From an uncultured Anaerolineae bacterium (GTDB lineage: Bacteria > Chloroflexota > Anaerolineae > Aggregatilineales > Phototrophicaceae), in the NCBI GenBank assembly GCA_937995825.1, contig CALKJO010000016.1, forward strand, positions 206,370 to 270,369: a DNA stretch of 64,000 nucleotides, written 5' to 3'. Positions 1 to 64,000 of this stretch are shown here, one piece after another. The number at the start of each line of letters is the position of its first letter. The stretch's first letter is position 1. Under the pieces are notes generated by a model that ran no database searches, was not told the DNA's origin, and saw only the letters and a program-made list of their open reading frames with translations. Both the position numbers and the translations under genes were made by a program.

Positions 1-1
1 T

Positions 2-238
2 GTGACCGACCCGGTTCAGCGCCGTGTTCAGGAACTCATGGAGGAGATCGGCATCCATGTGACCGATCTGGCGCGCGATGAGGATGGCATCACCGTGACC
101 TCCGGCTCGACCGAGATTCGCATCGGTGAGCCAAGTCACCTGATCGAGAAAGCGGCGTTTTTGTCCGCGCTGCTGCGGACGCGCCAGACCTTTTCGCTGA
201 TCGACGTGCGCTATCCCGATGCGCCGTCGTATCAATAG
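2..238 (+). CDS. C-terminal part of an FtsQ/DivIB-like division protein (5' end outside window)
   Basis: The reading frame is open at the left edge and ends at 238, so only the last 78 or so residues are seen. The end of the protein reads as a short beta-rich segment closing with LIDVRYPDAPSYQ. That resembles the last strand of FtsQ/DivIB proteins, where a motif of the type DVRYPDxPYYR follows a helix that scales over residue pairs. FtsQ is a bitopic septal protein that links FtsA/FtsZ to FtsL and FtsB outside the membrane. A GTG codon at position 2 could mimic a start, but a free 78-residue protein is less likely than a truncated one. The call is inferred from the C-terminal motif only; the next gene is bchY, not the expected ftsA. 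Confidence 0.45.
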   Translation: MTDPVQRRVQELMEEIGIHVTDLARDEDGITVTSGSTEIRIGEPSHLIEKAAFLSALLRTRQTFSLIDVRYPDAPSYQ

Positions 239-279
239 TCCTGTGCTGAACTGCTTTTGGCATTCTTCAGAAAGCATGG

Positions 280-1542
280 ATGATGACTGAAACACCTCAT
301 CAAGGGAAACCCTGCCAGCTTCACCCGCAGTCGATGTGTCCGGCGTTCGGCTCGCTGCGGATTTTGTCACGGATCGAAGGCTCGCATCCGGTCATGGCGA
401 CGGACACGGGCTGTTTGTATGGGCTGACATTTGTCACCCATTTCTACGGCGCGCGCAAGTCGATCTTGGCGGCGCATCTGAGAACATCCGAGCTGATGTC
501 TGGCGAGATCGTCGAAAGCACCCGCGCCGCCATCGATGTTGCGGCAAAAGAGCCGGGCTGCCAGTTGATCCCGGTCGTGTCGCTGTGCGTGGCGGAGACC
601 GCCGGGCTGCCGGAGGAAATGCTCCCCAGGCGAATTGGCGATGCGGAAGTGGTGCTGGTGCGCGTCCCGGCATACGCTATTCACTCGCATCCGGAAGCCA
701 AGGATGTCGCGCTGGCGGCGCTGCTGCGCCGTCTGGGACAGCCGGAAGGCGAGCGCGACGACAAATCACTGGTGCTGCTGGGCGAAGTCTTTCCGGCTGA
801 CCCGCTCATCATCGACGCGGTGGTGCGGCAGATGGGCGTGTCCGGCACGATCACGCTGCCCGGTCGCTCGATTGACGATCTGCGCCGCGCCGCGCGGGCG
901 GGGGCGCTCGCCCCGCTGCATCCGTTCTACAAAGAGACGACCGCCGTCTTTCGCGGTTGGGATATGCCGGTGGTCGGCGGCGCGCCCGTCGGGGCATCCG
1001 GTTCGTATGCGTGGCTGCAAGCGGTCGGCAGGCTGCTCAAGCTCGATCCGGCGCTGGTCAACGCGACCGCCGAGAGCGAGCGAGATAAGGCGCAGGCGAT
1101 CCTGAATGCGCAGCCGCTGAGCGGGCGCATTTTGGTCACGGGCTATGAAGGCACGGAGCTGGCGTATGCCCGCCTGCTGATCGAAGCCGGCGCGGACGTG
1201 CCGTATGTCTCCACATCTATCGGCGCTGACCCGCTGGTGCTGCCGGATGAGATGTGGCTGAAGGCGCATGGCACGAAAGAAGTCATCTATCGCAAGTCGC
1301 TTGAGGACGACCTCGCGGCGCTCGACGAATACAAGCCCGATCTCGTGCTGGGGACGACCCCATTTGCGAGCGCCGCCAAAGAGCGCGGCATCCCCGCGCT
1401 GTATTTCACCAACCAGCTCGCGTCCCGTCCGTTCTTCCTGAGCGGCGGCATGGCGGCGACCATCGCTTTCATCCGCCAGATGCTCACGAAGGGAGCGCAG
1501 TATCAATGGATGCAGGAATTCTTTGAGGTTGACCATGCCTAA
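280..1542 (+). CDS. bchY: Chlorophyllide a oxidoreductase subunit Y (BchY)
   Basis: Nitrogenase-like subunit of chlorophyllide a oxidoreductase (BchXYZ), which reduces ring B of chlorophyllide a on the way to bacteriochlorophyll a. At 420 residues it is shorter than the roughly 480-500 residues I recall for proteobacterial BchY. The N-terminal signature is clear: PQSMCPAFGSLR near residue 20, then GCLYGLTFVTHFYGAR, which is close to the family's CCVYGLTFTSHFYGARR. C20, C45 and C103 are the likely ligands of the [4Fe-4S] cluster shared with BchZ. GEVFPADP and HPFYKET also match family segments. ATG occurs at 280 and 283 with a weak purine stretch upstream, so the start is uncertain by one codon. 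The gene ends inside the start of bchZ, which implies coupled translation. No bchX lies in the window. Confidence 0.9.
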   Translation: MMTETPHQGKPCQLHPQSMCPAFGSLRILSRIEGSHPVMATDTGCLYGLTFVTHFYGARKSILAAHLRTSELMSGEIVESTRAAIDVAAKEPGCQLIPVVSLCVAETAGLPEEMLPRRIGDAEVVLVRVPAYAIHSHPEAKDVALAALLRRLGQPEGERDDKSLVLLGEVFPADPLIIDAVVRQMGVSGTITLPGRSIDDLRRAARAGALAPLHPFYKETTAVFRGWDMPVVGGAPVGASGSYAWLQAVGRLLKLDPALVNATAESERDKAQAILNAQPLSGRILVTGYEGTELAYARLLIEAGADVPYVSTSIGADPLVLPDEMWLKAHGTKEVIYRKSLEDDLAALDEYKPDLVLGTTPFASAAKERGIPALYFTNQLASRPFFLSGGMAATIAFIRQMLTKGAQYQWMQEFFEVDHA

Positions 1543-3010
1543 CGTCATTCGCGATCTGTCCGACACCAGCAGCTATTGGGCGGCGATCTGGACGATCTGC
1601 CCGCTTCCCGATGCGCATGTCATCTGCGATGCGCCGATTGGCTGCTTCAACTTGGTGGCAACCGCCATCCCCGATTACACCGATGCCGTGCCGCACATCG
1701 AAAATGTCACGCCGTCGGTCATCCGCGAGGGAGAAGTCAGCGGCAGCGGCACGGCGCAGACGGTCAAACGCACCTATGAAGCCCTGCGCGACAGCGGCAT
1801 CTTGAGCGATAAGCGGCTGATCGTCGTCTCGACCGCCGAGAGCGAGATGATTGGCTCGGATTTGTCCGATCTGGTGACGCAGCTCCAGCCCGGAACCACC
1901 TTTTTCCACAGCGAGTCGCTCAGCTATGATGAATGGCTGGGGCGGGATCGTGTCCTCCAATGGCTGTGGGACAACTACGGCGCGGCGGACGCGGCGCAGA
2001 TCGCCCCGGAACCGGGCTTGGTCAACATCATCGGACCGACCTACGGCTGTTTCAACGCGCCTTCCGACCTGCACGAGGTCAAGCGGCTGATCGAAGGCGC
2101 GGGCGGGCGCGTCAATCTGGTCTTTCCCTACGAAGCGACTCTCGCGGGGATGCCGAGTCTGGCGAAAGCGCAGGTGAATGTCGTCCTGTATCAGGAATTC
2201 GGTCAAACGCTCGCGGCGACGCTGGGGCGCGCCTGGCTGCAAGCCCCGATCGGCATCAAGGCGACGACCGAGTTCGTGCGCGAACTGGGACGGCTGCTCG
2301 GCACGTCCGATCAGGCGGAGGCGTTCATCCGGCACGAGAAAAAGACCACGCTGCAAGCCGTCTGGGATTTGTGGCGGGGTCCGCAGAGCGACTGGTTCAG
2401 CACCATCAGCGTCGGCATCGCCTCGACGCGGACATATGTCGATGGCTTAAGCGCGTATCTGGGCGATGAGCTGGGGATGCAGGTGGCGTTCAAAGCCTAT
2501 CGTCCGCGTCATGCGGGCGAGATCGGCAACGAGGAAGTCCGCAGCCTCCTGCACAAAAGCCCCCCGTCGTTCGTGTTCGGCTCGATCAACGAGAAAATCT
2601 ACCTGAGCGAGGGCGGCAAACGTCAGACCAGCTTCATACCGGCTGCTTTTCCGGGTCCGGTCGTGCGGCGCTCAATTGGGACGCCGTTCATGGGTTTCCG
2701 TGGGACGGTCTACATCATTCAGGAAATGATGAACCTGCTCTACGAGACGCTGTTCAATTTCCTGCCGCTGGACAGCGCCTACACCGCGCAGAACGGCGGC
2801 GGGCTGGTCAGTCGGGTTGGCATTCAGCCTGTCAGTCTGGTTTGGACGCCGGAGGCGAAGGCGGTGCTGGATGCGGCGCTGGAAAAAATGCCGTTCATCG
2901 CCCGTATCTCCGCCAGCCGTGAGCTGCAAATGCGTGTGGAGACCGTCGCTCAGCAGCGCGGGCTGAAGGAGATCGACGCAGCATTGGCGCGCGAAGTGTT
3001 GGAGAAATAA
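1535..3010 (+). CDS. bchZ: Chlorophyllide a oxidoreductase subunit Z (BchZ)
   Basis: Partner of BchY in the nitrogenase-like heterotetramer that takes electrons from the BchX iron protein. 491 residues from ATG 1535; GAGG at 1525-1528 supports this start over the in-frame TTG at 1523. Near the N-terminus DAPIGCFNL carries C37, matching the family's GPVGCENL cluster ligand. AESEMIGSD near residue 110 matches the SIAEMIGG segment. The middle contains the nitrogenase component-1-like NIIGPTYGCFN region. The last 45 residues (from LEKMPFIAR to the end) look like the small helical PCP_red domain found at the end of BchB and BchZ. The start codon overlaps the bchY stop by 8 bases. Confidence 0.9.
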   Translation: MPNVIRDLSDTSSYWAAIWTICPLPDAHVICDAPIGCFNLVATAIPDYTDAVPHIENVTPSVIREGEVSGSGTAQTVKRTYEALRDSGILSDKRLIVVSTAESEMIGSDLSDLVTQLQPGTTFFHSESLSYDEWLGRDRVLQWLWDNYGAADAAQIAPEPGLVNIIGPTYGCFNAPSDLHEVKRLIEGAGGRVNLVFPYEATLAGMPSLAKAQVNVVLYQEFGQTLAATLGRAWLQAPIGIKATTEFVRELGRLLGTSDQAEAFIRHEKKTTLQAVWDLWRGPQSDWFSTISVGIASTRTYVDGLSAYLGDELGMQVAFKAYRPRHAGEIGNEEVRSLLHKSPPSFVFGSINEKIYLSEGGKRQTSFIPAAFPGPVVRRSIGTPFMGFRGTVYIIQEMMNLLYETLFNFLPLDSAYTAQNGGGLVSRVGIQPVSLVWTPEAKAVLDAALEKMPFIARISASRELQMRVETVAQQRGLKEIDAALAREVLEK

Positions 3011-3011
3011 G

Positions 3012-3473
3012 TCAGGTGGCGCGCAGCCGCACCGCGATCACCTCCCCTTTGGCGCATTCAACCCCATCCGCCAGCAGCGATGACTGAATCACCGCTTTGC
3101 TAGCCGAGAGGGTCTGGATGGTCGAGCGCACGGTCAGCAGAACGCCAAGCGGCGTCGGCTTGAGATAGGTCACCGTCAGCGTCCCCGTGACACAGGTGAT
3201 GTACGGTTCGCCTGGCGCGCGTCCTTCGCGTTCATACATCGCGGCGGTAGTCGTGGCGATGCTGTGACAGTCGATCAGGCTGGCGATCAAGCCGCCGTAG
3301 ACCATGCCCGGATAGCCGGAGTGCTGCGGCTGTGGCATAAAATGGGCGACCGCGCCTGCGCCCCGCCAGAACGACTGAATATGCAGCCCGTGCGCGTTAT
3401 TGCGTCCGCAGCCGAAGCAGATCGCGGGGTCGGGGTAGAAATTCTGAATCGGCTGGTCAGTGGGGATCATCAT
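3012..3473 (-). CDS. PaaI-type hotdog thioesterase
   Basis: A 153-residue single hotdog domain, the usual size for PaaI-like acyl-CoA thioesterases. Near residue 60 the segment GMVYGGLIASLIDCHS matches the HGGxxAxLxD active-site helix of this family, although the usual His before GG is Tyr here. The N-terminus holds CFGCGRNNAHGL, a CxxCG stretch frequent in a subset of these enzymes. The substrate cannot be told from sequence. Two consecutive ATG codons begin the frame, with AAAGGACGG upstream. It converges on bchZ with only one base between the two stops. Confidence 0.75.
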   Translation of the reverse strand: MMIPTDQPIQNFYPDPAICFGCGRNNAHGLHIQSFWRGAGAVAHFMPQPQHSGYPGMVYGGLIASLIDCHSIATTTAAMYEREGRAPGEPYITCVTGTLTVTYLKPTPLGVLLTVRSTIQTLSASKAVIQSSLLADGVECAKGEVIAVRLRAT

Positions 3474-3639
3474 CCGTCCTTTCAGCGCAGAATGCGCTTA
3501 TTCTGACACACCCCTGACCCTGCCGAAAGCGGCAGAGTCATCAGCCGCGCGGAGTAGGTAAAGCGTCAGCAGGACGCAGGAGCAGGGCGCGGCGAATGGG
3601 TGTAAAATTAAGGTCATCATGGTTTGAGGAAGAAGCCCC

Positions 3640-5211
3640 ATGAGCGCCCCACGTCGAGCCGCGCCGCGTCACCCCGTCCGAAAACTGGTTCCGCCGCGTC
3701 GAACTGCGCCGCTGCGCCAGCGTTCGCGAGCGGGTCTGTATGCGCTGATCGGACTCGGCGTGGCGGCGGTGCTGGGGATGTTCCTGCTGCTGGGGGCGCT
3801 GGGGATCGGCGCGCTGTTTCTGTTCGGCGGGAATACCGCGCTGGCAGGCGTGCAGGTCGGCGGTTTGCCCATCGGCGGTATGACAGTCGAAGAAGCGGCA
3901 GGCGCGCTCCTCAACTGGGAGATCGCGCTGACCGACGGCGAGCAGACTTGGCGGATACGCGCCGATCAGCTCGGCATCCTGATCGACGCAGAGGCGACAG
4001 CGCAGCGGGCGGTCAATTATGGACGGCGCGAAGGCGGCTTGTCGGCGGCGCTGAGGGGCGCATTGCGGACGGTCGATCTGCCGCCAGTGATCGCGGTCGA
4101 TGGCGGCGCGCTGTTCAACACATTGACTTTGCTCGCATCCGAAGTCAACCGACCGCCGCAGAACGCAGGCGCGGCTTTCGTCGATGGGCAAATTGTGCCG
4201 CGCCTGGCGGTCTGGGGGCAAGCGCTCGATGTGGCGGGGTCGGCGGCGGCGCTGCTGGCTGATCCGGCGGGCGCGCTGCAAGCGGGGCGCTTCACGCTGA
4301 TCGTCGATGCCATCCCACCGGCGGTCGTCGACCCCGCGCCGATAGTGGCAGCGGCGCAGGCGCTGCTGACCAACTCGCTGACTCTACACGCCTACGATCC
4401 GCTGCTGGATCAGACCGACGAGCGAGTCATCCCGCCGGAGACGTGGATCGGCTGGCTGACCGCTGAGACCAGCGCGAACGGCTTGCAGATGCGGCTGGAT
4501 CGGGATGCCTTAGCCGCATCTCTGGCGGGGCAAAATTTCGGGGCGGGCAAATTTGGCGCGCCGCGCCGTATCCGCGCCGATGAAGCCGCCGCCGCGCTCG
4601 ACTCGGCGCTGGCTAGCGGCGCACCACGAGCGTTCACCCGCCTGTACTACGAGCCGATGCAGCATATCGTCCAGCCGGGCGATACGATCACGCGGATCGC
4701 ATGGCATTACGGCTTGCCGTATCCTTGGATCGAGCAGGCGAACCCAGGGGTATCGACGCTGTCGGTCGGGCAGGCAATCACGATCCCGCCGCTGGATGTG
4801 CAGCTTACCCTGCCCGTCATCCCCGGCAAGCGGATCGTCGTCAGCCTGAGTCAGCAGCGCGTCCGCGTTTACGAAAACGGCGCGCTGCTCTGGGACTGGC
4901 TTGCCAGCACGGGCATCGACAGCAGCCCGACCTGGACAGGGGTTTATCAAATCCTCTCGCGTGTGCCGAACGCTTACGCGGGCAACTGGAATCTGTGGAT
5001 GCCGAATTTCATGGGCGTGTATTACCCCGTCCCCGGCGTCGACTTCACCAACGGCTTTCACGGCTTCCCAACGCGGAGCGGCGGACGCCTGCTCTGGACG
5101 AACGATCTCGGTCGGCGCGTCACCTATGGGTGTATCCTGCTCAGCGACACCCACAGCGCCCTGCTCTACAACTGGGCTGAGGAGGGGGTCATCGTCGAAA
5201 TTCAGGCGTGA
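3640..5211 (+). CDS. Membrane-anchored L,D-transpeptidase with LysM domain
   Basis: A 523-residue cell-envelope enzyme. The basic, proline-rich N-terminus is followed by one membrane segment at about residues 30-65. Then come VanW/YkuD-associated peptidoglycan-binding-like regions (GGLPIGGMTVEEAAGALL motif), a LysM domain at about 344-386 (IVQPGDTITRIAWHYGL), and a YkuD L,D-transpeptidase domain at about 395-523. The catalytic Cys is C498 in TYGCILL and the conserved His is H474 in GFHGFP. In most YkuD enzymes the residue before GC is His (SHGC); here it is Tyr. The family forms 3-3 peptide cross-links in peptidoglycan outside the membrane. Start ATG 3640 is supported by GAGGAAGAAG just upstream. 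It is transcribed alone. Confidence 0.85.
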   Translation: MSAPRRAAPRHPVRKLVPPRRTAPLRQRSRAGLYALIGLGVAAVLGMFLLLGALGIGALFLFGGNTALAGVQVGGLPIGGMTVEEAAGALLNWEIALTDGEQTWRIRADQLGILIDAEATAQRAVNYGRREGGLSAALRGALRTVDLPPVIAVDGGALFNTLTLLASEVNRPPQNAGAAFVDGQIVPRLAVWGQALDVAGSAAALLADPAGALQAGRFTLIVDAIPPAVVDPAPIVAAAQALLTNSLTLHAYDPLLDQTDERVIPPETWIGWLTAETSANGLQMRLDRDALAASLAGQNFGAGKFGAPRRIRADEAAAALDSALASGAPRAFTRLYYEPMQHIVQPGDTITRIAWHYGLPYPWIEQANPGVSTLSVGQAITIPPLDVQLTLPVIPGKRIVVSLSQQRVRVYENGALLWDWLASTGIDSSPTWTGVYQILSRVPNAYAGNWNLWMPNFMGVYYPVPGVDFTNGFHGFPTRSGGRLLWTNDLGRRVTYGCILLSDTHSALLYNWAEEGVIVEIQA

Positions 5212-5268
5212 CTCTACCCAAGCAGCATGCCTTCCCTGAGCAAATAGCGAAGATGCGTCGGCAGTGGG

Positions 5269-5296
5269 TTGCCGAAGGACGTTTTAGGGTTATAAT
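5269..5296 (+). promoter_or_regulatory. Sigma-70-like promoter for the bifunctional nuclease gene
   Basis: TTGCCG at 5269-5274 (4 of 6 matches to TTGACA) and a perfect TATAAT at 5291-5296 are separated by 16 bases. They lie about 55 bases before the ATG at 5351, in the only intergenic gap between the L,D-transpeptidase and this gene. Confidence 0.55.
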
Positions 5297-5350
5297 CAGC
5301 ACAATGACAGAAACGTCACCGCCTGGGTGAGGACTTCACGAGTAAAGCTC

Positions 5351-5869
5351 ATGATAGAAGTAGTCATAGATAGTATCCGCGTCAGCTTAATGTCGCAGCA
5401 TCGGATTGTGATCCTGAAGGACATCAACGGAGACCGCTACCTGCCGATCTGGATCGGACCATGCGAAGCAGACGCAATTACGATTGAACTTCAGGAAGTG
5501 CCGCCGCAGCGACCTCTGACTCATGATCTACTGAAATCGATGATCCGCGAGCTGGGCGGTCGCGTGACCCAAATCTTGATCAGCGAGCTGCGCAATGATG
5601 TGTATTACGCGCGCGTCGTCATCGACGTGGGCGCCAAGCAGCTCGAGATCGATGCGCGCCCTAGCGACGCAATTGCGCTGGCAGTGCGCGTCAAAGCGCC
5701 GATCTTCGTGTCAGAGATGGTCATGGAGCGCGCCGCCATCCAGCCTGAGGAGGATGTCGAGCGCGAAGCAGCGGCGCGCAGCTCTGAGGGCGGCGAGAAC
5801 AAGCTGAGCGCCTTCACCGATTTTCTCGACTCTCTCAACCTGGACGATCTGGACGATCCAGACAAATAA
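5351..5869 (+). CDS. BFN-domain (bifunctional nuclease, DUF151) family protein
   Basis: 172 residues. The N-terminal 140 residues form the BFN domain: MIEVVIDSIRVSLMSQHR, then LPIWIGPCEADAI, THDLLKSMIRELGG and DARPSDAIALAVR. These are the hallmark blocks of the family, whose plant members have RNase and DNase activity. The last 40 residues are acidic and low in complexity, ending DLDDLDDPDK. The frame is open further upstream to a GTG at 5327, but family members begin at MIEVxxDSI, so ATG 5351 was chosen. The family is nearly universal in Chloroflexota, cyanobacteria and actinobacteria; its role there is not settled. Confidence 0.85.
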   Translation: MIEVVIDSIRVSLMSQHRIVILKDINGDRYLPIWIGPCEADAITIELQEVPPQRPLTHDLLKSMIRELGGRVTQILISELRNDVYYARVVIDVGAKQLEIDARPSDAIALAVRVKAPIFVSEMVMERAAIQPEEDVEREAAARSSEGGENKLSAFTDFLDSLNLDDLDDPDK

Positions 5870-5979
5870 TCACGGCTTGCAGCGTGGGAGCGGACTCCCT
5901 GCGGCTCAAAGGCAGTTTTCATCCCGACCACGGTGACCACGCTGAGCTGGTCACGCATTCTTTCTGTTCGATCTAACCT

Positions 5980-7335
5980 ATGACCCACTTCAGCGGTTAC
6001 GAACTGGCGGCTCCATACAGTGAAGAAGCCGAAAACGCCGTCCTCGGCGCAGTGCTTCTGAACGGCGACGCCTACATCAGCATCGCTGCGTTTCTCAAGC
6101 CGACTGACTTCTTTCTGAAACGCAGCGAACTGATCTGGTCGGCCATTCAGCGGGTGGTTGAGCGCGGCGATGCGATTGACTTGCTGACGGTATCGGAAGA
6201 ACTGCGCAGTCTCAAACAGCTTGATCTGATCGGTGGGACGGGCTTCCTGTTCGACCTGGTGAACAGCGCGCCAACCTCGGTCAACGCCGAAGTCTACGCG
6301 CGGCTGGTTGAGCGCGCTGCACTGCGCCGCAGACTCATGGAGGCGGCAGACCAGATCAAGCTGTTGGCGCTCGATGAAACGCTCGAAACCGATACCGTGA
6401 CAGCGCAGGCGGAAAAAGCGCTCTTCACCGTCACCGAACGCAATCTGCGCCGCGATGTGGTGACCCTGCGCGAGGTGCTGGGCGAATTCTACGAGCGCGT
6501 TGAAGCGCGCATGACCGACTCAGACATCCAGATCGGGCTGCCGACCGGCTTTCGCGATCTGGACTTGCTGCTGGGCGGCTTGCAGCGCTCCGACCTGCTG
6601 ATCTTTGCCGGACGACCAGGCATGGGCAAAACCTCATTTCTGCTCTCGGTCGCGCTCAACGCGGCGAAGTTCGGCGCAAAGGTGGCGATCTTTTCGATGG
6701 AGATGGGTGCGGAGCAGATCGTGCAGCGTCTCGTCGCGATGGAGACCGGCATTGATATGCAGTTGATACGGATCGGCGCGCTGAATCAGACGCAGTGGGA
6801 GCTGTTCGTCCAGGCGACCGGGCGCATGAGCGAGATGCACATCTTCATCGACGACACGCCGGCGATGAACCCGATCGCCATGCGCGCCAAATGCCGCCGG
6901 CTGCTGCACGAACACCGAATCGACCTGGTGATGGTCGATTACATCCAGTTGATGAACGCAGGGACGAACTTTCAGAACAACCGCGTTCAGGAATTGAGCT
7001 ACATCAGCCGGATGATGAAAGAAATGGCGCGGGAACTCGATATCCCGGTCTTTACAGCGGCGCAGCTTTCGCGGGCGGTTGAGCAGCGGCATGATAAACG
7101 CCCGCTGATGAGCGATCTGCGCGAGTCCGGCAGCCTGGAACAGGACGCAGACATCGTCATGTTCCTGTACCGCGATGCGGTATATAATGAAGCCAGTGAG
7201 ACGCCGAACCAGGCGGACATCATCGTCGCCAAGCATCGCAACGGCCCGACTGGCACGGTGTCGCTGTATTTTGAAAACAGACTGACGAAGTTTACCGATG
7301 TGCGCGTCGACAACTTCAATCTGGGTGGGCTATGA
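5980..7335 (+). CDS. dnaB: Replicative DNA helicase DnaB
   Basis: 451 residues, the normal DnaB length. The N-terminal helical domain starts with PYSEEAENAVLGAVLLNGD. The RecA-like C-terminal domain carries Walker A GRPGMGKT at 211-218 and Walker B/H3 LVMVDYIQLM with D320. AQLSRAVEQR and SDLRESGSLEQDADIVMFLYR follow. The hexamer unwinds DNA at the replication fork. No intein is present, although dnaB is a frequent intein site. The stop codon overlaps the start of the next gene (ATGA at 7332-7335), so helicase and DnaD-like protein are translationally coupled. Confidence 0.95.
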   Translation: MTHFSGYELAAPYSEEAENAVLGAVLLNGDAYISIAAFLKPTDFFLKRSELIWSAIQRVVERGDAIDLLTVSEELRSLKQLDLIGGTGFLFDLVNSAPTSVNAEVYARLVERAALRRRLMEAADQIKLLALDETLETDTVTAQAEKALFTVTERNLRRDVVTLREVLGEFYERVEARMTDSDIQIGLPTGFRDLDLLLGGLQRSDLLIFAGRPGMGKTSFLLSVALNAAKFGAKVAIFSMEMGAEQIVQRLVAMETGIDMQLIRIGALNQTQWELFVQATGRMSEMHIFIDDTPAMNPIAMRAKCRRLLHEHRIDLVMVDYIQLMNAGTNFQNNRVQELSYISRMMKEMARELDIPVFTAAQLSRAVEQRHDKRPLMSDLRESGSLEQDADIVMFLYRDAVYNEASETPNQADIIVAKHRNGPTGTVSLYFENRLTKFTDVRVDNFNLGGL

Positions 7336-8048
7336 CTTCATTCAAAGGCTTTGCGCCCGGCAGACCGCGCACGATCAAGCTGCCGACGGCTTTCTACTCC
7401 GATCTGCTGCCGCTGATCGATGATCTGGCGGAGCTGAAGGTGACGCTGTTCGCGTTTTACGCGATCCAGCAGCGCGAAGGCGAATTTCGTTTTCTGCGCC
7501 ATGAGGACTTTGCCCAGGATGCGCCGCTGCTGGCAGGACTGCGCGCCGCCGCGCCCTCTGACGATGCGCTGCACACGCTGAACAACGCGCTCGATGCCGC
7601 GTGCCGGCGCGGAACGCTGCTGTGCGCCGAGCTGGTCTTGGATGATGGGCGGATAGAGCGGCTGTATTTCATCAACGCCGAACCTGGTCGGCGGGCGCTG
7701 ATGCAGCTTGAGCGCGGCGCGTGGCGTCCAGCCGCGACCGAGCCGGTCGAGCTGCTGCCGGAGCGCCCGAATCTCTTCGAGCTGTATGAGCGCAATATCG
7801 GCGCGCTGACGCCGATGGTGGTCGATCTACTGAAAGCAGCGCAAGCCGACTATCCAGCGGACTGGATTGAGGACGCGATTCGGGTCGCGGTCGAAAAGAA
7901 TGCCCGTCACTGGCGGTTTATTGCCGCTGTTCTAGAGCGCCGGCGCAAAGAAGGGAACACACGGCATGAAACCGTTGAAAAATTTGATCCCCTCGACGGC
8001 AAATCGTACAAAGACCGATCCAGCATCCTTCATTCCGCAAACCGATGA
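7332..8048 (+). CDS. DnaD-domain replication protein
   Basis: 238 residues. The C-terminal part, from LFELYERNIGALTPMVVDLLKAA to about residue 210, matches the DnaD/DnaB_2 helical domain of Gram-positive primosome proteins: YExNIGxLTP start, then DWIEDAIRVAVEKNARHWRFIAAVLERRRKEG. The N-terminal 140 residues look like a winged-helix-rich domain (LAELKVTLFAFYAIQQREG). DnaD proteins bind origin DNA and help load the replicative helicase. Its position between dnaB and a DnaC/DnaI-like ATPase supports that role. Its last 83 bases overlap the next gene in another frame. Confidence 0.75.
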   Translation: MTSFKGFAPGRPRTIKLPTAFYSDLLPLIDDLAELKVTLFAFYAIQQREGEFRFLRHEDFAQDAPLLAGLRAAAPSDDALHTLNNALDAACRRGTLLCAELVLDDGRIERLYFINAEPGRRALMQLERGAWRPAATEPVELLPERPNLFELYERNIGALTPMVVDLLKAAQADYPADWIEDAIRVAVEKNARHWRFIAAVLERRRKEGNTRHETVEKFDPLDGKSYKDRSSILHSANR

Positions 8049-9429
8049 GGAGCGCCGCGCGGCGCTGCGGCGGTATTTGCAGGGCGAAGGCCTGCCCGGC
8101 GATTCCCAGCCCGGCACGACGATCTGCGCGCTTTGCGGCAAGCCGTCGATCTGCGCTGGACTCGGCTATGTCCGGCGGGCGCTGCCGACCGATCATCCCG
8201 ACTTCGGCAGGCTGTTTCGCTGCGCCAACGCGCCGGAGATTGCCCCGCCGATCGAGCAGGATCGACTCCGCGCGGCTAGCAATCTGGCGATTTACGCCGA
8301 CAAGACCTTTGAGACCTTCGACCTGAACCGCCCATATCTGTTTCAGCGGCATCGTAGCACGCTGCAAAGCGCTTACGCCATCGCGCTGCGCTTTGCCAGT
8401 CAGCCGCAGGGCTGGCTGGTGATGGAGGGGACGCCCGGCTGCGGCAAGACGCACCTTGCCGCAGCCATCGGCAACGCAGCGCTGATGCGCGGTGCGCCGG
8501 TCATGTTCCTGACCGCGCCCGATCTGCTCGACGAACTCCGGCGCGGCTATCAGCCAGATGAGGAGATCAGCTACGACGATACTTTTGAATACCTGCGCGA
8601 TATCCCGCTGCTGATCCTGGATGATCTCGGCACGGAAAACCCCAGCGCCTGGGCGGTGGAGAAGCTGTTTCAACTGCTCAACTATCGACATATCCGGCGG
8701 CTGCCGACGGTGATCACGACCAACATCAGCGCCGACGCGCTGATGCCGCGCCTGCGCAGCCGCGTCTATGACCGCACGCTGGTGACCATCGTCCGCATGG
8801 ATGCGCCGGATTACCGCGCGGATCATCAGGAAGCCTGGTATCACACTTTTTTCGACTGGGAACGCTACCGGCATCTGTCGTTTGCCAATTTCGATGTCCA
8901 TACCCATTCGACAGCGGAAGAGCTGGACAACCTGAGCGCGACTCTGGCGCGCTGCCAGCAGTACGCCGCCGATCCGCGCGGCTGGCTCTACATTCAGGGT
9001 CCGCATGGCGTCGGCAAGACGCACCTGTGCGCCGCGATTGCCAACACGCTCTATGCCCGCGACCGCGACGTGATCATGACCGATGTCAGCGCGCTGATGG
9101 ACGTGCTGCGCTCGACTTTCTCGAAGGAGATCACCGTCAACCTGAACACGCTGCTCAAGACGCTGTTCGATATCGATCTGTTGATCCTGGAAGACCTGGT
9201 GAACGCGGATGCATCCGCGTGGGTGCGCGAAAAGCTCTTTCGCATCCTCGATCACCGCTACGTGCTGGACAAACCGACCATTGTCACAACGGCGCTGTCG
9301 TTCCGCGAGCTGGACAAGCGCATCCTCTCGCGCCTGCTCGATCAGGAAAAGGTCGATTGGCTGACCATCGGCAGCCGTCCGTATGTGCTGCGGCGGCAGA
9401 ATTCGTATCTGGACTTAAATAAGCTGTGA
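7966..9429 (+). CDS. DnaC/DnaI-like helicase loader with two tandem AAA+ domains
   Basis: 487 residues, about twice the usual DnaC or DnaI length, because two ATPase domains are fused. A likely zinc site comes first (C54, C57, C63, C86; ICALCGKPSIC). AAA+ domain 1 has Walker A GTPGCGKT at 155-162, Walker B LLILDD at 215-220 and an ITTN sensor. AAA+ domain 2 has Walker A GPHGVGKT at 345-352, Walker B LLILED at 405-410 and a VTTA sensor. Both domains share the following SAWxxEKLFxxLxxR stretch, so an internal duplication is likely. Such ATPases place DnaB on single-stranded DNA. ATG 7966 has AAAGAAGGG upstream and lies 83 bases inside the dnaD-like gene. Loss of cysteines or P-loops was not seen, so both sites may be active. 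Confidence 0.8.
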   Translation: MKPLKNLIPSTANRTKTDPASFIPQTDEERRAALRRYLQGEGLPGDSQPGTTICALCGKPSICAGLGYVRRALPTDHPDFGRLFRCANAPEIAPPIEQDRLRAASNLAIYADKTFETFDLNRPYLFQRHRSTLQSAYAIALRFASQPQGWLVMEGTPGCGKTHLAAAIGNAALMRGAPVMFLTAPDLLDELRRGYQPDEEISYDDTFEYLRDIPLLILDDLGTENPSAWAVEKLFQLLNYRHIRRLPTVITTNISADALMPRLRSRVYDRTLVTIVRMDAPDYRADHQEAWYHTFFDWERYRHLSFANFDVHTHSTAEELDNLSATLARCQQYAADPRGWLYIQGPHGVGKTHLCAAIANTLYARDRDVIMTDVSALMDVLRSTFSKEITVNLNTLLKTLFDIDLLILEDLVNADASAWVREKLFRILDHRYVLDKPTIVTTALSFRELDKRILSRLLDQEKVDWLTIGSRPYVLRRQNSYLDLNKL

Positions 9430-9433
9430 CAAG

Positions 9434-10309
9434 ATGATATCGCTCGCTCGCGCCCCGCTTCCGCTGACAATCACGCCCTATTCGCGACGCTATCGCGGCG
9501 CTGTCCGCGAGCTGCTCTTCCGACATGAAACCGTCATGATCCATCTCGACTGGCAGGAAACCGAACCCTGGATGGACTCCTTAGAAGCGATCACACGGCT
9601 GGCGTTCGACGGACACCGGTTGGTCGGTGCATTGGCGGCATCGCAGCCGGTGGACGGCGCGAGCTGGCTGCGCATCGCAGCAGTGCATGACGCCGCCGAT
9701 CCGAGCGTGGTGCTGCCCGCTTTGTGGGAGGCGGTCAAGCCGGCGCTGATCGAGACCGGGGGTGTTCAAGTGGCGGTGCTGGTGCTGCGCGAATGGCTCG
9801 GTAAGTATGTGAGCGCGCTCGGCTTCCGTTTTCTTGAGGACATCGTGACGCTGCGCCGAGGCGATCAGCCGCTTCCGCCGCTGATGCTGCCGGAGGGCGT
9901 CACCATTCGGATGCTGCATAACGATGATCTGACGCGGATCGCGGCAGTGGATCGCGCGGCGTTCGCCCCGCCCTGGCAGATGAGCGCGCAGGAGGTCTAT
10001 CATGCGGCGCAGATCGCCGGCTACTGCACCGTCGCGCAGATCGGCACGCAGATCATCGGCTACCAGCTCTGCACCGTCTATTTTGACGGCTCGCACTTGG
10101 CGCGCCTGGCGGTGCTGCCGTCGATGCAGGGGCGCGGCATCGGCAGGGCGCTGGTGAGCGGCGCGATTCAGCATTTCACCGCGCGCGGCATCCCTGCGAT
10201 GACCGTCAACACACAGGCGAACAACATTCAGTCGCAGCGGGTGTATACGCGCCTCGGCTTCAAGCGCAATGGCTATGATCTGCCGGTCTGGGTGGCGGCG
10301 CTGGCATGA
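9434..10309 (+). CDS. Tandem GNAT-family N-acetyltransferase
   Basis: 291 residues with two GNAT folds. The second (about 150-291) is the conserved one: VTIRMLHNDDLTRIAAVDRAAF at its start, the acetyl-CoA-binding motif LAVLPSMQGRGIGRALV, and the terminal NIQSQRVYTRLGFKRNGYDLPV. The first (about 10-140) is degenerate, with ALGFRFLEDIVTL as its end. Two-domain GNATs of this type are common in Chloroflexota; the acceptor is unknown. It starts four bases after the loader gene and overlaps the next gene by four bases (ATGA at 10306-10309). Confidence 0.75.
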   Translation: MISLARAPLPLTITPYSRRYRGAVRELLFRHETVMIHLDWQETEPWMDSLEAITRLAFDGHRLVGALAASQPVDGASWLRIAAVHDAADPSVVLPALWEAVKPALIETGGVQVAVLVLREWLGKYVSALGFRFLEDIVTLRRGDQPLPPLMLPEGVTIRMLHNDDLTRIAAVDRAAFAPPWQMSAQEVYHAAQIAGYCTVAQIGTQIIGYQLCTVYFDGSHLARLAVLPSMQGRGIGRALVSGAIQHFTARGIPAMTVNTQANNIQSQRVYTRLGFKRNGYDLPVWVAALA

Positions 10310-11880
10310 TGGCGCGCGGCGCGTGGGGGGGGCCGGCGGCGGCGCTGCTGATCGCGCTGGTGGGGCGAGTCCTGCTGCTGATGAGCGGATCGGTCTCGTT
10401 CCATGCCGATGAGGCGGTCGTTGCGCTGATGGCGCGGCATATCCTGGAGGGTGAGCGCCCGGTCTTCTTCTACGGACAGGCGTACATGGGCAGTCTGGAC
10501 GCCTGGATCGTTGCCGCTGCCTTCGCGCTGGGCGGCGAGTCGGTTTTGAGCATCCGGCTGGCGCAGTCAGCGCTCTATCTAGGCATCGTGGCAGTCGGCT
10601 ATGGCGCGGCATGGCGCATGACTGGGCGCACAGCGGCGGCGTTCATGACGGCGCTGCTGCTGGCGGTTCCGCCAGTGCTGCTAGCGCTGTACACGACGGC
10701 GACGCTCGGCGGCTACAACGAGACGCTGCTGCTTGGCGGGCTGGTCTGGTGGCTGGCGTATGACGTGACGCACGAATACCGGCGCTCGATCTGGCGCTGG
10801 GGGCTGATGGGCGTCTGCGCTGGACTCGGCTGGTGGACAAACGCGCTGATCGTGACCTATGCCGCGCCCGCCGCACTGCTGATCCTGTACGCCATGTGGC
10901 GGGATCGGCGCGATCTGACGCCCCATCTCCTTGGAGTCGGCGCAGCGCTGGCGGGCTTCATCGTCGGCGCGCTGCCCTGGATCACCTTCAACCTGGAAAA
11001 TGACTTCGCCGGGCTGTCCTTCCTGCTCGGCAGCCGCAGTGGAGGTGACTTCGCCGGCACAGATGTCTTTTCGCTGCCTATCGAACAGCGTTTGATCGGG
11101 CTGTTCCTGATCGGTCTGCCGACACTGATCGGGCTGCGCTTCCCGTGGACGCCGGACTTCTTCCTCGCGCCCGTCGGCGTGATCGTGCTGGCGGCGTTCG
11201 CGCTGGCGCTGATCGGGCTGGCGCGCAGCCGACTGCCGTCGCGCAGCTATATCCTGGGGACAATCGGGCTGTTCTGCGCGGTCTATTTCGCCTCGCGCTT
11301 CAGCTTTGACCCGACTGGGCGCTATTTTCTGCCGCTGGCGATCCCTGTCTATATTGCCTTCACGGGCGCGATCACACTGCTGCCGAGTCGACTCGTGCAG
11401 ACTGTGATAACGGCGGTTGTGCTGTGCTACTTCGCCGCCGGACAGATCGCCGCCGCATCATCGCCGCCGGGCTTGACAACTCAGTTCAATCTGGACACGC
11501 ACCTGCCCAACGACGACGATGGAGAGCTGATCGCGTTTCTGGACGAAAACGGGCTGTATAACGGCTACACCAACTACTGGATCAGCTTCAGGCTGGCATT
11601 TCTCAGCGCCGAACGGATGCAGTACAGCGCATCGCTGCCTTACAAGCCTGACCTGACCTACACGCCGCTGGATGAGCGCTATCCGCTCTTCCGCGCCGCC
11701 GCCGACTCGGCTGAGCGTATCGCGTATATCACAGCGCTGCTGCCAACGGTCGATGCGCGGTTGGAAGCCATCTTCGCTGAGCGCGGCGTGACGTATCGGC
11801 AGGCGCAGATCGGCAGCTTCCGCGTCTACTACGACTTTGCTCCCGCGCCGCCGCGCCCGCCGCTGCCGTTTATCCCTTAG
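10306..11880 (+). CDS. Polytopic glycosyltransferase-39-like membrane protein
   Basis: 524 residues with about ten to twelve membrane helices and a C-terminal soluble part. The first outer loop contains SFHADEAVVALMARHILEG, in which the DE pair sits where ArnT/PMT-like (GT39/GT-C) enzymes have their catalytic acidic residue. GQAYMGSLDAWIVAAAFALGG follows, as in the family. These enzymes move sugars from polyprenyl-phosphate carriers to lipid, glycan or protein on the outer face of the membrane. Coupled to the GNAT gene by a 4-base overlap. Its stop overlaps the convergent peroxiredoxin stop. The second ATG of MMARG is an equally possible start. Confidence 0.7.
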   Translation: MMARGAWGGPAAALLIALVGRVLLLMSGSVSFHADEAVVALMARHILEGERPVFFYGQAYMGSLDAWIVAAAFALGGESVLSIRLAQSALYLGIVAVGYGAAWRMTGRTAAAFMTALLLAVPPVLLALYTTATLGGYNETLLLGGLVWWLAYDVTHEYRRSIWRWGLMGVCAGLGWWTNALIVTYAAPAALLILYAMWRDRRDLTPHLLGVGAALAGFIVGALPWITFNLENDFAGLSFLLGSRSGGDFAGTDVFSLPIEQRLIGLFLIGLPTLIGLRFPWTPDFFLAPVGVIVLAAFALALIGLARSRLPSRSYILGTIGLFCAVYFASRFSFDPTGRYFLPLAIPVYIAFTGAITLLPSRLVQTVITAVVLCYFAAGQIAAASSPPGLTTQFNLDTHLPNDDDGELIAFLDENGLYNGYTNYWISFRLAFLSAERMQYSASLPYKPDLTYTPLDERYPLFRAAADSAERIAYITALLPTVDARLEAIFAERGVTYRQAQIGSFRVYYDFAPAPPRPPLPFIP

Positions 11881-12374
11881 CTGAGCGCGCCGACGGCTTT
11901 CTCGACGCTCTCTTTCGGCTTGACATTGAGCTGAATATCCGCCAGCCGCCCCTCTTCATCGATGATAAAGTGCGAGCGGATCACGCCCATGTATGCCTTG
12001 CCGTACATTTTCTTCTCGCCCCATGCGCCGAGCGCTTCGAGAAGCTGATGATCGGGGTCGGAGAGCAGATCGTAGGGCAGATTTTCCTTCTGCTTCCACT
12101 TGAGCTGGTCTTTGGGCTGATCGGGGCTGATTCCCAGCACAACGACATTCTGTGCGCTGATCTGCGGGAACTGGTCACGGAAGCCGCACGCCTGCTCGGT
12201 GCAGCCGGGCGTGCTTGCCTTCGGATAGGCGAACAGGATCACTTTCTTGCCGCGAAAATCGCTGAGTTTGACAGGCTTGCCATCCTGATTGAGCAGTTCG
12301 ATATCCGGGGCGATATCGCCAATTTGAGGCATAGGATCAATCCCTGCTTTCTGATGCGCCGAAACCATTGACAT
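11877..12374 (-). CDS. bcp: Peroxiredoxin of the BCP/PrxQ group
   Basis: 165 residues, a thiol peroxidase reducing hydrogen peroxide and alkyl hydroperoxides in the cytoplasm. It holds the AhpC/TSA fold with GDIAPDIELLNQDGKPVKLSDFRGKKVILFAYP. The active site TPGCTEQACGFRD has the peroxidatic Cys and the +5 Cys used as resolving residue in PrxQ. ATG 12374 is preceded by a strong GAGGGGGG on the minus strand. The frame runs open further upstream, but that part would overlap the divergent membrane-protein gene and lacks family similarity. Confidence 0.88.
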   Translation of the reverse strand: MSMVSAHQKAGIDPMPQIGDIAPDIELLNQDGKPVKLSDFRGKKVILFAYPKASTPGCTEQACGFRDQFPQISAQNVVVLGISPDQPKDQLKWKQKENLPYDLLSDPDHQLLEALGAWGEKKMYGKAYMGVIRSHFIIDEEGRLADIQLNVKPKESVEKAVGALS

Positions 12375-12423
12375 CGTACCCCCCTCGGATGAGTGGCGCT
12401 TTAGAAGCGATCCGCGCTGTGGT

Positions 12424-14241
12424 ATGCTCTTGGTTATGAAACTATCATGGCTTTTCCTGCCTTTCGCGCTTGCCATCGCGGCGCTGCTGGCGCTTTCGAC
12501 GCTGCAAACGATCCCCAACGGCGCGCAGCACTACTATATGATCGATGTCGGCGAGACGCAGACGGTCTTAAACGTCTGGGGGACGCTGCACGCGACCGGC
12601 TATCCGCTGTATGTCATGAGCGGGAGCGCGCTGGTCGCGCTGCTGCGCGGATTGGGCGTCGCGCCGGAGACCGCGCCCGCGCTGGTGTCGCTGTTTTGGC
12701 ACTTGACCGCGCTCGGACTGCTCTACGCCTTCATGCGTCGGATCGGTGTGCGCGCCTGGATCGCGGCGGGGACGTTGATCGCGTTTGCGGCGGCGCGCAC
12801 CGTCTGGATTCATGGGGCGATTGCCGAGATTTACAGCCTGACGCTGGTCTTTCTGGCGCTGATGCTGTGGATCGCAGTCAGCGAACAGCCGGGGCGCGCG
12901 CTGTGGCTGGCTTTGATCGGCGGATTCGCGGTCGCGCACCATCGGGCATTGGCATTCGCCGCATTTGGGCTGATCTTCATGGTCTGGGATGACCTGTTCG
13001 AGGAGCGGCGGCGAATTCCGCTCAAAATCGCGGCGTGCATCGGGCTGGCGCTGATCGGCTTTCTGCCGTATCTGTATCTGCCGCTGCGCGCCTGGGCGGA
13101 CGCGCTCTGGGTTTACGGCGATCCAGGGACGCTCAGCGGCTTTCTGGATCAATTTTTGGGGCGCGAAGCCGACCGCTTCTTCGGCGTGGATGGCTTCGAC
13201 AGGCTGATCGCCAATTTCCGCATGGTCACAGAGGTGCTGATCACCGATGTCAGCATCGTTGGGCTGATCGTCGGCGTGATCGGGCTGATCGCGGGCACGC
13301 TTGAGCGCGAGACGCGGCGATCTGCCCTGATGCTGATCCTGATCGGCGGGCTGGCATATGGCTTTCATGTCGCGGCGTATACTGATGTCCTGTCCGCGCT
13401 GATCCTGATGGCGCTGCTGCCATTCGCGGTCGGGTGGGCGTTCGCGGCAGAGCGAGTCCTCCGCCTTGCGCCAAAGGGGGGACGAATCGGCGTGGGAGTC
13501 GGGCTGGCAGCCTACGCAGCAAGCCTGATCGCATGGCATCAGCCATTCATCCGCGATCTGACCGCCGATCAGACTGGGCTGCGCGCCATCGACGCGGCGC
13601 GGCGCATCCCGCCCGGCGCAGTGGCGATGATCCCCTGGGGTGTGCATCATTTCGCGGTCGGATTCGCCCGCGATGTGACCGGCGAGATCGGCGGCTTCGA
13701 TCTGGTCGATCACAATGCCGATCTGCGCCGCCTGCATGACGCAGGGCGCGAAATCGTCACCTTATCGGACACGTTTTACACCTTTCCCCCCTCATGGTGG
13801 TCAGATCGGCTGGGAGGACGGGTCTATCTGCGCGCCGCCGCGCCTGGTTGGGTAGAGATCGCAGCCGAACCCTGGTTCTCCACGCCGATTGACGGGACGT
13901 TTGAGACCGAAGTCGCCCCGATCACGCGGCGTCTGGTCTGCGATGCAGCGCTGATCGCGCTCGATGTGCTGTGGTATGCTCATACTGCGCCGACGCGCGA
14001 CCTGAGCGTGTTCGTGCATCTGATCGACTCGTCCGGCGCGGTGATCGCGCAGGCGGATCAGCGCGCGCCCGTCTACGGCTGGCGTCCGCTGACGACGTGG
14101 ATACCGGGTGAATACGTCCGCGATATTTATCCGCTGCCCCGGATGCCGGGCGCGGCGGTGAACTTTGGTCTGTACGCGGTTTTGCCCGATGGGGGATTCG
14201 AGAATGTACTCAGCGAAACGCTTCCGCTGGATTGCCCTTAG
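12424..14241 (+). CDS. DUF2723/TMEM260-like membrane protein (probable GT-C glycosyltransferase)
   Basis: 605 residues: about ten to eleven membrane helices to residue 385, then a soluble outer domain. The first outer loop reads MIDVGETQTVLNVWGTLHATGYPLYVMSG, the equivalent of the DSGELxxAAxxLGIAHPPGYPLY motif of DUF2723 proteins. Human TMEM260 of this family is a protein O-mannosyltransferase, so a sugar transferase role is plausible. WIHGAIAEIYSL is a second family block. Start is ATG 12424 or ATG 12436; no clear ribosome site decides. It is divergent from the peroxiredoxin gene and runs 38 bases into the next gene. Confidence 0.7.
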   Translation: MLLVMKLSWLFLPFALAIAALLALSTLQTIPNGAQHYYMIDVGETQTVLNVWGTLHATGYPLYVMSGSALVALLRGLGVAPETAPALVSLFWHLTALGLLYAFMRRIGVRAWIAAGTLIAFAAARTVWIHGAIAEIYSLTLVFLALMLWIAVSEQPGRALWLALIGGFAVAHHRALAFAAFGLIFMVWDDLFEERRRIPLKIAACIGLALIGFLPYLYLPLRAWADALWVYGDPGTLSGFLDQFLGREADRFFGVDGFDRLIANFRMVTEVLITDVSIVGLIVGVIGLIAGTLERETRRSALMLILIGGLAYGFHVAAYTDVLSALILMALLPFAVGWAFAAERVLRLAPKGGRIGVGVGLAAYAASLIAWHQPFIRDLTADQTGLRAIDAARRIPPGAVAMIPWGVHHFAVGFARDVTGEIGGFDLVDHNADLRRLHDAGREIVTLSDTFYTFPPSWWSDRLGGRVYLRAAAPGWVEIAAEPWFSTPIDGTFETEVAPITRRLVCDAALIALDVLWYAHTAPTRDLSVFVHLIDSSGAVIAQADQRAPVYGWRPLTTWIPGEYVRDIYPLPRMPGAAVNFGLYAVLPDGGFENVLSETLPLDCP

Positions 14242-15028
14242 TCTGCTCCTGGCGGCATGTTCATTCGCGCCCGCTAACACGCAGCCGCCCACCCTGGACG
14301 CGGCGGCATTGGCAGCGCTGCCCAAACAGCTCGCCACCGCCGAGCTGTCGCCCACGCCAGACGAGTCCGAGCGCGCCGCGACTCAGGCGGCGCGCCGCCT
14401 GACCGAACCACCGCCGCCCACTGCGACCATCCCGCCAACGCCGACAGTCTATGTCGGTGTCTTCGTCAGCGATGGCGGCGGACTGGGAAATGCGCCGGTC
14501 GTCGATCTGTCGCGCTATGAAGGCACGCTGACCGCCTCCACCGGGTTCGTCCCCGCGCCGACTCCCGCGTGTCTGATCCCGGTCGATCCCGCCTTCGGCG
14601 ACCGCTGGCGCGGCGATCCCGCGTTGGAAAATGCGCTCGGCTGCCCAACCGAGCCGCCAGCCGCCTATATTGGGACGACGCAGTTGTTTGAGCGCGGCGT
14701 GATGTATTACGTACCGACCGGCGAGATCTACACGATTGCCTTTGCGCCGACGGGCGGGCGCTTCTGGTATGTCCCGCAGGCGCCGCCGGATCAGGGCTGG
14801 ATCGTCCCCGCGCCGGACGGGCTGCGCGTGCCGCGGTTCGGATTTGGGGCGGTCTGGAAGGCGCTTGACGGCGTGCGGTCGAGCGTCGGCTTTGCGCGGC
14901 TGGAGGAGGCTGCCGCCTCACTGACCGTGCAGCGCTTCGACCGCGGCGCGCTGATCCGCGACGTGAGCAGCGGGCAGGTGTTCGCGCTGATCGGCAGCGG
15001 CAGCGGCGACGCCTACGGACCCTTTTAG
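14204..15028 (+). CDS. Secreted lipoprotein with Pro/Thr-rich linker
   Basis: 274 residues from ATG 14204, which has GGGGGA seven bases upstream. The N-terminus is a lipoprotein signal peptide (basic MYSAKRFRW, hydrophobic core, lipobox LAAC with the acyl-bearing Cys at about 20). A Pro/Thr-rich segment follows at about 60-85. The folded part contains repeated blocks of the form LGCPTEPPAAYIGTTQLFERGVMYYVPTGEIYTI and RFDRGALIRDVSSGQVFALIG. These recall the LGxP...QxFERGxMxW repeats seen in many Chloroflexota surface proteins. Function unknown. It starts 38 bases before the end of the upstream membrane glycosyltransferase-like gene, so the two are probably co-translated. Confidence 0.7.
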   Translation: MYSAKRFRWIALSLLLAACSFAPANTQPPTLDAAALAALPKQLATAELSPTPDESERAATQAARRLTEPPPPTATIPPTPTVYVGVFVSDGGGLGNAPVVDLSRYEGTLTASTGFVPAPTPACLIPVDPAFGDRWRGDPALENALGCPTEPPAAYIGTTQLFERGVMYYVPTGEIYTIAFAPTGGRFWYVPQAPPDQGWIVPAPDGLRVPRFGFGAVWKALDGVRSSVGFARLEEAAASLTVQRFDRGALIRDVSSGQVFALIGSGSGDAYGPF

Positions 15029-15059
15029 TCGAAACAAGCGCGTCAACAGCGTAATAAAG

Positions 15060-15111
15060 CGCTCCATCTGCGCGTCTGTGTTCGCATAAAAACGGATATT
15101 TGGATGGAGCG
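15060..15111 (+). promoter_or_regulatory. Hairpin covering the ribosome site of the DinB-like gene
   Basis: CGCTCCATC at 15060-15068 is the exact complement of GATGGAGCG at 15103-15111. The right arm holds the only ribosome-binding sequence (TGGAG) for the ATG at 15118. The 9-base stem with a 34-base loop would hide that site in the mRNA. Regulation is inference. Confidence 0.4.
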
Positions 15112-15117
15112 TTTACG

Positions 15118-15711
15118 ATGCTGATCGATTTCACCCCAGTTGCCAACAACGAGATGAAAATCCTGAAATTTTCGCGCCGCTTTACCCTCGCCGACCTGAA
15201 AGCTGGCACGAACGCCAGCATTGACCACATCCTCAGCCTGATCGGAGACGCGGACGATGCGCAGATCGCCTTTTTGCCATACGATCCCCATGCCGACGAT
15301 CCGTATGCTGTCCCCGGTGAAGAACACATCGGCTGGAGCCTCGGTCATCTGGTGGCGCACGTGACCGCATCGAGCGAAGAATGGGCGGCGTATGGCTCGA
15401 TCCTGGCGCGGGGGATCGTCTACCCTGCCGATCCGCGCCTGCGCTATGAAACGCCCTGGAAAGACATCGACACTCGTGCCAAAGCGCTTCAGCGGCTTGA
15501 GGAAAGCCGCCGGATTCGCCTCGGTTATCTGGATGCCATGCCGGATGAACCGCATTTAGACGTGTTCCGCCAGCTTTCGCCGCGCTACGTCGAACGCTTC
15601 GGCGAGATGAACGCCTTCGCCTGCGTGCTGTTCGGGATGTATCACGAGTGGGGGCATTACGCGCAGATCGCAGACGCAGCGGCGCAGGCGCGGGCGGCGA
15701 TCCTGGGGTAA
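15118..15711 (+). CDS. DinB-superfamily (four-helix, putative metal-binding) protein
   Basis: 197 residues. The fold is recognised by the spaced metal-ligand blocks IGWSLGHLVAHVTASSEEWAAYGS near residue 75-95 and MYHEWGHYAQI near 180, which fit the His triad of DinB/DUF664 proteins. These are often thiol-linked detoxification enzymes or damage-inducible proteins; no substrate can be assigned. ATG 15118 was chosen because of the TGGAG upstream; an earlier in-frame GTG/TTG-type start is less likely. The ribosome site lies in a predicted hairpin. hisS follows 36 bases later. Confidence 0.65.
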   Translation: MLIDFTPVANNEMKILKFSRRFTLADLKAGTNASIDHILSLIGDADDAQIAFLPYDPHADDPYAVPGEEHIGWSLGHLVAHVTASSEEWAAYGSILARGIVYPADPRLRYETPWKDIDTRAKALQRLEESRRIRLGYLDAMPDEPHLDVFRQLSPRYVERFGEMNAFACVLFGMYHEWGHYAQIADAAAQARAAILG

Positions 15712-15747
15712 AATAGCCGCCAGTATCGACCCACATCGAGAGCGATC

Positions 15748-17078
<1,331 letters not shown>

Positions 17079-17082
<4 letters not shown>

Positions 17083-19919
17083 TCATCGTCGCGTTTGCGG
17101 CGCTGCAAGAGCCGACCGGCGAGATTGTCCTTGTCATCAGTGCGGCGGCGGACGGTCTGGCTCGGCTGCGCAGGCGCGCTTTCCCCCTGCATGGTGACGG
17201 TGGGCGTCGGCGGGCGCATCTCATCGGTCGATAAATTCTGGCGCACGCGCTGCTTGACATTGCGCAGCGATGCCATCGTCTGCGTGGACTTTCCCGTCGC
17301 CTCGCGCTGACCGACGAGCGCCGCGCCGATGGCGGAGCGCGCTTTCTGAATGTCGGTTCGGGTCAGCAGCAGCCGGCGCACCGCAATGTCGATGGGCAAA
17401 AGCAGCGCCGCCGTCAGCAGCAGCGGAAACGCAATCGGCGTCCGCCCGGTCTGCGCCTGAAGCCGCTCTGTGAAGACGGCGGCAGCTTCACTGCGCAGCA
17501 GCCGACCTTCAGTGACTGTCACAATGTCCGCCAGCAGCGCGCCGCCGTCGGCGGATTGCAGGCGGTATTCCGGCGAGTATGTCCGCACCCACCCCGCTGC
17601 TTGCCCGATCACCGGCTCGCCTGCCAGATCGAGTCCAGCGACGCGGAGCAGGTAAGCGCCTTCGGTATCCGGCGTGAACAGCGCTTCGTAACGTCCGGGC
17701 GCGGTCTGCTGAAGCGCCAATGAGCGCGCGTTCAGATCGGGATCGGTCAGGGTGGCGTTGAGCGTCAGCCCATTGAGGAACGCGCCATCGTCATCGCGTG
17801 CATCGACGATCAGCCGCGCGCGTTCGCCCTCCTCGATCACCCGCGCTTCCAGTCGGTCAGTCGTGCCTTCGGTGATCGACCAGCGCACCGCCTGACTCCA
17901 GAACTGCGCGAAGCCGTCCCACCCCACCCAGTCCGCGCCCCAGCGCGCTGCTGCATCGCTGGTGAACGCGACCGAACGCCCCAACCCATACTGCCACTGC
18001 GCCAGGATCGGATCGTTGTAGGGTTCAGGACCCGTCAGAATGACCTGGGCGGTCTGCTTGGGCGACGACGCGACATACCCGCGCAGCGGCGGCGCGGCGT
18101 CGATCCCCGCCATGATCGGGCTGATCCCCGCCAGGCGCGGGACGAACGAGTCCTCCAGAATGTAGGATCGAGTCGCCAGCACCGTTTCGACGGTGAAGAT
18201 CGTCGGAATGGTCTGCACCAGATCGACGAAATGATAATTGCCGCCGCCGACATCGGACATTTCGCGCAGAAATGGGCTTTGATCGCCGATGGCGATCACC
18301 GAAGTTGTGACCTCAAACTCGTCGTAGAGCTGAGTCGCCAAGTCGACCAACTGACCGCGCGGCGCGCCGCCGTCGGTCAGCAGGATGATGTGCTTGCGCG
18401 GCGACGGATCGCGCGCCATCGCTTCGCCAGCCAGCCGGTAGCCCGCCTGAATGTCCGTGCCGCCGCCGGCGCGCAGCGTACCGACCAGGTTTTGCAGTCC
18501 GCGCCGATCCAGCACCGGCTGCACATCGGCGATCCAGTAGCCCTGCGTGTCGAACGAGACGATTCCGGCGCGGTCTGATGGCTGCAAGAACTCAATGCTG
18601 CGGATGATGGCTTCTTTCGCCAGTTCGAGCCGCTCATAGCCGCTGCGATCGGTCGCCGTCATGCTGCCGGAGCGGTCGATCACGTAGGCGATGGTCAACT
18701 GCGGGATGCGCTGCTGATCGCGAATCTGCATCTCCAGCGGCAGCGTTTCCTCAAGCGGGGTATCGAAATAGCCGCCGGGGGCATACGCATCGGGTCCGCC
18801 GACGACGACCAGACCGCCGCCCAGATCGCGGACGTAGGCTTGCAGCGTCCGCATCCGCAGCGGCGTGAGCTGAGTCGCCGGGACATTCGCCAGCACGACC
18901 GCCTGATAGCCTGCCAGCTCTGCCAGTCCAGCGGGGATCGCGTTCGCGGCGCGCTCGACGACAGTCAGGCCCTGCTGCTCCAGCGCAGCACGCAGATGGA
19001 CGGTCTCCGCGTCCGCCCCGCGCTGACTCACCAGCAGAACGGTTGGACTGCCCTCGACGCGGGTGAACGCCGCGAGTCGGTTGTTCTGCTCGAAGCCGTC
19101 CGCGCCGGATGGCGTGATACGCACCTGAAAATCGCGAAAGCCGGCGGCTCCGGCGGTCAGACCGAGCGCGTAATGATTGATCCCGGCGCGCAGATCGACC
19201 GTCTCACGGTGAACGATCGCGCCGGAAGCGAACACCGTGAGCGCGGCTTCGGTCGGCTGATCGGCGTAGACGCTGATGCCGAGATCGAAGTCCTGCCCGG
19301 CATTGACAACCGATGGGGCGCGGACTTCGGTGAGCTGGACTTCGGGCTGTGGATCGCGGACGAACGGGACGACATCGATCTGAACGCCGGCTGCCGCTGC
19401 CCGCCGCGCCGCCGCCAGCGCATCGCCCACCGTTTGCACGCCGTCACTCAATAGGACGATGCGCCTGCCAGCATCATCGGGAAAGAGCGCCAGCGCCAGC
19501 CCAATCGCCTCCTCGATGTCGGTTGCGCCGCTGTAGGGCGTCGAGCGCAGCGCAGTCAGTTCGCGGACGCCGCTCATCGGTCGCTCAACCAGGGCATCCC
19601 CGCCGAAAGCGATCAGCGCCGCCTGATCATCCGGCGGCATCGCCCCCAGCGCCTCGCGGATGAACGCCACCTGCGCCTCGCGCGCCGGCTGCCCCACACT
19701 GTCGGACACATCGACCAGAAAGACGACCGCCAGCTTATCGGCGGCGCGCCCGATCTGCGTCCCCGCTAGCGCGAGCGTCAGCAGCAGGATGATTAGGCAG
19801 CGCAGCAGCAGGCTGGCGAGATCGCGCCCGCGCCGATAGGCTGCGCGTGGAAGACCGAGATAGATAACCGGGAGCAGTGTCAGCAGGAGCAGAAGGGCAG
19901 GCGGTGTTGTAAAAGTCAT
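17079..19919 (-). CDS. Membrane protein with two von Willebrand A domains (BatA/GATase-1-like type)
   Basis: 946 residues. Two N-terminal membrane helices (about 5-20 and 30-55) are followed by a first vWA domain with MIDAS DVSDS. A class-I glutamine-amidotransferase-like region with beta-strand repeats comes next (about 290-395). A second vWA domain has MIDAS DRSGS near residue 410 and GGGTDIQAGY, and one more membrane helix near 845 precedes a charged tail. This is the architecture of large aerotolerance-type or chaperone-linked vWA proteins found beside MoxR ATPases; no MoxR gene is present here. ATG 19919 was preferred to an in-frame TTG at 19931. It is last in a minus-strand run behind the histidine kinase. 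Confidence 0.8.
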
Positions 19920-19975
19920 CGCGTCCGACAATCACCATTTCGATGATTGTATCACGAATTCGGACGACTCCAGAC

Positions 19976-21316
19976 TCAATTTGTGCGCGCAGCAGCGGGA
20001 CAAGCCGACGCGATCTCATCAGGCGCGACGGGGAGCGTGAAGGCGAAGATCGAGCCGCCGCCGTCGGCGCTGTCCACCCAGATGCGCCCTCCGTGTGCTT
20101 CAACTGCGAGCCGGCAGAACGCCAGCCCCAAGCCGACTCCGCGTGCCGCGCCATCGTCACGTTTGATGCGGAAATATTTATCGAAGACCTCATCGCGCAG
20201 ATGCGGCGGGATGCCGGGACCCTGATCGATGACACTGATAACAACGAAATCGGGCAGCGCGCGCGCTGTCAGCGTGACCGCGCCGCCGCGTGGGGAATAT
20301 TTGGTCGCATTTTCGACCAAATTGATGATCACGCGGATGATCATGTCCGGATCGCCGTCAAACGCGGGCAGAGTGGGGGCGAGGTCGACCACCAGCGTTT
20401 GATCGGCAGCCTGAGTCAGCGGACGGACGAGATCGACCACCTCTGCAAATAACAGGTTGAGCTGAATCGGCTGGCGGTTGATGATGGCGCGCCCATTCTC
20501 CAGCCGTCCAAGATCGAGCAGGCTCTTGACCATCCGGTTGAGCTGGCGCGCGCTGTGACTGGCGCTGTGGAGAATTTCAGCGGCGGCGGCGCTGCTGCCC
20601 TTCTCGATCAGGCGCTCAGCGGCGGACAGGCTGTTCTGAATGACCGACAGCGGCGCGCGCAGATCATGCACCGTCATATCGAGCAGATCGCGCTGAATCT
20701 GCTCGGTCGCGGCTGCCGCCATCCGCCGGTAATTGGCGTTGGCGATGATGTTTTGCAGCCCATCGACCTGCGCCGCGCCGCGCAGCGCGCCGGCGATCCC
20801 CTGCGAGAGCAGCTCGATCAGGCGCACCGCGTCGTCGCTGATGCTGTCCACCTCATCGCGGAAGAAGACCAGCGCGCCGATCATGTCGTCATGCAGCCGC
20901 AGCGGAACCGCGACCGCCGCGCCCTGCGTTGGGATGGCGGGGTTGTTGTCGAGATGGGTGTAGCGCGGATCGTAGCGCAGATCGCGGATCAGAATCGGGC
21001 GGCGTTCATAAAGCGCGTAAGCGATGATGCCATGCGAATAAAGACGTTCGGCGAAGGAATCACCAGGATGCTGATCGAAGCCGGAGAAAAAAACGCGATA
21101 AGCGGCACGATCATCCGCTTTGGCGTCCAGGCGGCGATCCAACAGCAGCAGACAGCCGCGCGACGCACCGATGAACGACCCTGCCGTTTCGAGTGCAGCA
21201 CTGGCGACATTGGGCAGGTAGGGCATCGCCATTAACAGCGCTGAAAGAACGGTGTTTTGCTGCGCCAGGCGAACAGCATCGACTCGCCCTTTATCGAATT
21301 GCGATGCGCGAGCCAT
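19976..21316 (-). CDS. Cytoplasmic GAF-domain sensor histidine kinase
   Basis: 446 residues and no membrane helix. A GAF domain covers about 35-180 (VASAALETAGSFIGASRGCLLLLD to RLIELLSQGIAGALR). The dimerisation/phosphoacceptor helix has H217 in DMTVHDLRAPLSVIQNSL. HATPase_c has N-box NLVENATKYSP, G1 DQGPGIP, F-box DKYFRI and G2 GVGLGLAFC. It senses an internal ligand or redox state and autophosphorylates. No response regulator lies nearby. Start ATG 21316 is fixed by GGAGG upstream on the minus strand; the open frame continues upstream without similarity. Confidence 0.85.
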   Translation of the reverse strand: MARASQFDKGRVDAVRLAQQNTVLSALLMAMPYLPNVASAALETAGSFIGASRGCLLLLDRRLDAKADDRAAYRVFFSGFDQHPGDSFAERLYSHGIIAYALYERRPILIRDLRYDPRYTHLDNNPAIPTQGAAVAVPLRLHDDMIGALVFFRDEVDSISDDAVRLIELLSQGIAGALRGAAQVDGLQNIIANANYRRMAAAATEQIQRDLLDMTVHDLRAPLSVIQNSLSAAERLIEKGSSAAAAEILHSASHSARQLNRMVKSLLDLGRLENGRAIINRQPIQLNLLFAEVVDLVRPLTQAADQTLVVDLAPTLPAFDGDPDMIIRVIINLVENATKYSPRGGAVTLTARALPDFVVISVIDQGPGIPPHLRDEVFDKYFRIKRDDGAARGVGLGLAFCRLAVEAHGGRIWVDSADGGGSIFAFTLPVAPDEIASACPAAARTN

Positions 21317-21457
21317 ACAAACCTCCAGAACAGAGTCTACGATCACTAGTGTATGCCAATTTTGAAATGGCGAGGCTAAATTTTTTCTCAATTCCCAGAG
21401 ACGCGGCGCGGCTTCACATTTTTGAACACACCGCGCTTTGATCGTCCCGATAAGGTC

Positions 21458-22876
21458 TCATGTCTGATGGATCACCAGCAGGCGCAGCTCGGTCATATCC
21501 TTGATGGCATAGCGCACGCCTTCCCGCCCGATCCCGGACGCCTTGACGCCGCCATACGGCATATGATCGACGCGGAACGTCGATACATCATTGATCAGCA
21601 CGCCGCCCATCTCCAGATTGTCCCAGGCGGACAGCGCCCGCCCGATGTCGCGGGTGAAGACGCCCGCTTGCAAGCCGAACGGCGAGTCATTGGCGATCCG
21701 CAGCGCCTCCTCCCAGGTATCATAGGGAGACAGGGTCACAACAGGCGCGAAGACTTCTTCCGCACAGACCTTCATCGTCGGCGTGACCTCGCTCAGCACG
21801 GTTGGGTAGAACAATGCGCCCTCGCGTCGTCCGCCGATCAGCCGGTGCGCGCCGCCTGCGAGCGCTTCCTCAACCCACGCTTCAGCGCGCTCGGCGGCTT
21901 TGACGTTGATCATCGGACCGATATCGGTGCTTTCATCGCGCGGATCGCCCACTTTGAGCGCTGCCACCGCCGTGAGATAACGGTCGCAGAAGTCTTCGTA
22001 AACAGCGCGCTGGATCAAAATGCGCTGCACGCTGATACAGTTCTGCCCGGCATTGGCGAAGCCGCCGCTGGCGGTCTTGCTGACCGCCAGCATTAGATCG
22101 GCGTCCTCATGGACAATCGCCGGCGCGCTCCCGCCGAGTTCCAGCACCACTTTTTTGCGCCCCGCCTTCTCTTTCAGCATCCAGCCGACCGGCGCGCTGC
22201 CGGTGAAGCTGAGCAGCGCGATCCGCTCATCCGTGACCAGGCGCTCGGCTGTTCTGCCCGGACAGGGCAGGATGCTGATCGCCTCCGGCGGCATCCCTGC
22301 TTCGAGCAGCCACTCGCCGAGCAGCAGCGACGACAGCGGCGCGATCTCCGGCGGCTTGATGATCGCGCTGCATCCAGCGGCAATGGCGGGGGCGAGCTTG
22401 TGCAGCATCAGGTTAAGCGGATAGTTGAACGGCGTGATCCCAAGCACAACGCCGACGGGGACACGGCGCACAAACCCGCGATGATGTTCGCCCGCCGGTG
22501 TCCAGTCGAGGTCGATGATCTCGCCGCCGAGTCGTTTGGCTTCTTCAGCGGCGGTCTGGATCGTCTGGAGGGCGCGCGCGGCTTCGGCGCGGCTGACTTT
22601 GCGCGCCTTGCCCGTCTCCAGCGTCATGATCTCGACCATCGGCTCGAAGCGCTCGGTCAGGATGGCGTGCAGGCGGGTCAGGATGTCCACGCGCTTATAG
22701 GTCGGCAGCCGCCGCATGACGTTGAAACCGCGCTGCGCCGCGCGGACAGCATCCTCGAGGTCGGCGGGCTGCGCCATGCAGCAGGTTTCAACGGTTGAGC
22801 CATCAAAAGGAAAGATCGTGTCGAGCGTCTCAGCGCTGGTGCGCCATTCACCGCCAACTAGAAACGATTTTGCCAT
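21458..22876 (-). CDS. NAD(P)-dependent aldehyde dehydrogenase
   Basis: 472 residues, full length for the ALDH superfamily. The cofactor region has GITPFNYPLNLMLHKLAPAIAAGC and FTGSAPVGWMLKEKAGRK. The general base is in VLELGGSAP, and the catalytic Cys is in FANAGQNCISVQR. The sequence resembles succinate-semialdehyde, lactaldehyde and phosphorylating-independent glyceraldehyde-3-phosphate dehydrogenase groups; the substrate is not decided. It lies 18 bases downstream of a zinc alcohol dehydrogenase gene on the same strand, so the pair may oxidise an alcohol to its acid through an aldehyde. Confidence 0.85.
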   Translation of the reverse strand: MAKSFLVGGEWRTSAETLDTIFPFDGSTVETCCMAQPADLEDAVRAAQRGFNVMRRLPTYKRVDILTRLHAILTERFEPMVEIMTLETGKARKVSRAEAARALQTIQTAAEEAKRLGGEIIDLDWTPAGEHHRGFVRRVPVGVVLGITPFNYPLNLMLHKLAPAIAAGCSAIIKPPEIAPLSSLLLGEWLLEAGMPPEAISILPCPGRTAERLVTDERIALLSFTGSAPVGWMLKEKAGRKKVVLELGGSAPAIVHEDADLMLAVSKTASGGFANAGQNCISVQRILIQRAVYEDFCDRYLTAVAALKVGDPRDESTDIGPMINVKAAERAEAWVEEALAGGAHRLIGGRREGALFYPTVLSEVTPTMKVCAEEVFAPVVTLSPYDTWEEALRIANDSPFGLQAGVFTRDIGRALSAWDNLEMGGVLINDVSTFRVDHMPYGGVKASGIGREGVRYAIKDMTELRLLVIHQT

Positions 22877-22894
22877 GATCCCGATGTCCTTGGG

Positions 22895-23881
22895 TTAGGG
22901 TTCAAGCCAGATTTTCGCGACCGGCGCGCCGTCGAGCAGCGCCTCAAAGCAGGCAGCGCCGCGCTCCAGCGGCTCAATCAGCGTCCACGATTCGTGCAAC
23001 GACAGCCGCCCCGCCGCCAATGCGCCGAGCGCCTCCGCAAAATCAATGGCATTATACGCAAAAGAGCCAAAGGCGGCGATCTCGCGGCGGATCATGTCGT
23101 TGATGTCCAGCGATGCAGTCGGCTCATGCAGCCCGACCCAGACGATCCGCCCGCCGGATCGCACCGCCGCCAGACAAGCCTGACGCACAGCCGGCGCGCC
23201 GACAGCGTCAAGAGCAATGTCGGCATTCTTGCGCATGTCGTCGAGTTTGACCGGAGTCGCGCCCAGTTCTTTCGCCATCTCCGCTCGGCGGGGGTTGATG
23301 TCGGCGGCGTAAATCGTCTTGACGCCGCGATCCTGAAGCGCCTGAATGATCAGCAGTCCGATAGGACCTGCGCCGACGACCAGAACGTGCGACTCCGGTG
23401 CTGGCGCGGCGAGTTTGACCGCGCGCACCGCGCACGCCGCCGGCTCGACCAGCGCGCCCGTCGTCAGCGCCATGCTCTCCGGCAGCAGATGCACCGCGCT
23501 GGCGCGGACGGCGACAAATTCGGCGTTGCTGCCCGGCAGCGACGCGCTGAGCAGTTTGCGATCCGAGCAGAGCTGCTGCCGCCCGCTCAGACAGTAGACG
23601 CACACACCGCACGTGATCAGCGGATTCACCGTCACCCGCGCGCCCCGATGCAGATCGCGGCGCATGACCGCTGCGCCGATAGACTCAATCGTCCCACTGA
23701 ATTCATGCCCCATGATCAGCGGCGGCTTGCGCAGGGCATTTTTGCCCTCATAGCCGCTCAGCTCCGATCCGCAAATGCCGGAATAGGCGACTTTGATCAG
23801 GACTTCGTCCGGCTGCGGCGTCGGCACAGGCACATCGCGGATGGGCATCGTGTGAGGCGCTTCATAGACCAAGGCGCGCAT
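22895..23881 (-). CDS. Zinc-dependent medium-chain alcohol/polyol dehydrogenase
   Basis: 328 residues, slightly short for the MDR family. Catalytic-zinc ligands lie in SGICGSEL (Cys) and IMGHEFSGTIE (His, Glu). Structural-zinc cysteines occur in TCGVCVYCLSGRQQLC. The Rossmann motif is VLVVGAGPIGLL, and DINPRRAE follows the second strand, which suggests NAD as cofactor. The closest known groups are sorbitol/galactitol-phosphate and threonine dehydrogenases; no substrate is assigned. Its genomic partner is the aldehyde dehydrogenase immediately downstream. Confidence 0.82.
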   Translation of the reverse strand: MRALVYEAPHTMPIRDVPVPTPQPDEVLIKVAYSGICGSELSGYEGKNALRKPPLIMGHEFSGTIESIGAAVMRRDLHRGARVTVNPLITCGVCVYCLSGRQQLCSDRKLLSASLPGSNAEFVAVRASAVHLLPESMALTTGALVEPAACAVRAVKLAAPAPESHVLVVGAGPIGLLIIQALQDRGVKTIYAADINPRRAEMAKELGATPVKLDDMRKNADIALDAVGAPAVRQACLAAVRSGGRIVWVGLHEPTASLDINDMIRREIAAFGSFAYNAIDFAEALGALAAGRLSLHESWTLIEPLERGAACFEALLDGAPVAKIWLEP

Positions 23882-23895
23882 TCGAGTTCTCCAGT

Positions 23896-24468
23896 TTAAA
23901 GATCAGGCAGTTGAACAGGCGGCGGCAGCGCTGCAAATACCGCCTTCAAATCGATAGTCTGGCGCAGCAGCGGCGACTCGAACGACTCCTCCGGCGCATA
24001 TTTGCCAACCAGCGCGTATTTGCCGTTCTCCAGGGCATAGATTTCCGTGATATAGGTCTCGCTGTCGCTGATCCAGTATTCCTTCACGCCGACTCGCTCA
24101 TAGAGGCGGAACTTATCGAAGCGATCGCGCCGCTGGCTGGTCGAGGAGGCGATCTCGATGATCAGATCGGGGATGCCGATCAGACGCCGCTCATCCTCCT
24201 GCATCGGATTGGCGGCTGAAACCCAAAACACATCCGGCTCAGGGATATAATCATCCGCAAGTTTGACGCCTAATGGCGCGATAAAGACCTCGCCGTCTGG
24301 CTTGATCCGGTTCATCAAGCCTGCGTAACGCGAAACCATGCGCTGGTGAGTGGGTGTGCTTCCTCCTGCCACGATCAGTTCGCCTCCGATGAGTTCGACG
24401 TAGCCCGTTTCGTGATCGTGGTCGAGCCAGGCTTGTTCCCCTGCCTTGATCGACGGCTGTGCGGTCAT
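23896..24468 (-). CDS. Uma2 family (DUF820) PD-(D/E)XK nuclease-like protein
   Basis: 190 residues, usual for Uma2. The restriction-like core is evident: YVELIGGELIVAGGSTPTH at the start, IPEPDVFWVS, then PDLIIEIASSTSQRRDRFDKFRLYERVGVKEYWISDSE. That contains the PDxxxEIxSxSTxxxDxxxKxxxYxxxGVxEYWxVD signature. Uma2 genes are strongly expanded in cyanobacteria and Chloroflexota, and their role is not established. First gene of the minus-strand run continuing into the alcohol dehydrogenase 14 bases later. Confidence 0.85.
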   Translation of the reverse strand: MTAQPSIKAGEQAWLDHDHETGYVELIGGELIVAGGSTPTHQRMVSRYAGLMNRIKPDGEVFIAPLGVKLADDYIPEPDVFWVSAANPMQEDERRLIGIPDLIIEIASSTSQRRDRFDKFRLYERVGVKEYWISDSETYITEIYALENGKYALVGKYAPEESFESPLLRQTIDLKAVFAALPPPVQLPDL

Positions 24469-24582
24469 AGGCGCTTGATCCTCGCTGCTGCTTTTACTCT
24501 ATCATACCCAGAAACTACGCCTTTCCATCGAGAACGTGCTATCATGGCATTGGATTTTTGCCACGTGGGAGAAAAAAGCGCC

Positions 24583-25668
24583 ATGCGGCGTCGTTCGATG
24601 CTTGGGTTTTTACTTTTGAATGTGCTGGTCTCGCTGGCGGTGGTGCTGCTGGTGGTCAACCTCACTGCTCCGCAGACTGGCGGCGGTCAGCCGCAGCAGA
24701 TCGTCATCACTGTGCCGATTCTGGTCACCGCCACCATCGATCCGCAGGCGACCACGCCAGTGCTGATCATCACTGCCACCCCGCGCCCTGGCGAGCCGCA
24801 GCAGATCGACATCCCGCCGGGCATCCTCGATGATCCGACCGCGCAGGCGCGCGCCATCGCTGCAAACCTGACCGCTGCCATCGCGCCAACGCTTGACCCG
24901 ACGATTCTCGGCGCAGGCGGATCAGACATACAAAGCACGGCGACCGCGCTGCCGCCCAACTGCGCGCTGTATGCGCTAAAAGAAGGCGATTTCCCGGGTC
25001 TGATCGCGCAGGAATATCAGATCAGCGTCGCCGCGCTGCTGGAAGTCAACAACCTGACTGAAGAGAGCGCCCGCTTTTTGCAAATCGGTCAGGTTTTGAT
25101 CGTCCCGCTGGAGGGCTGCCCGCTGATCGGTCAAGCGGAGCGGCAGACGCAGACCGCCGAGGCGATCCTTGCCCTCACTCCGACCGATACGCCAACGATC
25201 ACTGGCACACCGCCGACTGCAACCTTTACACCGTCTGCATCGCCAACCCCGACCGATACGCCCACCATCTCCGCCACGCCGACGCTCTCGCCCACACCGA
25301 CGCTCTCGCCCACACCGACCCCGACCCCGACCGCGACTCTGCCGCCGACGGCGGTCAATTCGCAGATGCAGATCGTCCAGGTCGCCAACGCGGGCGATGT
25401 CACCGCTGAGTATGTCGTCATTCGCAACAATGGGCGCACGGTCGATCTGAACAACTGGACGCTGCGCGACTCCGAGGGCAACATTTACACCTTCCAGGGG
25501 CAGTTTTTGGTCTTTGAACGCGCTGAAGTCCGCGTGTATACCGGCGTCGGCGCGGATACGCCGATCGTCCGCTACTGGGGGCAGCAGAGCGCGGTCTGGT
25601 CATCGGGCGAGACCGTCATCCTCAGCGATGCTAACGGCGTCGCCCAGGCGATCTTCACTATTCCGTAA
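24583..25668 (+). CDS. Membrane-anchored LysM / lamin-tail-domain protein
   Basis: 361 residues from ATG 24583, which has GGGAG about 11 bases upstream; ATG 24544 in frame is an alternative. One N-terminal membrane helix (FLLLNVLVSLAVVLLVVNL) anchors it. A LysM domain (about 125-178; CALYALKEGDFPGLIAQEY, LLEVNNLTEES, LQIGQVLIVPLEGC) should bind glycan. A Thr/Pro linker of TPTxTP units follows at about 190-255. The C-terminal 105 residues are a lamin-tail domain (EYVVIRNNGRTVDLNNWTLRDSEGN). Likely exposed on the outside of the cell. An intrinsic terminator follows. Confidence 0.75.
   Translation: MRRRSMLGFLLLNVLVSLAVVLLVVNLTAPQTGGGQPQQIVITVPILVTATIDPQATTPVLIITATPRPGEPQQIDIPPGILDDPTAQARAIAANLTAAIAPTLDPTILGAGGSDIQSTATALPPNCALYALKEGDFPGLIAQEYQISVAALLEVNNLTEESARFLQIGQVLIVPLEGCPLIGQAERQTQTAEAILALTPTDTPTITGTPPTATFTPSASPTPTDTPTISATPTLSPTPTLSPTPTPTPTATLPPTAVNSQMQIVQVANAGDVTAEYVVIRNNGRTVDLNNWTLRDSEGNIYTFQGQFLVFERAEVRVYTGVGADTPIVRYWGQQSAVWSSGETVILSDANGVAQAIFTIP
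25281..25316 (+). repeat. Two tandem copies of an 18-base linker repeat
   Basis: GACGCTCTCGCCCACACC occurs twice head to tail, exactly, inside the Thr/Pro-rich linker of the LysM/lamin-tail gene. It adds six residues per copy and could vary by slippage. Confidence 0.7.
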
Positions 25669-25675
25669 ATCCGAT

Positions 25676-25708
25676 GGGAGCGTGGGCAAGCGCTCCCTTC
25701 TTTTCGTG
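25676..25708 (+). terminator. Intrinsic terminator after the LysM/lamin-tail gene
   Basis: GGGAGCG (25676-25682) pairs with CGCTCCC (25691-25697) across an 8-base loop and is followed by TTCTTTTCGTGTTT. It starts seven bases after the stop codon. Confidence 0.75.
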
Positions 25709-25746
25709 TTTCAGTGTGTGAACGTCATCACGAGGAAAACAGAGCG

Positions 25747-26097
25747 ATGTTGGTCATAGATGAGATCATTCGTCAGGCAATGGAGCGCGGCGAATTCGAT
25801 CAGCTTCCGGGACAGGGCGCGCCGCTGAAGCTGGATGATGAGCAGCACGTGCCGGAGGAGCTGCGGCTGGCGCATAGAATCATGAAGGACAATGACATTG
25901 TGCCGGATTGGATTATGTCGGGCAGGGAACTCGAGGCGGAATATACGCGGCTGCGCAGCGCGCTGAAGACAGCGTCACCGGCGCAGAAAGCTGCGCTGCG
26001 CGATCAAATAACCACATTCAACCGGCGCGTGCTAACGCATAACTTGAAACTGCCACCAGGCATTGCACATAAGCCAATGCTGGTGATCGAGGGATGA
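25747..26097 (+). CDS. DUF1992 (DnaJC28 conserved-domain) protein
   Basis: 116 residues. The block DEIIRQAMERGEFDQLPGQGAPLKLDDEQHVPEELRLAHRIMKDNDIVPDW is the DUF1992 signature, also found in eukaryotic DNAJC28, where the J domain is absent or separate. No function is established. ATG 25747 was selected because the family begins at about ten residues before AMERGEFDxLPG; GAGGAAAAC lies upstream. It stands alone between the terminator and tatA. Confidence 0.8.
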   Translation: MLVIDEIIRQAMERGEFDQLPGQGAPLKLDDEQHVPEELRLAHRIMKDNDIVPDWIMSGRELEAEYTRLRSALKTASPAQKAALRDQITTFNRRVLTHNLKLPPGIAHKPMLVIEG

Positions 26098-26141
26098 AAG
26101 AGGGCTGTGTGATGAGCGGCGCTGCCCATCGCGCAGTTAGA

Positions 26142-26336
26142 TTACTTCGTCTGAGGGGTTTCGCTCGGCGGCGTGGTCTGGTCTTCGTCACCCTTTTTCG
26201 CGCCTTCCTGCAAGCCACGCCGGAAGTTCGCCACCGCGCTGCCCAACTCCCCGCCAATGCGGGAAACGCGCCCAACGCCGAACAACAGCAGCACGATCAC
26301 CAGGATAATGAGCAGTTCGGTCGGTCCGAGTTGCAT
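26142..26336 (-). CDS. tatA: Sec-independent translocase TatA
   Basis: 64 residues. The N-terminus MQLGPTELLIILVIVLLLFGVGRVSRIGGELGSAVANFRRGLQEG matches TatA/TatE: short transmembrane helix, the FG hinge, then an amphipathic helix, with a charged Thr/Pro tail. It forms the pore component for folded proteins with twin-arginine signals. Start at 26336 is supported by AAGGGA upstream; the frame remains open for 32 more codons without family similarity. No tatC is in the window. Confidence 0.88.
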   Translation of the reverse strand: MQLGPTELLIILVIVLLLFGVGRVSRIGGELGSAVANFRRGLQEGAKKGDEDQTTPPSETPQTK

Positions 26337-26431
26337 GATTAAGTCCCTTTTACAGCCTGCCTGTTTGCGTCGATTATAGCATAGGATCGCAGCGGCTGGT
26401 ACGCGAAAAGCCAATGCGAGATGAGCGCGCA

Positions 26432-28042
26432 TCAGCGCGGCGCAGCAAGCATTGGCTGAATGTCTGCGCCGACCACTACCATCACATCGTCCGTCCCGTT
26501 CGGCGCGCCGGCTTCAATCCGGTCATCCGGCAGATTGAGCAGCGCCGCCAGATAGCGCGCGGTGTACGGCTTATTGTTCAGATTGCGAATGACGGTCGCG
26601 CCGCCGGTCGGCGTCGGCATATTGCCCAAATTGGTAACGGTCACCTGACGGATCACCAGCAGATCGCGGGTCTGCGACGCTAAGCCGGCGATCTCAGTGT
26701 TATTGTAGACGCCGATGCGGGCATTTTCGGCTTCAGCGCGCTGTCTCAGCTCGGCGATCGACAAAACTTCGCCCTCCGCCTCAACGGAAATGGTATTGAC
26801 CTCAGTCGTGCCTGGCGGGGCATTGAAAACGCGCTGCATCAGGCTGCTGATCGCGTTGTAATTGGGAATCAGCACCTGATCGCCGGTCGGCGTGGTGGCA
26901 AAACGCGTCTCCATCGTGCCGATCACGCCGCTGGCGATATTTGCGCGCGGGATGTTCTGAAGCAGCGCGCCGAGCCGGATCAGCTCGTCAAGCGTCATGT
27001 TGGTTTGGTAGCTGTCAGACAGCTCCTGATACAGGCGCGGAGCCTGCCCAATGAAGTTGGCGATCCCGCCGACGCTTAAGACCTCATCGCGCACCGCACG
27101 GATCACCTCCTGCTGGCGGGCGGCGCGGTCAAAGTCGCTGTTGCCATGCCGCGTCCGCGCATATTGCAGCAGGCGCTCCGCATTCAGGCGCTGGCAGCCG
27201 GGATCGAAATGCACTGTCATGAAGCCGTAGCTGCCATCGGGGTAGTATTCGTCGTGAATCTCCTGACTCGGGCAGACCTCGACGCCGTTGGGCGCGACCA
27301 GATCGACGACGGTCGTGAAGAAGTCGAAATTGATCAGGATATAGCGGCTGACGTTGATGCCGAGGTTCTCCTGAAGCGTTCGCGCCACCAATGCGGGTCC
27401 GCCGCCCGGATATGCGCTCGCTTCACCGAGGACATTGGCATTGTTGATGCGATCCTGCCGGAAGCCTGGGATCGGCACGTAAAGGTCACGCGGAATGCTC
27501 AGCATCCCCACTGTGCCGCGCAGCGGATCGACCGAGACAACAATGATCGTGTCGGTGCGGAAGGGACCCTGTTCGCCGCGCCGCTGATCGATGCCGAGCA
27601 GCAGAATATTGAAGCGGCGCGGGTCTTGCCAGGCATACTCCCTTAGGCGCAGATCGGGCGTCGGCTCGATGGTCGGCATGGGATTGGCGACGGAAAGGGT
27701 TGGCAGCGCGCCGGTCGATCCGCGTCCGGACAGCGTCGGGATGACGCCGCCGAGCGTCGGGATCGGCGTGTTCGTCGGAACCTGCGCTGCGACTGGGCGC
27801 TCAGCCGTCGGCGCTGCGTTCCGATCAACAGCGGCGGTCGGCGCATCGGGGACGATCAGCGGCGGCGCGTTCAGACTCTGGACGACATTGACGAAATCGC
27901 CTAGTGAGGCGACCCGTATGCCGCGCTCGCCCATGTCCAGCGCGATCTGATGCCCGACCGCAAACGATCCCACCGAACAAACCAGCGTTGCCGCCGCCAT
28001 CGCGACAACGCCGATCAAAAACAGCCAGTTGCTATTTCGCAT
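26432..28042 (-). CDS. LytR-CpsA-Psr family cell-wall glycopolymer ligase
   Basis: 536 residues. One N-terminal membrane helix (WLFLIGVVAMAAATLVCSVGSF) is followed by a low-complexity Pro/Thr region to about 140. The LCP catalytic domain holds FNILLLGIDQRRGEQGPFRTDTIIVVSVDP, GMLSIPRDLYVPIPG, RINNANVLGEA and QYARTRHGNSDFDRAARQQ with the conserved Arg/Asp residues. A LytR_C domain ends the protein (ENARIGVYNNTEIAGLA to VVVGAD). LCP enzymes move glycan polymers from a polyprenyl carrier to the cell wall or to proteins. It lies just downstream of the DUF4153 protein on the minus strand, 95 bases apart. Confidence 0.88.
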   Translation of the reverse strand: MRNSNWLFLIGVVAMAAATLVCSVGSFAVGHQIALDMGERGIRVASLGDFVNVVQSLNAPPLIVPDAPTAAVDRNAAPTAERPVAAQVPTNTPIPTLGGVIPTLSGRGSTGALPTLSVANPMPTIEPTPDLRLREYAWQDPRRFNILLLGIDQRRGEQGPFRTDTIIVVSVDPLRGTVGMLSIPRDLYVPIPGFRQDRINNANVLGEASAYPGGGPALVARTLQENLGINVSRYILINFDFFTTVVDLVAPNGVEVCPSQEIHDEYYPDGSYGFMTVHFDPGCQRLNAERLLQYARTRHGNSDFDRAARQQEVIRAVRDEVLSVGGIANFIGQAPRLYQELSDSYQTNMTLDELIRLGALLQNIPRANIASGVIGTMETRFATTPTGDQVLIPNYNAISSLMQRVFNAPPGTTEVNTISVEAEGEVLSIAELRQRAEAENARIGVYNNTEIAGLASQTRDLLVIRQVTVTNLGNMPTPTGGATVIRNLNNKPYTARYLAALLNLPDDRIEAGAPNGTDDVMVVVGADIQPMLAAPR

Positions 28043-28137
28043 TCTGTTTCTTCGACCTCATGCCGAGGCTGTTTCACATTCCAGCGCGCATTATAGCAAA
28101 AGCGCGGGTGCTTTTGCTGGCGCTTGCCCTACGCTGT

Positions 28138-29853
28138 TCAGTCGATGGTATAGCGCGACTCAGATATGCCATCTGTCGCAGGTGGATAGTAGCGATAGTC
28201 GATCTGCGGCAGTGCATCGGCGAAGGGCGCAATGGCGGCGTGCGCGCTGTCCAGCCCGTAATGGTAGCTGAGGACAGTCGAAGCGCGGTATCGTCTTTCG
28301 TTCTCTCGATTTGTATAGCGGCGGATCAGCCATTGACCGGCAAATTCCTTGACTACCGGGTCGTCAGTCGCGAAATAGAGACCGATGATCGGCTCAGCGG
28401 CGTCGGCGCTCAGCCTCCACAGATAGCGCATGTCCAGCGGATAGCCCTGCTCGACGCGCGCGATATTGCGCGACGCGATGAAATGATCGAGGTTCATCAT
28501 GTTCAGCGTCGTCAGGATGCCGACAATGCAGACGAACAAACCCGCCGAAAAGAGATTGCGCCGGATGTGCAGCAGTGACGCCATAGTCACTGCCAACAAA
28601 AGCCCCATCCAGACCATCGTCACCTTGACGATCAGGCGCAGGTGGGTGAAGCCGAACGCCTGCTCATATAATTCCATGCGCCCCCAGGCGGACAGCAGCA
28701 TGACCAGGTTCAGCAGCAGCACCACCGCGGACAAGCCGAGGAAAAGCTGCTTGGCGCGGATGCCTTGACGGATCGTTGTCCAGTCCAAAAACAGCAGCAG
28801 CGCAATCGACAGCGCGACGACAGCGGTCAGCTCAAAAAAGCCGCGCCGCGCATATTCGGCATAGCTCAGGTTCGTCAAGGCTAACCCGCGCTCGCCGCCG
28901 AAAAAATACGCAAACTGGATCAGCACGAAAATCTTGAACAGCGCCGCGACTCCGCCCAGCACTATGCCCGTCTCGACCATGCTGAGCGTGATCGGGCGGC
29001 GTTTCGCCTTCGTCGGCGCGGCGTCTGTGTCCTCCGTTTCATCGCGATCCATCATCACACGAACACGCCTAGCCCCGATCAGCGCTAACGCCCCGAATGC
29101 CAGCCAGCTTAGCACGCCGATGAACGAGACCTGGTGGATCAACGCTTCTGACAGCGGAATGTCGATTAAGCGCGCGATATTGAGCAGTATTCCGTCGAAC
29201 ACGGCGTCCGCCGATGCTAACAGCAGCGCGAACACGCCCAAAATCGGCAGAGTCAGCAGCAGACCGCGCAGCGCGGCTTTCAAGCGGTCATGTTTGAACA
29301 GATCGCGGCGGCGAATCCAGCTGAATGCTGTGTCCGCTTCCAGCAGCGGGATAAACGGCGTCACCACGCCTGTATGCATCACCGCCACAGCGTGCGCCCC
29401 CCACGACTCCAGGTCGAAGCGGCGGCGCAGCGGCAGATAGTAAATCGCCAGCGCGCTCAGCCACAGCACCGCCAGGATATTCAGTCCGCTGATCGTGCCA
29501 TCGGCACGCACCGCGATCATGAGCGCAAAAAATGCCAGCGGCAGCAGCAGCGCCCAGTTGATCGACTGGATTGAGACGCGGCGAATCCGCAGCGCGACCA
29601 GCGCCGCGCCGCTGCAAAGAACGACAAAGATCGGCAATGACACACCGATCTGCTTGTCATAAAAAAGCACATTCCCGATCAGCCCGACCAGCAGCCCACT
29701 GACCAGCGCGAAGCCAATGAACGCCATCCGGCTCGGATCGAGCGCTGTGGCAGTCGAGGGGGGTGATAATTCAGCGGCATCAACTGCGCTCGGCGCGCCT
29801 TCCAGTCCAGTTCCGCCAGAGTCGTCCAGCGGTAGTTCGACAGCGGTTTGCAT
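28138..29853 (-). CDS. DUF4153/DUF4173 polytopic membrane protein
   Basis: 571 residues with about twelve membrane segments. The region ADTAFSWIRRRDLFKHDRLKAALRGLLLTLPILGVFALLLASADAVF and TLSMVETGIVLGGVAALFKIFVLIQFAYFFGG match conserved blocks of the DUF4173 part of DUF4153 proteins, which end in EYARRGFFELTAV. The N-terminal 40 residues are soluble and acidic. Function unknown. ATG 29853 has AAGGAGA on the minus strand seven bases upstream. The next gene downstream is the LCP protein. Confidence 0.75.
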   Translation of the reverse strand: MQTAVELPLDDSGGTGLEGAPSAVDAAELSPPSTATALDPSRMAFIGFALVSGLLVGLIGNVLFYDKQIGVSLPIFVVLCSGAALVALRIRRVSIQSINWALLLPLAFFALMIAVRADGTISGLNILAVLWLSALAIYYLPLRRRFDLESWGAHAVAVMHTGVVTPFIPLLEADTAFSWIRRRDLFKHDRLKAALRGLLLTLPILGVFALLLASADAVFDGILLNIARLIDIPLSEALIHQVSFIGVLSWLAFGALALIGARRVRVMMDRDETEDTDAAPTKAKRRPITLSMVETGIVLGGVAALFKIFVLIQFAYFFGGERGLALTNLSYAEYARRGFFELTAVVALSIALLLFLDWTTIRQGIRAKQLFLGLSAVVLLLNLVMLLSAWGRMELYEQAFGFTHLRLIVKVTMVWMGLLLAVTMASLLHIRRNLFSAGLFVCIVGILTTLNMMNLDHFIASRNIARVEQGYPLDMRYLWRLSADAAEPIIGLYFATDDPVVKEFAGQWLIRRYTNRENERRYRASTVLSYHYGLDSAHAAIAPFADALPQIDYRYYPPATDGISESRYTID

Positions 29854-29936
29854 GACTCGCTCTCCTTATGTCATTTCACCTACACAAGGTTATACATGCC
29901 ATGCGCTGCGGACTGCTTGACGCTCCGCCTACGGCT

Positions 29937-30701
29937 TCAGAACGCTGGCTGGTATTCCGGGTTTTCGCGCACGATCAGCGCGGCGGTGTTATCCGAGCGC
30001 GGATCGCCGATGTGATCGTAGAGCAGGGCGCGAATCCTAAAACCGTTGCGAATCTGCATCGTTAGGGTCGGGTCATAGAGCTTGCCCTGCCAGACCCGCA
30101 GCGCATACTGCGCCAGCGTCAGGTCTTTGCGATGCAGCTCGTAATGCGGCATGAGCGCGCCGGCGATCTCGCCGCGCAGATTCAGTCGCCTGACCAGAGA
30201 GCGGCGCGCATCGTACAGCCGCCGACCAATGCGCAGCCCGCGGTATGACGGGTGAATCGCCATATCCACGCCATACAGCCATTCCCCATCCGGCTGATGA
30301 TTGGTCAGCCAGCCGTCAGCGATGGCTTCAGCGTAAGTATGCTGGTAATGCGCAAAGTCAAAATGGGTGCGATACGTGCTGGAGGAACCCACCGGCGTCC
30401 ATACGCCTGGTTTTTCCTCAACCAGCGCGACAAACTGGCCTTCGGGGAAAAGCTCAATGTGTTTACGGTATTTGGCTTCGGTAAAGTGTTCTTCGTCAGG
30501 TAATGTAGGGAAAATAATTTTCTGCATTGCGCCCAGCTTTGCGGCATGATCGGGCTGGGTGTTGGTGATCACGACGTGGAGGTGATGGGTGTCATGTGCG
30601 GTGTAGCGCACGTAGTAGCGCCCAGTCGCCCATGGATCATCTTGATTGGGGGGGTGAGACGCATGTTGCTTGCCGTGCGTCTGCGGGGTCGCGCGTATCA
30701 T
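29937..30701 (-). CDS. GNAT-family N-acetyltransferase coupled to an aldehyde dehydrogenase
   Basis: 254 residues. The acetyl-CoA-binding block is GVDMAIHPSYRGLRIGRRLYDARRSLVRRLNL, preceded by FPEGQFVALVEEKPGVWTPVGSSSTYR. The N-terminal half holds a long KIIFPTLPDEEHFTEAKYRKHIELF segment typical of acetyltransferases found with nitrilases or amino-acid catabolic genes. ATG 30701 is chosen for the perfect AGGAGG upstream and because it overlaps the TGA of the preceding dehydrogenase (ATGA), so the two are translationally coupled and probably act on the same metabolite. Confidence 0.75.
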   Translation of the reverse strand: MIRATPQTHGKQHASHPPNQDDPWATGRYYVRYTAHDTHHLHVVITNTQPDHAAKLGAMQKIIFPTLPDEEHFTEAKYRKHIELFPEGQFVALVEEKPGVWTPVGSSSTYRTHFDFAHYQHTYAEAIADGWLTNHQPDGEWLYGVDMAIHPSYRGLRIGRRLYDARRSLVRRLNLRGEIAGALMPHYELHRKDLTLAQYALRVWQGKLYDPTLTMQIRNGFRIRALLYDHIGDPRSDNTAALIVRENPEYQPAF

Positions 30702-32146
30702 GCCTGTCCTCCTAAATAAACGGTCTTGGCTTCTAAGAATTTTTCCAGTCCTTCTTGACCACATTCGCGCCCGATTCCGCTTTGTTTGACGCCGCCGAAC
30801 GGGGCTTCAGGCGTTGACGGCAGCCAGTCATTGACCGCCACCATCCCATAGTCGAGCGATTCGTACATTTTGATGGCGATGTTCAAGCTGCCCGTCTGCA
30901 CATAGGCAGCCAACCCGTATTCCGTATCATTTGCCATTGCCAGCACCTCCTCCACCTCATAAAAAGGAACAATCGGCAGGACGGGACCGAAAATCTCGTC
31001 ACTGTAAATCCGCATGTTGGGGTTCAGACCGCCGATCACCGTCGGCTGATAGAAGTAGCCGCGCGCCATGTCCGGCGGGCGCGATCCGCCCGCGAGAATC
31101 TGCGCGCCCTCGCTGACCGCGCCCGCGACCAGCGTCTCCAGGCGCTCGCGCTGCACCGCGTTGATCAGGGGACCCACGTCGGTCGCGGCGTCCAGCCCGC
31201 TGCCAAGCTTCAGACCGGCGCTCAGATCGGCGGCGCGCTCGGTGAATTCCTCAACAATCGTCGAATGGACGAAAAAGCGCTGCGGCGCGATGCAGACCTG
31301 ACCGCAGTTGCGATATTTTGCTGCCACCGCTGCCTTTGTGACCGCCTCAACGCCGCCGGGCGCATCGGGGAAGATGATCACCGGCGCGTTGCCGCCCAAT
31401 TCAAGCGCCAGTTTGGTCACAGTCTCCGCTGCGCCGCGCATCAGCAGCTTGCCGACGCGCGTGCTGCCAGTGAAGCTGATCTTGCGGCAGCGCGGATCGT
31501 TGAGCATGACCTTGCCCTGCGCGTCGGCGTCGCCGTTGATCAGGTTGACCACGCCAGGCGGACAGCCCGCCTCATGCAGCGCCTGCGCCAGCAGCATCGC
31601 GCTGCGCGGGGTGTATTCGCTCGGACGCCCGACAACCGTACAGCCGGCAGCCAGCGCCGCCGCCCATGCGCGGACGACGTTATAAACGGGGAAATTCCAT
31701 GCTGTGATCGTCCCGACAACGCCGATGGGCTGGTAGATGACCATGATCCGGCGATCGGCCTTGCGCGCCGGGATCGTCCGCCCGTAAGCGCGCTTGCCTT
31801 CTTCCGCGTACCATTCCAGCAGGTTGCCGGCAGTCGTCCATTCGGCGGTCGCTTCGCGCAGCGGCTTGCCGCTCTCCTCGGAGGTGATCGCGCCAAGTTC
31901 TTGAATGCGCGCGCGCACCCACCCCGCTGCTCGCATCAGCACATCGGCGCGTTCATACGGCGTTTTACGCGACCATGCAGGAAAGGCACGGTGCGCCGCG
32001 TCGATGGCAGCGGCGGCATCGGCGGCGCCGCCGAACGGCATCATTCCAAGCGATTCTTCCGTGGCGGGGTTCAATAAGTCCCATGTCCCGCCGTCAGAAG
32101 CGTCCACCCATTCGCCGCCGATCAACTGACGGTAGTGATATCCCAT
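30698..32146 (-). CDS. Aldehyde dehydrogenase, succinate-semialdehyde dehydrogenase-like
   Basis: 482 residues with all ALDH landmarks: TAWNFPVYNVVRAWAAALAAGCTVVGRPSEYTP, FTGSTRVGKLLM, catalytic Glu in LALELGGNAPVI, catalytic Cys in YRNCGQVCIAPQRF, and EIFGPVLPIVPF. The arrangement NCGQVCxAPxRF and the ending PFGGVKQSGIGRECGQEGLEKFLEAKTVYLG are shared with GabD-type succinate-semialdehyde dehydrogenases, though related aldehydes are possible. Followed by the coupled GNAT gene. Confidence 0.8.
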   Translation of the reverse strand: MGYHYRQLIGGEWVDASDGGTWDLLNPATEESLGMMPFGGAADAAAAIDAAHRAFPAWSRKTPYERADVLMRAAGWVRARIQELGAITSEESGKPLREATAEWTTAGNLLEWYAEEGKRAYGRTIPARKADRRIMVIYQPIGVVGTITAWNFPVYNVVRAWAAALAAGCTVVGRPSEYTPRSAMLLAQALHEAGCPPGVVNLINGDADAQGKVMLNDPRCRKISFTGSTRVGKLLMRGAAETVTKLALELGGNAPVIIFPDAPGGVEAVTKAAVAAKYRNCGQVCIAPQRFFVHSTIVEEFTERAADLSAGLKLGSGLDAATDVGPLINAVQRERLETLVAGAVSEGAQILAGGSRPPDMARGYFYQPTVIGGLNPNMRIYSDEIFGPVLPIVPFYEVEEVLAMANDTEYGLAAYVQTGSLNIAIKMYESLDYGMVAVNDWLPSTPEAPFGGVKQSGIGRECGQEGLEKFLEAKTVYLGGQA

Positions 32147-32277
32147 ATTTTCTCAGTTCTTTTTATAACTCTGTAAAAGTAGTGTAACGGGAAAATATGG
32201 GGAATTGCAACCCCCTCATCAGACGAGTTCCAGCGAACTGCCAAAAGTCAGCGTGTCTTTTTATCGTCTTTCAACAA

Positions 32278-32307
32278 TTGGCGAAATGGTCTGCCTGCCG
32301 TTACAAT
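32278..32307 (+). promoter_or_regulatory. Candidate promoter of the NMT1/THI5-type ABC operon
   Basis: TTGGCG (32278-32283) and TACAAT (32302-32307), 18 bases apart, lie 57 bases before the permease ATG at 32365. The 218-base gap to the divergent dehydrogenase was searched by eye for TPP and FMN riboswitch cores, and none was found. Confidence 0.4.
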
Positions 32308-32364
32308 ACGGTTTCAGGAATATGCCGTGAGCGTTTAGCACAAATCAACGAATTTTTCAGCCCT

Positions 32365-33273
32365 ATGACCACGATTGGACAACCGCTCGACCGATCCGCT
32401 GTTCCATCCACGCCGCCGAATTTTCGCTGGCTGCGCCAGATCGGGGGGACGCTGCTGCTGCTGGCTTTCCTTGCGCTGCTCTGGGAGGGCGCAAAAGCCT
32501 TCGCCCGCGCTAACAATTACGCGCTGGAGATCGGCGGGCTGACGATCAGCCTATCCAACTTCAATAACGAACAGCTCCCCCACTTGGGCGACATCGCCCG
32601 CGCCTTCGCAGAACCCGCCGGACGCGGTGCGCCGCCGCTGTATCAATTCCTGTTCAGTCAAGCGATGTTCACCCTTTGGGAGGCGGTGCGCGGATTCGCC
32701 ATCGGCGGAGTTTTTGGGTTTGCGCTGGCGGTGCTGTTCACCTATTCGGGGCTGATGCAGCGCGGCTGTCTGCCGTTTGTGGTGGCGTCGCAGACTGTGC
32801 CGATTCTGGCAATTGCGCCGATGGTGGTGATCTGGATGAGCCGCGCCGGCGCGCGCGATTGGGCGGTGCCGATGATCGCCGCCTACCTGACGTTCTTCCC
32901 GGTGGTGATTTACACGTTGCGCGGACTGACCAGCGTCCCGCCAACCGCGCTGGAGCTGATGCAGACCTATGCCGCCAACGGGCGCGCCATTCTATTCAAG
33001 CTGCGGCTGCCGAATGCCCTGCCGCAGATTTTCACGGCGCTCAAGCTGTCCGCGACCGCCAGCGTCGTCGGCGCGATCATCGGCGAGCTGCCATCCGGCA
33101 GCCAGGACGGGCTGGGGATCGCGGTGCTGGACTTCGCCCGCTACTATAACCAATCGCCGCCTCGCCTGTGGGCGACGATTGCGACGGCGGGCTTACTGGG
33201 AATTGCATTTTTTGGCGCAGTATCGATTGCAGAGCGGCTGATCGTGCGCTGGCGCGCTGAGGAGTCGGACTGA
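32365..33273 (+). CDS. ABC transporter permease 1 (nitrate/sulfonate/pyrimidine type)
   Basis: 302 residues with about six membrane helices. The BPD_transp_1 EAA loop is seen in LELMQTYAANGRAILFKLRLPNALPQIFTALKLSATASVVGAIIGELP, the pattern of SsuC/TauC/ThiX permeases. ATG 32365 starts after a run of open frame with no similarity. It begins an operon with an ATPase, a second permease and an NMT1/THI5 binding protein, all on the plus strand and closely spaced. The substrate follows from the binding protein and is open. Confidence 0.85.
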   Translation: MTTIGQPLDRSAVPSTPPNFRWLRQIGGTLLLLAFLALLWEGAKAFARANNYALEIGGLTISLSNFNNEQLPHLGDIARAFAEPAGRGAPPLYQFLFSQAMFTLWEAVRGFAIGGVFGFALAVLFTYSGLMQRGCLPFVVASQTVPILAIAPMVVIWMSRAGARDWAVPMIAAYLTFFPVVIYTLRGLTSVPPTALELMQTYAANGRAILFKLRLPNALPQIFTALKLSATASVVGAIIGELPSGSQDGLGIAVLDFARYYNQSPPRLWATIATAGLLGIAFFGAVSIAERLIVRWRAEESD

Positions 33274-33306
33274 GTATCATTTTTCTTGTCGGAATTCAGA
33301 GAACGT

Positions 33307-34092
33307 ATGACAGCGATTATTTCGATCCAGAATTTGAATAAAGTCTTTCGCGCAAAGGACGGCGTATCCGTTCACGCGCTGGAAAATATCAACCTAACGA
33401 TCAAACAGGGCGAATTCGTCTCGCTGATCGGACCTTCCGGCTGCGGCAAAAGCACGCTGCTGCGCATCATCGCGGATTTGATCCAGCCGACCAATGGGAC
33501 GATCACGGTCAACGGCAAAACACCATCGAAAGCGCGCCAGGATCGCGATTACGGCTTCGTCTTTCAAGCGCCAACGCTCTACGAATGGCGGACGGTGCTG
33601 AAGAATGTTGAGCTGCCGCTGGAGATCATGAAATTCAGCAAGACGGAGCGCGAAGCCCGCGCCCGCGAAATGCTGCGGTTGGTCGAGCTGGGCGATTTTG
33701 CGGGCAAATATCCCTGGCAGCTCTCTGGCGGGATGCAGCAGCGCGTTAGCATCGCGCGCGCGCTGGCATTTCAGCCTGGGATTTTGCTGATGGACGAACC
33801 GTTCGGCGCGCTCGATGAAATGACCCGCGAACGCATGAATAATGAACTGCTGCGCATCTGGACGAGCCTGCCGGAGATGACCGTCATTTTCGTCACGCAC
33901 AGCATCAGCGAGGCGGTTTATCTGTCGGATCGGGTGGTGGTCATGTCGCCGCGTCCGGGGCGGATCGCCGAGATCATCGACATCGATCTGCCCCGTCCAC
34001 GCGGTGCGCAGACGCGCGACCTGGACGACTTTTTCCATCTCAGCAGCCGCCTGCGGCACAGTCTGCGCGAGGGAGTCGGAGCCAATGACTGA
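33307..34092 (+). CDS. ABC transporter ATP-binding protein (SsuB/TauB/ThiZ type)
   Basis: 261 residues. Walker A GPSGCGKST near residue 45, Q-loop FVFQAPTLYEWRTV, signature LSGGMQQRVSIARALAF, Walker B ILLMDEPFGALDEMTRERMN and switch His in VTHSISEAVYLSDRVVVM. The sequence belongs to the nitrate/sulfonate/taurine/pyrimidine group. Start ATG 33307 was preferred over an earlier in-frame alternative. Its last 8 bases overlap the second permease gene. Confidence 0.9.
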   Translation: MTAIISIQNLNKVFRAKDGVSVHALENINLTIKQGEFVSLIGPSGCGKSTLLRIIADLIQPTNGTITVNGKTPSKARQDRDYGFVFQAPTLYEWRTVLKNVELPLEIMKFSKTEREARAREMLRLVELGDFAGKYPWQLSGGMQQRVSIARALAFQPGILLMDEPFGALDEMTRERMNNELLRIWTSLPEMTVIFVTHSISEAVYLSDRVVVMSPRPGRIAEIIDIDLPRPRGAQTRDLDDFFHLSSRLRHSLREGVGAND

Positions 34093-35353
34093 CGCGATTC
34101 GCGCCACGCTGGTTGAGGAGCTGGACGCCAGCATCGATACGCGCACGCTGGGGCGCGATCTGGTCGCGCTGATCGCAATTTTCATGGCGCTGGCGGTCTT
34201 TCAGGTGCAGAGTCCGCTGCTGCTGCACAACACCACCTTCGGCTCCGCTTTCCGCAACGCCAGCTTGCAGCCGGCGCTGGCTGTGGCGCTGGCGCTGACG
34301 GGCGGGCTGTTGATCGTCACGCCGCGTCCGCGCGGCGTCGTGCAAGCTGCCGCTGCTGTCGCGCTCGGCCTCTACATCGTCTACATCCTGGCGGCGATCC
34401 TGTTCGGGTTCAACCTGTCTGGCGCGCTGGTCGGGCTGGATCAGGAGGTCTTTCGCGCTCGTCTGACCAGCGCCTCACCCGTCGAAGCGCTGGAGTCGGC
34501 GCTGACGCTGAGCCTGCCGCTGATCTACATCGCGCTGATCGCCATTGTTGCCCTCTGGCAGCCGTGGACGCGCCTGAGTGTCTATGTCCGTGCGCTGCGC
34601 TCCAACGCCGCGCCGCTGATGGTGGCGCTGATCGTGCTGGCGCTCTGGGAGGCGCTGATCATCGTCTTCAGCATTCAGGAATTTCTGCTGCCGCGCCCGT
34701 CGGTGATCGGGGGCAGACTGGCGGAGCTGTATCCGCGCCTGATCTCAGCAGGCTGGAACACATTTCAGAATGCCTTCTGGGGCTTCACCATCGGATCGGG
34801 GCTGGGGATTCTAGCGGGCTTTGCCTCAGCGCGCTTCGCGGGCTTCAGCCGCGCCCTGCTGCCGCTGGCGATTGCCATCAACGCCGTCCCGATCATCGCG
34901 CTCGCGCCGATCATGAACCGCTGGTTCGGCGAACTCAATCCCGCCTCCAAGATCGCCATCGTCGCGCTAATGACCTTCTTCCCCGCGATGGTCAGCACGA
35001 TCAAGGGCTTGACCTCGGTCGATACGCTGTCGCTTGAGCTGATGAAGTCTTACGCTGCTGGTCAGATTGCGACGTTCGCCAAGCTGCGGCTGCCGTTCGC
35101 GCTGCCGTATATCTTCTCGGCGCTCAAGGTTGGGACGACGCTGAGTATGATCGGCGCAATTGTCAGCGAGTATTTCGGCGGCTCGACTGCCGGACTCGGC
35201 TGGCGCATCCGCGATGATGCGGGCTTGTTCAAATATCCCGAAGCTTGGTCGGCGATTGTGATCGCGTCGGCATTTGGCATACTCTTTTACGTCGTGGTTT
35301 CCGCCGTTGAACGAGCCATCATGCCCTGGCATGTCTCGTTCCGCGAGAAATAA
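34085..35353 (+). CDS. ABC transporter permease 2 with an extra N-terminal membrane region
   Basis: 422 residues, 120-170 longer than ordinary permeases of this group. The C-terminal 250 residues are a normal BPD_transp_1 domain (EFLLPRPSVIGGRLAELYPRL, EAA loop LELMKSYAAGQIATFAKLRLPFALPYIFSALKVGTTLSMIGAIVSEYFGG). The N-terminal 170 residues add about four membrane helices. ATG 34085 overlaps the ATPase stop. With permease 1 it probably makes a heterodimeric channel. Confidence 0.82.
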   Translation: MTDAIRATLVEELDASIDTRTLGRDLVALIAIFMALAVFQVQSPLLLHNTTFGSAFRNASLQPALAVALALTGGLLIVTPRPRGVVQAAAAVALGLYIVYILAAILFGFNLSGALVGLDQEVFRARLTSASPVEALESALTLSLPLIYIALIAIVALWQPWTRLSVYVRALRSNAAPLMVALIVLALWEALIIVFSIQEFLLPRPSVIGGRLAELYPRLISAGWNTFQNAFWGFTIGSGLGILAGFASARFAGFSRALLPLAIAINAVPIIALAPIMNRWFGELNPASKIAIVALMTFFPAMVSTIKGLTSVDTLSLELMKSYAAGQIATFAKLRLPFALPYIFSALKVGTTLSMIGAIVSEYFGGSTAGLGWRIRDDAGLFKYPEAWSAIVIASAFGILFYVVVSAVERAIMPWHVSFREK

Positions 35354-35386
35354 TGTTCATGTTGATCATAATGTGGAGGTTGCAGA

Positions 35387-36481
35387 ATGCGTAAACTAGG
35401 GTTGGTTCTCGCGTTTGCTGTCTTGATGGTCATGCCTGCCGCCGCGCAGGAGATGCCGTCGGTCAGCGTCGTTCTGAAGTGGGTTCCACAGGCGCAGTTC
35501 GCAGGCTATTACGCAGCGGAAGCGCTCGGCTATTATGAAGAGGAAGGGCTGAACGTGACCATCATCGCGGCGGGCGTGGACATCAACCCGCAGGTGTTGG
35601 TCGCGGCGGGCGATGCCGAATTCGGCACGGACTGGATGGGCAACCTGCTGGCGACCCGTGAGACCGGTGTCGATGTCGTCAACATCGCGCAGATCTACCA
35701 GCGCTCTGGGATGCGCCAGATCACTTGGGCAGACAGCGGGCTGACTTCGTTTGAAGACCTGGGCGGGCGCGTCGTCGGGGTGTGGTGCTGCGGCAACCAG
35801 TATCCGACCTTCGCCGCGCTGACCAAAGCCGGCTTCGACGTAGAAGACCCGGATGATGTCACCATTGCGCAGCAGGCATTTGATATGAATGCTTTCCTCG
35901 CCCGCGAGATCGACGCCGCCAGTGCCATGACTTACAACGAACTGGCGCAGGTGCTGGAAGTCGTCGGACCCAACGGTGAATTCCCGGTCTACACGCTCGA
36001 TGATCTCAACATCCTTGACTTCAATGAATACGGCACGGCAATGCTCGAAGATGGCATCTTCGTCCGCGCTGACTGGCTCGCAGAGCCAGGCAACGAGGAG
36101 ATCGCGGTCAAATTCCTGCGTGCCACGTTCCGAGGATGGACTTACTGCCGCGATAACCTGGACGACTGTGTCGATTTCGTGCTGGCGGTTGGTCCGACGC
36201 TCGGCGAAGGTCATCAGCGCTGGCAGATGAACGAAGTCAACAAGCTGGTCTGGCCCTCGCCCGATGGCATCGGCATTATGGACCCGGCGGCGTTCGAGAT
36301 CACCGCGCAGATCGCGCTGGATTACGGCATCATCAGCCAGCCGGCTGACCCAGCGGCGGTCTACCGCACCGATCTCGCGCAAGCCGCGCTCGAAGGGCTG
36401 ATGGCGGATTACGAGGGCATCGACTTCACCGGCGCGGACTTCACCCCGATGGAAGTCGCGATCACTCCCAACGGCGAATAA
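35387..36481 (+). CDS. NMT1/THI5-like ABC substrate-binding protein
   Basis: 364 residues with a signal peptide (KLGLVLAFAVLMVMPAAAQ). The NMT1/THI5 fold begins VSVVLKWVPQAQFAGYYAAEALGYYEEEGLNVTII, and the binding region includes GGRVVGVWCCGNQYPTFAAL and DAASAMTYNELAQVLE. Family members bind formylaminopyrimidine or HMP (thiamine precursors), riboflavin (RibY, described in Chloroflexus), nitrate or sulfonates. WVPQAQFAGYY favours the thiamine-precursor or riboflavin branch over taurine or nitrate, but neither a TPP nor an FMN riboswitch was seen upstream, so the ligand is open. Last gene of the four-gene importer operon. Confidence 0.82.
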   Translation: MRKLGLVLAFAVLMVMPAAAQEMPSVSVVLKWVPQAQFAGYYAAEALGYYEEEGLNVTIIAAGVDINPQVLVAAGDAEFGTDWMGNLLATRETGVDVVNIAQIYQRSGMRQITWADSGLTSFEDLGGRVVGVWCCGNQYPTFAALTKAGFDVEDPDDVTIAQQAFDMNAFLAREIDAASAMTYNELAQVLEVVGPNGEFPVYTLDDLNILDFNEYGTAMLEDGIFVRADWLAEPGNEEIAVKFLRATFRGWTYCRDNLDDCVDFVLAVGPTLGEGHQRWQMNEVNKLVWPSPDGIGIMDPAAFEITAQIALDYGIISQPADPAAVYRTDLAQAALEGLMADYEGIDFTGADFTPMEVAITPNGE

Positions 36482-36499
36482 GCAAGAATACGCTTCTCC

Positions 36500-36547
36500 G
36501 ACCTCATCTCCTCCTCTGCATGAACGCGGAGAGCAGGGGGTGAGGTC
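36500..36547. repeat. Intergenic REP-like inverted repeat
   Basis: GACCTCA at 36500-36506 is matched by TGAGGTC at 36541-36547. Between them partly paired CCTCCTCTGC and GCAGGGGG sequences continue the hairpin. The composition (CTCATCTCC.../...GAGAGCAGGGGGTGAGG) resembles short palindromic repeats scattered in many GC-rich genomes. Only one copy was noticed here. Confidence 0.45.
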
Positions 36548-36617
36548 ATTGTTGATGCGGTTGCGCCATGCCCCCACACCACACTACAATCAGCGCAGAG
36601 TGTGGAAGGGCGATTGG

Positions 36618-37245
36618 ATGGCGAAGAAAAAGCTCCCCCCGATGCAGAAGCGCACCCCGGATATGCCGCCGCCGCGCGGCTGGAAAAAGCAGACCCTCAG
36701 GATGAAAGACAATCACACCTGGAAAGCGCCCGATGGCTACAATATCCTCGTGGTGGATCGCGGCGCGCTGCGCTTCAACGTGCCGAAGGCCTGGCATGTC
36801 GAGACGGGAGAACAATCAGCTTCGCGTCTACGACGCCAAGCCGCCTGACGATGAAGCGGGCTTGATCGTCACTGTGATGCATCTGCCGCCGGGCGTCGAT
36901 TGGACGGGGCTGCCGTTGGAAATGCTGCTGGAGCAGTCCACCGCTGAAAAAGAGCGAGTCGACTCGGAAGGGAACGAAATCCTGTCGCGAAACGAGATCG
37001 TCCCGGTTCCGCGTGAGGATATCGAGCTGGTCTGGAATGAGGTCAAGTTCATCGATGCGAAGGAAAAGCGCCCCGCATTTTCGCGCCATATCCTGGCGCG
37101 CGGCTTCGATGTTGCCGCGCTGATCACCTTCAGCGGTTGGGAGGGCGATGAAGCCAACTACACGGCGGTGTGGGACGAGCTGCTGCGCTCAATCGAGCTG
37201 GGGCGCTATGTCGATGACCCGACTACAGGCGATAGGCTGCACTGA
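36618..37245 (+). pseudogene. Unknown conserved-looking protein, broken by a one-base frameshift
   Basis: Two overlapping frames make one protein. Frame A starts at ATG 36618 with a GGAAG site (MAKKKLPPMQKRTPDMPPPRG) and runs through YNILVVDRGALRFNVPKAWHVETG. It then loses sense near 36808. Frame B, shifted by one base, continues with NNQLRVYDAKPPDDEAGLIVTVMHLP to the stop at 37245. Dropping one G from the GGG at 36806-36808 joins both into about 208 residues. Both halves have normal codon bias, so the break is recent or a sequencing error. The product is a cytoplasmic protein of unknown function. Confidence 0.6.
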
Positions 37246-37319
37246 GCAACCAGCCGTATTTTCAACCTCGCGAGCGCAGCCGATGAGTCGTCTTCCCTCC
37301 ATCTTCAACACATAACAAA

Positions 37320-37355
37320 GAGCGGCGCATCAACAGCCTGCGCCGCTCAGACTCA
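37320..37355 (-). terminator. Intrinsic terminator of the ugpAEB-like operon
   Basis: GAGCGGCGCA (37320-37329) pairs perfectly with TGCGCCGCTC (37339-37348). On the minus strand the stem is followed by TTTGTTATG and lies 27 bases after the stop of the binding-protein gene. Confidence 0.65.
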
Positions 37356-37374
37356 CCGTCGGGACTAGCTCAGC

Positions 37375-38775
37375 TTAGCCGCCGATCGTCAGGTTGTACT
37401 CTTCCAGCTGTTCATTCGAGATCGCGACCGCTGCATCCAGCGCTTCCTGTGCGGATGCAAATTCGCCGTTGAAGTAGCGGTCGAACGCCTGGACATAGTG
37501 CGTGCGATACGGCACGAAAATGCCCGATACGTGCGCCGTGTTGCGGTCGGTGATCTCAGCCAGGCGAATCTGATCGATGGCGACCTGGAACTGCGGATAG
37601 GCTTCCAGACCCGCCTGCATTTCGGGCAGTTCATACGCGGCGCGAACGACCGGATAGTAACCGGTGTTGACCGACCAGAACGCCTGCACCTCGGGGCGCA
37701 GCGTGAACTTGACAAAATCCCACGCGCCTTCCTGCTGCTCCGGCGTGCCGACATCGGTGATCCACAGCGACGCGCCGCCAACGATCGTCTTGCCGGTCGC
37801 GCCGGGGTTGCGCGGCATGTACAGCACGCCGACATCGACGCCCGCGCCCGCATTTTCCGCCGCGCTGATCAGACCGCGCAGGCTGGCGATGCTGGCAAAA
37901 TGCATGGCGATTTGACCATTGACAAACGCCGCGCTGGAAGCGCCGCCGCCGCCCGTGCCGTAGTAGACGGCGACGCCTTCATCAACCAGACCTTTGAGGA
38001 ACTCCACCCACTGCACACCGATAGGGCTGTTGTAGTTGTAGCGGGTCACGCGCTCGCCCTGGAGACCGTTATTCGGCAGCGCGATGTAGGTGTCGTGGAT
38101 GGCGTGAATCTGCTCCAGGAACCAGCCTTCAGGATAGACGCCGAGACCGTGGCGGATCACGTTACCATTGGCATCGCGCACGGTGAGCGCGCGCGCATAC
38201 TCTGCGACCTGATCGAAGGTCACCATCGGCTCATCTGGATTGAGACCGGCTTCGATGAACGCGGCGCGGTTGATATAGAGCATCGCGGTGGACGAATTGA
38301 ACGGGGCGGAATAGAGTATGCCGCCGACTTCGTAGTTAGCGCGCACTGCCGGCTCCATATCGTCGATGATATCGAGCATCCCATCGCGCGCCAGCAAGTC
38401 CTGCACCGGAATGATGCGACCGGAGTCGATCATGCGCTGCGTGCCGGCTTCAAAAATTTGGGCGACGTTCGGCAGTTCCCCGCTCGCCAAGCCCGCGTTG
38501 ATCTTGTTGATCGTGTCGTCGTAGCTTGCCTGGAAAACCGGATTGACGTAGTAGGTGCTTTGGCTGCTGTTGTAAAGATTGACGACCTGAAGAATGACGT
38601 TGCCAAGATTTCCACCGAGACCATACCAGAAAACCACTTCGGTCGAGCCTTCGGGGCGCGGAACGGGCGGGATGGGCGTCGGGGTCTGCGCGAGCGCAGC
38701 CGGCGCAGTCCGCAGACTGACCGCCGCAAGCATGACCAACAAAACCGACAGGAGCGCGATACGAACTTTATTCAT
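37375..38775 (-). CDS. ugpB: UgpB-like extracellular sugar/glycerol-phosphate-binding protein
   Basis: 466 residues with a signal peptide (VRIALLSVLLVMLAAVSLRTAPAALAQ). It belongs to solute-binding family 1: VVFWYGLGGNLGNVILQVVNLYNSSQ, then FEAGTQRMIDSGRIIPVQDL and SAPFNSSTAMLYINRAAFIEAGLNPDEP, which closely parallels the UgpB PFNSSTPxLYYNxxAFxxAGLDP block. UgpB binds sn-glycerol-3-phosphate; related sugars are possible. ATG 38775 has GGAG upstream on the minus strand. It is third in the order ugpA-ugpE-ugpB; no ugpC ATPase is adjacent. Confidence 0.8.
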   Translation of the reverse strand: MNKVRIALLSVLLVMLAAVSLRTAPAALAQTPTPIPPVPRPEGSTEVVFWYGLGGNLGNVILQVVNLYNSSQSTYYVNPVFQASYDDTINKINAGLASGELPNVAQIFEAGTQRMIDSGRIIPVQDLLARDGMLDIIDDMEPAVRANYEVGGILYSAPFNSSTAMLYINRAAFIEAGLNPDEPMVTFDQVAEYARALTVRDANGNVIRHGLGVYPEGWFLEQIHAIHDTYIALPNNGLQGERVTRYNYNSPIGVQWVEFLKGLVDEGVAVYYGTGGGGASSAAFVNGQIAMHFASIASLRGLISAAENAGAGVDVGVLYMPRNPGATGKTIVGGASLWITDVGTPEQQEGAWDFVKFTLRPEVQAFWSVNTGYYPVVRAAYELPEMQAGLEAYPQFQVAIDQIRLAEITDRNTAHVSGIFVPYRTHYVQAFDRYFNGEFASAQEALDAAVAISNEQLEEYNLTIGG

Positions 38776-38825
38776 GCAGCTTTTCTCCAAGTGCTATCCG
38801 ACCAATGGTGTAGAACAAACGCTTA

Positions 38826-39674
38826 TTACCCCTTGAGCGCGCCAGCCGTCAGACCGCTGACGAGCTGCCGCTGCCCCAGGACTAATAACAACAAAGTGGG
38901 AACCATCACGATCAGAGTCGCCGCCATTTGCGTATTGAAGATCGCGCCGCCCTCAAAATTGCGGAAAATGGTGATGCCAACCTGGGTGGTGCGCCATTCA
39001 GTGGCGCTGGTCACCAGCAGGGGCCAGTAGAATTGATTCCAGGTTCCCAGGAAGGTATAGACCGCCAGCGTTGCCAGCGCAGGGCGCGAGAGCGGCAGCA
39101 GCACCAGCCACAGATAGCGGAAGCGCGAGCAGCCATCGACCATCGCTGCGTCGTAGAGTTCGCGGGGGAGCGTCAGAAAGTACTGGCGCATGAGGAAAAT
39201 CCCAAAGCCGCTGGCGATGAACGGAACGATCAAGCCCTGATAGCTGTTCGTCCAGCCCCATTGGGTCACCAGCAGATAATTCGGGATCAGCGTCGCTTCG
39301 AAGGGAACCATCAGCGAGCCGAGCGCGATGAAAAAAAGCAGCGTTTTGCCGGGAAAATCGAAGTAAGCCAGCACATAGGCGAACAGCGACGAGCTAACCA
39401 GCACGCCCAGCGTGACGCCAAACGCCGCCACGAATGAATTCACGATCCAACGGATGATGACAGGCTGCTCTTCAAACACCCGGATGAACACGCGCCAGTC
39501 CAGGTTGGTCAGGTCACGTGGGATGATCGATGGCGCAACGGTTGGTCCTTGCAGCGCCAGCGACAGCGAGAAGAGCAGCGGCGACAGCAAAATCACCGAG
39601 ACCACGATCAGCAGGATGTAAACGCCGGTCTGATACGAGATGAAACCGCGCAGGAGCGAACCGGAGACCTTCAT
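38826..39674 (-). CDS. ugpE: UgpE/MalG-like sugar ABC permease
   Basis: 282 residues and six membrane helices. EAA-loop equivalent: LPRELYDAAMVDGCSRFRYLWLVLLPLSRPALATLAVYTFLGTWNQFYWPLL. GLIVPFIASGFGIFLMRQYF is the preceding conserved stretch of MalG-type permeases, and LVSGLTAGALKG is their common end. Its start overlaps the ugpA-like stop by four bases. Confidence 0.82.
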   Translation of the reverse strand: MKVSGSLLRGFISYQTGVYILLIVVSVILLSPLLFSLSLALQGPTVAPSIIPRDLTNLDWRVFIRVFEEQPVIIRWIVNSFVAAFGVTLGVLVSSSLFAYVLAYFDFPGKTLLFFIALGSLMVPFEATLIPNYLLVTQWGWTNSYQGLIVPFIASGFGIFLMRQYFLTLPRELYDAAMVDGCSRFRYLWLVLLPLSRPALATLAVYTFLGTWNQFYWPLLVTSATEWRTTQVGITIFRNFEGGAIFNTQMAATLIVMVPTLLLLVLGQRQLVSGLTAGALKG

Positions 39675-40651
39675 TGATAATGCACCCTCTGATTGAGCAA
39701 GCGATACTGAACCAGCGTAAGGACGAGGAGGATGATGAAGATAATGATCGACATTGCCGACGCAAGACCATAGCGGTTGTCATACCAGAACGCCCGGTAC
39801 GTCTCGTAGACAAAGACCGTGTTCGGCGCATTAGGCATAAGCAGATGAAACTGCGTGAATGCCTGAAGCGCGCCAATCGTGCCGATCACAAGCAGGAACA
39901 GAAGCGTCGGCGACAGAAGCGGTAGGGTGATGAAGCGAAAAGCCTGCCAGCGCCCCGCCCCGTCAATTGCCGCGCTTTCGTAAAGATCGCTCGGGATCGC
40001 CTGCATCCCCGCCAGCGCGATGATGAAGTTGAAGCCGATCCCCGACCAGATCGTCATGACGGCGACGGCAGGCAGCGCCGTCGAAGGATTCGCCAGCAGA
40101 CTCGGCGACGGCAGCCCCAGCAGATCGACCAGCCAAGTTGTCGCTTTGGTCGATGGATTGTAGATTAAAGACCAGATCACGCCGGCGCTTGCCAGCGAAA
40201 TGGCGATGCTGCTGGTGAAAATCGTGCGGAAAATCTGTATGCCGCGCACGCGGGCAGTCGCCAGCGTCGCCAGTCCGACCGCCAATATGATCACCGGCGG
40301 AACCACCATCAGCACGAACCGAAAGCTCGTTGCAATACTCTCAAGGTAATTGGTGCGCCCTGTGCCATCCAGCGCCAGCACGCGCAGATAGTAATCCAGC
40401 CCGATGAAACGGACAGGCTCTCCGGCGGCATTGGTGATATGCATACTCAGAAAGATGGCGCGAAAGAAGGGATAGTAGGTGAAGAAGAAGAAGATGATCA
40501 GGGCTGGGCTGCAATACAGAAGCGCCCAGACGAGTTCACGGTTACGGGGTCGCGCCCAGGCGCGCTCCAGAAGCTGTAACGAAGTCTGGATGCGCGCGAG
40601 CGGTGGCGCGGTGGCAGTCGATGTCGCTACTGAGGAAAGCTCATTTTCCAT
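39671..40651 (-). CDS. ugpA: UgpA/MalF-like sugar ABC permease
   Basis: 326 residues with six membrane helices. The EAA block is AGMQAIPSDLYESAAIDGAGRWQAFRFITLPLLSPTLLFLLVIGTIGALQAFTQFHLL. YPFFRAIFLSMHITN near residue 60 and FIGLDYYLRVL are typical of the UgpA group. It pairs with the downstream UgpE-like permease through an ATGA overlap. First gene of the minus-strand import operon. Confidence 0.82.
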   Translation of the reverse strand: MENELSSVATSTATAPPLARIQTSLQLLERAWARPRNRELVWALLYCSPALIIFFFFTYYPFFRAIFLSMHITNAAGEPVRFIGLDYYLRVLALDGTGRTNYLESIATSFRFVLMVVPPVIILAVGLATLATARVRGIQIFRTIFTSSIAISLASAGVIWSLIYNPSTKATTWLVDLLGLPSPSLLANPSTALPAVAVMTIWSGIGFNFIIALAGMQAIPSDLYESAAIDGAGRWQAFRFITLPLLSPTLLFLLVIGTIGALQAFTQFHLLMPNAPNTVFVYETYRAFWYDNRYGLASAMSIIIFIILLVLTLVQYRLLNQRVHYQ

Positions 40652-40847
40652 ATGGGTGATGCCCCTGCGCTATACGTTCGTGAGCAGCTCGAGAAGCCGG
40701 GAGACAGAATAACGACAGAATGTGATCCTATCGTTAAGCGCAGATGGCAAATCCGAAATAGAGCGGTTAACAAAACGTGGCATTTTATTAAATCTGCGCT
40801 CGCCCCAGCGGCAGTACTCGAGGTGCGCGCTGGCACTGGCTGGAATC

Positions 40848-40877
40848 AAAAAAACGCGCCGTTCAGGCGCGTTTTTT
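40848..40877 (-). terminator. Terminator after the SPFH protein gene (usable on both strands)
   Basis: ACGCGCC (40854-40860) and GGCGCGT (40866-40872) pair around GTTCA, flanked by A7 on the left and T6 on the right. On the minus strand the SPFH gene transcript would end in a T-run. The rest of the 40652-40943 gap shows no gene. Confidence 0.75.
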
Positions 40878-40943
40878 GCAGCATTCACCCAGATGTGTGA
40901 GGCATCCAAATGGACACCTTATAATCTGTTCATGTCATCAGAC

Positions 40944-42014
40944 CTACTGTCCGAGTTCGCCCGCTGAGGGCAGGTTGGCTTCCGGCACGGCGGGAGCGCG
41001 GAAATCTGGGTTTGGCGGCAGCAGGCTCGCGAGGTCAAACAGGAACGGGCTGTTGGTAGGGATCAGCGCCAGGCTGACGTTCGGAGCCAGTGACTGGATG
41101 TACTGATATTGGATCAGGCTCGGATTCGCCGCGATCTGCTCGCTGACTAAGCGCAGCGCTTCCGCTTCCGCCTGAGCGCGCAGAACGATAGCGCGCGCTG
41201 CACCTTCCGCACGAGCGATTTCAGCATCGCGCTCACCGCGCGCCTGCGCCAGAAGCTGCTGCGCTTCAGCAGTGCGCTGCTGCACCTGCAGCCGGGCGCG
41301 CTCCGCTTCCTGTGCGGCAACTTGAGCGCGCTCAATCGCTTCGGCATACTGCTCGGAGAAGGTGATGTTGCGGATGATCAAGTCGCTGAGAATCAATCCA
41401 TCACGGCTCATCCGCGTTGCAAGGCGCTGGAACGCTGACTCGGACAGGGTTTCACGCCCGCCGGCGTAAATCTGCGCCGCCTCAAAGCCGCTGACGGCGT
41501 CGCGGACAACACCGCGCACGTTCGGCAGGACAAATTCATTCTGATAGCGCGTCTGCCAGGTCAGATGAAGCCGGTTGACATTCTGCGGATCGACGCTGTA
41601 CAGCACGCTCACGTCTAAGCGCACTTCCTGACCGTCCGACGTTCGCGCTACAACAGCGCCTTCATCCGCGCCGGATGGCTGTCCATCCATCGTCACGCTT
41701 TGCTGGCTGATTGGATAGATGAACGGCTGCTGGATGATCGGCACGATGATATGCGTGCCGCCGCGCCGCGGGCTTGGGTCGAGTTCACCTGTAAAGGTGT
41801 TGACGATAACCGCCGTCTGTGTCGGCTCCACAATCAGAATGCCTTGTCCCAGAACGCTGAACAGCAGACCCGCGATCACACCGAAAACCGCCAGCAGAAC
41901 GCCGCCGCGCGCTGAACGCCCTTGCGACGCTGACATCACCACCAGACCGATTCCAGCCAGAAAAACCAAAAAGCCGAGCAGCGATACTGCTGCGAGCAGT
42001 GAACCTATTCCCAT
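40944..42014 (-). CDS. Prohibitin-like SPFH/band-7 membrane protein
   Basis: 356 residues. Two hydrophobic segments at about 5-30 and 40-62 anchor the N-terminus. The SPFH domain follows (GILIVEPTQTAVIVNTFTGELDPSPRRGGTHIIVPIIQQPFIYPI, then RLDVSVLYSVDP). A long Ala/Glu/Arg coiled coil (about 210-290; AIERAQVAAQEAERARLQVQQRTAEAQQ) ends in ANPSLIQYQYIQSLAPNVSLALIP. Such proteins form ring-like membrane scaffolds that often regulate FtsH-type proteolysis. It is divergent from the Lgt-like gene and has its own extended -10 promoter. Confidence 0.85.
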   Translation of the reverse strand: MGIGSLLAAVSLLGFLVFLAGIGLVVMSASQGRSARGGVLLAVFGVIAGLLFSVLGQGILIVEPTQTAVIVNTFTGELDPSPRRGGTHIIVPIIQQPFIYPISQQSVTMDGQPSGADEGAVVARTSDGQEVRLDVSVLYSVDPQNVNRLHLTWQTRYQNEFVLPNVRGVVRDAVSGFEAAQIYAGGRETLSESAFQRLATRMSRDGLILSDLIIRNITFSEQYAEAIERAQVAAQEAERARLQVQQRTAEAQQLLAQARGERDAEIARAEGAARAIVLRAQAEAEALRLVSEQIAANPSLIQYQYIQSLAPNVSLALIPTNSPFLFDLASLLPPNPDFRAPAVPEANLPSAGELGQ

Positions 42015-42059
42015 CCCATTCGCTCCCTTGTAAAATCCTACGCTTACTCAATGTGTGCG

Positions 42060-42077
42060 ATTATAACACGCCGTGTT
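42060..42077 (-). promoter_or_regulatory. Extended -10 promoter of the SPFH gene overlapping a palindrome
   Basis: On the minus strand TGTTATAAT (42060-42068) is a perfect extended -10 element, about 50 bases before the ATG at 42014. AACACGCCGTGTT (42065-42077) is a 13-base perfect palindrome that overlaps it and could be a repressor site. The palindrome's role is inference. Confidence 0.5.
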
Positions 42078-42139
42078 TCAGATTCGCCCCTTTTCAGACA
42101 CCCAATTAATGGAGGACGGCGCAGACTCAGGGGATACTC

Positions 42140-42775
42140 ATGTTTCGTGACCGCCAGAGCGCGCGGTGGGTGGATGGTGCGCTGATCGGGCTGGGCGGCG
42201 CGGCGCTCCTCGGTCGAGCTGGGCATGTCCTGCTGAACTGGGAGTATTTCGCGCTGCATCCCGATGAAGCACCTCGCTTCGACCTGGGCGGGATTGACTG
42301 GCATTTCGCCGTTTTCGGCGCGCTCATCGGGCTGTGGATCGGAGCGCGCCTGCGCCGCTTCGACTTCAATCAGGCGCTGGCATGGTGTGCGCCGCTGGTG
42401 GGGCTGATCGGGCTGCTGGTCTGGCGGACATGCGCCGGAGTCGGCTGCGCAGCGGGGAGCGAAGTTGAGACGCTGGCGCGCTATCCGGCGCTGATCGCCG
42501 CGGAGCTTACGGATCGCTATGGGATCGCCGCCCCGCGCTGGAACACGCCGCTGATGGGCATGTCAGGAGCGCTGATCGTGCTGGTGGTCGGACTGATCGC
42601 CCTGCGACGACGCTGGGGCGCGCGCGGATTCTGGCTGGCGCTGGCGCTGATGGCGCTGATCATGCTGCTGATCAGCGCATTTCGACCGCTCAGCGCGCTG
42701 GAGCGAGTGCTGGATGCCGCTGTCCTGATCTTCGCTCTGCTGATGGTGTTCGTAACACAGCTGCAGCGATCCTGA
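42140..42775 (+). CDS. Degenerate Lgt-like polytopic membrane protein
   Basis: 211 residues and about six membrane segments. The order of motifs recalls prolipoprotein diacylglyceryl transferase: GRAGHVLLNWEYFALHPDE resembles the ARxGYVLFNxxYYxxHPxE helix. GGIDWHFAVFGALIGLWIGARLRRFDFNQALAWCAPLVGL resembles the GGLSFHGGLLGGxxxxxLxxRR block. However, the RIGNFxNGE signature and most catalytic residues are absent. It may be a non-enzymatic relative; the call is by eye. ATG 42140 follows GGGGA. Confidence 0.5.
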   Translation: MFRDRQSARWVDGALIGLGGAALLGRAGHVLLNWEYFALHPDEAPRFDLGGIDWHFAVFGALIGLWIGARLRRFDFNQALAWCAPLVGLIGLLVWRTCAGVGCAAGSEVETLARYPALIAAELTDRYGIAAPRWNTPLMGMSGALIVLVVGLIALRRRWGARGFWLALALMALIMLLISAFRPLSALERVLDAAVLIFALLMVFVTQLQRS

Positions 42776-42858
42776 CACTTGCAATCTTATTGAGCCTTTG
42801 TATCATTTATTGTTTATGATACAGCATATCAATATAAGATGTGAGGTCGTGTATTCAG

Positions 42859-43449
42859 ATGCGCTGGCTGGGGCTGTCCGGCTCCGACAAACGGAAATTG
42901 GAAGAGCTGTTCGATCAGCAGATGTGGTGCTGGGGCTGCGATGTGCGTCGAGAGGCGGGCAATCTGCTGCTCGCCTACGGCGGGGTGCGGCTGCCATCCC
43001 CTGAGCCGCGCCTGCGCAGCGCCTATCATTTCATCGTCTATCCGTCATGCGAACTGACGCTGTGGGGTTGGGGAGTGTGGGCTGCGGCGGAAAAAGGCGG
43101 CAGCCTGTTCATTCGGCGGGCGCGCTTTGCAATGGTCTGGCGCGCCGAGGCGCATCGCACGCCGCGCGCCTGGTGCGAACGCGATCTTGCGCCGCTGCTG
43201 GCAGACGCGCAGCCGGCGGACGAGCGCGCGCTTAGCCTGCTGCAAGCTGCGCTTAGCTGGATCGCGGACTATGAAAACTGGATCGCCGATCAGTTTGGAA
43301 GCGCCTACCGCGCCCCTATCTTGCAGGCATACCCGCAGCGGCAGCGCTGCAAAAATGTGATCGCGGCGGATGGCATGGCGGCGGCATGGCGCGAGATGAA
43401 CGATATAATCCGGTCATCGGTGTTCAATCAGACGGAGAAACAGGGTTAA
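42859..43449 (+). CDS. Hypothetical soluble protein with CxxC-like N-terminus
   Basis: 196 residues, not recognised with confidence. It begins MRWLGLSGSDKRKLEELFDQQMWCWGCDVRREAGNLLLAYGG, a stretch with a CWGCD motif, and has aromatic-rich blocks (CELTLWGWGVWAA). I recall similar proteins of unknown role in Chloroflexota. ATG 42859 was selected over the in-frame upstream start at 42841 because similarity begins there. It is followed after three bases by rpmB, which suggests co-transcription. Confidence 0.5.
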   Translation: MRWLGLSGSDKRKLEELFDQQMWCWGCDVRREAGNLLLAYGGVRLPSPEPRLRSAYHFIVYPSCELTLWGWGVWAAAEKGGSLFIRRARFAMVWRAEAHRTPRAWCERDLAPLLADAQPADERALSLLQAALSWIADYENWIADQFGSAYRAPILQAYPQRQRCKNVIAADGMAAAWREMNDIIRSSVFNQTEKQG

Positions 43450-43452
43450 ACA

Positions 43453-43692
43453 ATGGCAGGTAGAAGCAAAATCACGACGAAAAAACCGATGTTTGGCAAC
43501 AACCGCTCGTTTTCGATGCGCGCAAGCCGCCGCAAATTCAATCCGAACCTGCAAGCGAAGCGGGTTTACGTTGAGGAATTAGGGGAGTTTGTGCAGGTGC
43601 GAGTCAGCGCGCGCGAAATCCGCACAATTGATAAGATCGGGCTGGCGGAATTTCTGCGCCGCCAAGGGCGGACGTTGAAAGAACTGCTCTAA
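43453..43692 (+). CDS. rpmB: 50S ribosomal protein L28
   Basis: 79 residues. KITTKKPMFGNNRSFSMRASRRKFNPNLQAKRVYVEELGEFVQVRVSAREIRTIDKIGL follows the L28 pattern (GNNxSHSxRxTxRxxxPNLQxxR). The cysteine pair of zinc-type L28 is missing, so this is the zinc-free form. GGAGAAACAGGGT lies just upstream. Confidence 0.92.
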   Translation: MAGRSKITTKKPMFGNNRSFSMRASRRKFNPNLQAKRVYVEELGEFVQVRVSAREIRTIDKIGLAEFLRRQGRTLKELL

Positions 43693-43706
43693 AAAAAAAA
43701 CGAAAG

Positions 43707-43734
43707 GCGCGCTGCACAAACCTGTGCAGCGCGC
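43707..43734 (-). terminator. Terminator of the pyrophosphatase gene
   Basis: GCGCGCTGCACA (43707-43718) and TGTGCAGCGCGC (43723-43734) form a perfect 12-base stem with an AACC loop. On the minus strand it is followed by CTTTCG and a run of ten or more T. It may also stop rpmB transcripts, though the plus side lacks a T-run. Confidence 0.8.
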
Positions 43735-43745
43735 TGGAAATCAGG

Positions 43746-44297
43746 CTAAACATGCTGGGTTGGCGGCGGGAATTTCTCTCGGTAGAGATTTAGCCCGAAC
43801 TGAATGGCTTCTTTTGCCTCTTTTGCGCCTGTCCACCCTTGCGACTGGACGGTTGCCCCCTGAAGCTGCTTGTAGACCAAGAAGAAGTGCTCAACTTCTT
43901 TGGGGAAATGCTTCGGCAGGTCGCTGATGTCGTGATAATCCTCAAATTCGGGATCGGTCGCGGGGACAGCGAGGATTTTGTCATCATTGTGACCCTTGTC
44001 GATCATGCGCAGCATCCCCAGCGGACGCGCGATGATTACGCAGCCGGGAAACGTCGGCTCATTCATCATGACCAGCACATCGAGCGGGTCTTCATCCCCG
44101 TAATACGACTGCGGGATGAAGCCGTAGTCCCCGGGATAGTGAAGCGGGCTGTATAATACGCGGTCGAGCTTGATCACGCCCGCCGACTTGCTGTATTCAT
44201 ATTTATTTCGGCTGCCTTTGGGAACTTCGATCACGGCGTAGATTTCATCTGGCGGTTTCGGTCCCGCCGACAGGTTGTGCCATAGATGCAGGGTCAT
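43746..44297 (-). CDS. ppa: Inorganic pyrophosphatase (family I)
   Basis: 183 residues. The active-site signatures are all visible: VIEVPKGSRNKYEYSKSAGVIKLDRVLYSPLHYPGDYGFIPQSYYGDEDPLDVLVM, including the metal-binding DExDPLD block, and DKGHNDDKILAVPATDPEF later. It hydrolyses pyrophosphate from biosynthetic reactions in the cytoplasm. Single gene with its own terminator. Confidence 0.95.
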   Translation of the reverse strand: MTLHLWHNLSAGPKPPDEIYAVIEVPKGSRNKYEYSKSAGVIKLDRVLYSPLHYPGDYGFIPQSYYGDEDPLDVLVMMNEPTFPGCVIIARPLGMLRMIDKGHNDDKILAVPATDPEFEDYHDISDLPKHFPKEVEHFFLVYKQLQGATVQSQGWTGAKEAKEAIQFGLNLYREKFPPPTQHV

Positions 44298-44454
44298 GGA
44301 TGCGCCTCTCCGTCGTTAGTCTTCGTCAATTGTACTTCGCAGCCGGGAGACCTTCAATTTAACATTCAGCATAGCCTCATTAGTGCCGATTCACGGATAG
44401 TCGTGTTTTTGATTGCATAGATTATTGATTGAGATTCGCAGACATTAGCCATAA

Positions 44455-44534
44455 GCAGCTAAGGCAGCCCCCCTCTTTTGGGCAGCTTCTACCTAGCCAT
44501 TTTTCTAGGTCTAAGCCTGACTCGCGCGCAGGCT
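44455..44534. other. Structured gap upstream of the P-domain gene
   Basis: The 320-base gap 44298-44618 has no gene. Its right part can fold into a series of small hairpins. ACCTAG (44491-44496) pairs with CTAGGT (44505-44510), AGCCTG (44514-44519) pairs with CAGGCT (44529-44534), and a GCCC/GGGC pair lies upstream near 44466-44483. Matching to c-di-GMP, TPP, FMN, cobalamin and SAM riboswitch cores by eye was not convincing. Confidence 0.3.
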
Positions 44535-44618
44535 GTTTGCGCAATTTTACGTTTCGAATATGCTGAAAAACGAGCTGTACTTGCATTCTCTTAAACTTCT
44601 TCACAAAGCGAGGGAGCT

Positions 44619-47393
44619 ATGTTGACCGCAAGAGGGGGTTCTCATACCAGGCTGGGCATACTGCTCACCGCAGTCATGCTCGCCGTATTTCTGGGGGCGT
44701 CTTTACGCCCATCGCAGACCGCGCAGGCGCTGACTCACACGCAGACGGGGGACATCACGATCCCAAGCAGCGGCGCGGCAGACCCGTATCCATCCAGCGT
44801 GTTCGTCTAGGGCGAGCCGGGCTTGATCACCGACATTAACGTCAGGCTGGTTGGGCTGAGCCACACCTGGCCCGATGACCTCGACATCCTGTTGGAGCAT
44901 GAGCCGAGCGGCATCGCGGTGATGATCATGTCCGACGCCTGCGGCAGCACTGATCTGAACAGCGCGACCATCCTGTTTGACGACGAAGCGCCATATGGTC
45001 CTGTGCCGGACACCACCGGCTGTTCCAGTGTCGTGAATGCTTTCTCGCATCATCAGCCGACCAACTATGAGATAGGCGATGTGCTGCCCCCGTCTGCGCC
45101 GGCGTCTTATTCATCTGCGCTGTCCGCCTTTGATGGGCTGACCCCCAACGGCTTGTGGCGCTTGTGGGTCTACGATGATGTGTCTGGCTTCAGTGGTCTG
45201 CTGGATGAATGGCGGCTGGAGATCACGGCTGGCACATCGGCGATTGTCATCCCTGGCTCCACTACAGCTGCCGGGAACGCCAGCCCGTATCCGTACAACA
45301 TCAACATCAGCGGTCGGACGGGCTTGATCACCGATGTCAACGTCACCGTCAGCCGCCTGAGCCACACCCGGCCCGCTGACATCGACATGCTGCTGGTGTC
45401 GCCTGATGGCGACTCGGTCATCCTGATGGCGGACGCGTGCGGCAGCACTGACATCCGCTCGATCACGCTCACCTTCGACCAGTCGGCGGCGAACACGCTG
45501 CCCAACTCGAGCTGCTCCACGGGGACATTCAGACCGACCAGCGGGACGTTCAACGGCGGTGCGCCTGCTCCGGCGGGTCCGTATGGGACATCGCTCAATG
45601 ACTTCAACGGCGAGAACCCGAACGGGACGTGGCAGGTCTACATTTACGATGATAACGGCGGCGATACGGGCTTCATCATCGATGGAATCACGCTGACCAT
45701 CACGACCGGGGCATCCGCGATCACCATCCCATCCAGCGGGAACGCGACGCCGTATGCATACGACATCGTTGTCACCGGATTAGGCGGGGTAGTCGAAGAT
45801 GTCAATGTGACGGTCAGCGGCTTGACGCACTCGTTCCCCGAGGACATTGACATGCTGCTGGTCAGCCCGAACGGCATCCCGGTCATGCTGATGTCCGATG
45901 CCTGCGGCGGTAACCGCATCACCAACCGGACGTTCGTCTTCAACGATGAGACTATTGCGGTCGGTCCTGCCGGCAATCTGCCGACGAGCAACTGCACCGG
46001 AGGCACATTCCGCCCGACCAACTACAGCAACGATGAGGTGATGCCCGCGCCTGCGCCGGGTCTGCCGTATCACGACCGCCTGTCGATCTTCGACGGCATC
46101 AACCCCAACGGCACGTGGAGACTGTATGTGGTCGATGACTTTGCCGGCGATTCGGGCTTCATCACCAATGTCACGCTTTCCATCAGCACCACCCCCAGTC
46201 TGCCCAACATCGTCAATAACGGTGCGTTCAGCAGCGGTAAGACGAGCTGGAACGAGTTCGGCGATGGATCGGGCAGCGTGGTCAGCGGCATCTACCAGTT
46301 CCAGCGCACCGGCGCAAGCGCTTTCACCGTGTTCCAGAACACCACCACCAATTGGCCCATCGACCGTCCGTTCGAGCTGCGCTTCGACGCTGGCAACTCC
46401 GGCTCCGACAGCAAGCGGCTGACCGTGCTGATCTGGGATGCCGCGTTCGGACGCCAGCGCGCGTGTTCGTTCTGGCTCGCGCCCAACCAGCCGCTCACAA
46501 CCTACCAGATTCTGGGCGACTCGGCAGCAGCCTGGAACAGTGTGACGGTTCACTTCTACGCCAGCACGCAAAGCACCAACGGCTTCTACCTGCTGGACAA
46601 TGTCGTCCTGCGCAGCCGCCCCGACCTGCCGACCGACGCCACCACCACCGTGCTGGATACGCTTTGCATCGACCCCAAAGCGCCGGCGGTGCCGACAGGG
46701 GCTGACTCCGCCAACCTGCTCAACAACGCCGGCTTCGCGACGCTGCCCGGCGGGAATGCCAACGAGACCTGGGGCGCGTTTGGCAACATTGCAGTCAACC
46801 TGTTCAGCGGCTATCTGCGGATGCAGCAGACCGGAACGCCGGTCGGCTCGATTGTCCAGAACACCAATGTGCCGTTCCCGGCAAACAGCGTGATCGAGTT
46901 CCAGGTTGACTTGGGCAACAGCCATCCGAGCAACTGGCAGCGCGCCACCATCCTGCTGCACAATGAGAACTTCAACGGCTTGCAGTTCTGCACCTTCTGG
47001 CTCGCGCCGAATTCAGCCCTGCAAACCTACACGATGCGCACGTTTGCCAACTCGAACTGGAACGCCGACGGCATCAGCGTCTCGATCTATCCCTCGACCA
47101 ACTCGCAGTGGATTTTGGTCGATAACACCATCCTGCGCCGCCGCTACATCAAGGTGATCGGGACGGGCTGCTACGAACCCGGCTCGACTCAACCCGCAAT
47201 GGACGATCTGGCGTGGATGCAGGAACTCGAAGCGGCGCAGCAGATGCTGCCGGCGCTGCTGCCGACGCAGGTGCCGTATGCGCCGCCCGGCGCGCCGATG
47301 GAAATTCCGCTGCTCGTCGTCCCAGCGGACTACCAGCCGGAAGCCGAATCCAGCGCCGAAGGCTCGATCACCGAAGGCTCGGCGGGCGAATAA
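44619..47393 (+). CDS. Secreted protein with three P-domains, interrupted by an in-frame TAG
   Basis: One frame runs from ATG 44619 (GAGGGAG upstream) to 47393, but codon 64 (44808-44810) is TAG. The first 63 residues hold a signal peptide (RLGILLTAVMLAVFLGASL) and the start of a repeat. After the stop the repeat continues without a shift: GLITDINVRLVGLSHTWPDDLDILLE. Three repeats are homologous to the proprotein-convertase P-domain, at about residues 42-205, 207-365 and 367-525. Each has ITIPSSG..YPYxI, GLIxDVNVxVxxLSHxxPxDIDMLLVSP, MSDACG and NPNGTWxLYVxDD. In repeats two and three the stop position is Ser or Gly-adjacent Thr. Two carbohydrate-binding-like modules (starting SLPNIVNNGAFSSG and NLLNNAGFATLPGG) and a Pro/Glu tail follow. 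Confidence 0.75.
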
Positions 47394-47423
47394 CTGTCCG
47401 GTGAGTGTCATCGCTCCATTTTC

Positions 47424-47460
47424 GGCGGGCGCGGTCATGACCGCGCCCGCCCTTTGATTC
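47424..47460 (+). terminator. Terminator of the P-domain gene
   Basis: GGCGGGCGCGGTCA (47424-47437) is followed at once by its exact complement TGACCGCGCCCGCC (47438-47451), a 28-base perfect palindrome, then CTTTGATTCC. It lies 31 bases after the stop codon. Confidence 0.7.
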
Positions 47461-47508
47461 CTCTGCTACAATATCCCCACATTGAGATCGATATGTCGGA
47501 TATGCACA

Positions 47509-48435
47509 TTGAATATTCAAAATGCGCTCGGCAGCACGCCGCTCAGCCGGCGGCGCGCCCTTTGGGGATTGGCTTTGGTCGCGCCCAACGTCCTGGGGCT
47601 GATGATCTTCTTCGGTATTCCGGTTGGGATCGCCTTTTTCACCTCACTGCAAAACTGGAACGCGCTGCGTCCGCCGGAATTCGTCGGGTTGGCGAACTTT
47701 CAGCGCCTGTTCAGCGATCCGGCGTTCTATAACGCGCTCGGCAACACGCTGCGCCTGCTGATCATGGTCGTCCCCATCGGAATGGCGCTGGCGCTGGGCG
47801 TTGCGCTGCTGCTCAACCACCGTCTGCGCGGACGGAGCCTGTTTCGAACGCTCTACTTTCTGCCGGTTGTCACCTCCACGGTCGCGGCGTCCATCGTCTG
47901 GACGTGGATTTTTCAGCCGCGCTATGGGCTGGTCGGCGGCGCCTTTGCGTTTCTCGGCTGGCAGGACGTGAACTGGCTGACGCGCCCCGATCTGGTGCTG
48001 ATCCCCATCGGCGTGGTGGTGATCTGGCAGCGGCTTGGGTTTGACATGATCCTGTTTCTGGCAGGCTTGCAAGCGATCCCGCGTCCGCTGATCGAAGCCG
48101 CCATCATCGACGGCGCGACTTGGTGGCAGCGCTTTCGGCATGTGGTGCTGCCGCTGCTCTCACCGACGACCTTTCTGGTGCTGGTGCTGTCCACCATCAG
48201 CGCCTTTCAGATTTTCGATCAGGTCTACATCATGACGGCGCGCACCACGCGCGGCGGCGTCGGTGGCAGCGCCACCACGCTGACGTATATGCTTTATGAC
48301 CGCGCTTTTATTCAGTCTCAGTTTGGCTATTCCGCCGCCATCGCGCTGGTGCTGTTTGGGATCACGCTAGCCGTGACTGTGTTCAATTTGTCGCTTCAGC
48401 GACGATGGGTTTACTATGAGTCAGATGCAAGTTAG
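47509..48435 (+). CDS. Sugar ABC permease (UgpA/MalF type), orphan pair member
   Basis: About 308 residues and six membrane helices; LVAPNVLGLMIFFGIPVGIAFFTSLQNW at the start. The EAA block is AGLQAIPRPLIEAAIIDGATWWQRFRHVVLPLLSPTTFLVLVLSTISAFQIFDQVYIMT. TTG 47509 is used as start because no ATG precedes the similarity; another TTG lies at 47482 and neither has a strong ribosome site. Coupled to the next permease by a 20-base overlap. No ATPase or binding protein lies beside it. Confidence 0.8.
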   Translation: MNIQNALGSTPLSRRRALWGLALVAPNVLGLMIFFGIPVGIAFFTSLQNWNALRPPEFVGLANFQRLFSDPAFYNALGNTLRLLIMVVPIGMALALGVALLLNHRLRGRSLFRTLYFLPVVTSTVAASIVWTWIFQPRYGLVGGAFAFLGWQDVNWLTRPDLVLIPIGVVVIWQRLGFDMILFLAGLQAIPRPLIEAAIIDGATWWQRFRHVVLPLLSPTTFLVLVLSTISAFQIFDQVYIMTARTTRGGVGGSATTLTYMLYDRAFIQSQFGYSAAIALVLFGITLAVTVFNLSLQRRWVYYESDAS

Positions 48436-49303
48436 CCTTCAGCTTCGCGCCTCAACCGCTGTGCCGCATTATGATCGGCTGTCGATAGGCTTGCAGGCGC
48501 TCTTCTACGCCATCCTGATCGCCGGCGCGGTTGTCATGGTGCTGCCGTTTGTATGGATGGTCTCCACTGCCTGCAAGCCGCCGGCGGAGCTAGCGACGCT
48601 GCCGATCCGCTGGCTCCCCGAAAATCCGGTTTGTCTGGACAATCTGAATCAGCTTTACCGGACTTCGCCGCAGTTCAACAGCTATCTGCTCAATTCTGCC
48701 ATCGTCACTATCGGGCGCACGCTCGGTCAGTTGGTGACCTGTTCGCTCGCAGCGTATGGCTTCGCCCGCTTCAAATTCCCTGGGCGCGGGCTGCTGTTCA
48801 CGCTCTGTCTAGGCTTGCTGATGGTTCCTTTTCAGGCAATCCTGATCCCCGAATACCTGCTCATGCGCCAGTTGGGGTGGCTCAACACTTTCGCCGCGCT
48901 GATCATTCCGGGGACGTTCAGCGCGTTCGCCATGTTCCTGCTGCGGCAGGCATTCATGCAGATTCCGCTCGAACTGGAAGAGTCGGCGCAGCTCGACGGC
49001 GCCAATCCGCTGCAAACCCTCTGGCACATCGTCCTGCCGCTGTCGCGGGCGGCAGTGGCGGCGTTCGCCGTGATCACCGTGCAGGCAGCATGGAACGATT
49101 TCCTCTTTCCGCTGGTCGTCGCCAATGCTCCAGCGACGCGTGTCGTCACTATCGGCATCGCGCTCTTGCAGGGCGAGCGCTCAACTCCTTGGAATCTGCT
49201 GATGATGGGGTCGTTCATCGCCACGCTGCCGATGATGATCCTGTTCATCGTGCTTCAGCGCCAGTTCATCGAAGGCGTCGCCCTGTCTGGGATTCAACGC
49301 TGA
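48416..49303 (+). CDS. Sugar ABC permease (UgpE/MalG type), orphan pair member
   Basis: 295 residues, six membrane helices. MVSTACKPPAELATLPIRWLPENP is the usual first outer loop of MalG-type permeases. The EAA block is IPLELEESAQLDGANPLQTLWHIVLPLSRAAVAAFAVITVQAAWNDFLFPLV, and QRQFIEGVALSGIQR is the standard C-terminus. The paired permeases would need a binding protein and ATPase from elsewhere. They resemble, but are not identical to, the ugpA-ugpE pair at 39-40.6 kb. Confidence 0.82.
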   Translation: MSQMQVSLQLRASTAVPHYDRLSIGLQALFYAILIAGAVVMVLPFVWMVSTACKPPAELATLPIRWLPENPVCLDNLNQLYRTSPQFNSYLLNSAIVTIGRTLGQLVTCSLAAYGFARFKFPGRGLLFTLCLGLLMVPFQAILIPEYLLMRQLGWLNTFAALIIPGTFSAFAMFLLRQAFMQIPLELEESAQLDGANPLQTLWHIVLPLSRAAVAAFAVITVQAAWNDFLFPLVVANAPATRVVTIGIALLQGERSTPWNLLMMGSFIATLPMMILFIVLQRQFIEGVALSGIQR

Positions 49304-49381
49304 TGAGACCATGTTCATTCAGCGCTTATCTTCATGAGCGATGATCATGCCTGTAATAGGCTCACTACAGAGAGGAAGATC

Positions 49382-50518
49382 ATGCGTTGGTTAGTCGGAT
49401 TACTGCTCATGGCGCTGGCAACTGGGGTTTCTGCGCAGGACGGCGCGGAAATGCCGACTGTGAGCATGTTTCGCGGTGATGTTGAGCGGACGGGGCGCTT
49501 TATCTCGCCGCCGCTGCGCAGCGAGCCGCGCCGCCTCTGGCAGTTCGATCTGCCCCAGCCGAGCCGCACGACGACGGCGGTCGCTCATGGGCTGGTCTTT
49601 GCAGGCAGCGAAGCCGGCGCGCTGGTTGCGCTGGATGCAGCGACAGGCACGGAGGTCTGGAGCTTCCAGACGGGCAGTACCATCGTCTCGACGCCGTTTG
49701 TCGATGCGAATGGCGCGCTGTACTTCGGGTCAGCCGACCGGAGTGTCTATCGGCTGGATGCACGGACGGGCGAACTCGTCTGGTCGTTTCCGACCGGCGA
49801 TGAGGTCTTTAGCTCGCCGGTCGTGCAGAATGGCGTCGTCTATATCGGCAGCCGCGACGGGGTGCTGTACATGCTCGACAGCGAAAAGGGCGTGGTGATC
49901 CACAGCTACAGAGTCGGCGGGGAAATCTGGTCAAGCCCAGCGCTCGACGCCGAGCGCGTCTATGTTGGCTCACGCAATGGCAGGCTGGTGGCGGTCAACC
50001 GCGAGACGGGCGAGCTGGTCTGGCGCGCCAACCTGCGCGGCGGGATCGATGCGACCCCGGCGCTCGATCTGGAGACCGGACTGCTGTTCGTCGGCGATTA
50101 CGACGGCGATTTCCATGCGATCCGCATGGCGGACGGCGAGATCGTCTGGCAGACGAGGTTCGCGGACGCAGTCTATTCATCCGCCGCTGTCGGAGAAGAT
50201 ATGGTCATCGTCAACGACTTTTTGGGGACGCTGGTCGCCTATGAAAAAGAGACCGGTGAGGAACTCTGGAGCGCTGACATCGGTCGGATCGCCTATTCAT
50301 CGCCCTCGATCAGCGTCGATCCGGTCAGCGGCGATGAGACTGTCTACGCGCTCAGCGAGCAGGGCGGTCTGATGTATGCTTTCGATGGCACGACCGGCGC
50401 GGAACTCTGGCGCGTTCAGACGGGCGAAGCGGGCGACTGGCGCTCCTCGACGCCGGTGATCGTCAGCGGCGTGCTGTATATCGGCAGCAACACCGACGGC
50501 GTGATCGCCTTCGGCTGA
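49382..50518 (+). CDS. Secreted PQQ-like beta-propeller protein
   Basis: 378 residues. A signal peptide (MRWLVGLLLMALATGVSAQ) starts at ATG 49382 with AGAGAGGAAGA upstream. The mature part is a run of seven or eight blade repeats of the form GxLVALDAATGTEVWSFQTG, VYRLDARTGELVWSFPTG, LVAVNRETGELVWRANLRG, LVAYEKETGEELWSADIG and MYAFDGTTGAELWRVQTG. These are PQQ-enzyme/BamB-like repeats without a recognisable quinone-binding active site. Probable outer-surface scaffolding or binding role; no partner is evident. Confidence 0.78.
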   Translation: MRWLVGLLLMALATGVSAQDGAEMPTVSMFRGDVERTGRFISPPLRSEPRRLWQFDLPQPSRTTTAVAHGLVFAGSEAGALVALDAATGTEVWSFQTGSTIVSTPFVDANGALYFGSADRSVYRLDARTGELVWSFPTGDEVFSSPVVQNGVVYIGSRDGVLYMLDSEKGVVIHSYRVGGEIWSSPALDAERVYVGSRNGRLVAVNRETGELVWRANLRGGIDATPALDLETGLLFVGDYDGDFHAIRMADGEIVWQTRFADAVYSSAAVGEDMVIVNDFLGTLVAYEKETGEELWSADIGRIAYSSPSISVDPVSGDETVYALSEQGGLMYAFDGTTGAELWRVQTGEAGDWRSSTPVIVSGVLYIGSNTDGVIAFG

Positions 50519-50538
50519 TCGACACAGGGAAGGCATTG

Positions 50539-51282
50539 GTGCAGACAGAACGGCGTTCGTTACTTGCGAGGCTGGGGGCGGTGGAGAGCGCGCCGCCCTG
50601 GTCGCTGACGGCGACCGCCGTCAGCATTGCGGCGGCGGTGGTCGCCATGTTCGCCGGGACATTCGTTGGGCTGGCATGGTTTGACACTGCCCCGCACGCG
50701 GCGGTCGCGGGCTGGGCGGTCGGCGGGATCATGGGCGCGCTGCTGGTTTATCAGACGCGGCGCACTCATCTCAACGCGCTGAAGCTCAGCGCCAGCCGAA
50801 CGCCGATCCTGTTCGTCATGTTCATCGCGCTGGGAGTCGCGCTGCTGTTGGATGTGATCGGGCTGGCGGTCACGGGTGTCTTTTCGCCGTCACCGGAGCT
50901 GCTGATCCTGTCTGCTGGCGGGACGATCAGCGCGGCGGGCTGGATTTTCGCCATCTTGCTGATGGTGATCGCGCAGCCGGCGGTTGAGGAGCTGGTCTTT
51001 CGCGCAGTCGCGCTGCCATCCCTGCGCCATGCCCTTGGCGGCTGGGGCGGGATGATTGTCTGCGCCGCGCTCAGCGCCGGCTTCCACCTGCTGATCTACC
51101 CGCCTAACTACGCGCCCGCCGTCGGATCGATTACGCCGATTTGGTACGGCGCGCTGCTGCCATTTCTCGATGCGCTGGCGCTGTGTATCATCCGTGTGCT
51201 GACAGGATCGACCCGTGCCGCGCTGGCTGCCCATGCGATCTTTGGGCTGTTCGCGGTGATCAAGCTGCTGTTGATACGATGA
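50539..51282 (+). CDS. CPBP-family intramembrane protease-like protein
   Basis: 247 residues with about six to seven membrane helices. The CPBP (CAAX/Abi) motif 1 is AQPAVEELVFRAVALPSLRHALG, and motif 2 is LSAGFHLLIYPP. Motif 3 (HxxxD/N) is likely AAHAIFGLFAVI near the end. GTG 50539 was taken as start because GGGAAGG is five bases away; TTG 50536 adds one residue. Members cleave prenylated or bacteriocin-related proteins; the substrate is unknown. Followed by a 37-residue peptide gene. Confidence 0.75.
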   Translation: MQTERRSLLARLGAVESAPPWSLTATAVSIAAAVVAMFAGTFVGLAWFDTAPHAAVAGWAVGGIMGALLVYQTRRTHLNALKLSASRTPILFVMFIALGVALLLDVIGLAVTGVFSPSPELLILSAGGTISAAGWIFAILLMVIAQPAVEELVFRAVALPSLRHALGGWGGMIVCAALSAGFHLLIYPPNYAPAVGSITPIWYGALLPFLDALALCIIRVLTGSTRAALAAHAIFGLFAVIKLLLIR

Positions 51283-51295
51283 TCGGAGGCTAGCG

Positions 51296-51409
51296 ATGAG
51301 AAAACAGCGCGGGCGGCGTCCATCCGTCGTGTTTATCATTCTGTCGATCATCTTGATCGGGACGCTTATCCTCGGTCTTGCGGCAGTTCTATCAGCAGCC
51401 GCGCGCTGA
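51296..51409 (+). CDS. Small single-pass membrane peptide (37 residues)
   Basis: A short gene with a perfect GGAGG (51285-51289) six bases before ATG. The product has a basic head (MRKQRGRRPS), a hydrophobic helix (VVFIILSIILIGTLILGLAAVL) and the end SAAAR. It starts 14 bases after the CPBP protease stop. No family is recognised; as a small membrane protein it might assist or inhibit the adjacent protease, which is inference. Confidence 0.6.
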   Translation: MRKQRGRRPSVVFIILSIILIGTLILGLAAVLSAAAR

Positions 51410-51417
51410 CCCTACTT

Positions 51418-53520
51418 CTACGGCTGAAAATCCGCCGCCAGCAGTTGCAAAGAGAACAGGCTGCCCTTGCCAGTCTCGCTCTCAACCTTGATCTGACCGC
51501 CGTAGCTCTCCGCGACCATGCGCACAATCGACAAGCCCAACCCAACTCCGCCCTGAGTGATATTCATCGCTGGGTCTGCTTTGTAAAACAGCTCGAAGAT
51601 CGAACCGAGCTGTTCCGCAGCAATGCCGATGCCAGTGTCGTGTACTTCAATGTAGACCATGCGTGCTTCGAGCCGTGCGTTGACGCTCACCGCGCCGCCC
51701 GGATTGGTGTAATGGATGGCGTTGGCGATCAGATGGCGCAGCGCCAGGCGCAGATCGTCCGGCGTCGCCCAGACATGAGGCAGATTGTTGTCGAGACTCG
51801 CGGTTAAAGTGATATTCTTGCCCGCTGCCAGCGGCGCAAATTCGCTCAGGATCGACTGAATCGGCTGATTGACCGCGCACGGCGTCGGCGTCGCCATCGA
51901 CAGTGACACGACGACGCGCAGATTATCAAGCTGATCGCGCATCCCAACCACGCAGTCGCGGATCACATCCAAACGGCGCTGCACATCGATCAGCGTGTGC
52001 ATTTGATATGCTTTTTCGAGCAGGTAGCGGCTGCTCTCGATATTGGCGAGCTGATTGCGGAAAAAATGCGAGAAGGCATCGACGAGGCGGTTGATGACCG
52101 ACAAGCGTTCGCGCTCAATCGCCATGCGCAGGCGCTGCGCCTCTGCCAGCTTTTGCATCGTGATGTCCTGCGCGATGCCGTAGTAGTGAGTCACGCGCTG
52201 GTGTGCCGAGTTGAAGATCGGGCGGCGAAAGATGCGCAGCCAGCGCTGCTCACCGCCTTTCGTGATGATGCGGTAATCATTGGTGACCGACTCGCCAGCA
52301 AAGACGGACTGCAAATCGCGCCTGACCAGCTCGACATCATCGGGATGATAGAGCTTGAGCTGCAGTATCTGATCGATCTCTTCCCTAGTGTAGCCGGTCT
52401 GGCGGAAGAACGAACTCTCCGTAAGCCAGTCGACGCTGAGCGACCCTGCTTCGCTCACGTTGACGGCGAAGGCGTAATCCGACATCAGCTCGGTGGTGAC
52501 GCGGTAGCGCTCCTCGCTCAGGCGCAGCGCGTTTTCCGCCTTCTTACGCTCGGTGATGTCGCGGGCATTCATCATGATCGCATTGATCGCCTCGCCTTCA
52601 TACAGCGGCGTGAGGATCACTTCGTAATCGCGCTCGCCCGCCGGCGTGGACACGCCCAGCGCTTCATAGCTGAGGGTTTCGCCGTTTGAGAAGACGCGAG
52701 TAAGATAGCCGATCTGATTGTACTGCCAGATCGTCCGCGAGAGATCGCCATTGCCCCAGGTCTTGCCGATCACGTCCTCTGCGCGGCAGTTAAGTACGCG
52801 CAGCATCGCCGCATTGATCTGCATGATGCGCTGGTCGCGGTCGATTACCAGCACCAGATCAGGCGTCGCGTTCAGCATCGTGTCCAGCATCTGCGCCTGC
52901 TGCTCAACCTGCTCTTTCAGCGGGCGCATCTGCATCTCGCTGGCGATCAGCGCTGCCTGGCGCACGCCGATCTGCCGCCGATATTCATAGATCGTCAGGA
53001 AGCTGATTAAAGCATTTAGGATGGTGAACAAAACCGGATGAGCCAGCACCTGCTGGAACTGACCAGGTATGAACAGCGCCCCAAGCGCGGCAGTGTAGGT
53101 GATCATCAATGCCGACAGCGCCAGCCCAACGTAAACCGGATAATATACGTATAAAAATGGCAGGATTATGCTAATGTAATACAGACCTGACAGCTTATCC
53201 ACAGTGAAAAAGAGGAAATGTGTGAAATGCAGCGCCGCCGCAGCGCACAGCAGCGCATTGATCGACAGATGCGCCACGCGCAGCAGACCGAACAGGAGCA
53301 GCATTATCCCCAGAGATATAAGCCGGCTGATCACCACCGTGTTCAGCGGCGCGCTTTCAAGCAGGATTTGCAGAATCGTCACAGCGCTGAGAATGCCGCT
53401 TAGCGCCAGCAGCAGGCTTGCGATCCAGCGAGTCCGCGTTCGCTCCAGCGGATCGGAGATAGTCGCGCTTGGCTCGGTCAGCCAGGAGAATACTTGTACC
53501 ATGCGATGGGATACACTCAT
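51418..53520 (-). CDS. Membrane-bound multi-PAS sensor histidine kinase
   Basis: 700 residues. About six N-terminal membrane helices (residues 30-190) form an unassigned sensor. A short coiled coil leads into PAS domain 1 (MLDTMLNATPDLVLVIDRDQRIMQIN), a PAC segment (ARDITERKKAENALRLSEERY) and PAS domain 2 (VTTELMSDYAFAVN to YYGIAQDITMQK). The phosphoacceptor helix has His in DAFSHFFRNQLANIE; the usual HExRxP/N is replaced by HFFRNQ. HATPase_c has N-box HLIANAIHYT, G1 DTGIGI, F-box FELFYKAD and G2 GGVGLGLSIV. No response regulator is nearby. Confidence 0.85.
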   Translation of the reverse strand: MSVSHRMVQVFSWLTEPSATISDPLERTRTRWIASLLLALSGILSAVTILQILLESAPLNTVVISRLISLGIMLLLFGLLRVAHLSINALLCAAAALHFTHFLFFTVDKLSGLYYISIILPFLYVYYPVYVGLALSALMITYTAALGALFIPGQFQQVLAHPVLFTILNALISFLTIYEYRRQIGVRQAALIASEMQMRPLKEQVEQQAQMLDTMLNATPDLVLVIDRDQRIMQINAAMLRVLNCRAEDVIGKTWGNGDLSRTIWQYNQIGYLTRVFSNGETLSYEALGVSTPAGERDYEVILTPLYEGEAINAIMMNARDITERKKAENALRLSEERYRVTTELMSDYAFAVNVSEAGSLSVDWLTESSFFRQTGYTREEIDQILQLKLYHPDDVELVRRDLQSVFAGESVTNDYRIITKGGEQRWLRIFRRPIFNSAHQRVTHYYGIAQDITMQKLAEAQRLRMAIERERLSVINRLVDAFSHFFRNQLANIESSRYLLEKAYQMHTLIDVQRRLDVIRDCVVGMRDQLDNLRVVVSLSMATPTPCAVNQPIQSILSEFAPLAAGKNITLTASLDNNLPHVWATPDDLRLALRHLIANAIHYTNPGGAVSVNARLEARMVYIEVHDTGIGIAAEQLGSIFELFYKADPAMNITQGGVGLGLSIVRMVAESYGGQIKVESETGKGSLFSLQLLAADFQP

Positions 53521-53595
53521 GCTGTACCAGCTTTTGGCTCTCTTACAATCAACCTATTTATTGTAATGCCACTGCAGCAAAAGAACCAAACCCAG

Positions 53596-54378
53596 TCAGG
53601 GAACCGACACGCGCTCAATGTCGAGGTCGATTTCAGGCGCATCCTGCGCTGCGATCAGCACAGGGAGCTGAGGGTAGTCGTTTAGAAAATCCTGAATGGT
53701 CTGGCGGCGGCTGACATTCGGCAGTTGATCCAGGCGCGACAGCAGCAGCGCAAGCCGGTTTTCGCCCAACATGCGGCGCACACGCGCATCGGACTCTTTC
53801 ATCGCCGCGACCGTCAGCGAGCGCAGTGTCGAGCGCCCATCATGCCACGCGCTCAGGTCGATCCAGACGGGCAGCGGCGCAGTCGTGTCGGTCAGCGCGG
53901 CGGCATACAGCCGGTGCGCCTCTGCCATCAGCGCGGTCTCTGCGCCCGCCCCAACCAGCAGCGCCCGCGCGCGCCCCAGATTTAATGAGCCGCTGTTGAG
54001 CGGCGTGAGCAGTGTCTCAAAGCGGCGCAGATACGCGATCTCCCATCTGCGCCCCCCGCTGCATAAAGCCGATACTTCGTCGATCAGGCGGTCGATCTGC
54101 GCTTTTTTATCCTCACCAACTGCGCCGCGCGCCACCTTCAAGAGCGCTTCGAGCGCCTGCGACCCATCCTCTAAACACCCGTATTCAAGCGCAGTCTGCG
54201 CAGCTTTCAACGCTGCCTCCGCTGGCGAGCCAGACGTATCGATCTGATCGAGCAGGCTGCGCGCCGCTGTCTGATACGCCTGCGCCAGCAGCGCTTCCCG
54301 CATGGCAATCGTTCGCATTAGCGGGCGGAGCGTCTCCGCGCAGCGCGTCAGGAAATCGGGGGGGAGCGCCATGATCAC
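53596..54378 (-). CDS. Effector-associated-like domain joined to a degenerate NACHT-like core
   Basis: 260 residues, cytoplasmic. The first 105 residues are helical ([59 protein letters not shown]) and resemble effector-associated domains of Chloroflexota conflict proteins. The rest follows the NACHT pattern: [27 protein letters not shown] where a P-loop is expected, [50 protein letters not shown] in place of Walker B and sensor 1. The GK(S/T) of the P-loop and the Walker B Asp run are missing, so it is probably inactive as an ATPase or truncated. Start overlaps the stop of the methyltransferase-nuclease gene (ATGA). Identification is by remembered motifs. Confidence 0.45.
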
Positions 54379-56012
54379 AAAAGCCGCTTATTCTGCTCAA
54401 AGTCGGGTTTTGCGCCGCTTTCAGCGCGCTTGTAGCTGCCCCGTGTGCCGGGAAGATCGGCGTCTTTGCCTTCAAACAGCTCGGCAATCGTCAGAATCTG
54501 GATGCGGGCGTAGCGCGTGCCGTTCGATTCGTAAAATCCCGCCGCCGTCGCCTCAACGATCATTTCGCGGGTCGGCGCTTCGAGAGTCAAAAACACGCCG
54601 ACCGCCGCATTTTCACGCTCGATCACCGCTTTCAGATCGCGAATGTCCGCGCTTCTGACTTTGCCCGACTTGACCTGAATAATGGCGCGCTGTGGAGTCC
54701 TGCTGCCCACCTCAAAGAAATCGATCACGCCATCCACGCCGCGATCCATGCCTTTTTTGCCTGCCTCGCCCGCTTCGCCGCCCAAAGGCTTCGCGCCGCG
54801 CAGCTTGGAGAGCGCCCAATACTGGAACTGAAAGCGATCTTGCCCCGCCAGCGTCCGCGCTCCGGCGACATCTTCCGGCTCGCCGACGATCCGGTAATCG
54901 ACCCCATCGCGCAGATTGAAGGCGCTCAGCAGGCGGTATTTTTGCAGCGCGATGCTCAGATGAGTGATGTCGATGCCGATCCAGCGGCGTCCATGCCGCT
55001 GTGCAGCGGCAATCGTCGTGCCGCAGCCGCAGAAAGGATCAAGCACGAGATCGCCGGGATTGCTGCTGGCGAGGATAATGCGCTCAAGCAGCGCTTCCGG
55101 CTTTTGCGTCGGATAGCCGAGACGCTCTTTCGCCTGCGCACCGATGGGGGGAATGTCGTCCCAGACATCCTGCACCTGAACGCCCTGCATTTCATCCAGA
55201 TAGCGCTTGTATGCTGGCACACCTTTTTCCGACCAAACAATACGCCCCTGTTGATCCAGTTCGTCCAGTTCCGACGGCGGTCGCATCCAGTGCCGCCCTT
55301 TTTCAGTCACATCGATGCCGCGCCAGACCTGCCCGGTCTCGCCTTTACGCTTGCCAGCTCCGGTCAGATCAGAAAGTCGATATTTCCGCCCATCCTCATC
55401 CGTGAAGCGGTAGAAACGATCAAGATAGCGCTGATCGTAACTCATGTAGACCCGATTCCAGGTGTATTTCTTCGACTTCGAATACATCAGTATGACATCA
55501 TGAATCGGACCGGGGCGTTTCGCGGAATTATGCGCGCTTGTTCGCTTCCAGATAATTTCGGACAAAAAGCGCTCAACCCCGAAAAGCGAGTCCAAAATTA
55601 TCTTCAGATAATGGCTGGCGGACGGATCGCAGTGCAGGTAAAGGCTGCCGGTCGGCTTGAGGACGCGGTAGAGCTGGCGCAGCCGCGCTGCCATCATGAC
55701 CAGATACGCCATCATCTGATTGCGACCGACGATGCGCATCAGCGCCGTCATCGTCGCAGAGAGTTCAGGCGCGGCGTCCGTGACCAGGGTGACAAAGGTC
55801 TCCTCCGCGGTCGGACTCCAATGCCAGGTGTCCTTGAAAGCGACGATCTGCGCGTCGCTCTCGCGTCCGCTTTCATCCCGAAACAGCACATTGTAATCGC
55901 GGGCGCTGTTGAAGGGCGGGTCGAGATAGATTAAATCAACCGAGTCATCGGGGATGTATTTCGGACTGCTGAGAATGTCTAAATTGTCGCCATAATAGAG
56001 CGTGTTTTCCAT
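54375..56012 (-). CDS. Beta-class DNA methyltransferase fused to an Mrr-like nuclease
   Basis: 545 residues. The N-terminal 385 residues are an amino-methyltransferase of the beta order: motif [17 protein letters not shown] at 26-40, a target-recognition region at about 190-300, then motif [19 protein letters not shown] at 321-338. The DPPF form fits N6-adenine or N4-cytosine methylation. The C-terminal 150 residues match Mrr_cat: [12 protein letters not shown] (D427), IIQVKSGK at 444-451 and [36 protein letters not shown]. Together these suggest one protein that both modifies and cuts DNA. ATG 56012 has AGGGGCG upstream; the frame continues six more codons without similarity. It lies 28 bases after marR and overlaps the next gene by four bases. 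Confidence 0.85.
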
Positions 56013-56039
56013 CTTCGCCCCTGTATGCACATCCGTTCA

Positions 56040-56492
56040 TTATAGCATGATTAACGAGGCATACGCGGTCAGGTAGGCGCGCAGGCGCGCGCGCTCATCG
56101 GCAGGGATCAGCCTGAGCGCCTCGCGAAGCTGCGCCAGCAAATAATCGCGCACGGCGTCATAGCGCGCCTGACCTTGCGCCGTCAGCATCACCGAGACAG
56201 CGCGCCGATCTGCTGGGTCGTGCTGGCGCGTCACCAAGCCGGATACTTCCAGCCGCTTGACCAGCCCGGTCATAGTGGGGTTGGTCAAGCCGTGCAGCCG
56301 CGCCATCAAGCCAATGTTGCAGCGTCCGCCCTGTTCGGTCAGTGTTTTCAGGACGTAAAACTGCGGCGGAGTCAGATCATGCTGAGCGAGAACGGCGGAA
56401 AGGCGTTTCTCACCGTCCAACACCATCTGCATAAGCAGATTCCAAAAAGAAGCGACCTCGGCATCAAAGTCGGCGTTGTCGGCTGTGTTCAC
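56040..56492 (-). CDS. MarR-family transcriptional regulator
   Basis: 150 residues, winged helix: LSAVLAQHDLTPPQFYVLKTLTEQGGRCNIGLMARLHGLTNPTMTGLVKRLEVSGLVTRQHDPADRRAVSVMLTAQG. The DPADRRAxxVxLTxxG wing is diagnostic. It starts with GTG overlapping the stop of the dehydrogenase gene (GTGA at 56489-56492). It may control the dehydrogenase operon and, by position, possibly the restriction-modification genes behind it. Confidence 0.88.
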   Translation of the reverse strand: MNTADNADFDAEVASFWNLLMQMVLDGEKRLSAVLAQHDLTPPQFYVLKTLTEQGGRCNIGLMARLHGLTNPTMTGLVKRLEVSGLVTRQHDPADRRAVSVMLTAQGQARYDAVRDYLLAQLREALRLIPADERARLRAYLTAYASLIML

Positions 56493-57574
56493 GCTTTTTC
56501 GCCCAGAGCGTCCCAGATTTCGAGCTTGCCTTTGACGCGCCGGATGACATCGTTGGTGAAATCGGTTGTGCTGGACTGCCCGCCCAGATCGGGCGTGCGA
56601 ACCCCCTCCTGAACGGTCTCCAGCGTCGCTTCATAGATGGCGCGGCTGGCGCGCGCCGCTCCACTGACCGGGACATGGCGCAGCAGCGCCGCCCCCGCCA
56701 GGATCATCGCCATCGGGTTGGCGATGTTCTTCCTAAAAAGACGCGGCGCAGTGCCGTGCGGAGCTTCCGTCAGAACCGTTTTGACCTCGAACTGATCGTC
56801 CAGCGAATAGATAACCGACTCCGCGCCGGCGATGCTGCCGAACATCTCCAGCACCAGATCGCTGAGGCTGTCGCCGTCACGGTTGAGCGCAGGGATCACC
56901 AGCGGCTCACCGGTCGTCTTGAGCAGCAGCGCGTAGGTTGCATCGATCAACTGCGGATCATACGGCACGTCGGGATAGCGGGCGCTCGCCGCGTCGAGTT
57001 CTTCCTTGAAGATGCCTTCATAAACGGGGCTGACAGTGTATTTCGCGCCGCCAAAAACTTTTGCGCCGACGCGCCGAGCATAGCGAAAGGTGAATTCAGC
57101 CACAGCGCGGCACAGACGACGCGACAGCTTGCGCGTGCTGTACGCTACCTCATCGAGTCCGCTGCCCTCGCGCCATTCCTTCGCGCCATAAGCATCCTCA
57201 ACTGCCATCCGCGCCACCGTGATCGGGGCATAGACGCCCGCTATCGGGCGCACCGCTGGAATACGCCGCCCCGTCCGCAGGATCACCTGCCCGTTGATCA
57301 GCTCGCGCAGCAGCGCGTTTGGGCTGCCGACATCATCGGGGTTGCCGGGCGTGATCGTCGCCGCCTTGATCCCCAAGCCGGTCTGGACGATGCACTCGGC
57401 GGCATCATAAACGATGCGATTGTTCGTCATCCGGCGATTCTCAAGCGAGAGATCGAAGAATTTGAAGTCGATATCGCAGCGCGTCACCCCCGGATCGATC
57501 ACGCGCAGCGCTTCTTCGAGCAGTTCCTGCCCGGTTTGATCGCCTTGCAAGACGGCGATTATCGGTTTGCTCAC
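56489..57574 (-). CDS. Isocitrate/isopropylmalate dehydrogenase family enzyme
   Basis: 361 residues. The NAD(P) binding and metal-ligand blocks of the family are present: IAVLQGDQTGQELLEEALRVI, NRDGDSLSDLVLEMFGSIAG (metal Asp), EAPHGTAPRLFRKNIANPMAMILAGAALLRH. The substrate-side segment GNPDDVGSPNALLRELINGQVILRTGRRIP differs from both ordinary IDH and LeuB, and Lys/Tyr pairs of the active site appear as KYTVSPVYEGIF. It may be an uncommon IDH or a related decarboxylating dehydrogenase. Translationally coupled to marR. Confidence 0.72.
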   Translation of the reverse strand: MSKPIIAVLQGDQTGQELLEEALRVIDPGVTRCDIDFKFFDLSLENRRMTNNRIVYDAAECIVQTGLGIKAATITPGNPDDVGSPNALLRELINGQVILRTGRRIPAVRPIAGVYAPITVARMAVEDAYGAKEWREGSGLDEVAYSTRKLSRRLCRAVAEFTFRYARRVGAKVFGGAKYTVSPVYEGIFKEELDAASARYPDVPYDPQLIDATYALLLKTTGEPLVIPALNRDGDSLSDLVLEMFGSIAGAESVIYSLDDQFEVKTVLTEAPHGTAPRLFRKNIANPMAMILAGAALLRHVPVSGAARASRAIYEATLETVQEGVRTPDLGGQSSTTDFTNDVIRRVKGKLEIWDALGEKA

Positions 57575-57713
57575 GCGGTTTGTCCTTTGGTTCTATTCTA
57601 CGGAGATACAAAGATGAGAGGGATTTTAATCTAAACCCAAAACGCCTTCAATTGTTGAGATGCGGCAGGCATTTTGTAACGATTTTTAGACATCTTTTAA
57701 CGATGAGCATTTA

Positions 57714-57742
57714 TTGTACTAACGTACTAGCAGAGGTAAAAT
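57714..57742 (+). promoter_or_regulatory. Weak promoter of the Flp pilin gene
   Basis: TTGTAC (57714-57719) and TAAAAT (57737-57742) are 17 bases apart. TTCGGC-GTTAT-GCCGAA (57754-57770), a perfect 6-base hairpin, follows in the leader. The gap 57575-57810 holds no gene. Confidence 0.35.
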
Positions 57743-57810
57743 GGCTTTAGGCATTCGGCGTTATGCCGAACACCAAATCATTCGACCGTTATGGTGAGGA
57801 GTAATTATCT

Positions 57811-57957
57811 ATGTTATATCTTCCTCGTGAAGACGGTCAGGGGCTAGTTGAGTATGCCCTGATCCTGGTGTTGGTAGCCATTGTCGTTATGGCATTGGTC
57901 GGTATCATTGGTGGGGGCATTGGCAATATTTTCTCAAATATTGTCAACACGCTGTGA
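57811..57957 (+). CDS. Flp/Fap-type IVb pilin
   Basis: 48 residues, too short for many gene finders. MLYLPREDGQGLVEYALILVLVAIVVMALVGIIGG has the Flp prepilin site: cleavage after G9, with mature QGLVEY giving Glu+5 and Tyr+6, then a 24-residue hydrophobic helix. Members polymerise into fine adhesive pili made by the Tad machinery. GAGGAG lies nine bases upstream. No tad genes are in the window, so the assembly genes must be elsewhere. A hairpin follows. Confidence 0.85.
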   Translation: MLYLPREDGQGLVEYALILVLVAIVVMALVGIIGGGIGNIFSNIVNTL

Positions 57958-57977
57958 TCAAGATCAGGCTGTCTTCA

Positions 57978-58007
57978 TCAAACAGGCGCGCTTAAGCGCC
58001 TGTTTGA
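57978..58007. terminator. Hairpin between the Flp gene and the small minus-strand gene
   Basis: TCAAACAGGCGC (57978-57989) and GCGCCTGTTTGA (57996-58007) are exact complements with a 6-base loop. It starts 21 bases after the flp stop. The right arm lies in the last codons of the minus-strand small gene. No T-run follows on the plus side. Confidence 0.55.
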
Positions 58008-58165
58008 TTCTCCGGCGGCGGCAGATCGTCGCTGGGGGCAGCGCCGAACGGCGGCGCTGGCTGACTCAAATCCCGATACAGACGCACTGCCGCGAAGGCG
58101 CCGCCGATCAAAATGACCACGATCACCAGCGTGTCGAAGAATGCCGGGGTTAAAAACGTCAGCAT
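57992..58165 (-). CDS. Small membrane peptide (57 residues) coupled to a histidine kinase
   Basis: MLTFLTPAFFDTLVIVVILIGGAFAAVRLYRDLSQ has one hydrophobic helix, then a Pro/acidic tail ending PPPENQTGA. Its ATG lies inside the end of the histidine kinase gene (ATGCTGA overlap), which suggests translational coupling. The end overlaps the terminator hairpin. Not recognised as a known family; a membrane partner for the kinase is possible but unproven. Confidence 0.5.
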   Translation of the reverse strand: MLTFLTPAFFDTLVIVVILIGGAFAAVRLYRDLSQPAPPFGAAPSDDLPPPENQTGA

Positions 58166-59286
58166 GACGCGCTCTCCTTCCAGGCGGGCAGCTTGATCTT
58201 CACCGTTGTGCCGACGCCTTCTTCGCTGGTCAGCCAGAGATAGCCGCCCATCGCCTCAATCTCATGCTTGCACAGATACAGACTCAGCCCATAACCGAAC
58301 TCGCTGATGATCTGAGGTTGGCGCGCGCGCACAAACGGCATAAAAATGCGATCCACTTCGCCAGCCCGAATCCCATAGCCCTCATCAGTGATCTCGATCT
58401 GAACCGTATGATCGCCGACGGCGGTCGCGCTCAGGCGTACCGGGGTCGCCTTCAGGCTGTACATAATCGCGTTGCGCAGAATGTCACGCAGCACGGCATG
58501 TAAATGCAGCGGCGACGCCGCGATCATCAGCGACGCTGGCACGTCGGTCTGAATCCGCCTTCTGCAGTCGCTTCTGTCGCTTTCCGGGTCAATTAGGGTG
58601 GCTTCGTCCAGCACTTCGACGAAATCCTCGATGAAATTGGCAAGGTTGATCTTGCGCCGCCCAGTGCGCACTGCGGCGCGCAGTGTACCGGTGCGGATCG
58701 CGGTCAGGCGCGCCATCATGTCGGTCAGGCGGCTGAGGCGGTGCATATGGACATCGATCAGACGGGTGAAACCGCTTAGCTGCCGCGTCAGCTTTTCTGC
58801 GCCGTCAATTTTGGTCTGGCGCATGGTGCGCCCGATCAGATCGGCGTGTCCCTGTGTCGACTCGACCGCTTCGCGGACTTCGCCCAGATAATGATCGAGC
58901 AGCTCCGACAGCGCCGACCAGTCCGGCGTTTCGATGCTGATCATCGTGTAGACTTCGCCGCCCTCGCCCTGCACCGCCGACGCCCAGCACGGAATCCGTT
59001 CTCCGTCGCGCTCGATCTGAAAGCGGATCGGGCGGTCGGTGTTGAGCGCCTGCGTGCGCACGTCATCCAAGGCAGCAGCGTTCACATTGGGGCGCAGATT
59101 GAGCAGCATCACCAGCGCCGACCAGCCCTCGGCACGCACCAGCTTGTAATCCACACCGAGAAACGCTCTTGCCGCCCGATTTTCGGTCACAAGCCGGTTA
59201 TTTTTGTCAAAAACCAGCACCGCTTGACCTAACCCATCGAGAATAGTCTGCGCGTCAATGCTCTTTTGCTGAACGCTGCTCGCCAT
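58159..59286 (-). CDS. PAS-domain histidine kinase with divergent phosphoacceptor region
   Basis: 375 residues and no membrane helix. A PAS fold covers about 12-120 (ILDGLGQAVLVFDKNNRLVTENRAARAFLG). A helical region at about 130-215 should be the dimerisation part, but the classical HExxxP box is not seen; RLIDVHMHRLSRLTDMMARL has histidines. HATPase_c at about 255-370 has N-box ILRNAIMYSL, G1 DEGYGI and G2 EFGYGLSLYLC. A diverged kinase or anti-sigma-type ATPase is possible. It overlaps the downstream 57-residue peptide gene. Confidence 0.7.
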   Translation of the reverse strand: MASSVQQKSIDAQTILDGLGQAVLVFDKNNRLVTENRAARAFLGVDYKLVRAEGWSALVMLLNLRPNVNAAALDDVRTQALNTDRPIRFQIERDGERIPCWASAVQGEGGEVYTMISIETPDWSALSELLDHYLGEVREAVESTQGHADLIGRTMRQTKIDGAEKLTRQLSGFTRLIDVHMHRLSRLTDMMARLTAIRTGTLRAAVRTGRRKINLANFIEDFVEVLDEATLIDPESDRSDCRRRIQTDVPASLMIAASPLHLHAVLRDILRNAIMYSLKATPVRLSATAVGDHTVQIEITDEGYGIRAGEVDRIFMPFVRARQPQIISEFGYGLSLYLCKHEIEAMGGYLWLTSEEGVGTTVKIKLPAWKESASC

Positions 59287-59349
59287 AGATGTCTGCCCGC
59301 TCGTCCTGATAATATTCTAACACCCTGCTACGCTTTGATGACTCTAGAT

Positions 59350-60366
59350 TTAAAGGAGCGCCAGCGCAATCCCGATCATCGCCGCCAGCACGCCCACCAG
59401 CCAGAAGCGCTGGACGATCTGCATCTCGCTCCATCCGCTCAGCTCAAAGTGATGGTGCAGCGGCGACATCCGGAACAACCGCTGTCCTTTAGTCAGCTTG
59501 AAATAGATCACCTGCAAAATCACCGACAGCGTCTCCGCAATCGGGACAATCGCGATCACCGGCAGCAAAAGCCACTGACCGGTCATGATCGCCACTGTCG
59601 CCAGGGTTGCGCCCAGCGCCAGCGAACCGACATCGCCCATGAACATCTGCGCAGGATGCGCGTTATACCACAAGAACGCGAAGCACGCGCCGACCAGGAT
59701 GAAGCAGAGCTGCATCAGCGGGAACTGCCCTTGGATATAGGCGATCACACCGTAAGCGGCGAACGCACTGGCGGTGATGATCCCTGCCAGCCCGTCCAAG
59801 CCATCGGTCAGATTGACCGCATTAGACGAAGCGATGATCAAAAACATGCAGATTGGTATGAACAAAACAGGCGAAATCGGGATGGAAATGCCGATCAGCG
59901 GCAGTGTCACTTGGTTGGCAAACTGAAAGCCGCCGTCATATAAGGAAATGACCGCCGCGGTGATTCCTGATAAGAATAACTGCCCGATGAACTTGGCGCG
60001 CGGGCTGATCCCCTCGCCAATCGGACGCCCGCGCGAGCGGGCAATGCCCTCCCAGTCGTCCACTGCGCCGAGCGCCGCAAAGCCGACCATCACAAACAGC
60101 GGCACGAGGATGCTCGCGCCGGTCACTGTGCGGATCACATTGACCAGATTCAAGCCGAGCGCAATCAGAAAGACCGGCAGCACGATCATGATTCCGCCCA
60201 TCGTCGGCGTGCCGGCTTTCTTCTGATGTCCCTCCGCCAGCTCGACGCGAATCTGCTTGCCGATCCGCAGCCGGCGCAGCACCTCGACAAACGGCGCGCC
60301 CCAGATCACCCCGATCAGAAATGCCAGCAGCCCAACCGACAGCGCAAACGCGAGCCCACCTGCCAT
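59350..60366 (-). CDS. mraY: Phospho-N-acetylmuramoyl-pentapeptide transferase MraY
   Basis: 338 residues, ten membrane helices. HQKKAGTPTMGG is the first conserved cytoplasmic loop, SSNAVNLTDGLDGLAG carries the catalytic Asp residues, and FMGDVGSLALG and RMSPLHHHFELSGW end the family pattern. It makes lipid I in peptidoglycan synthesis. ATG 60366 is favoured by AAAGAGG spacing; ATG 60369 is one codon earlier. The order ftsL-ftsI-mraY leaves out murE and murF, which usually separate ftsI and mraY. Confidence 0.93.
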   Translation of the reverse strand: MAGGLAFALSVGLLAFLIGVIWGAPFVEVLRRLRIGKQIRVELAEGHQKKAGTPTMGGIMIVLPVFLIALGLNLVNVIRTVTGASILVPLFVMVGFAALGAVDDWEGIARSRGRPIGEGISPRAKFIGQLFLSGITAAVISLYDGGFQFANQVTLPLIGISIPISPVLFIPICMFLIIASSNAVNLTDGLDGLAGIITASAFAAYGVIAYIQGQFPLMQLCFILVGACFAFLWYNAHPAQMFMGDVGSLALGATLATVAIMTGQWLLLPVIAIVPIAETLSVILQVIYFKLTKGQRLFRMSPLHHHFELSGWSEMQIVQRFWLVGVLAAMIGIALALL

Positions 60367-60376
60367 CATACCTCTT

Positions 60377-62137
60377 TCAGCGCCGAATCTCGTTGACTGC
60401 GCCGCCCTGCGCCGCCAACTGCAAGCGGACGGCATCCGGCGGGATTTGCAGCGTGATCACCAGCCGCTCGACCAGCCGCCGAAAGACCGGCGTCGTGGCG
60501 ATACTGCCCCAGTAATCGCGGGGATAATCGAGCTTGATCAGGATCAGCACCTGCGGATCGTCGGCGGGGAAAAAGCCGACGAATGAGGCAATCGACCCCT
60601 GCGGATCATAGCCGAACGGCGTGGGAATCTGCGCTGTGCCGGTCTTGCCGGCAATCGTGTAGCCAGGGAGCGCGGCGCGCCCTTCATAGCCATCGCGGGC
60701 GACCGCGACCATCATATCGCGGACGATATGCGCCGTCTCCGCGCTGATCGGGCGGCGCAGCGCTGTCGGCACCGACTCGATCACAGCGTCCTCATCGATC
60801 ACGCGGCGGACGACGTGCGGCTGCATGATCAAGCCGTCGTTGGCGATGGCGGAGACAGCGGTGAGCATTTGCAGCGGCGTCACCGCAATCCCCTGCCCGA
60901 AGGATGAGGTCGCGTAGCTGGCTTCGCTCCAGTTTTCATCGCCGGGGATGGTCACCGTCCCCGCCTGCTCACCTTGCAGATCGACACCGGTCAGCCGACC
61001 GAAACCAAAGCGATCCATCATCGTGTAGAAGTTGGTTGGTCCCATGCGCAGACCGACCGTTGCCGCGCCGACATTGAGCGAGTCGACCAGCATCCGCGTC
61101 ACATCGACCACGCCATGAGCGCGGCGATCCCAATTGCGAATGGTGATGCCGCCGACTTCGAGCGCGCCCTGATCATTATAGGTGAATCCTGGCGTGATCG
61201 CGCCCGTTTCGAGTGCCGCCGCAACGGTGATCACCTTCATGATCGACCCCGGCTCGTACTGCTCGCTGATGGCGGGATTATTGAGCAGGCGCGGATTGGC
61301 GACATTGAAATAGGCGTTTGGGTCATAGGTTGGCAGGCTCGCCATCGCCAGGATTTCGCCGTTGCGCGGATTCATGATCAGGATCGTGCCGCGCTGCGAC
61401 CCGGTGGCGTCGAGCGCGCGCTGCAGCTCATCCTCAGCGATGAACTGGACATCGCGGTCAATCGTCAGCACGAGATCGCGCCCGCGATCCGTCTCCCAGT
61501 CCTGCAAGAGCAGCTCAAACGGGATATTGCTCACCTGGCGGCTGCGCTGACTGCCCGCAAGCTGACCCTGATAGAAGCCTTCCACGCCGTAATAGCCAAC
61601 CAGATCGCCGCCGACGAAGCCCAACACCTGCGCGCCGAGGCTGCCCTGTGGATAGCTGCGGCGCGGGATCGGCTGCATCGTGATAGCCGAGCCGAGATTG
61701 AGATCGCGGACGCGCCCCGCAACCTCTGCGCTGACGCGCGTCGCCAGCGGAACCCAGGCGCGATCCCGCGTCAGCGCTTCATAGATTTCAAGTTCGTTCT
61801 GTCCGAGCGCGGTCGCCAGCCCAGTCGCCGCGCGGCGCGGATCAGCGATCAGGCGCGGGCTGACGCCGATCTGATATTCCAGCGTGTTGACCGCCAGCGC
61901 TTCGCCGTGCCGGTCATAGATATTGCCGCGCGCCGCCGCCAGCGATAGATTGCGTCGGTAGCCGCTGTCGCGCAGCGTCTCCAGATAGCGCACCGTGTCC
62001 GGCGGCAGACTGAGCAGCTCAAACAGCACCAACCGCGCCATCAGTAACCCGCTGACCAGCACCAGCCCGACGACGACAAACTGCAAGCGAAATTGGATCG
62101 TCTCCAGCTGCGGATTGGGCGATGGGCGCGAACTCAT
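60377..62137 (-). CDS. ftsI: Penicillin-binding protein FtsI/PBP2 (class B transpeptidase)
   Basis: 586 residues. One N-terminal membrane helix (FVVVGLVLVSGLLMARLVLF), a class B pedestal domain (RGNIYDRHGEALAVN), then a transpeptidase domain. Catalytic motifs are SxxK in EPGSIMK, SxN in DSLNVGAA and KTG in AGKTGTAQI. No PASTA domains follow. It cross-links septal peptidoglycan. GAGGGGAG precedes ATG 62137. Only three bases separate it from ftsL. Confidence 0.92.
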   Translation of the reverse strand: MSSRPSPNPQLETIQFRLQFVVVGLVLVSGLLMARLVLFELLSLPPDTVRYLETLRDSGYRRNLSLAAARGNIYDRHGEALAVNTLEYQIGVSPRLIADPRRAATGLATALGQNELEIYEALTRDRAWVPLATRVSAEVAGRVRDLNLGSAITMQPIPRRSYPQGSLGAQVLGFVGGDLVGYYGVEGFYQGQLAGSQRSRQVSNIPFELLLQDWETDRGRDLVLTIDRDVQFIAEDELQRALDATGSQRGTILIMNPRNGEILAMASLPTYDPNAYFNVANPRLLNNPAISEQYEPGSIMKVITVAAALETGAITPGFTYNDQGALEVGGITIRNWDRRAHGVVDVTRMLVDSLNVGAATVGLRMGPTNFYTMMDRFGFGRLTGVDLQGEQAGTVTIPGDENWSEASYATSSFGQGIAVTPLQMLTAVSAIANDGLIMQPHVVRRVIDEDAVIESVPTALRRPISAETAHIVRDMMVAVARDGYEGRAALPGYTIAGKTGTAQIPTPFGYDPQGSIASFVGFFPADDPQVLILIKLDYPRDYWGSIATTPVFRRLVERLVITLQIPPDAVRLQLAAQGGAVNEIRR

Positions 62138-62140
62138 CGA

Positions 62141-62626
62141 TCAGCTCCCCTCGGTGAACTGGCGGAGCTGGCGGGTAAAGGCATCGAACTGCGCCTGAAG
62201 CCAGCCCGTGAACGTCTCATCGTAAACTGGCACGGGCGTGATCTGGGGCGCGGCGGGCGCGACGGCAACCGTCCGGTCAATCATGTCCGCACGCGGCGCA
62301 TAGCCGGGGATGACGATGTACTCAAGGCGATCCGCCGTGATCGGCTGAAAGCCAAGCTCACGGGCGCGGTTCTGCAAATGCGGCACACTGCGCAGGCTCG
62401 CGATCTCGGCGCGCAGCTGCTCATTTTGCTGCTCAATCGTCTGACGCTGGATGATCAATCGTTCGAGTTCGCGCCCAAGCGTCGCAGCGGTCGCTGCCTG
62501 CGAGAGGTAGAGCGCGCCCATGATGATGCCGACGAATAATGCCAGCGTGGTCAGCGCAATCGCCTGCCGCTGTGGACGCCAGCGCGCCGGATTCAGGGCA
62601 TGTTGGATTGAAGAAGAACGGGTCAT
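62141..62626 (-). CDS. ftsL: FtsL/DivIC-like division protein
   Basis: 161 residues. A basic N-terminus (PARWRPQRQ), one membrane helix (ALTTLALFVGIIMGALYL), then a coiled coil (ELERLIIQRQTIEQQNEQLRAEIASLRS) followed by PHLQNRARELGFQPI, the usual septum-initiator pattern. The C-terminal 60 residues are poorly conserved. It joins FtsI to the FtsQ/B complex. It is the first gene of the ftsL-ftsI-mraY set on the minus strand. Confidence 0.8.
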   Translation of the reverse strand: MTRSSSIQHALNPARWRPQRQAIALTTLALFVGIIMGALYLSQAATAATLGRELERLIIQRQTIEQQNEQLRAEIASLRSVPHLQNRARELGFQPITADRLEYIVIPGYAPRADMIDRTVAVAPAAPQITPVPVYDETFTGWLQAQFDAFTRQLRQFTEGS

Positions 62627-62685
62627 ATTACTTTTGGCTCAACTATACGCCTGCTATCTGACTATACTACAGAGCAGGGCTGTCA

Positions 62686-62715
62686 TTCAAATCCCTGGCG
62701 CAGACCTGCTATAAT
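62686..62715 (+). promoter_or_regulatory. Promoter of the Gfo/Idh/MocA gene
   Basis: TTCAAA (62686-62691; 4 of 6 matches) and a perfect TATAAT (62710-62715) are separated by 18 bases. The transcript would start near 62722, about 36 bases before the ATG at 62758. Confidence 0.5.
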
Positions 62716-62757
62716 TTCCCGCGCGACTTGACACCGATCAGAACACAGGTATCCATT

Positions 62758-63858
62758 ATGACCCAAGCGCTTCAACCGCTGCGCGTCGGCATCATCGGCG
62801 CGGGCAACATGGGCGAGCATCACATGAAGTCGTTTCTGAAAATTCCCGGCGTCACCATCGCGGGGATCGCCGATGAACGCCTGACCCGCCTCGAACAGCT
62901 TAAGACAGACTACCATCTGCCGTATGTGTTCACCAATTTCATCGATCTGGCGACTCATCCCGATGTCGATGCCATCTGCATCGCCACGCCGAATAAATTC
63001 CACGCGCCCGCCGCCATCGCCGCCCTCGAAGCGGGCAAGCACGTGCTGTGCGAAAAGCCGCTGGCGCGGACGGCGGAGGAAGCCGAGCGCATGGTGCGCG
63101 CCGCCATCAGGAGCGGAAAAGTGCTGAAGACGATGTTCAACTGGCGCGAGCGCGGCGATGCGCAAACGCTCAAGCGTTGGATCGACGAGGGCGGGTTGGG
63201 GCGCGTCTACTACGCCAAAGCCTACTGGATGCGCCGCAGTGGGATTCCGGGCATGGGCGGCTGGTTCACCAGCAAAGAGCTGGCGGGCGGCGGCCCGCTG
63301 ATTGACCTGGGCGTGCATGTGCTGGATATGGCGATGTTTCTACTCGGCGAGCCGAAGGTGGTCGCAGTCAGCGCCAATGTCTACGCCGAACTGGGTCCGC
63401 GCGGGCGCGGCGCGTGGGCGAGCAACCATTGGGACATGTCCGACGGTCAATACGAAGTCGAAGACCTGGCGACCGCGTTCATCCGCCTTGAAGGCGGCAC
63501 AACGTTGCTTTTGGAGGCAAGCTGGGCGTATTACGGTGCGCATGGCGACGATTTCGGCGTCCATCTGCACGGCACGGAGGGCGGCGCGCAGATCGATGTC
63601 AAGCAGTATGCCTGGGACGACACGCTGCGCATCTACACCGATGCTGCCGGTCGCCCTGCCGTGATCGCGCCGAAGCTGACGGAGGGCAAAGGGCATGAGA
63701 TCGTGATCCGAGCGTTCTGCGAGATCGTGCGCTCTGGCGACTGGGACGCGCACAAAGGGCATGACGGCTTGCGCCGCGCCCAGATCATCGATGCCTGTTA
63801 TCAGTCGGCGCAGGAGGGACGTGAGATCGTATTAGAGGACATCGCGGCGCGGCTGTAG
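62758..63858 (+). CDS. Gfo/Idh/MocA-family NAD(P)-dependent oxidoreductase
   Basis: 366 residues. The Rossmann motif RVGIIGAGNMGEHHMKSF starts at about residue 9. DVDAICIATPNKFHAPAAIAALEAGKHVLCEKPLARTAEEAERM carries the EKP motif with the catalytic Lys. The C-terminal alpha/beta domain has GGGPLIDLGVHVLDMAMFLLGEPK with the conserved Asp and His. Members oxidise or epimerise sugars and related compounds; the substrate is not determined. ATG 62758 is used; a frame extension upstream lacks similarity. Confidence 0.88.
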   Translation: MTQALQPLRVGIIGAGNMGEHHMKSFLKIPGVTIAGIADERLTRLEQLKTDYHLPYVFTNFIDLATHPDVDAICIATPNKFHAPAAIAALEAGKHVLCEKPLARTAEEAERMVRAAIRSGKVLKTMFNWRERGDAQTLKRWIDEGGLGRVYYAKAYWMRRSGIPGMGGWFTSKELAGGGPLIDLGVHVLDMAMFLLGEPKVVAVSANVYAELGPRGRGAWASNHWDMSDGQYEVEDLATAFIRLEGGTTLLLEASWAYYGAHGDDFGVHLHGTEGGAQIDVKQYAWDDTLRIYTDAAGRPAVIAPKLTEGKGHEIVIRAFCEIVRSGDWDAHKGHDGLRRAQIIDACYQSAQEGREIVLEDIAARL

Positions 63859-63876
63859 AGACGGAAGCGTAAACCC

Positions 63877-64000
63877 ATGTCATCAAACACGCAGCGGCTG
63901 ATTGTGAAAGTCGGCACGTCTGTCCTGACAGGCGGGACGCCGCGCCTGAACCGTCAGCGAATGCTCACTGTGGTCGAGCAGATCGCGCGCCTGCACCAGG
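63877..64000 (+). CDS. proB: Glutamate 5-kinase ProB (N-terminal part, cut by window end)
   Basis: The visible 41 codons read MSSNTQRLIVKVGTSVLTGG and then PRLNRQRMLTVVEQIARLHQ. The VKVGTSVLTGG stretch and the LNRxRMxxxVEQIAxLH pattern are those of ProB, which phosphorylates glutamate in proline synthesis. The gene runs off the right edge. It follows the oxidoreductase by 18 bases. Confidence 0.8.
   Translation, partial: MSSNTQRLIVKVGTSVLTGGTPRLNRQRMLTVVEQIARLHQ

Follow-up and report, generated by a model that had tools for sequence, protein, structure and literature searches.

The window, a 64,000-nucleotide stretch (positions 206,370–270,369) of contig CALKJO010000016.1 from an uncultured Anaerolineae bacterium, contains a long reading frame interrupted by a single in-frame amber codon. 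Its ATG at 44619 and its TAA at 47391–47393 lie in one frame of the forward strand with TAG 44808–44810 between them; 63 codons precede the TAG, and 860 codons follow it before the TAA. Because the remaining two forward frames contain 25 and 26 stops, respectively, over the same 924 codons, the open downstream part cannot be attributed to chance. No further damage was found in it, and the third-position GC content is 0.73 before the TAG and 0.82 after it. A ribosome-binding-like stretch precedes the ATG, and the N-terminal leader resembles a signal peptide (both judged by eye), in agreement with the initial annotation of this DNA, which had placed both upstream of the stop.

Table 1. Features of the interrupted gene and its neighbour in the window, and positions of the other module genes of the genome (contig:position).
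Feature	Position	Strand	Basis
Divergent neighbour, called inorganic pyrophosphatase	43746–44297	-	putative name
Ribosome-binding-like stretch GAGGGAG, purine-rich	44610–44616	+	by eye
63 codons before the TAG: signal-peptide-like leader, opening strands of P-domain repeat 1	44619–44807	+	translation, strands from model
In-frame TAG stop codon	44808–44810	+	translation
Open part downstream of TAG, 860 codons	44811–47390	+	translation
P-domain repeat 1, broken by TAG	44739–45224	+	repeat alignment; structure model, pLDDT 92.7; fold search
P-domain repeat 2	45225–45704	+	Pfam PF01483, E 2.8e-22; repeat alignment
P-domain repeat 3	45705–46193	+	repeat alignment
C-terminal module copy 1 with CBM-like jelly-roll fold	46203–46688	+	module alignment, model, fold search
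C-terminal module copy 2	46701–47258	+	module alignment
C-terminal tail with EGSITE, common to paralogues	47259–47390	+	sequence comparison
Other module genes	C2:19252, C2:127198, C2:265424, C2:550473, C3:29050, C3:159580, C3:182737		
Other module genes (continued)	C3:185193, C3:327920, C3:344800, C5:119914, C9:242036, C14:54028, C14:56650		

The divergent neighbour, which we take to be an inorganic pyrophosphatase, has relatives mostly in Chloroflexota metagenome assemblies; the nearest is 81% identical (isolate TC_22), followed by Anaerolineae bins. Among 85 pyrophosphatase loci (5 plus 80, some of the 5 probably being the same contigs as in the 80), which extend at most 4 kb sideways and many of them less, a P-domain protein was found beside the pyrophosphatase only at the locus of the window itself. 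The sole other match in the neighbour search, L116, turned out to be a tRNA locus of the same genome. Conserved gene order therefore gave no evidence on orthology. Matches to the interrupted gene occur in 19 of 61 genomes, the best being 46% identical over residues 11–526; homologues are at most about 56% identical and cover parts of the protein only, and no close homologue was found among these genomes beyond the own genome. A genome-contig search with the downstream part returned no relative, in a set that may omit records very near the window. The genome encodes a paralogue, C2:19252, which is 44% identical and has an open frame. Because the gene lacks close homologues outside its own genome and is absent beside the other pyrophosphatase loci, it looks accessory by these comparisons.

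Translated through the TAG, the gene encodes a leader, three P-domain repeats (44739–46193), two C-terminal modules and a tail. The Pfam P-domain model scores 79 bits (cut-off 21) and matches best in repeat 2, at residues 175–288 of the 860-codon downstream part; the assignment of repeats 1 and 3 comes from the repeat alignment. No PDB chain matched the profile of the repeat alignment by sequence at E 0.001. A structure model of repeat 1, built on this alignment, has a high mean pLDDT, and the first 27 PDB rows of a Foldseek search with it are furin, Kex2 and an Aeromonas sobria serine protease, with a best E of 1.2e-3 (none at or below 0.001) and TM scores on the query of 0.41–0.51. The likeness to the P-domain of proprotein convertases thus consists in a repeat 2 above the Pfam cut-off and a repeat 1 model that matches furin/Kex2-type folds, whereas the present gene carries three P-domains in tandem and no protease domain detectable by Pfam. 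A literature search combining the proprotein convertase P-domain with Chloroflexi found nothing, and the titles listed by a broader search on the P-domain included nothing on the interrupted protein.

The TAG corresponds to residue 24 of the repeat 1 model, directly after the strand of residues 19–23 and before that of residues 29–42. Both halves are therefore predicted to be needed for one fold. In this model, termination at codon 64 would leave no more of the beta-sandwich than two short strands behind the leader, and a start after the TAG would leave a leaderless protein with a broken first domain.

The initial annotation had held that both sides of the TAG share one frame, that the repeat runs through it, and that the matching position in the other repeats is an ordinary small residue. 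Translation and repeat alignment agree, with Ser in repeat 2 and Thr in repeat 3. Across 21 other repeats the column reads Ser in 12, Thr in four, Ala in two, and Gln, Asp and Arg in one each. These are the two other repeats of the interrupted gene, two of the paralogue and 17 from other genomes, including some of the same genus. The 19 repeats from outside the gene were picked from 23 tblastn hits; the four omitted were L018, which falls short of the column, and three weak hits (L081 and both of L083) with Thr, Val and Ser, respectively. None of the 22 hits that cover the column has a stop there. The stop therefore stands where homologues have a sense codon, as in a pseudogene, and the conservation of TAG in relatives that would mark amber recoding was seen in 0 of 21 repeats.

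Sense codons in 21 of 21 compared repeats would also suit the main rival to a real mutation, namely a consensus or assembly base error, in which case the living strain would carry a sense codon there and make the protein intact. The sequence comes from a 3.49 Mb draft in 24 contigs with 93.7% completeness and 1.9% contamination, which would leave room for such an error, and the undamaged 860 codons fit either an error or partial readthrough. We consider a base error possible but rather unlikely, in part on the survey of in-frame stops described below.

A further explanation is that the locus makes two products, a short secreted peptide of 63 codons and a protein restarted at TTG 44823, the first in-frame start-like codon after the TAG, or at GTG 44919 or ATG 44922. 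Restart after a short reading frame occurs in bacteria, and AGGG lies about 10 bases 5′ of the TTG (by eye). None of the three codons is followed by a signal peptide, in line with the earlier remark that the downstream part has no good start, and repeat 1 of the restarted protein would also be missing its opening strands. Moreover, where the start of a homologous first repeat can be read (e.g. L086, L087 and L088), leader and domain share one frame, and no repeat among the 21 is split at the TAG site. We regard this arrangement as extremely improbable.

The decoding machinery of the genome bears on functional readthrough or recoding, by which an amino acid would be put in at UAG often enough to give full-length protein. 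The Rfam tRNA model detected 41 tRNA genes in the whole draft, and ARAGORN assigned an anticodon to each; none of the 41 has CUA, in a genome that is 93.7% complete. ARAGORN gave one extra tRNA-Asp(atc) that is absent from the Rfam list. No tRNA-Ile(GAT) was found, so the draft probably lacks some tRNA genes, among which there may be a suppressor tRNA. The pyrrolysyl-tRNA synthetase PylS scored 25 bits (cut-off 178); neither a PylS above its cut-off nor a CUA tRNA, the pair expected for pyrrolysine or other amber recoding, was thus found in the draft. Release factor 1 (RF1) is present (521 bits, cut-off 423). In a genome sample of 427,402 bases, made up of the window plus 20 stretches, the longest non-overlapping ORFs of at least 200 aa number 266; of these, 145 end in TGA, 73 in TAA and 48 in TAG. 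Neither the loss of RF1 nor the disuse of TAG as a terminator, which would mark code reassignment, is therefore seen, and the look at TAG use and suppressor tRNAs that the initial annotation had advised showed nothing special among these ORFs and the 41 tRNA genes. The RNA fold around the TAG (121 bases, z −0.45) is no better than shuffled sequences.

In favour of readthrough, the two flanks of the TAG are both open and similar in third-position GC content, and Belinky et al. 2021 (PMC7918605) argue that in-frame stops are widespread in bacterial genes and in many cases subject to purifying selection. Dedicated decoding of the TAG is nevertheless not supported, because no CUA anticodon was found, PylS is below its cut-off, RF1 is present, TAG is an ordinary terminator and is unconserved at the site, and the RNA is plain. 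Functional readthrough is accordingly improbable. The nonsense mutation and the assembly error proposed at the outset fit all the evidence, whereas readthrough, also proposed there, is not supported in the form of a dedicated system.

The C-terminal module, a jelly-roll of about 160 residues (46203–47390 in the window), gives 24 matches in 15 genes of the genome. Its fold matches include CBM4/16/22/61-like ones. No Pfam or NCBIfam family was found for it, and NCBIfam likewise had no match for the downstream part as a whole. The module often occurs in two copies, in many genes followed by a common tail ending in EGSxTE or similar. The N-termini joined to it are very diverse, and we provisionally call them subtilase-like, nuclease, Ig-like and beta-propeller-like. 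The short gene C3:29050 (L071:9054–9740, minus strand) consists of a signal-peptide-like leader, one module copy and the tail, and the gene upstream of it is presumably gyrB. Within the order, 14 of the 121 genomes, its own counted, have the module, which may serve in surface binding or sorting and be specific to the lineage.

An internal stop is known in two of these 15 genes, the P-domain gene with its TAG and a nuclease gene on contig C5 with a TGA; at least four (C14:54028, C3:327920, C2:550473 and C3:182737) were read without reaching the start, and an earlier stop is possible in them. In the C5 gene (L078:11556, minus strand), which carries the same C-terminal module, a lone in-frame TGA lies inside the Exo_endo_phos match of an exported protein. 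Four congeners (G001, G005, G006 and G014) have an open frame at the site, with Cys at the column in two and Pro and Ser in the others, which are aligned with gaps nearby. The Cys in two relatives prompted us to consider selenocysteine. SelB (194 bits, cut-off 242) and tRNA-Sec (45 bits, cut-off 47) were both below threshold, and the sub-threshold tRNA-Sec matches fall on ordinary tRNA genes. Therefore, the TGA is taken as another nonsense codon or an error. A genome-wide pattern of stops across the family was considered and rejected: six other matches to the family in the genome contain a single stop, in each case the terminal stop of the gene itself, since the alignment overran the gene end by a few residues; the stop in the match at C3:185193, at codon 155 of 160, was likewise taken as terminal.

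The C5 gene was not a random find, because its stretch had been chosen for holding a gene of the same family. It was recovered in a survey by coding score of the same 427,402 bases for same-frame stops with coding-like flanks, which gave 30 junctions at a threshold that missed the TAG of the window itself (its upstream part scored 0.06). Eight junctions with a distant next ATG or GTG were read, and Pfam was run on five of these and on the gene of the window. Two of the five had no match, two had the stop between different domains or genes, and one, the C5 gene, had it inside a domain. A second lone in-frame stop in the genome would be compatible with infrequent base errors. On the other hand, a stop inside one domain match was found only in the C5 gene among the six Pfam-tested spans; such stops thus do not look common, which speaks against base error. 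The TGA in the nuclease domain of a second exported gene favours a nonsense allele at the TAG.

Taken together, these observations suggest that the TAG is probably an ordinary nonsense allele that arose recently in an exported gene which is dispensable and has a paralogue. We infer a real base change as opposed to an error, its recent date and the loss of the protein. The ancestral gene would have encoded an exported protein in which a signal peptide was followed by three P-domain repeats of beta-sandwich type, a pair of CBM-like jelly-roll modules and a tail, and a recent single-codon change would have produced TAG at codon 64. Ribosomes would then terminate there by RF1 and release a 63-residue piece, and the full protein would be lost or nearly lost in this strain. 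We propose that the time since the change has been too short for the downstream frame to decay, and that the loss would be tolerated because the gene is accessory and an intact paralogue is present. In Belinky et al. 2021 (PMC7918605), nonsense-interrupted bacterial genes resemble the present one in having a single in-frame stop, open flanks and an otherwise intact gene; the stops treated there are common to at least two species, whereas the stop described here is known from one draft genome.

The initial annotation had also raised phase variation, which found no counterpart in the sequence: neither a repeat tract nor an inversion was seen by eye at the TAG codon. We know of no switching device that works by single-codon substitution. 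A further idea is that the population keeps single-codon stop alleles as reversible off states in several module-bearing exported proteins, with some product arising by low-level readthrough, and that this nonsense polymorphism tunes the cell surface. The TAG of the P-domain gene and the TGA of the C5 nuclease gene would be such alleles, and we consider the idea very improbable.

For the reading of such loci in general, an open frame on either side of a stop is not in itself evidence of recoding. Recoding can be tested cheaply by looking at the matching column in homologues, at the tRNA genes and at release factor 1. Confirmation of both the TAG and the TGA of the C5 gene by reads would show that point mutations are removing or switching accessory exported proteins in this lineage.
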